Shown here piece by piece: positions 1 through 13,262 of a stretch of 13,262 nucleotides of DNA; the stretch's first letter is position 1, and the number at the start of each line of letters is the position of its first letter. Origin of the DNA: Halobacteriales archaeon (GTDB lineage Archaea; Thermoplasmatota; SW-10-69-26; JACQPN01; JAIVGT01); the NCBI GenBank assembly GCA_020201485.1, contig JAIVGT010000005.1, positions 1 through 13,262 on the forward strand, written 5' to 3'. The translations under genes and the position numbers were made by a program. The notes beneath the pieces were generated by a model, which was not told the origin of the DNA, searched no databases, and saw only the letters and a list, made by a program, of their open reading frames with translations.

Positions 1-237
1 AGCAGCGGCGACGACTCCTGCGGCTCCACGGGATTCGGGGCGACGAGCGTGGCTGACGACGCATCGTGCACGGACCATTGCGGAAGCCTGGGCGGCTCGA
101 ACGGCCTCGGCGCGGTCAGCGTCGCGGGCCATGCGCATTGCGGCAACGAACTCAACGTGCACAACCTCGACGGCGCGAGGGGAGCGCAATGCGTCGGCGG
201 CAAGGACGTGGCAGAACAATTGGGCGCGCCGGCGTGA
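1..237 (+). CDS. C-terminal part of a secreted Cys-rich protein (partial)
   Basis: The frame is open from the window edge to a TGA at 235-237, giving 78 residues of a protein whose start lies outside the window. I do not recognise the family. The fragment is rich in Gly, Ser and Ala and has five cysteines (fragment positions 7, 23, 27, 47 and 64), few charged residues and no hydrophobic core, which fits an exported disulfide-bonded domain. Third codon positions are nearly all G or C, as in the confident genes of the window; this is the main reason to accept the frame. A GTG at 49 is in frame, but starting there would break an apparently continuous coding stretch. Two other Cys-rich exported proteins lie at 4494-4769 and 4772-5224, but I see no clear sequence similarity to them. 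The function is unknown. Confidence 0.55.
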   Translation, partial: SSGDDSCGSTGFGATSVADDASCTDHCGSLGGSNGLGAVSVAGHAHCGNELNVHNLDGARGAQCVGGKDVAEQLGAPA

Positions 238-441
238 TCACGGTTCTCCCACCATTCCCGCGCTGCCCGCGATGGGCGTGAGTGTCCGGCGACGCCTGCA
301 GCGGGCTGCTCTGGGGCCTAACGTGCGACGCGCACGGCGCGGACGTGCGCAAGTTGCTCCGCACGGGCAGTGTCCGCAGCTTCCGCGAGGAGGCGGCGGG
401 GGACGTGCTCGTGCGCCCGCTGCGCGCGAGGCCGGAACGCG
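238..441. other. Spacer with no convincing gene
   Basis: This stretch separates the partial Cys-rich gene from the 3' end of the minus-strand gene at 442-741. A plus-strand frame beginning with GTG at 282 has good third-position GC for about 50 codons (start SGDACSGLLWG) and runs to 584. It would overlap the better-supported minus-strand gene by more than 140 bp, its far half is Arg/Pro-rich as expected of a shadow, and only a weak AT element (ACCATTCC, about 251-258) lies before it. It could be a small gene or the remnant of one; I see no family. Confidence 0.3.
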
Positions 442-741
442 CTACGCTGCCTCTTCGTCGATTTTCGGCAGGTCGCCGAGGGCCTCCAGTTCCTTCTCCA
501 ACAGCGCGAGCTCGCCACCCGCGAGCACGCCGCGCGCCGCCTCCGCGACGCGGCACAGCTGGACGAACTTCGCCCGCTCTGTGACGAAGTAGCGCCGGCT
601 GTCGCCAGCCAGCTGGCACTTCAGCTCGTTGATGGTGAGCTTCAGCCTGCGCTCGCGGGCGGTCACGTCCTTGTACGCCACGCCCAGCTTGTCCAGCCTG
701 GCCAGGTCGTCGCTGTCCAGCTGCACCACGCGCGAGGCCAT
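442..741 (-). CDS. Conserved-looking hypothetical protein, 99 aa, charged and helical
   Basis: I chose the ATG at 741 (protein start MASRVVQLDSDD). The open frame continues upstream to 999, but that part runs antisense through the ferredoxin gene and reads as shadow. The 99-residue product is dominated by charged and aliphatic residues with no signal peptide or membrane segment. It contains a basic stretch (ARERRLKLTINELK) and a Leu/Glu-rich C-terminus (ELALLEKELEALG), both likely helices and possibly a short coiled coil. No catalytic motif is visible and I do not recognise the family. It diverges from the ferredoxin, with the two start codons 58 bp apart, and an AT-rich element centred near 771 sits about 30 bp before this start, suggesting a leaderless mRNA. 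It is probably a cytosolic protein of unknown role. Confidence 0.6.
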   Translation of the reverse strand: MASRVVQLDSDDLARLDKLGVAYKDVTARERRLKLTINELKCQLAGDSRRYFVTERAKFVQLCRVAEAARGVLAGGELALLEKELEALGDLPKIDEEAA

Positions 742-765
742 GGTCGGGCATGGAGGGGCCGGGGC

Positions 766-776
766 CATACGCTTTT
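766..776. promoter_or_regulatory. AT-rich element shared by two divergent leaderless genes
   Basis: The element CATACGCTTTT is the only AT-rich run between the divergent starts at 741 (minus) and 800 (plus). Its centre is about 30 bp from the first and 29 bp from the second, close to where an archaeal TATA box would lie for two leaderless transcripts. Use by both genes is inferred. Confidence 0.45.
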
Positions 777-799
777 CCCCGTCCGCTCCATGCGCGGGC

Positions 800-1081
800 G
801 TGTCCTTCCGCGTCCGGCTGGAGCCCGAGGGCCAGACCATCGAGGTCAGCCCGGGCGAGGACGTGCTCGGCGCGGCGCTCCGGCAGGGCATCGCGTTGCC
901 CTCCAGCTGCCTCGAAGGCTCGTGCACGACCTGCACGGGCAAGCTCGTGAGCGGCTCCCTGGAGCAGGACCGCGCCCTGGCGTTGCGCGACGAGGACAAG
1001 GCGCGCGGCTTCGTGCTCCTCTGCGTGGCCCACCCGCGCAGCGACTGCGTCGTCAGGACCCGGTGCGCGGACGAGTTGTAG
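800..1081 (+). CDS. 2Fe-2S ferredoxin (plant/[2Fe-2S] type)
   Basis: This 93-residue protein is a single [2Fe-2S] ferredoxin domain, a small cytosolic electron carrier. The cluster ligands are visible: C37-x4-C42-x2-C45 within SSCLEGSCTTC, and C75 in the LLC motif near the C-terminus. The preceding FRVRLEPEGQTIEVSPGEDVL stretch, spread over residues 3-23, is the usual beta-grasp opening. Two further cysteines (83 and 89) lie beyond the fourth ligand. I chose GTG at 800 because the domain begins immediately there and an AT-rich box lies about 29 bp upstream. An in-frame ATG at 740 would add 20 low-complexity residues and overlap the divergent gene's start. The length suits a stand-alone ferredoxin. 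Its redox partner is not evident from the neighbours; the acyl-CoA dehydrogenase farther along normally uses electron-transfer flavoprotein rather than a ferredoxin. Confidence 0.9.
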   Translation: MSFRVRLEPEGQTIEVSPGEDVLGAALRQGIALPSSCLEGSCTTCTGKLVSGSLEQDRALALRDEDKARGFVLLCVAHPRSDCVVRTRCADEL

Positions 1082-1156
1082 CGCTTCCGAAGGCGCGCGC
1101 TTCACGGGCCGAGCCGGAGCGCGCAGCACTTGTCCCCGCGCTCCGCTGCGCGGCGC

Positions 1157-1279
1157 ATGGGATGCACCGTGGAAGCCAGCTTCCACGCCCGGGGCGACCT
1201 CCTGTTCCGCGAGCAGCGGCTCTGGGTCGCGGGCAAGCTGGCGGCCGAGAGCCTGATGGCCATGGACGCGGCCTCGTAG
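1157..1279 (+). CDS. Small hypothetical ORF, 40 aa
   Basis: ATG at 1157 opens a 40-codon frame ending in TAG at 1277-1279. The product begins MGCTVEASFHARGDLLF and has a mixed, protein-like composition, with third codon positions mostly G or C. An AT-poor but TATA-positioned element, CACTTGTC (1127-1134), is centred 26-27 bp before the ATG, the same geometry seen for the methyltransferase just downstream. I recognise no family. It lies on the same strand as the ferredoxin and methyltransferase, 41 bp before the latter. It may be a real small gene, or chance in GC-rich DNA. Confidence 0.4.
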   Translation: MGCTVEASFHARGDLLFREQRLWVAGKLAAESLMAMDAAS

Positions 1280-1290
1280 CCGGGGCAGGG

Positions 1291-1298
1291 CTTATCGG
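1291..1298 (+). promoter_or_regulatory. TATA-like box of pcm
   Basis: CTTATCGG is the only AT-containing patch before the methyltransferase. It is centred 27 bp before ATG 1321, which predicts transcription starting at or next to the start codon. Confidence 0.5.
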
Positions 1299-1320
1299 CC
1301 CGGCCGGGCCATGGGGACGC

Positions 1321-1965
1321 ATGGACGCCGAGCGCCAGCGCGAGCGCCTGGTCAGCACGCTCCAGGCCGAGGGCGTGCTCCGCTCCGTGCGCGTGGCGCG
1401 CGCCCTGCGCGCCGTTCCGCGGCACCTGTTCGTCGCGGAGCCTGGGCTCGGCTACATCGACCGGCCGGTCGGCATCGGCCAAGGCCAGACCATCAGCGCG
1501 CCGCACATGGTCGCCATCATGGGCGAGGCGCTCGACCTGCGGCCGGGGCAGCGCGTGCTCGAGGTCGGGGCGGGGAGCGGGTACCATGCGGCCGTCGCCG
1601 CGGAGCTGGTGCGGCCGGGCGGCCAGGTCCTCAGCATCGAGCGCTTCCCCGAGCTCGCGGATCGGGCGCGCGCGAACCTGCGGCGCGCGGGCGTGCACGA
1701 GGTCGAGGTCGTGGAGGGCGATGGCGGTGAGGGCTGGCCGGAGGGCGCGCCCTATGACCGCGTCTATCTCACGTGCGCGGCTCCTGATATCCCGCAGCCC
1801 CTGCTCGACCAGCTCGCTCCCGATGGCATCCTGCTCGCCCCCCTCGGCCCGCGCGAGGAGCAGGTGCTGACGCGCGTCCGGCGCGGCCCGCAAGGCTGGG
1901 TGCGCGAGGAGCTGGGGGGATGCGTCTTCGTGCCCCTCGTCGGGCGCTTCGGCTTCTCCGCGTGA
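1321..1965 (+). CDS. pcm: Protein-L-isoaspartate O-methyltransferase
   Basis: The protein (214 aa) is a typical PCMT, which methylates abnormal L-isoaspartyl residues with S-adenosylmethionine so they can return to aspartate; it acts in the cytosol in protein repair. The family signature GIGQGQTISAPHM spans residues 51-63, the SAM-binding motif I VLEVGAGSGY is at 79-88, and a later VYLTCAAPDIP segment matches the family's VTAAAPxIP strand. The opening LVSTLQAEGVL and VPRHLFV segments are also standard. The length is normal for archaeal and bacterial PCMT. ATG 1321 is preferred because the family N-terminus begins there and a TATA-like box sits 27 bp upstream; the open frame extends far upstream but only as antisense shadow. 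The gene ends about 100 bp before the convergent RNase HI gene. I see nothing odd in the catalytic motifs. Confidence 0.95.
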   Translation: MDAERQRERLVSTLQAEGVLRSVRVARALRAVPRHLFVAEPGLGYIDRPVGIGQGQTISAPHMVAIMGEALDLRPGQRVLEVGAGSGYHAAVAAELVRPGGQVLSIERFPELADRARANLRRAGVHEVEVVEGDGGEGWPEGAPYDRVYLTCAAPDIPQPLLDQLAPDGILLAPLGPREEQVLTRVRRGPQGWVREELGGCVFVPLVGRFGFSA

Positions 1966-2067
1966 GCGCATGCGAACTTCTGCGTCGGGAAGCTCTGCGC
2001 CTGGCATCGCGGCCGGCGCGCGCGTGAGCCAGGTGCCGGCGACGCTGGTGGATGGGCAGCTCGTGGC

Positions 2068-2499
2068 CTACCCCGTGCCCGCGCCAGCCCTGCCTTGCAG
2101 GGCGCGCGCCGCCGCATCCGCGCCGAGGTTCGCCTGCGCGTCGGCCTCGTGGTTCTCCGCGCGGGGCACAGGGCGATAGGCGATGGCGGCGAACTGGCGC
2201 GCCAGGCCCTGCGCCTCCGCGTGCAGCGGCACGAGCCATGGCGTGCGCACGCGGTACCGCCCCGCCATCTGGAACAGCACGAGTTCGCTGTCGCCGCGCA
2301 CCTCGAGGTGCGTCACGCCTTGGTCCCGCGCCGCGCGCAGGCCGGCGATGAGGCCGTGGTACTCGGCGACGTTGTTCGTCGCGCGCGGCAAGGGCTCGCT
2401 GACGCGGACCCGCTCGCCCTCGACCAGGAGCACCGCCCCGGCGCCGCCCGGGCCGGGGTTGCCCCGCGACGCGCCGTCGAACCACAGCGTGCCCTTCAT
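2068..2499 (-). CDS. rnhA: Ribonuclease HI
   Basis: This 143-residue protein is a type 1 RNase H, which cleaves the RNA strand of RNA/DNA hybrids with two metal ions. All four carboxylates of the DEDD site are visible: D8 in LWFDGASRGNPGPGG, E46 in TNNVAEYHGL, D70 in VRGDSELV and D120 in NHEADAQAN. It lacks the basic-handle insertion of the E. coli enzyme, as is common in the archaeal/plant-like group. The start ATG at 2499 overlaps the TGA of the upstream amidohydrolase in an ATGA arrangement, so the two are probably cotranscribed and translationally coupled. The last dozen residues are Ala/Gly/Arg-rich and not part of the fold. It converges on the methyltransferase gene. Confidence 0.95.
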   Translation of the reverse strand: MKGTLWFDGASRGNPGPGGAGAVLLVEGERVRVSEPLPRATNNVAEYHGLIAGLRAARDQGVTHLEVRGDSELVLFQMAGRYRVRTPWLVPLHAEAQGLARQFAAIAYRPVPRAENHEADAQANLGADAAARALQGRAGAGTG

Positions 2500-3341
2500 G
2501 CCGGCAGCCCCAGGAGGCGCGTTGCGTTCCCGCCGAGCACGGCGTCGAGCGCCTCCGGCTTCAGCACGTCCTTCAGCCCGTCGAGGATGCGCTCCGGCTG
2601 CACGAAGGGATAGTCGCTGCCGAACAGGACTTTGGTGCGCAGCGGCCCGTTCGCGTGGTCCCACACCACCTTCGGCAGGTAGCGCGGCAGCCAGCCGCTG
2701 ATGTCGAGGTGCACGTTCGGCTTGTGCAGGGCGATGGCCAACAGCTCCTCGTGCCAGGGCCAGCCGGCGTGCGCGGCGATGAGCTGCAGGCTGGGATGGC
2801 GCGCAGCGATGGCGTCGAGCGCGAGCGGCCGGCTCAGGGCCAATTCCATGCCCAGCCCGCCCGGCGCGCCCGCGCCCAGGCCGGTCGTCCCGGTGTGCAC
2901 CAGGAGCAGCATGCCCAGGTCCTCGCACCGCCGCCAGAACCGGGCGCAGCGCGGGTCGTCGAGGGCGAAACCCTGCGCGCTCGGGTGCAGCTTCACGCCG
3001 CGCAGGCCGAGGCGGGCGCAGCGCTCCAGCTCGTCGAGGGCCTTGCCGCGCAGAGGGTCGATGCCGGCGAAGCCGGTGAAGAAGCCGCCGTGCTCCTGGA
3101 CCGCCTGCGCGACCACGTCGTTCGGCACCGGGGGCAAGCCCGTGTTGCGCTCCGCGTCCCACCCGAGCAGCACGGCGTGGCCGATCCCCAAGCCTTCGTA
3201 GTGCCGCACCATGTCCGCCATGCTCGCCGGGACGAGGGGGATGCGAAAGTGCGCCCGCGCCGCCTCCACGTACGCCCCGCCGCTGTCGCGGAGGAACGCC
3301 GGCACGGGCGGGTGCGTGTGCGCGTCCACGATACGGGGCAC
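2496..3341 (-). CDS. Amidohydrolase family protein (ACMSD-like, COG2159/PF04909)
   Basis: This 281-residue protein is a metal-dependent TIM-barrel hydrolase of the amidohydrolase-2 group. The metal-binding pattern is complete: H8-x-H10 in VDAHTHPP, H149 in LLLVHTG, H191 in IAAHAGWPW and D243 in LFGSDYPF; K117 and H119 lie in GVKLHP. Family members decarboxylate or hydrolyse varied substrates (ACMSD, 2-hydroxymuconate-type acids), so the substrate here cannot be named. The start is a GTG at 3339-3341, giving PRIVDAHTH directly at the N-terminus. A weak TATA-like element (CTCTTGAG on the minus strand, 3363-3370) lies about 25 bp upstream. It is the first gene of a two-gene unit with rnhA, whose ATG overlaps its stop. 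A metabolic link to RNase H is not obvious, so the pairing may just be compact packing. Confidence 0.9.
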   Translation of the reverse strand: MPRIVDAHTHPPVPAFLRDSGGAYVEAARAHFRIPLVPASMADMVRHYEGLGIGHAVLLGWDAERNTGLPPVPNDVVAQAVQEHGGFFTGFAGIDPLRGKALDELERCARLGLRGVKLHPSAQGFALDDPRCARFWRRCEDLGMLLLVHTGTTGLGAGAPGGLGMELALSRPLALDAIAARHPSLQLIAAHAGWPWHEELLAIALHKPNVHLDISGWLPRYLPKVVWDHANGPLRTKVLFGSDYPFVQPERILDGLKDVLKPEALDAVLGGNATRLLGLPA

Positions 3342-3541
3342 GCCCGGGCAACGGCCCGCGCGCTCAAGAGGGCATCGCGTCCCCGGGGGGCCGTAGTTTC
3401 GGCCTTTCAGCGAACCCCCCGGCGCAGCCTCATGGCCCGAGCCGACATCCTCCGGCGTCGGGTGGGACCAGGCTGGAATCGTGGCTGCGCGCGCCGGTCC
3501 GGGCGCACTGGGAGAGCCAAGGCTATGAGGCGCGACTGGAG

Positions 3542-3937
3542 GTGCCGCTGCACGGCCGCATCGCGGACGTGCTCGCGGCGCGCGACGACGAGCTCGTGGC
3601 GGTGGAGCTGAAGCTGGAGGACTGGCGCGAGGCCCTGGGCCAGGCCATGCACTACCAGCTCGCCGCGCACCGGAGCTACATCGCCATGCCGCTGCACGGC
3701 GCTGCCCCGCCCCTGCGCGCGCGCTCGCGGCTGGAGCGACAAGGCGTCGGCCTGCTCGCCGTGCATCCCCTGGGCGAGGTGCGCACCTTGGTCGAGGCGA
3801 AGCAGAGCACGCGCCGCCTGCCGTTCCTCACGGAGCACCTGCGCCACGGCGCGTTCCACGGCCCGGAGCCCATCACGCTCGTCCCGCTCGCGGCGGGCTC
3901 AGGGATAAGTAGCGCCACCGCCGTGCCGCACGCATGA
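3542..3937 (+). CDS. PD-(D/E)XK nuclease-like protein, 5' end uncertain
   Basis: The visible core fits the PD-(D/E)XK fold: D9 in GRIADV, then E22-x-K24 in VAVELKLEDW and a following Q34AMHY helix (numbers from GTG 3542). The fold is shared by many nucleases and some inactive relatives, so DNA cleavage is only likely. Coding sense clearly extends upstream in the same frame through at least 3473, where the codons read LESWLRAPVRAHWESQGYEA, a normal first helix and strand for this fold. No ATG, GTG or TTG exists in that frame upstream of 3542. An ATG at 3432, with a TATA-like GGCCTTTCAG about 26 bp before it, is in a different frame and would join by one missing base between 3432 and 3473. GTG 3542 is therefore a default start. 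The stop overlaps the next gene's ATG (ATGA). Confidence 0.7.
   Translation: MPLHGRIADVLAARDDELVAVELKLEDWREALGQAMHYQLAAHRSYIAMPLHGAAPPLRARSRLERQGVGLLAVHPLGEVRTLVEAKQSTRRLPFLTEHLRHGAFHGPEPITLVPLAAGSGISSATAVPHA
3904..3911 (+). promoter_or_regulatory. TATA-like box of the Rid-family gene, inside the preceding gene
   Basis: GATAAGTA is centred about 26 bp before ATG 3934 and is a clear AT patch in very GC-rich surroundings. It lies in the last codons of the nuclease-like gene, so the Rid gene probably has its own leaderless promoter in addition to any read-through. Confidence 0.6.
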
Positions 3938-4422
3938 GCAAGCCCGGCCCGGTCGAGGCGCGCCTGCGCGAGCTCGGCATCGAGCTCCCGGCGAGCCAGC
4001 GCCCCCTGGCGAACTACGTGCCCAGCGTGCGCGTGGGCAAGCTGCTGTTCGTCAGCGGCGTCGGCCCGATGCGCGACGGCAAGCCCATCATGACGGGCGT
4101 GGTCGGCAAGGACGTGAGCATCGAGCAGGCCCAGGAGTGCGCGAAGTGGTGCGCCGTCAACCTGCTCTGCCTGGCGCGGGACGCCGTCGGCCTGGAGCGC
4201 GTCGTGCGCGTGGTCAAGCTCACCGGTTTCGTGAACAGCGCGCCCGGCTTCGGCGACCAGCCCAAGGTCATCAACGGCGCGAGCGACTTCCTCGTCCAGG
4301 TCTTGGGCGACCGCGGCAAGCACGCCCGGGCCGCGGTCGGCGCGCACGGCCTTCCCATGGGCATCCCGGTGGAGATCGAGGCCGTGTTCGAGGTGGACGA
4401 GGGCCCGGGCGGCATCCATTGA
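3934..4422 (+). CDS. Rid (YjgF/YER057c/UK114) family protein
   Basis: The 162-residue protein belongs to the Rid family (COG0251), specifically the longer variety of about 150-160 residues that begins with a conserved ANYVPSVRVGKLLFVSG-type segment. Canonical RidA hydrolyses reactive enamine/imine intermediates made by PLP enzymes, protecting the cell from them. The Arg corresponding to the RidA carboxylate-binding residue is present (R132 in KHARAAVG), followed by the LPMGIPVEIEAVFEV strand. Segments DQPKVINGASDFL and GFVNSAPGFG also match this subfamily. Whether this subgroup has deaminase activity or another role is not settled by sequence. The start is ATG 3934, overlapping the TGA of the nuclease-like gene; a TATA-like box 26 bp upstream indicates a leaderless transcript. 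Confidence 0.92.
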   Translation: MSKPGPVEARLRELGIELPASQRPLANYVPSVRVGKLLFVSGVGPMRDGKPIMTGVVGKDVSIEQAQECAKWCAVNLLCLARDAVGLERVVRVVKLTGFVNSAPGFGDQPKVINGASDFLVQVLGDRGKHARAAVGAHGLPMGIPVEIEAVFEVDEGPGGIH

Positions 4423-4464
4423 GCCGACGTCGCTTTCGGGCGCGCCCAGGCAGCGCAGACAAGC

Positions 4465-4470
4465 CTTACG
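4465..4470 (+). promoter_or_regulatory. TATA-like element of the 4494 gene
   Basis: The patch CTTACG in a GC-rich spacer is centred about 27 bp before ATG 4494, consistent with a leaderless transcript. Confidence 0.35.
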
Positions 4471-4493
4471 CCCCACCGCCGGGGTGCGCGGCC

Positions 4494-4769
4494 ATGCGCG
4501 CGCTGCTCCTCGGCCTCGCCTTGCTCGCCGCCCTCGCCGTCGCCGCTCCCGCCTCGGCCCTCGGCTCCTTGCACAAGTGCGTCGTCACGAACCCGACCAC
4601 GATCTGCTTCGACGTGACCGGCGAGGGCCCGGACCCGGCAGCCCTCGGCCCGGACGTCGTGCCCACCGCGGGATGCACGGACAGCCTGCCCCCGACCGCG
4701 TGCGTCCTCGAGGTGGACGTGAACGGCGACCCCGTCCTCGAGGCCATCATCAGCTTCCACCCGCACTAG
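4494..4769 (+). CDS. Small secreted protein with four cysteines
   Basis: This 91-residue protein has a textbook Sec signal peptide: a basic n-region (MRA), an uninterrupted Leu/Ala core to about residue 18, and a PASALG cleavage region near 20-23. The mature part of about 68 residues is acidic, Pro-rich and contains C29, C38, C61 and C70, enough for two disulfides. No known domain is recognised. I chose ATG 4494 because the signal peptide starts exactly there and a TATA-like CTTACG lies 27 bp upstream. It converges on the 4772-5224 gene, also a signal-peptide Cys-rich protein, with only two bases between the stop codons. It may be an extracellular or envelope protein; function unknown. Confidence 0.7.
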   Translation: MRALLLGLALLAALAVAAPASALGSLHKCVVTNPTTICFDVTGEGPDPAALGPDVVPTAGCTDSLPPTACVLEVDVNGDPVLEAIISFHPH

Positions 4770-4771
4770 GG

Positions 4772-5224
4772 TCAGCCGTGCGTCATGTGGCAGCCGAACA
4801 GCCCGCTGCCGCCCGGCTGGTCCGTGCCCCGGTCGCGGCTCATGCACACCTGCGTGAAGGGTGTGCCGAGGGGCGGCCACAGCCCGTAGCCTTCGCACGT
4901 GGCGGTGATGGTGCTCGTGCCGTTCGCGTACGTGCAGCGGAACACGCGCTCCCCGCCCGACCAGTTGAGGTGGCTCTCGACCGTGCCCTCGTAGGCCAGG
5001 CCGTCCACGCCGTGCCGGAGGCAGCCGCTCAGGCAGTCGTCGTTGATGCCGAACACGCCGAACGCCCCCGCCGTGTTCACGGCCGACGTGCAGGACGTGG
5101 CATCCGGCGCCAGGGCGAAGCACGCCCAGGCGGGCGTCCCCCGAGCGCTGGCCGCCGCCGGGGGAGCGAGCCCCCAAGCGAGCAGCACCAACCCGACCCC
5201 GCATGCGGCGAGCTTCCCGAGCAC
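4772..5224 (-). CDS. Secreted protein with eight conserved-spacing cysteines
   Basis: The frame is open far upstream, but the real gene most plausibly starts at GTG 5222-5224, which gives a signal peptide LGKLAACGVGLVLLAWG followed by an APPAAASA cleavage region near residue 27. The 150-residue precursor then has eight cysteines in the mature part (35, 45, 64, 68, 97, 110, 127, 145), suggesting four disulfides, and two N-glycosylation sequons (N87-W-S, N101-G-T). C8 is within the signal sequence and too early for a lipobox. Aromatic and Gly residues are abundant. No family is recognised. A weak AT patch (CCCTTGTG on the minus strand, 5251-5258) lies about 30 bp upstream. It converges with another secreted Cys-rich gene. 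Likely a stable extracellular domain of unknown partner. Confidence 0.65.
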   Translation of the reverse strand: MLGKLAACGVGLVLLAWGLAPPAAASARGTPAWACFALAPDATSCTSAVNTAGAFGVFGINDDCLSGCLRHGVDGLAYEGTVESHLNWSGGERVFRCTYANGTSTITATCEGYGLWPPLGTPFTQVCMSRDRGTDQPGGSGLFGCHMTHG

Positions 5225-5327
5225 GTTGACCCTCGGCCAGGCTCGCGCCGCACAAGGGAAAAGGGCTGGGGCACACGCCGACGGACGATGGCTCGGGCGC
5301 CCCGGGCCGGGGTTTTCCTGCGCAAGT

Positions 5328-5337
5328 CCTTTAATCC
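5328..5337 (+). promoter_or_regulatory. TATA box of the acyl-CoA dehydrogenase
   Basis: CCTTTAATCC is a clear AT-rich element centred about 33 bp before ATG 5366. Transcription would begin around 5360, leaving only a few untranslated bases. Confidence 0.55.
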
Positions 5338-5365
5338 TGTCCGGCATGGCCGGCCAGGGTCGGAC

Positions 5366-6523
5366 ATGGACTACCGCATCACGCCTGAGCAGGAGATGAT
5401 CCGGCGCACCGCGCGCGAGTTCGTGGAGAAGGAGGTCCGGCCCTTCGTCGAGGAATGGGAGGAGGTCGGCGAGATCCCGGAGCGCGTGGTGAAGCGCATG
5501 GGCGAGCTCGGCCTGCTCGGCGCGCCCATCCCGGAGGAGTACGGGGGCTCGGGCTTGGACGCGCTCACGTACGCCATGATCACCGAGGAGATGGGCCGCG
5601 GCTGCTCCTCCCTGCGCACGACCATCAGCGTGAACACCTCGCTGTGCGGGCTCACCATCCTCCGCCACGGCACCGAGCCGCAGAAGCAGACGTGGCTGCC
5701 GAAGCTGGCGACGGGGGAGAAGCGCGGCGCATGGGCGCTCAGCGAGCCGGAGGCGGGCAGCGACGCCGCCGGGCTGCAGACGACTGCGGTGAAGAAGGGC
5801 AGCTCCTGGGTCCTGAACGGCCGCAAGCTGTGGATCAGCGACGGCGACCGCGCGGACGTCGTGGTCATCTACGCGCGAGACCCGACCATCAACGACCGGC
5901 ACAAGTCCATCGGCTGCTGGCTGGTGGAGAAGGGCACGCCCGGCTTCCGCCCGGGCAGCATCTGGGCGAAGAACAAGCTCGGGCTGCGGGCCAGCAGGAC
6001 CGCCGAGCTCATCCTCGAGGACGTGCACCTGCCCGAGGCGAACCTCATCGCCGCGCCCGGCAAGGGCTGGGACTGCGCCATGGACATCCTCAACGGCGGC
6101 CGGCTGAGCGTGGCCGCGGGCGCGGTGGGCATCGCCCAGGCGGCGCTCGAGGCGAGCATCGAGTACTGCAAGCAGCGCAAGGCGTTCAACCGGCCCATCG
6201 GCCACTTCCAGCTCGTGAAGGAGATGATCGCCGAGATGAGCGTGGATGTCGAGGCGGGACGACAGCTCGTGTACAAGGCGGCCTGGAAGAAGGCCCAGAA
6301 CGAGCCGCACAAGCTCGACGTGAGCATGGCCAAGCTGTTCACGGCGAAGATGGCCATGCGCGTCACGGAGAACGCCGTGCAGATCCACGGCGGCATCGGC
6401 TACACCACCGACGTGCCCGTGGAGCGCTACTTCCGCGACGCGAAGATCTGCGGCATCTACGAGGGCACGAACCAGATCCAGCAGATCATCATCGCCGACC
6501 AGGTGCTGGGGCTGGACGGCTAA
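5366..6523 (+). CDS. Acyl-CoA dehydrogenase
   Basis: This 385-residue flavoprotein matches the full acyl-CoA dehydrogenase family (N-terminal helical, middle beta and C-terminal helical domains), which introduces a 2,3 double bond into acyl-CoA using FAD and passes electrons to ETF. Seen directly: the N-terminal ITPEQEMIRRTAREFVEKEV helix, the FAD/substrate signature AWALSEPEAGSDAAGLQTT at 122-140, the IHGGIGYTTDVPVERYFRDAK region, and YEGTNQIQ with E366 at the position of the catalytic base of short/medium-chain enzymes. Chain-length or branched substrate preference cannot be read with confidence. The length is standard. ATG 5366 starts exactly at the family N-terminus; an upstream open frame is shadow. 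No beta-oxidation or ETF genes are adjacent. Its TAA overlaps the stop of the convergent zinc-ribbon gene. Confidence 0.96.
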   Translation: MDYRITPEQEMIRRTAREFVEKEVRPFVEEWEEVGEIPERVVKRMGELGLLGAPIPEEYGGSGLDALTYAMITEEMGRGCSSLRTTISVNTSLCGLTILRHGTEPQKQTWLPKLATGEKRGAWALSEPEAGSDAAGLQTTAVKKGSSWVLNGRKLWISDGDRADVVVIYARDPTINDRHKSIGCWLVEKGTPGFRPGSIWAKNKLGLRASRTAELILEDVHLPEANLIAAPGKGWDCAMDILNGGRLSVAAGAVGIAQAALEASIEYCKQRKAFNRPIGHFQLVKEMIAEMSVDVEAGRQLVYKAAWKKAQNEPHKLDVSMAKLFTAKMAMRVTENAVQIHGGIGYTTDVPVERYFRDAKICGIYEGTNQIQQIIIADQVLGLDG

Positions 6524-6756
6524 CGTTCCAGGTCCCCGCCGCACCGCGGGCACACCAGGGCCGTGACGCGCGCCGTGCGCCGGCAGCCTGGGCATCGGGG
6601 CACGGCCTGCGCCATGGCGGCGATGAGGGTGGTGTTCGCCGCGGCGAGCACGACGATGGCCGCGAGCAGGTGGAGGAAGAGGAGGGGCAGCCCGGCGAAC
6701 GTGAGCAAGGCGCCGGTGCGCACGAGCTTCGCGGCCTTCATGCGGGGCTGGCCCAT
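6520..6756 (-). CDS. Membrane-anchored zinc-ribbon protein, 78 aa
   Basis: The protein has a short basic N-terminus, a long hydrophobic stretch (about residues 11-50, room for one long or two short membrane helices) and a C-terminal zinc ribbon with C55-x2-C58 and C69-x2-C72 (PGCRR and VCPRCGGDLE). I chose ATG 6756 because a TATA-like element (TTTCATAG on the minus strand, 6779-6786) is centred 26-27 bp upstream; an internal Met at 6741 is the alternative. Such small membrane zinc ribbons are common in archaea and mostly uncharacterised. The ribbon probably faces the cytosol given the basic N-terminus if there are two helices. Its TAG overlaps the TAA of the convergent acyl-CoA dehydrogenase. 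It is downstream of coaBC on the same strand but has its own promoter-like element. Confidence 0.8.
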   Translation of the reverse strand: MGQPRMKAAKLVRTGALLTFAGLPLLFLHLLAAIVVLAAANTTLIAAMAQAVPRCPGCRRTARVTALVCPRCGGDLER

Positions 6757-6778
6757 GGAAGGTTTCGGGCGCCGTGGC

Positions 6779-6786
6779 CTATGAAA
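6779..6786 (-). promoter_or_regulatory. TATA-like box of the zinc-ribbon gene
   Basis: On the minus strand this reads TTTCATAG, centred 26-27 bp before ATG 6756, the same spacing as the other leaderless genes in the window. Confidence 0.5.
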
Positions 6787-6842
6787 CCCGCTGCTGCGCC
6801 CCGCGGTCCGCAAGGCTGCAGCGCGCAGGGCGACCACCCCGT

Positions 6843-7985
6843 TCAAGGCAAGCCGCGCGCCACGCGGTCCAGGATGCGCTCCGCGAGCTCCTCCTTCGTG
6901 CCCCGGAACGGGCTCCCCCCCTCGCGGTCCACGAGGAGCGCGCTCGTCTCCCGCGGCCCGACCTTCTCCAGCGCGTTCGCCACGACGAGCAGCGCGTGGA
7001 CCCGCTCCTGCAGGGCGCGCGCCTTGGCGACCAGGGCCTTGTCGTCCAGGCCGCTCTCCGCCTTGAAGCACACCAGCGGGCCGGGGAACCCCGCGCGCAC
7101 CGCGTCCACGAACTTCGGCATCGGCTCCAGCGGCAAGCTCCCGCCCTGCGGCCCGACCGGCTGGGGCGCGCGATAATCCCCGATGGCGGCCGGGACGAGG
7201 ACGGCATCGAAGCCCGCGGCCTGCGGGGCGCGCGCCAGCAGGTCGTCGACCGTGGCGAAGCGCTCCAGCGTGCAGCCGGTCGGCGCGGCCTCCTCTCCGC
7301 CGAGCCACACCTCGACCTCGGCCCCGCGCCGCCACGCCTCGCGCGCCAGGGCCAGCCCGGTCCCTCCCGAGCTGCGGTTGCTCAGCCAGAGGTCCTGCCC
7401 GAGGGGCTCGCGCGTCGGACCCGTGACCACGAGCAGCCGCCTCCCGCGCAGCGTGCCCGGCCCGAGCGCGCGTCCCACGTGCGCGACGATGTCGTCGAGC
7501 GATGCGAGCTTCGCGCTCCGCTCCTCGTGCGCCGGGGCGACGAGCGTGATGCCCAGGTCGCGCGCCCGGGCCAGGCTCGCGCGCACCGCCGGGTTGTCCC
7601 ACATCGTGTCGTGCATCGCCGGCGCGAGCAGCACGGGCACCTGGCCGAGGAGGACGCTCGCGAACGTGGTCACGGGGTTGTCGTCCAGGCCATGGACGAT
7701 GCTGCCCAGCGTGTTCGCCGTGCACGGCGCGATGAGGAGCGCGTCCGCGCCGTCGGGCAGGAGCTCGCGCACGTGCTCGCCCGCGCCGGTGAGCGCCAGG
7801 ACCGGCTCGGCCCCGCTCGCCTCCCGCAGCGCCTCGGCCCCGACGAGCTGCTGCGCCGCCCGCGTCAGGACCGGCTGCACCTCCGCCCCCAGGCTGCGCA
7901 GGCGCGCGGCGAGGTACGGGCTCTGCACGGCGCCGATGCTGCCCGTCACGCCGAGCACGATGCGCTGGCCCGCGAGCGGCTGCAC
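6843..7985 (-). CDS. coaBC: Bifunctional phosphopantothenoylcysteine decarboxylase / phosphopantothenate-cysteine ligase
   Basis: This 380-residue protein carries both steps that turn 4'-phosphopantothenate plus cysteine into 4'-phosphopantetheine on the way to CoA. The N-terminal flavoprotein (CoaC) half shows IVLGVTGSIGAVQSP, catalytic-type H71 in GEHVRELL, N91 in APCTANT and the PAMHDTMW motif (122-129). The C-terminal CoaB half shows VVTGPTREPLG, SNRSSGGTGLALA near 202-214, and CFKAESG. Two usual features are not visible: the Cys-containing flap (ACGxxGxGR) of bacterial CoaC, where this protein reads ERSAKLASLDDIV, and the KIK lysine after the AAxxDYR motif in CoaB, where it reads DYRAPQPVGPQGG. 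The start is GTG 7985, with a TATA-like TCAAGTTGA (minus strand, 8011-8019) about 30 bp upstream. The CoA supply fits a cell using acyl-CoA dehydrogenase. Confidence 0.93.
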   Translation of the reverse strand: MQPLAGQRIVLGVTGSIGAVQSPYLAARLRSLGAEVQPVLTRAAQQLVGAEALREASGAEPVLALTGAGEHVRELLPDGADALLIAPCTANTLGSIVHGLDDNPVTTFASVLLGQVPVLLAPAMHDTMWDNPAVRASLARARDLGITLVAPAHEERSAKLASLDDIVAHVGRALGPGTLRGRRLLVVTGPTREPLGQDLWLSNRSSGGTGLALAREAWRRGAEVEVWLGGEEAAPTGCTLERFATVDDLLARAPQAAGFDAVLVPAAIGDYRAPQPVGPQGGSLPLEPMPKFVDAVRAGFPGPLVCFKAESGLDDKALVAKARALQERVHALLVVANALEKVGPRETSALLVDREGGSPFRGTKEELAERILDRVARGLP

Positions 7986-8010
7986 GCCAGGGCATCGCAG
8001 GCCACGGGCA

Positions 8011-8019
8011 TCAACTTGA
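8011..8019 (-). promoter_or_regulatory. TATA-like element of coaBC
   Basis: On the minus strand this reads TCAAGTTGA, centred about 30 bp before GTG 7985. A second AT patch for the divergent gene (8048-8055) is separate, so the two divergent genes appear to have individual promoters. Confidence 0.4.
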
Positions 8020-8047
8020 CCAGGACCAGGTCGGGCGCACCGCAGGC

Positions 8048-8055
8048 TTCAAATC
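8048..8055 (+). promoter_or_regulatory. TATA-like box of the 78-aa gene
   Basis: TTCAAATC is centred 26-27 bp before ATG 8078, consistent with a leaderless transcript of the small plus-strand gene. Confidence 0.5.
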
Positions 8056-8077
8056 GGGCAGGCCCCTTGCGCCTCCC

Positions 8078-8314
8078 ATGCCCCGCGACCTCGCGCCCGA
8101 GGCCCGCCGCCTCGACCCCCGGAGCGTCCTCGAGCAGGACCCCCTGGCCGCGTCCCTCCTCGAGCGCCCGTCGCACGCGCCCGCCCTGGAGCACATCCGC
8201 GCCCACGACCCCCGCGCGCGCCTCGAGCTCGCGTCCCAGGCCCTGCATGGCCGCGGCGCGGAGCTGCCGCGCGACGAGGTCGCGCCCGAGGCCAAGCGGC
8301 GCAACGTCTTCTAG
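8078..8314 (+). CDS. Hypothetical protein, 78 aa, Arg/Glu/Ala-rich
   Basis: ATG 8078 opens 78 codons with almost exclusively G or C at the third position and a TATA-like box at the expected leaderless distance, so I accept it as a gene. The product (start MPRDLAPEARRLDPRS) is highly charged, rich in Arg, Glu, Ala and Leu, with no Cys, Trp, signal peptide or membrane segment. Several stretches (RSVLEQDPLAASLLER, ALEHIRAHDPRARLELASQAL) look like amphipathic helices. It ends in a basic KRRNVF tail. No family is recognised; a small RNA- or protein-binding adaptor is possible but not shown. It diverges from coaBC, and its TAG stop shares a CTAG palindrome with the TAG stop of the convergent regulator gene. 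Confidence 0.55.
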   Translation: MPRDLAPEARRLDPRSVLEQDPLAASLLERPSHAPALEHIRAHDPRARLELASQALHGRGAELPRDEVAPEAKRRNVF

Positions 8315-8760
8315 TCGCGGTGCTCCGCCGGGGGAAGCCCCCGGACCAGGCCCCACATCCTCGGCCGCGAGCCGTGGGCCTCGATGACCCCCGCTTCGCG
8401 CAGGACGCGCACGTGGTGGTGCAGCGTGCTCGGGGCAAGCCCGGCGCGCGCGCCGAGGTCCTTCAGCGTGCACGGCCCGGCCGCGAGCACGTCCACCAAG
8501 GTCTTGCGCGCCGGATGGCGCAGGGCGCCGAGCGTGCCCCGGGTCTCGATGGGCGTGCCGGCGGGGAAGAAGTGCGTGTACCGCCCCTGCCGCCGCTCGA
8601 CGACAAGCCCGTCCCGCTCCAGGACGCGCAGGTGGTGCGTGGTCTGCCCCGGGCTGAGGTCGAGCCGGCGTTGCAGGTCGCGGAAGTGCGCGCCCGGGCT
8701 CTCCCGCAGGTAGCGGCAGATGGCCGCCCGGACCTGCTCCCCGCCAGCGCGCGCTTCCAT
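8311..8760 (-). CDS. Tandem winged-helix transcriptional regulator (wHTH-1)
   Basis: This 149-residue protein consists of two successive winged-helix domains of the ArsR/MarR-like type. The first (about residues 8-70) has GAHFRDLQRRLDLSPG then QTTHHLRVLERDGLVV as recognition helix and a wing RQGRYTHFF. The second (about 85-140) has TLKDLGARAGLAPS then TLHHHVRVLREAGVIE. Two-wHTH proteins of this pattern are known as archaeal DNA-binding regulators; targets and ligands are unknown. I chose ATG 8760; the frame is open to 8880, but that extension is low-complexity and runs into the promoter of the divergent kinase. A TATA-like CATATCGC (minus strand, 8820-8827) would give a leader of about 37 bases without an obvious Shine-Dalgarno site. 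It is one of three relatives within 2.8 kb. Confidence 0.85.
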   Translation of the reverse strand: MEARAGGEQVRAAICRYLRESPGAHFRDLQRRLDLSPGQTTHHLRVLERDGLVVERRQGRYTHFFPAGTPIETRGTLGALRHPARKTLVDVLAAGPCTLKDLGARAGLAPSTLHHHVRVLREAGVIEAHGSRPRMWGLVRGLPPAEHRD

Positions 8761-8819
8761 CGAGGGGAACAATGCGCGGGAGGGCGTGAGCCTGCGCGAA
8801 TCCCTCGCCGTGGGGCTGG

Positions 8820-8827
8820 GCGATATG
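8820..8827 (-). promoter_or_regulatory. Possible TATA box of wHTH-1
   Basis: On the minus strand this reads CATATCGC, about 63 bp before ATG 8760. It is the clearest AT patch upstream and would start transcription near 8797. Confidence 0.35.
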
Positions 8828-8862
8828 ACGAGCACCGCGCCCGGTGTGGGCGGAGGGGAAGT

Positions 8863-8870
8863 CTTGTTAG
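8863..8870 (+). promoter_or_regulatory. TATA-like box of the UPF0200 kinase
   Basis: CTTGTTAG is centred 25-26 bp before GTG 8892, supporting that start as a leaderless one. Confidence 0.5.
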
Positions 8871-8891
8871 GCCCTAGCATGTTGCCCCAGC

Positions 8892-9434
8892 GTGCGCGTG
8901 GTCGGGTTCACCGGGATGCCCGGTTCGGGCAAGAGCACGGCCGCCGAGGTGGCGACGGCGCTCGGCGTGCCCGTGGTCCGCATGGGCGACTGCATCTGGG
9001 AGGAGGTGAAGCGCCGCGGCCTGCCCCTGACCGACGCCAGCGTGGGCAGCGTCGCCAACGAGGAGCGCATCCTGCACGGCGCCGGCATCTGGGCCCAGCG
9101 CACCCTGGACAAGCTGCACGCCTTGAAGGCGGAGCGCGTCACCATCGACGGCGTGCGCTCCCTGCCCGAGGTCGAGGTGTTCCACGGCGGCCTGGGCAAG
9201 GACTTCGTGCTCGTCGCCATCCACGCCAGCCCGGCGGTGCGGCACCAGCGGCTCCTCAAGCGCGGCCGGCAGGACGAGGCGGCGGACCTGGCCGCGCTCG
9301 TGGCGCGCGACGCCCGCGAGCTGGCCTGGGGCATCGGCGGCGTCATCGCCCTGGCGGACGCGGTCATCGTGAACGAGGGGCTGAGCGCGGAGCAGTTCCG
9401 CGGCCAGGTCACGCGGGTGTTGCAAGGGCGCTGA
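8892..9434 (+). CDS. UPF0200 family nucleotide kinase-like protein (dephospho-CoA-kinase-related)
   Basis: This 180-residue P-loop protein starts directly with VRVVGFTGMPGSGKST; the Walker A residues are G8, G11, G13, K14 and S15. Further segments match the archaeal UPF0200 group related to COG0237: MGDCIWEEVKRRGLPLT, the VTIDGVRSLPEVEVFH strand and loop, and the RHQRLLKRGR lid-like basic segment. The substrate of UPF0200 proteins is not established; relatives phosphorylate nucleotides or dephospho-CoA. GTG 8892 is preferred for its TATA-like box and because the first strand begins there; GTG 8898 is the alternative. UPF0200 and UPF0201 are fused in Archaeoglobus fulgidus, and the UPF0201 gene lies just downstream here, interrupted by an opposite-strand regulator. 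Its 3' end overlaps that regulator's end by 26 bp. Confidence 0.88.
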   Translation: MRVVGFTGMPGSGKSTAAEVATALGVPVVRMGDCIWEEVKRRGLPLTDASVGSVANEERILHGAGIWAQRTLDKLHALKAERVTIDGVRSLPEVEVFHGGLGKDFVLVAIHASPAVRHQRLLKRGRQDEAADLAALVARDARELAWGIGGVIALADAVIVNEGLSAEQFRGQVTRVLQGR

Positions 9435-9885
9435 CGGGCAGGAGTTTCGCCAAGAGCGCGCCGTCGGTCGGTGCGTACGCCACGCGGCCGCGCTCCTCGA
9501 CCTTGAACAGCACGCCCGCGCGCACCAGGACGCGCAGATGGTGGGCGAGCGTGCTCTCCGGCATGCCCGTGGCGCGCGCCAGCTCCCGCAGCCCGACGGG
9601 GGCGCGCGCGCGGACCAGCCCGGCCAGCTGCAGGCGCGGGCCGCTGCGCAGCGCGGCCAGGGGGAGGCGCTCGTGCCGCGGGCGCGACGCGGGGAAGTAG
9701 TGCACCTCGCCCCCCAGGGGCGCGCGCACGAGCAGCCCTTCTGCGACCAGCGCCCGCAGATGGTGGTCCGCTTGCCCCGTGGCCAAGGCCAGGGCGCGCT
9801 GCACCTCGCGGAAGTGCGCACCCTCGTGCCCCCGCAGGTACGCCAGGATGCGGCGGGGCACGTCGCGCTCCTCCAAGGGCGCCAT
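9409..9885 (-). CDS. Tandem winged-helix transcriptional regulator (wHTH-2)
   Basis: The 158-residue protein has the same two-domain architecture as wHTH-1. The first domain (about 8-72) contains GAHFREVQRALALATG, QADHHLRALVAEGLLV and a wing GGEVHYFPAS; the second (about 90-145) contains VGLRELARATGMPES, TLAHHLRVLVRAGVLF and a wing ERGRVAYAPT. Its first domain is close to that of wHTH-1 (shared GAHFR, HHLR and a wing ending in FPA), so they are probably paralogues. The ATG at 9885 begins a few residues before the first helix; the frame is open farther upstream but Arg-rich and unlike a protein. No clear TATA box is seen before it. The gene lies antisense between the UPF0200 and UPF0201 genes, diverging from the latter over about 106 bp and overlapping the end of the former. 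Targets are unknown. Confidence 0.87.
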   Translation of the reverse strand: MAPLEERDVPRRILAYLRGHEGAHFREVQRALALATGQADHHLRALVAEGLLVRAPLGGEVHYFPASRPRHERLPLAALRSGPRLQLAGLVRARAPVGLRELARATGMPESTLAHHLRVLVRAGVLFKVEERGRVAYAPTDGALLAKLLPVSALATPA

Positions 9886-9991
9886 GGCCCCGTCATCGGG
9901 CGTGTCGCGGCATGGCCTCACGCCTGCCCGCCGGCTGCTGCACCGGCTGCCTGGCCGCAACGCCCAAGGCGCGCGGCGCGCTCCGGCCCCC

Positions 9992-10471
9992 GTGGACATC
10001 CGCATTCGCGCGCCGGTGCAGCCGACGGAGAGCCCGACGAAGGTCGAGGCGGCGGTGCGCGCCCTGTTCCCCGACGCGCGGCTGGAGCTGCGCGGGGCCT
10101 GGCTGGAAGGGAGCGCCAGCGACCTCGCCACGCTCGCCCGGCTCGTCCGCGAGCAGCGCATCCCGGACACGGCGCGTGGCGTGCTCCTGCGCGGCCAGGA
10201 CGGGGGCGTGGCGCGCTTCGCCGCGAACAAGCAGGCGGCGGCCGCGGGCAAGCTCAACTTCGCCACGCGCGAGGGCCCGCTCGGCGACATCCACGTGGAG
10301 GTGCGCGCCGGGGACGCAGCCGGGCTCGCCGCGGCCATTGACGAGGTCGCGCCCGACACGCGGGGCTGGAGCCTGGAGGAGCGGGGTTTGACGGAGAAGA
10401 CGCTCCGGGCCAAGGAGCGGGACGAGGCGGTGCTCGACGACCTGGAGCACGAGGGTGACGACGGCGCGTGA
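9992..10471 (+). CDS. UPF0201 family RNA-binding-like protein (COG1931)
   Basis: This 159-residue protein matches the archaeal UPF0201 family, described as related to an exosome-associated/ribosomal L5-like fold. Recognisable segments are IRAPVQPTESPTKVEAAVRALF, spread over the first 28 residues, then a REQRIPDTARGVLL stretch, FAANKQAAAAGKLNF with the family's NKQAA...NF signature, and GPLGDIHVEV. The C-terminal 40 residues are charged and helical. The start is GTG 9992, where the family N-terminus begins; no ATG is available nearby and the promoter element is weak. RNA binding is the family's presumed role, not shown here. In Archaeoglobus it is fused to UPF0200, whose gene lies 557 bp upstream on the same strand. 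The overlap of function is unknown, but the recurring association suggests a joint role in RNA or nucleotide metabolism. Confidence 0.88.
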   Translation: MDIRIRAPVQPTESPTKVEAAVRALFPDARLELRGAWLEGSASDLATLARLVREQRIPDTARGVLLRGQDGGVARFAANKQAAAAGKLNFATREGPLGDIHVEVRAGDAAGLAAAIDEVAPDTRGWSLEERGLTEKTLRAKERDEAVLDDLEHEGDDGA

Positions 10472-10509
10472 GGCGTGGAGCACCCCACGCGCCGGCGGTC
10501 GGTGAGCAC

Positions 10510-11073
10510 TCAGGCCCAGCCCGGGGTGTGCGGCTCGGGCACGGGGGCCGCGGGAGCCGGCGAACTGCTGAACACCGGGGCGAAGGCCGCGTCCTGGGCG
10601 AGCGGCTCGACCGGGATCTTCACGTTCAGGGGGATGAAGAGCTGGCAGTAGCGCCCGGCGCGGCGCTCGGCGACCAGGCCCATCTGGACCAGGCGGTCGA
10701 CGTGCCAGTTCACCGTCGTGCGCGGGATGCTGAGCAGGCGCGCCAGCTCCTTGCGGTGGATCATGGGCTGCCGGGCCACGATCTCCAGGATCTGCTTCGT
10801 GCGCTCGCCGCGGTTCGCCGCCACGAGCTTCTGCTGGTCCTGGCTCAGGGCCTCGCTGCGCTTGAAGTAGCGGGCGCGGTTGCCGTCGCGCATGGGCACG
10901 ATGAGCCCGTTGCGCTCCAGGATCTTGAGGTGGTAAGCCGCGGTCGGGTGCGAGATGCTGAGCATGCTCGCGATGTCCTGGATGCTCGCCCCGGGGTTCT
11001 CCGCCACGCGCAGGAACACGAGGTGGCGGGTGTTGTTCATGAAGACCGAGCGTTCGTCGTTGCGCGCGTACAT
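10510..11073 (-). CDS. Tandem winged-helix transcriptional regulator (wHTH-3)
   Basis: This 187-residue protein has two winged-helix domains: the first (about 12-75) with GASIQDIASMLSISHP and TAAYHLKILERNGLIV plus a wing DGNRARYFK, the second (about 90-150) with IHRKELARLLSIPRT and TVNWHVDRLVQMGLVA plus a wing AGRYCQLFIP. A Pro/Ala-rich tail (162-187) follows. It is the most divergent of the three regulators and the most typical of the archaeal two-wHTH family. ATG 11073 is supported by a Shine-Dalgarno GGGAGG eight bases upstream; an internal ATG at 11040 is an alternative. A strong TATA element near 11201 would give a leader of about 100 bases, unlike the leaderless genes around it. Repeated GTGAC motifs lie between TATA and start, suggesting operator control. 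It faces away from the hydrophobic-protein gene across 620 bp and may control it. Confidence 0.9.
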   Translation of the reverse strand: MYARNDERSVFMNNTRHLVFLRVAENPGASIQDIASMLSISHPTAAYHLKILERNGLIVPMRDGNRARYFKRSEALSQDQQKLVAANRGERTKQILEIVARQPMIHRKELARLLSIPRTTVNWHVDRLVQMGLVAERRAGRYCQLFIPLNVKIPVEPLAQDAAFAPVFSSSPAPAAPVPEPHTPGWA

Positions 11074-11083
11074 CGTCCATGCC

Positions 11084-11089
11084 TCCCAT
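11084..11089 (-). promoter_or_regulatory. Shine-Dalgarno site of wHTH-3
   Basis: On the minus strand GGGAGG lies about ten bases before ATG 11073. It decides for this start over the internal ATG at 11040 and marks this as one of two leadered genes in the window. Confidence 0.6.
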
Positions 11090-11143
11090 CTGCCGAGCGC
11101 CCCGCGCTGCGCGCCGCGCCTGTCGCGCGGGCGAGCAACAGCG

Positions 11144-11190
11144 TGTCACTCCCCGCCGGGGGATGCCCGGCGTCACTCCGCTCTGTCACG
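11144..11190. repeat. Three GTCAC-type repeats at the wHTH-3 promoter
   Basis: TGTCACT (11144-11150), CGTCACT (11171-11177) and TGTCACG (11184-11190) recur in the same orientation, 27 and 13 bases apart. They lie just downstream of the minus-strand TATA element at 11197-11206, around the predicted transcription start. The position fits an operator for a repressor, possibly the product of the gene itself. Confidence 0.4.
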
Positions 11191-11196
11191 ACTCGG

Positions 11197-11206
11197 CAAT
11201 ATAGGT
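11197..11206 (-). promoter_or_regulatory. TATA box (with BRE-like GGAACC) of wHTH-3
   Basis: On the minus strand the region reads GGAACCTATATTGCC, a purine-rich BRE-like stretch then a strong TATA. It predicts transcription starting near 11174 and a leader of about 100 bases before ATG 11073. The near-symmetric core could also work on the plus strand. Confidence 0.55.
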
Positions 11207-11394
11207 TCCTCGCGACGACGTGGCAACGATGCCAGATTGTGAGTGCCTGGTCCCTCCAATGACGGGACCCCGCGCGCTCGTTCGAAATCCTTGATTAGTC
11301 AGGGCCGCGTACCAGGGCGTGCCCGGGGGGCGCAGAGAGAGGCCAGGGACCCGTCCCTGATACGGTTTCCCTTAGAAGAACTCCGGGTCGGCGG

Positions 11395-11424
11395 CGACGC
11401 ACCATGGCCCATGGTTGTGCGTCG
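11395..11424. repeat. 30-nt interrupted dyad
   Basis: CGACGC (11395-11400) and ACCATGG (11401-11407) are followed by a single C, then CCATGGT (11409-11415), a three-base TGT insertion and GCGTCG (11419-11424). All 13 arm positions pair. The tiny loop favours a protein-binding operator; as RNA it would need to open the inner pairs. A second inverted pair, CGTCGC (11420-11425) with GCGACG (11432-11437), partly competes with it. Confidence 0.6.
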
Positions 11425-11501
11425 CACGGCCGCGACGTGTCGGGCGCGGGACCATTGTCGCGCGGGCCGTCTGTGCCATGACCTCGCGAATAGGCGCGAC
11501 C

Positions 11502-11517
11502 GGAAACCGTTAATTAT
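11502..11517 (+). promoter_or_regulatory. BRE plus TATA box of the hydrophobic-protein gene
   Basis: GGAAACCG directly followed by TTAATTAT (11510-11517) is the best archaeal BRE/TATA pair in the window. Transcription would start near 11541, giving a leader of about 150 bases before ATG 11694. Confidence 0.65.
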
Positions 11518-11602
11518 CCACCTTCGAATCGTCGCACGCTGCGGCCCAGGCCGCGGGAAGGCTCAGGAGGCAACCGCACGGCAGGCGCGCCGGGAGGCTC
11601 GC

Positions 11603-11656
11603 ATGCCGGATGGTTCTGTGCCGGCCCGGGGATGGGGCTGCTCTCGTACGGGTTGA
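11603..11656 (+). CDS. Possible 17-codon leader ORF
   Basis: ATG 11603, preceded at five bases by GGGAGG (11592-11597), opens a 17-codon frame (MPDGSVPARGWGCSRTG) ending in TGA 38 bases before the main start. It lies within the predicted leader of the hydrophobic-protein gene and ends inside a CTCTC/GAGAG hairpin. Translation could affect the downstream gene. The evidence is only position and a ribosome-binding-like site, so chance is quite possible. Confidence 0.2.
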   Translation: MPDGSVPARGWGCSRTG

Positions 11657-11680
11657 GAGACCGAGACGAGCCGAAAGGAC

Positions 11681-11685
11681 GGAGG
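11681..11685 (+). promoter_or_regulatory. Shine-Dalgarno site of the hydrophobic-protein gene
   Basis: GGAGG lies eight bases before ATG 11694 within the purine run AAAGGACGGAGGAAA. It supports this start over the in-frame ATG at 11610, which would add 28 Arg-rich residues before the signal peptide. Confidence 0.75.
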
Positions 11686-11693
11686 AAACCCAC

Positions 11694-12602
11694 ATGCAAA
11701 ACAAGTACAACGCGGCCGCCATGGTCCTGGTCATGATGACCGCGACCATCGGCATCGCCACGGTGAACGGAGCAGCCCTGACGGACGCTATCGAGGAGAT
11801 CGCTGCCTTCGCGCAGGGATCTGTCGATTCTGCCCTGCTGTTCACGAGCCAGCTCACGAGCGACATCGCCTTCAAGGTCGGCCTCATCACGGCCCTCGTC
11901 ACCACCCTGACCTCGAACCTCGCAGGCCAGGTCGTGGCGGCGGTCGCGCTCGCGGCCACCATCGTGACCAACCTCATGGCGACCCTGAACGACGTCATCG
12001 CCCTGGAGCTGAACGCGCTCCTGCAGGCGACGGTGCTCATCCAGGTCATCGTGAGCAACCTGATCTTCCTGAAGACGAGCCTTGAGGCGATCCTGCTCGG
12101 CGCGCTGAACGCCATCGTCACCATCGTGACGGGCATGGTCAGCAGCGTCAACCTGACCCTGAACGTCAGCGCGGCCGTGACCGCGCTCCTGGCGGCGACG
12201 ACGGCGGCGACCGCGACCCTGGCCCAGACGATCAGCGTGGCGGCCACCGAGGCCGTCAACGCGACGCTGGCCGTGGTGACGCAGGTCATCGCGTTCGTCA
12301 ACGCCCTCATCGGCTTGGTGAGCAGCTTCGCGGCCCAGGTGCTGACGACCATCAGCTCGGCGGTCACCCTGATCGCCGGCGTCGTCGGCTCGGGCAGCTT
12401 GACCGCGGTCGCGCAGGTCATCACGGGCCTGAACGGCGCCGTGCAGGCCATGGTCGGCGCTGGCGTCAACATCGCCGGCAGCATCGACATCGTGACCATC
12501 GTCGTGGCGGCCGTGACGGCCATCCTGGCGCTGCTCATCACCGTCGTGCAGGAGAAGCAGGCCGCCATCACGGCCTTCCTGACGGTGGTCGTGCAGGCCT
12601 AA
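11694..12602 (+). CDS. Exported, extremely Ala/Val/Thr/Leu/Ile-rich protein of unknown function
   Basis: The 302-residue product begins with a signal-peptide-like segment (MQNKYNAAAMVLVMMTATIG, then a possible cleavage region near VNGAA at 24-28). The rest is low in complexity: by hand count Ala is about 20%, Val 15%, Leu 13%, Thr 12% and Ile 9%, together about 69%. There is no Arg, Pro, Cys, His or Trp, one Tyr (residue 5), four Lys and eleven Asp/Glu. Asn recurs, often before Leu or Ala, at irregular steps of about 14-18 residues in the middle of the protein. No Pro-containing turns or charged loops separate membrane spans, so a normal multispanning transporter is unlikely; an amphipathic helical or beta-rich envelope, filament, granule-coating or pore-forming protein are all possible. 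I recognise no family. It has a strong TATA, a long structured leader, a good Shine-Dalgarno site and a strong terminator, which suggest abundant, regulated expression. Confidence 0.85.
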   Translation: MQNKYNAAAMVLVMMTATIGIATVNGAALTDAIEEIAAFAQGSVDSALLFTSQLTSDIAFKVGLITALVTTLTSNLAGQVVAAVALAATIVTNLMATLNDVIALELNALLQATVLIQVIVSNLIFLKTSLEAILLGALNAIVTIVTGMVSSVNLTLNVSAAVTALLAATTAATATLAQTISVAATEAVNATLAVVTQVIAFVNALIGLVSSFAAQVLTTISSAVTLIAGVVGSGSLTAVAQVITGLNGAVQAMVGAGVNIAGSIDIVTIVVAAVTAILALLITVVQEKQAAITAFLTVVVQA

Positions 12603-12622
12603 GCGGGCAAGGAACGCGAACG

Positions 12623-12669
12623 TGGGCGGGCGGAACGCAGCCCGCCCGCCCATCTCTTTCTTCTCCTCC
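12623..12669 (+). terminator. Hairpin plus pyrimidine-tract terminator
   Basis: TGGGCGGGCGG (12623-12633) pairs perfectly with CCGCCCGCCCA (12642-12652) across an 8-base loop, and TCTCTTTCTTCTCC follows at once. It begins 20 bases after the stop of the hydrophobic-protein gene and is the strongest terminator-like structure in the window. Confidence 0.75.
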
Positions 12670-12670
12670 G

Positions 12671-12687
12671 GAGCCCAGCGCGGGCTC
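12671..12687. other. Second stem-loop in the convergent spacer
   Basis: GAGCCC (12671-12676) and GGGCTC (12682-12687) pair around a five-base loop. It lies between the convergent genes, after the pyrimidine tract, and could block read-through from the minus-strand gene, although no T-rich run follows on that strand. Confidence 0.4.
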
Positions 12688-12717
12688 TCGGAGGCTCGCC
12701 TCGTCCGCGCGACCGGC

Positions 12718-13262
12718 TCAGCGCGTGACGATGGCGAAGCTCATGTTCTGGCTGTGCACCTCGATGCGCCGGTCGCTGATGTCGTAGCCGGCGTACTTGA
12801 TCATGCCCACGCTGCCCGCCTGCGGCAGGAGGATGGAGGCGATGTGGCCCACAGTGTTGATGTCGCTCTGCACGTCGTCCTTGCGGAACGGACCCGTGCT
12901 CAGCACGACGTCCATGCGCGTCCCGGTCCACGTCGCCCGCAGGTCGCTTGCCCAGTCCACGACCGGGTCCGCCTGGAGCTGCCCGGCGGCGTCGTTCTGC
13001 GCCACGAACGTCCGGTTCAGGCTGTTCCAGCTCACCACGGTGCGGTTCTCCACGAGCGTGAGCTGCGTCGCGTTGCGGTTCACCACGAAGGGCCCGACCT
13101 CCGAGGCGAGGGTGAAGCTCGCCCCGTCCACCTGGCCGCTGGCCGTGCCGTTCAGGAGCCAAGTACCGGCCTTCGGCGCGCTGTCGTTCGCCGGCAGGAG
13201 CAGGGCCGCCCGGGCGAAGGCCTGCTCCATCGTCGGCAGCCCATGGCCGGCGAGCGCGGATG
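12718..13262 (-). CDS. Extracellular-type protein with many N-glycosylation sequons (5' end outside the window)
   Basis: The frame is open from the window edge to a stop at 12718-12720. An ATG at 13230 would give 170 residues, but coding sense appears to continue upstream (SALAGHGLPT before it) without a break, so the gene is probably partial. Numbered from that ATG, there are sequons at N15-D-S, N27-G-T, N53-A-T, N62-R-T, N72-R-T and N162-M-S. There are no cysteines, and alternating hydrophobic and polar residues such as QLTLVENRTVVSWNSL suggest beta strands. Together these fit a glycosylated surface or secreted domain, perhaps with an upstream signal or membrane anchor. No family is recognised. 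It converges on the hydrophobic exported protein, with terminator structures between them, and both could be envelope components. Confidence 0.7.
   Translation of the reverse strand, partial: SALAGHGLPTMEQAFARAALLLPANDSAPKAGTWLLNGTASGQVDGASFTLASEVGPFVVNRNATQLTLVENRTVVSWNSLNRTFVAQNDAAGQLQADPVVDWASDLRATWTGTRMDVVLSTGPFRKDDVQSDINTVGHIASILLPQAGSVGMIKYAGYDISDRRIEVHSQNMSFAIVTR

Follow-up and report, generated by a model that had tools for sequence, protein, structure and literature searches.

Hydrophobic or amphipathic helices with structural roles occur in phasins, type IV pilins and gas-vesicle proteins. Perilipins, alpha-synuclein and apolipoproteins are built of 11-mer repeats, i.e., with a period of 3.67 residues. 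In the excerpts of the two reports drawn on here, the giant helix of perilipin 4 is long, rich in Thr and Val and poor in aromatics (0.6%), and forms a stable layer on oil; its 11-mer repeats are well conserved, and charged residues matter for its targeting (PMC5889406; PMC8064757). The straight helix has a period of 3.63 residues, and 18/5 is a named periodicity of coiled coils, where it is a way to spread a four-residue insertion over heptads (excerpt of PMC4786415).

The protein described below, P0001, comes from an archaeal lineage on which little was found in print; it is encoded in the window, i.e., the whole stretch of DNA analysed (13,262 nucleotides). Its closest working analogue would be the perilipin 4 helix: both are rich in Thr and Val with few aromatics (8 of 302 residues in P0001), and P0001 is likewise predicted to form a very long, weakly amphipathic helix, so far as the excerpts allow the comparison (PMC5889406; PMC8064757). 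By analogy, an extracellular rod that coats or packs is proposed. Unlike perilipin 4, P0001 carries an export signal, is almost uncharged and shows no convincing repeat in its sequence, and its period of 3.600 (bootstrap 95% 3.592-3.608) differs from that of the 11-mer proteins. It shares the 18-residue, five-turn periodicity with the 18/5 coiled coils as presented in the excerpt (PMC4786415), but stays in phase for ~270 residues, lacks charged flanks and has an odd/even component in addition. P0001 also differs from phasins, type IV pilins and gas-vesicle proteins in that no Pfam or NCBIfam family, the models for these three included, matched it at E<=1; a confident match of this kind would have refuted the preliminary description.

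A gene of unusual composition and its surroundings

P0001 consists of A61 V45 L39 T37 I27 S18 G16 N15 Q14 M7 F7 E6 D5 K4 Y1, followed by a stop codon. The oddity of this composition, claimed earlier, was confirmed: A, V, L, T and I make up 69.2% of the chain, C, H, P, R and W are absent, and the charged residues are the listed E, D and K only (14 of 274 in the mature chain, residues 29-302). As a background, 40 sampled stretches were scanned for genes of at least 100 aa with a GC-frame script, which predicted 285 (89 in the same genome and 196 in four relatives), and P0001 lay outside their range in the A+V+L+T+I fraction (0.692 vs a maximum of 0.581), in R+P (0 vs a minimum of 0.047) and in R, K, D, E, H, P, C and W taken together (0.050 vs a minimum of 0.142). 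The mean hydropathy (GRAVY) of the whole chain was less exceptional (1.32 vs a maximum of 1.25). The lowest of the 285 sampled genes in the R, K, D, E, H, P, C, W fraction codes for an exported-looking DUF1102 protein of the same genome (L028:437-1006, contig C1). In a wider sample of 236 genes from the same genome and 397 from relatives, 198 of them with a signal-like start by an in-house rule, four proteins passed a filter that selects mature chains rich in Ala and poor in R+P, P0004 (see below) among these, and a periodicity like that of P0001 was absent from all four.

The stretch 11694-12602 is a real gene, as the preliminary description had it: the 302-codon frame is intact, its GC content by codon position (0.607/0.436/0.957) carries the same signature as the neighbouring genes, and third-position GC stays at 0.90-0.99 in each third of the gene, a coding-type pattern throughout. 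The overlapping minus-strand ORFs do not show this signature in the right order. An ordinary annotation would read “hypothetical secreted protein”.

Of the flanking signals noted earlier, a Shine-Dalgarno site and a terminator-like hairpin were likewise found (Table 1), and a long leader is probable. The TATA-like box TTAATTAT is the sole match in the window at <=1 mismatch, any match being found in 4 of 200 shuffles; it is preceded by GGAAACC, which we take to be BRE-like. The length of the leader inferred from this box is ~150 nt, and an equal or better fold was obtained for 1 of 200 shuffles; the Rfam matches for the P0001 region were limited to two, both sub-threshold and both on the minus strand within the gene (E ~0.5). 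The terminator-like hairpin, situated between convergent genes, comprises two nested sites against a shuffle mean of 0.7, and its folding is equalled or bettered by 3 of 200 shuffles.

The divergent regulator belongs to a large expansion in the class, with 21 matches in the same genome, while each of six class relatives has 7 to 30; hence, its adjacency to P0001 says little. The convergent partial gene had no match in Pfam or in the six class relatives; N-x-S/T sequons occur in it.

Table 1. Features at and around the P0001 locus (positions in the window)
Feature	Positions	Strand	Basis
Double winged-helix regulator, divergent, one of many paralogues	10510..11073	-	Pfam
TATA-like box TTAATTAT, preceded by GGAAACC	11510..11517	+	Sequence
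Shine-Dalgarno GGAGG, 8 nt 5' of ATG	11681..11685	+	Sequence
A/V/L/T/I-rich protein P0001, predicted to be exported, 302 aa	11694..12602	+	Translation, composition, GC by codon position
Signal-peptide-like N-terminus, residues 1-28; probable cleavage near GAA/LTD	11694..11777	+	By eye
Block common to paralogues, residues 31-109	11784..12020	+	32/79 identical in P0002, 38/79 in the C391 copy
Extension, residues 110-302, continues hydrophobic register	12021..12599	+	Periodicity; shuffles
Membrane-span-like segment, residues 266-284	12489..12545	+	Insertion score, Kyte-Doolittle mean
Terminator-like hairpin with pyrimidine-rich tail	12622..12653	+	Folding, shuffles
Partial gene, convergent, runs off contig end	12718..13260	-	GC by codon position

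Relatives within and beyond the source genome

A search of its own genome with P0001 revealed two further places, on contigs C270 (E 5.6e-7) and C391 (E 2.8e-13), which were beyond the reach of the preliminary description. The first encodes P0002, a protein of 139 aa, to which residues 31-109 of P0001 align without gaps (shuffle z 16.8, reached by 0 of 1000). Besides this 79-residue block, the two proteins have in common the same hydrophobic phases and a signal peptide recognized by eye; the signal-like start claimed for P0001 is supported, and it is clearer in P0002, with ALA/D near the corresponding place. P0002 differs in being short, in containing more Gly and Asp and in a C-terminal two-Cys tail, whereas P0001 has no Cys and carries a 193-residue extension. 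The C391 copy (locus L002:695-1041) shares the two-Cys motif with P0002 (z 15.4, 0 of 1000 shuffles); since no signal peptide precedes it and its block and Cys tail lie in different frames, this copy is decayed or misassembled. The gene contexts of P0002 and the C391 copy differ, by eye, from that of P0001.

P0004 (189 aa, contig C8, L035:691-1260, minus strand) is Ala-rich, exported by eye, and also ends in a two-Cys tail, which resembles those of P0002 (5 of 1000 shuffles) and of the C391 copy (1 of 1000). The Cys tail alone makes kinship of P0004 with P0002 suggestive: similarity of its body to P0002 is not measurable (199 of 1000 shuffles), and kinship with P0001 is unsupported (163 of 500). 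The strong matches to P0004 in alignment-based searches arose by construction, P0004 being a row of the query alignment. An exported Ala-rich protein with several Cys near C162:11325-11843 (L071, ~1500) was matched at E 0.0068, with no clear kinship.

For the extension, no sequence relative was found. Internal repeats were not convincing at the sequence level either, the similarity of the N-terminal block to the extension being reached by 104 of 1000 shuffles, and that between the halves of the extension by 27 of 1000; DNA self-matches of 57-65% over longer stretches (best E 8.5e-10) were put down to composition and periodicity.

Outside the source genome, P0001 had no match at E<=0.01 in six other genomes of the class, four of which reach 90% completeness or more and carry no more than 5% contamination; no match at this level came from 389 sampled genomes of the phylum either, the class included (in one phylum-wide alignment search, scoring was limited to 8 candidates in any genome). 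When P0002 was the query, one weak match each (E 0.05-0.12) came from three of the six class relatives and was judged unrelated on reading; among the weak genome matches as a whole, L005, L006, L007 and L010 (E 0.05-0.12) and L069, L070 and L072-L074 (E 0.0017-3.6) were judged by eye to be unrelated or in the wrong frame. In a set of 5.8 billion proteins, whole P0001 had no match among the 8000 scored candidates sharing most words with it, and residues 26-115 had none at E<=10 among 1368 candidates; the record of P0001 itself was likewise unmatched in this set, which seems to be without it. P0002 retrieved its own record only (530 candidates). Exact P0001 peptides had no match in genome contigs, a search that reaches close relatives only; collections of plasmids, phages and viral contigs contained no accepted relative, and no solved chain in the PDB was matched by sequence. 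The matches of phrog_33643 to 39 residues of P0002 (E 0.0082) and of one NCBIfam model to P0004 (E 0.3, and 9.7 bits where the cut-off is 800) were treated as chance. Literature and family searches returned no description of such a protein. As far as searched, then, P0001 appears to be an orphan with relatives in the same genome only; given its biased composition, the failure of sequence searches to find others says less than it normally would.

The hydrophobic register

The part of P0001 that would surprise a specialist is its hydrophobic register, measured on mature residues 29-302 with the Kyte-Doolittle scale. The spectrum contains two sharp lines, at 3.600 residues (power 19.1) and at 2.0 residues (power 31.9); elsewhere, the power was 1.9 at 3.5, 2.9 at 3.63 and 2.9 at 11/3, so an 11-residue (3.67) periodicity is absent. 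P0001 was shuffled over its full length or inside blocks of 9, 18 or 36 residues, and none of 4000 shuffles reached either line on the Kyte-Doolittle or Eisenberg scale; with FILVM scored in binary fashion, the 2.0 line was reached by 1 of 4000 full-length shuffles, and none did so in the remaining cases, the 3.6 line included. F, I, L, V or M occupy 75 of 137 even positions of the mature chain vs 40 of 137 odd ones. Taken over the whole chain, the 3.6 and 2.0 lines of P0001 (17.0 and 25.7) exceed the maxima of the 285 background genes (11.1 and 9.5), and jointly the two lines account for 26% of the hydrophobicity variance, no more.

Both lines keep their phase along the chain: that of the 3.6 line is -36, -11 and -31 degrees in the three thirds, and that of the 2.0 line is kept too. 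In half-overlapping 36-residue windows, the 3.6 phase ranges from -20 to 92 degrees, drifting near residues 217-270 (15 and -20 degrees), and the 2.0 line has the same sign in all such windows from 19 to 288. In the blocks of P0001 and its two paralogues, aligned, the 3.6 phases are -58, -38 and -54 degrees and the sign of the 2.0 line is the same, with weaker power in P0002 (4.0 and 2.9) and in the C391 copy (4.5 and 2.4). P0004 is without the 2.0 line (power 0.1).

Together, the two lines constitute an 18-residue, five-turn pattern, since both periods divide 18. When residues were grouped by modulus, F was 35.9 for 2, 12.2 for 4, 7.8 for 6 and 6.0 for 18, against shuffle maxima of 4.5 (95%) and 6.6 (99%); modulus 18 passes the former level and fails the latter, and therefore the 18-residue unit rests more on the two lines than on this test. 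The value for modulus 6 was put down to the odd/even component contained in it: the power at 6.0 is 2.5 vs 132 at 3.6 (raw units), so the six-residue periodicity of left-handed (hexapeptide) beta-helices is absent. In a register table of 18 columns, the hydrophobic columns 7, 11, 15, 0 and 4 form one stripe centred at 20 degrees and flanked by columns 1 and 3, and the polar columns 2, 6, 10, 12, 14 and 16 lie mostly opposite.

At the DNA level, the signal is carried by second codon positions (T: 18.4 and 19.4) and hardly by third positions (2.1-2.5), which makes selection at the protein level the simplest cause of the register; a DNA-level origin of the odd/even pattern is unlikely, third positions giving 2.2-2.5.

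Structural readings of the register

The reading tentatively preferred here is that P0001 is an exported protein folding into a straight, largely unbroken amphipathic helix, with residues 266-284 perhaps acting as a tether. The helix would cover a lipid or other hydrophobic surface, or line up laterally with further copies of itself. Export would proceed via the Sec-type signal peptide. The mature 274 residues would then fold mostly into a continuous straight rod, up to ~40 nm long if unbroken, with a hydrophobic stripe of V, L and I running parallel to the helix axis and with small residues and polar ones without charge (A, S, T, N, Q) on the opposite side. Outside the cell membrane, the rod could lie flat against such a surface, or join other copies in a protein layer, and residues 266-284 may anchor it in the membrane. 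A rod rather than loops is suggested because a register held through 274 residues should mean few odd-length loops; the period of 3.600 excludes the heptad (3.5) and the hendecad (3.67) and adjoins the 3.63 of the straight helix, hence the straight-helix reading. The absence of Pro, the scarcity of charges and the retention of both phases by the paralogue blocks at the identities listed in Table 1 would also count in its favour.

Prediction of the monomer structure, a check proposed in the preliminary description, did yield an all-helical model (AlphaFold2, three-row alignment; longest helix 157-231), but its confidence is very low (pLDDT 43.2, pTM 0.29), so the model is a weak hint and does not predict the helix firmly. 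Measured locally, the helical moment is modest (0.07-0.40 per 18 residues), strand formation is favoured by V, T and I, which make up 36% of the chain, the rod may be interrupted at two places rich in Gly (229-234 and 255-262), and no conservation outside the source genome appears to support a function. Furthermore, the odd/even line is stronger than the 3.6 line, which is unexpected for a simple amphipathic helix. It may be read as i+4 ridges alternating in polarity around the helix or, alternatively, as a true strand-like alternation; the former is favoured because the hydrophobicity correlation is -0.09 at lag 2 and +0.21 at lag 4. The earlier idea of a self-assembling or surface-coating protein is compatible with the lack of a family match and is supported by the in-phase code, with assembly and lipid binding themselves presumed. 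If true, P0001 would be an extracellular counterpart of the giant amphipathic helices of lipid droplets, almost chargeless and with a commensurate 18-residue code. It offers a clean sequence with a testable prediction (a straight stripe and a flat layer), and the register, in phase and measurable, could serve as a signature for finding such proteins where composition defeats sequence comparison.

The segment 266-284 bears on an unlikely alternative, in which P0001 would be a polytopic membrane protein or an oligomeric pore of weakly hydrophobic helices whose periodic polar residues line a channel or mediate helix-helix contacts. The high GRAVY, several 19-residue windows above 1.6 and a mean Eisenberg H of 0.25-0.74 per 18 residues speak for it, and the segment, which the preliminary description does not mention, looks hydrophobic enough for a membrane span (Kyte-Doolittle mean 2.92; lowest 19-residue insertion score on an approximate scale, -3.6). 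It is, however, seemingly the only such stretch of P0001: the insertion score falls below zero only around it, the next best value being +0.7 at 80-98; the polar residues follow the helix period and are not clustered in loops, and the register would need to survive every loop. The in-phase hydrophobic code fits a regular rod better than a transporter or a globular enzyme, in line with the early view that P0001 is not an ordinary transporter.

Less probable still, P0001 could be a straight coiled-coil or bundle fibre of the 18/5 type, serving in the envelope as a spacer or stalk with no lipid role. The periodicity is in phase as such a fibre would have it, and the core-like columns 7, 11, 15, 0 and 4 are all hydrophobic (mean Kyte-Doolittle value 2.24-3.83), but coiled-coil stalks normally carry charged flanks, for which the 14 charged residues in 274 are too few a match, and no solved chain resembles P0001 in sequence.

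The strength of the odd/even line, never reached in the 4000 shuffles and constant in sign from 19 to 288, would find its direct explanation in a beta-type assembly, either a beta-solenoid whose coils span 18 residues each or a fibre of the amyloid kind, the alternation of F, I, L, V and M between even and odd positions placing the hydrophobics inside; the abundance of V, T and I agrees with this. Such an assembly is nevertheless improbable in view of the lag correlations given above and of the spacing (2, 4, 4, 4, 4) of the five most hydrophobic register columns (1, 3, 7, 11, 15); inspection by eye shows no column set aside for turns of Gly, Asn or Asp, and the low-confidence AlphaFold2 model contains no strand. 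Eighteen is the shortest length that repeats the patterns of both the alpha-helix (five turns of 3.6) and the beta-strand (nine pairs), and P0001 keeps both for ~270 residues. A more speculative and slightly less credible notion is, accordingly, that two structural codes are present at once, in a material protein whose helix layer could convert to beta sheet or in an i+4-ridge helix forming a new flat lattice.

It is very improbable that P0001 is a young, fast-turning gene with no settled function, i.e., one of the paralogues that, after loss of the Cys tail, drifted through low-complexity expansion: the confinement of its relatives to the source genome and the decayed or misassembled C391 copy are in keeping with it, but drift would blur a register that is in phase to residue 302, and the coding-type GC persists in each third of the gene.
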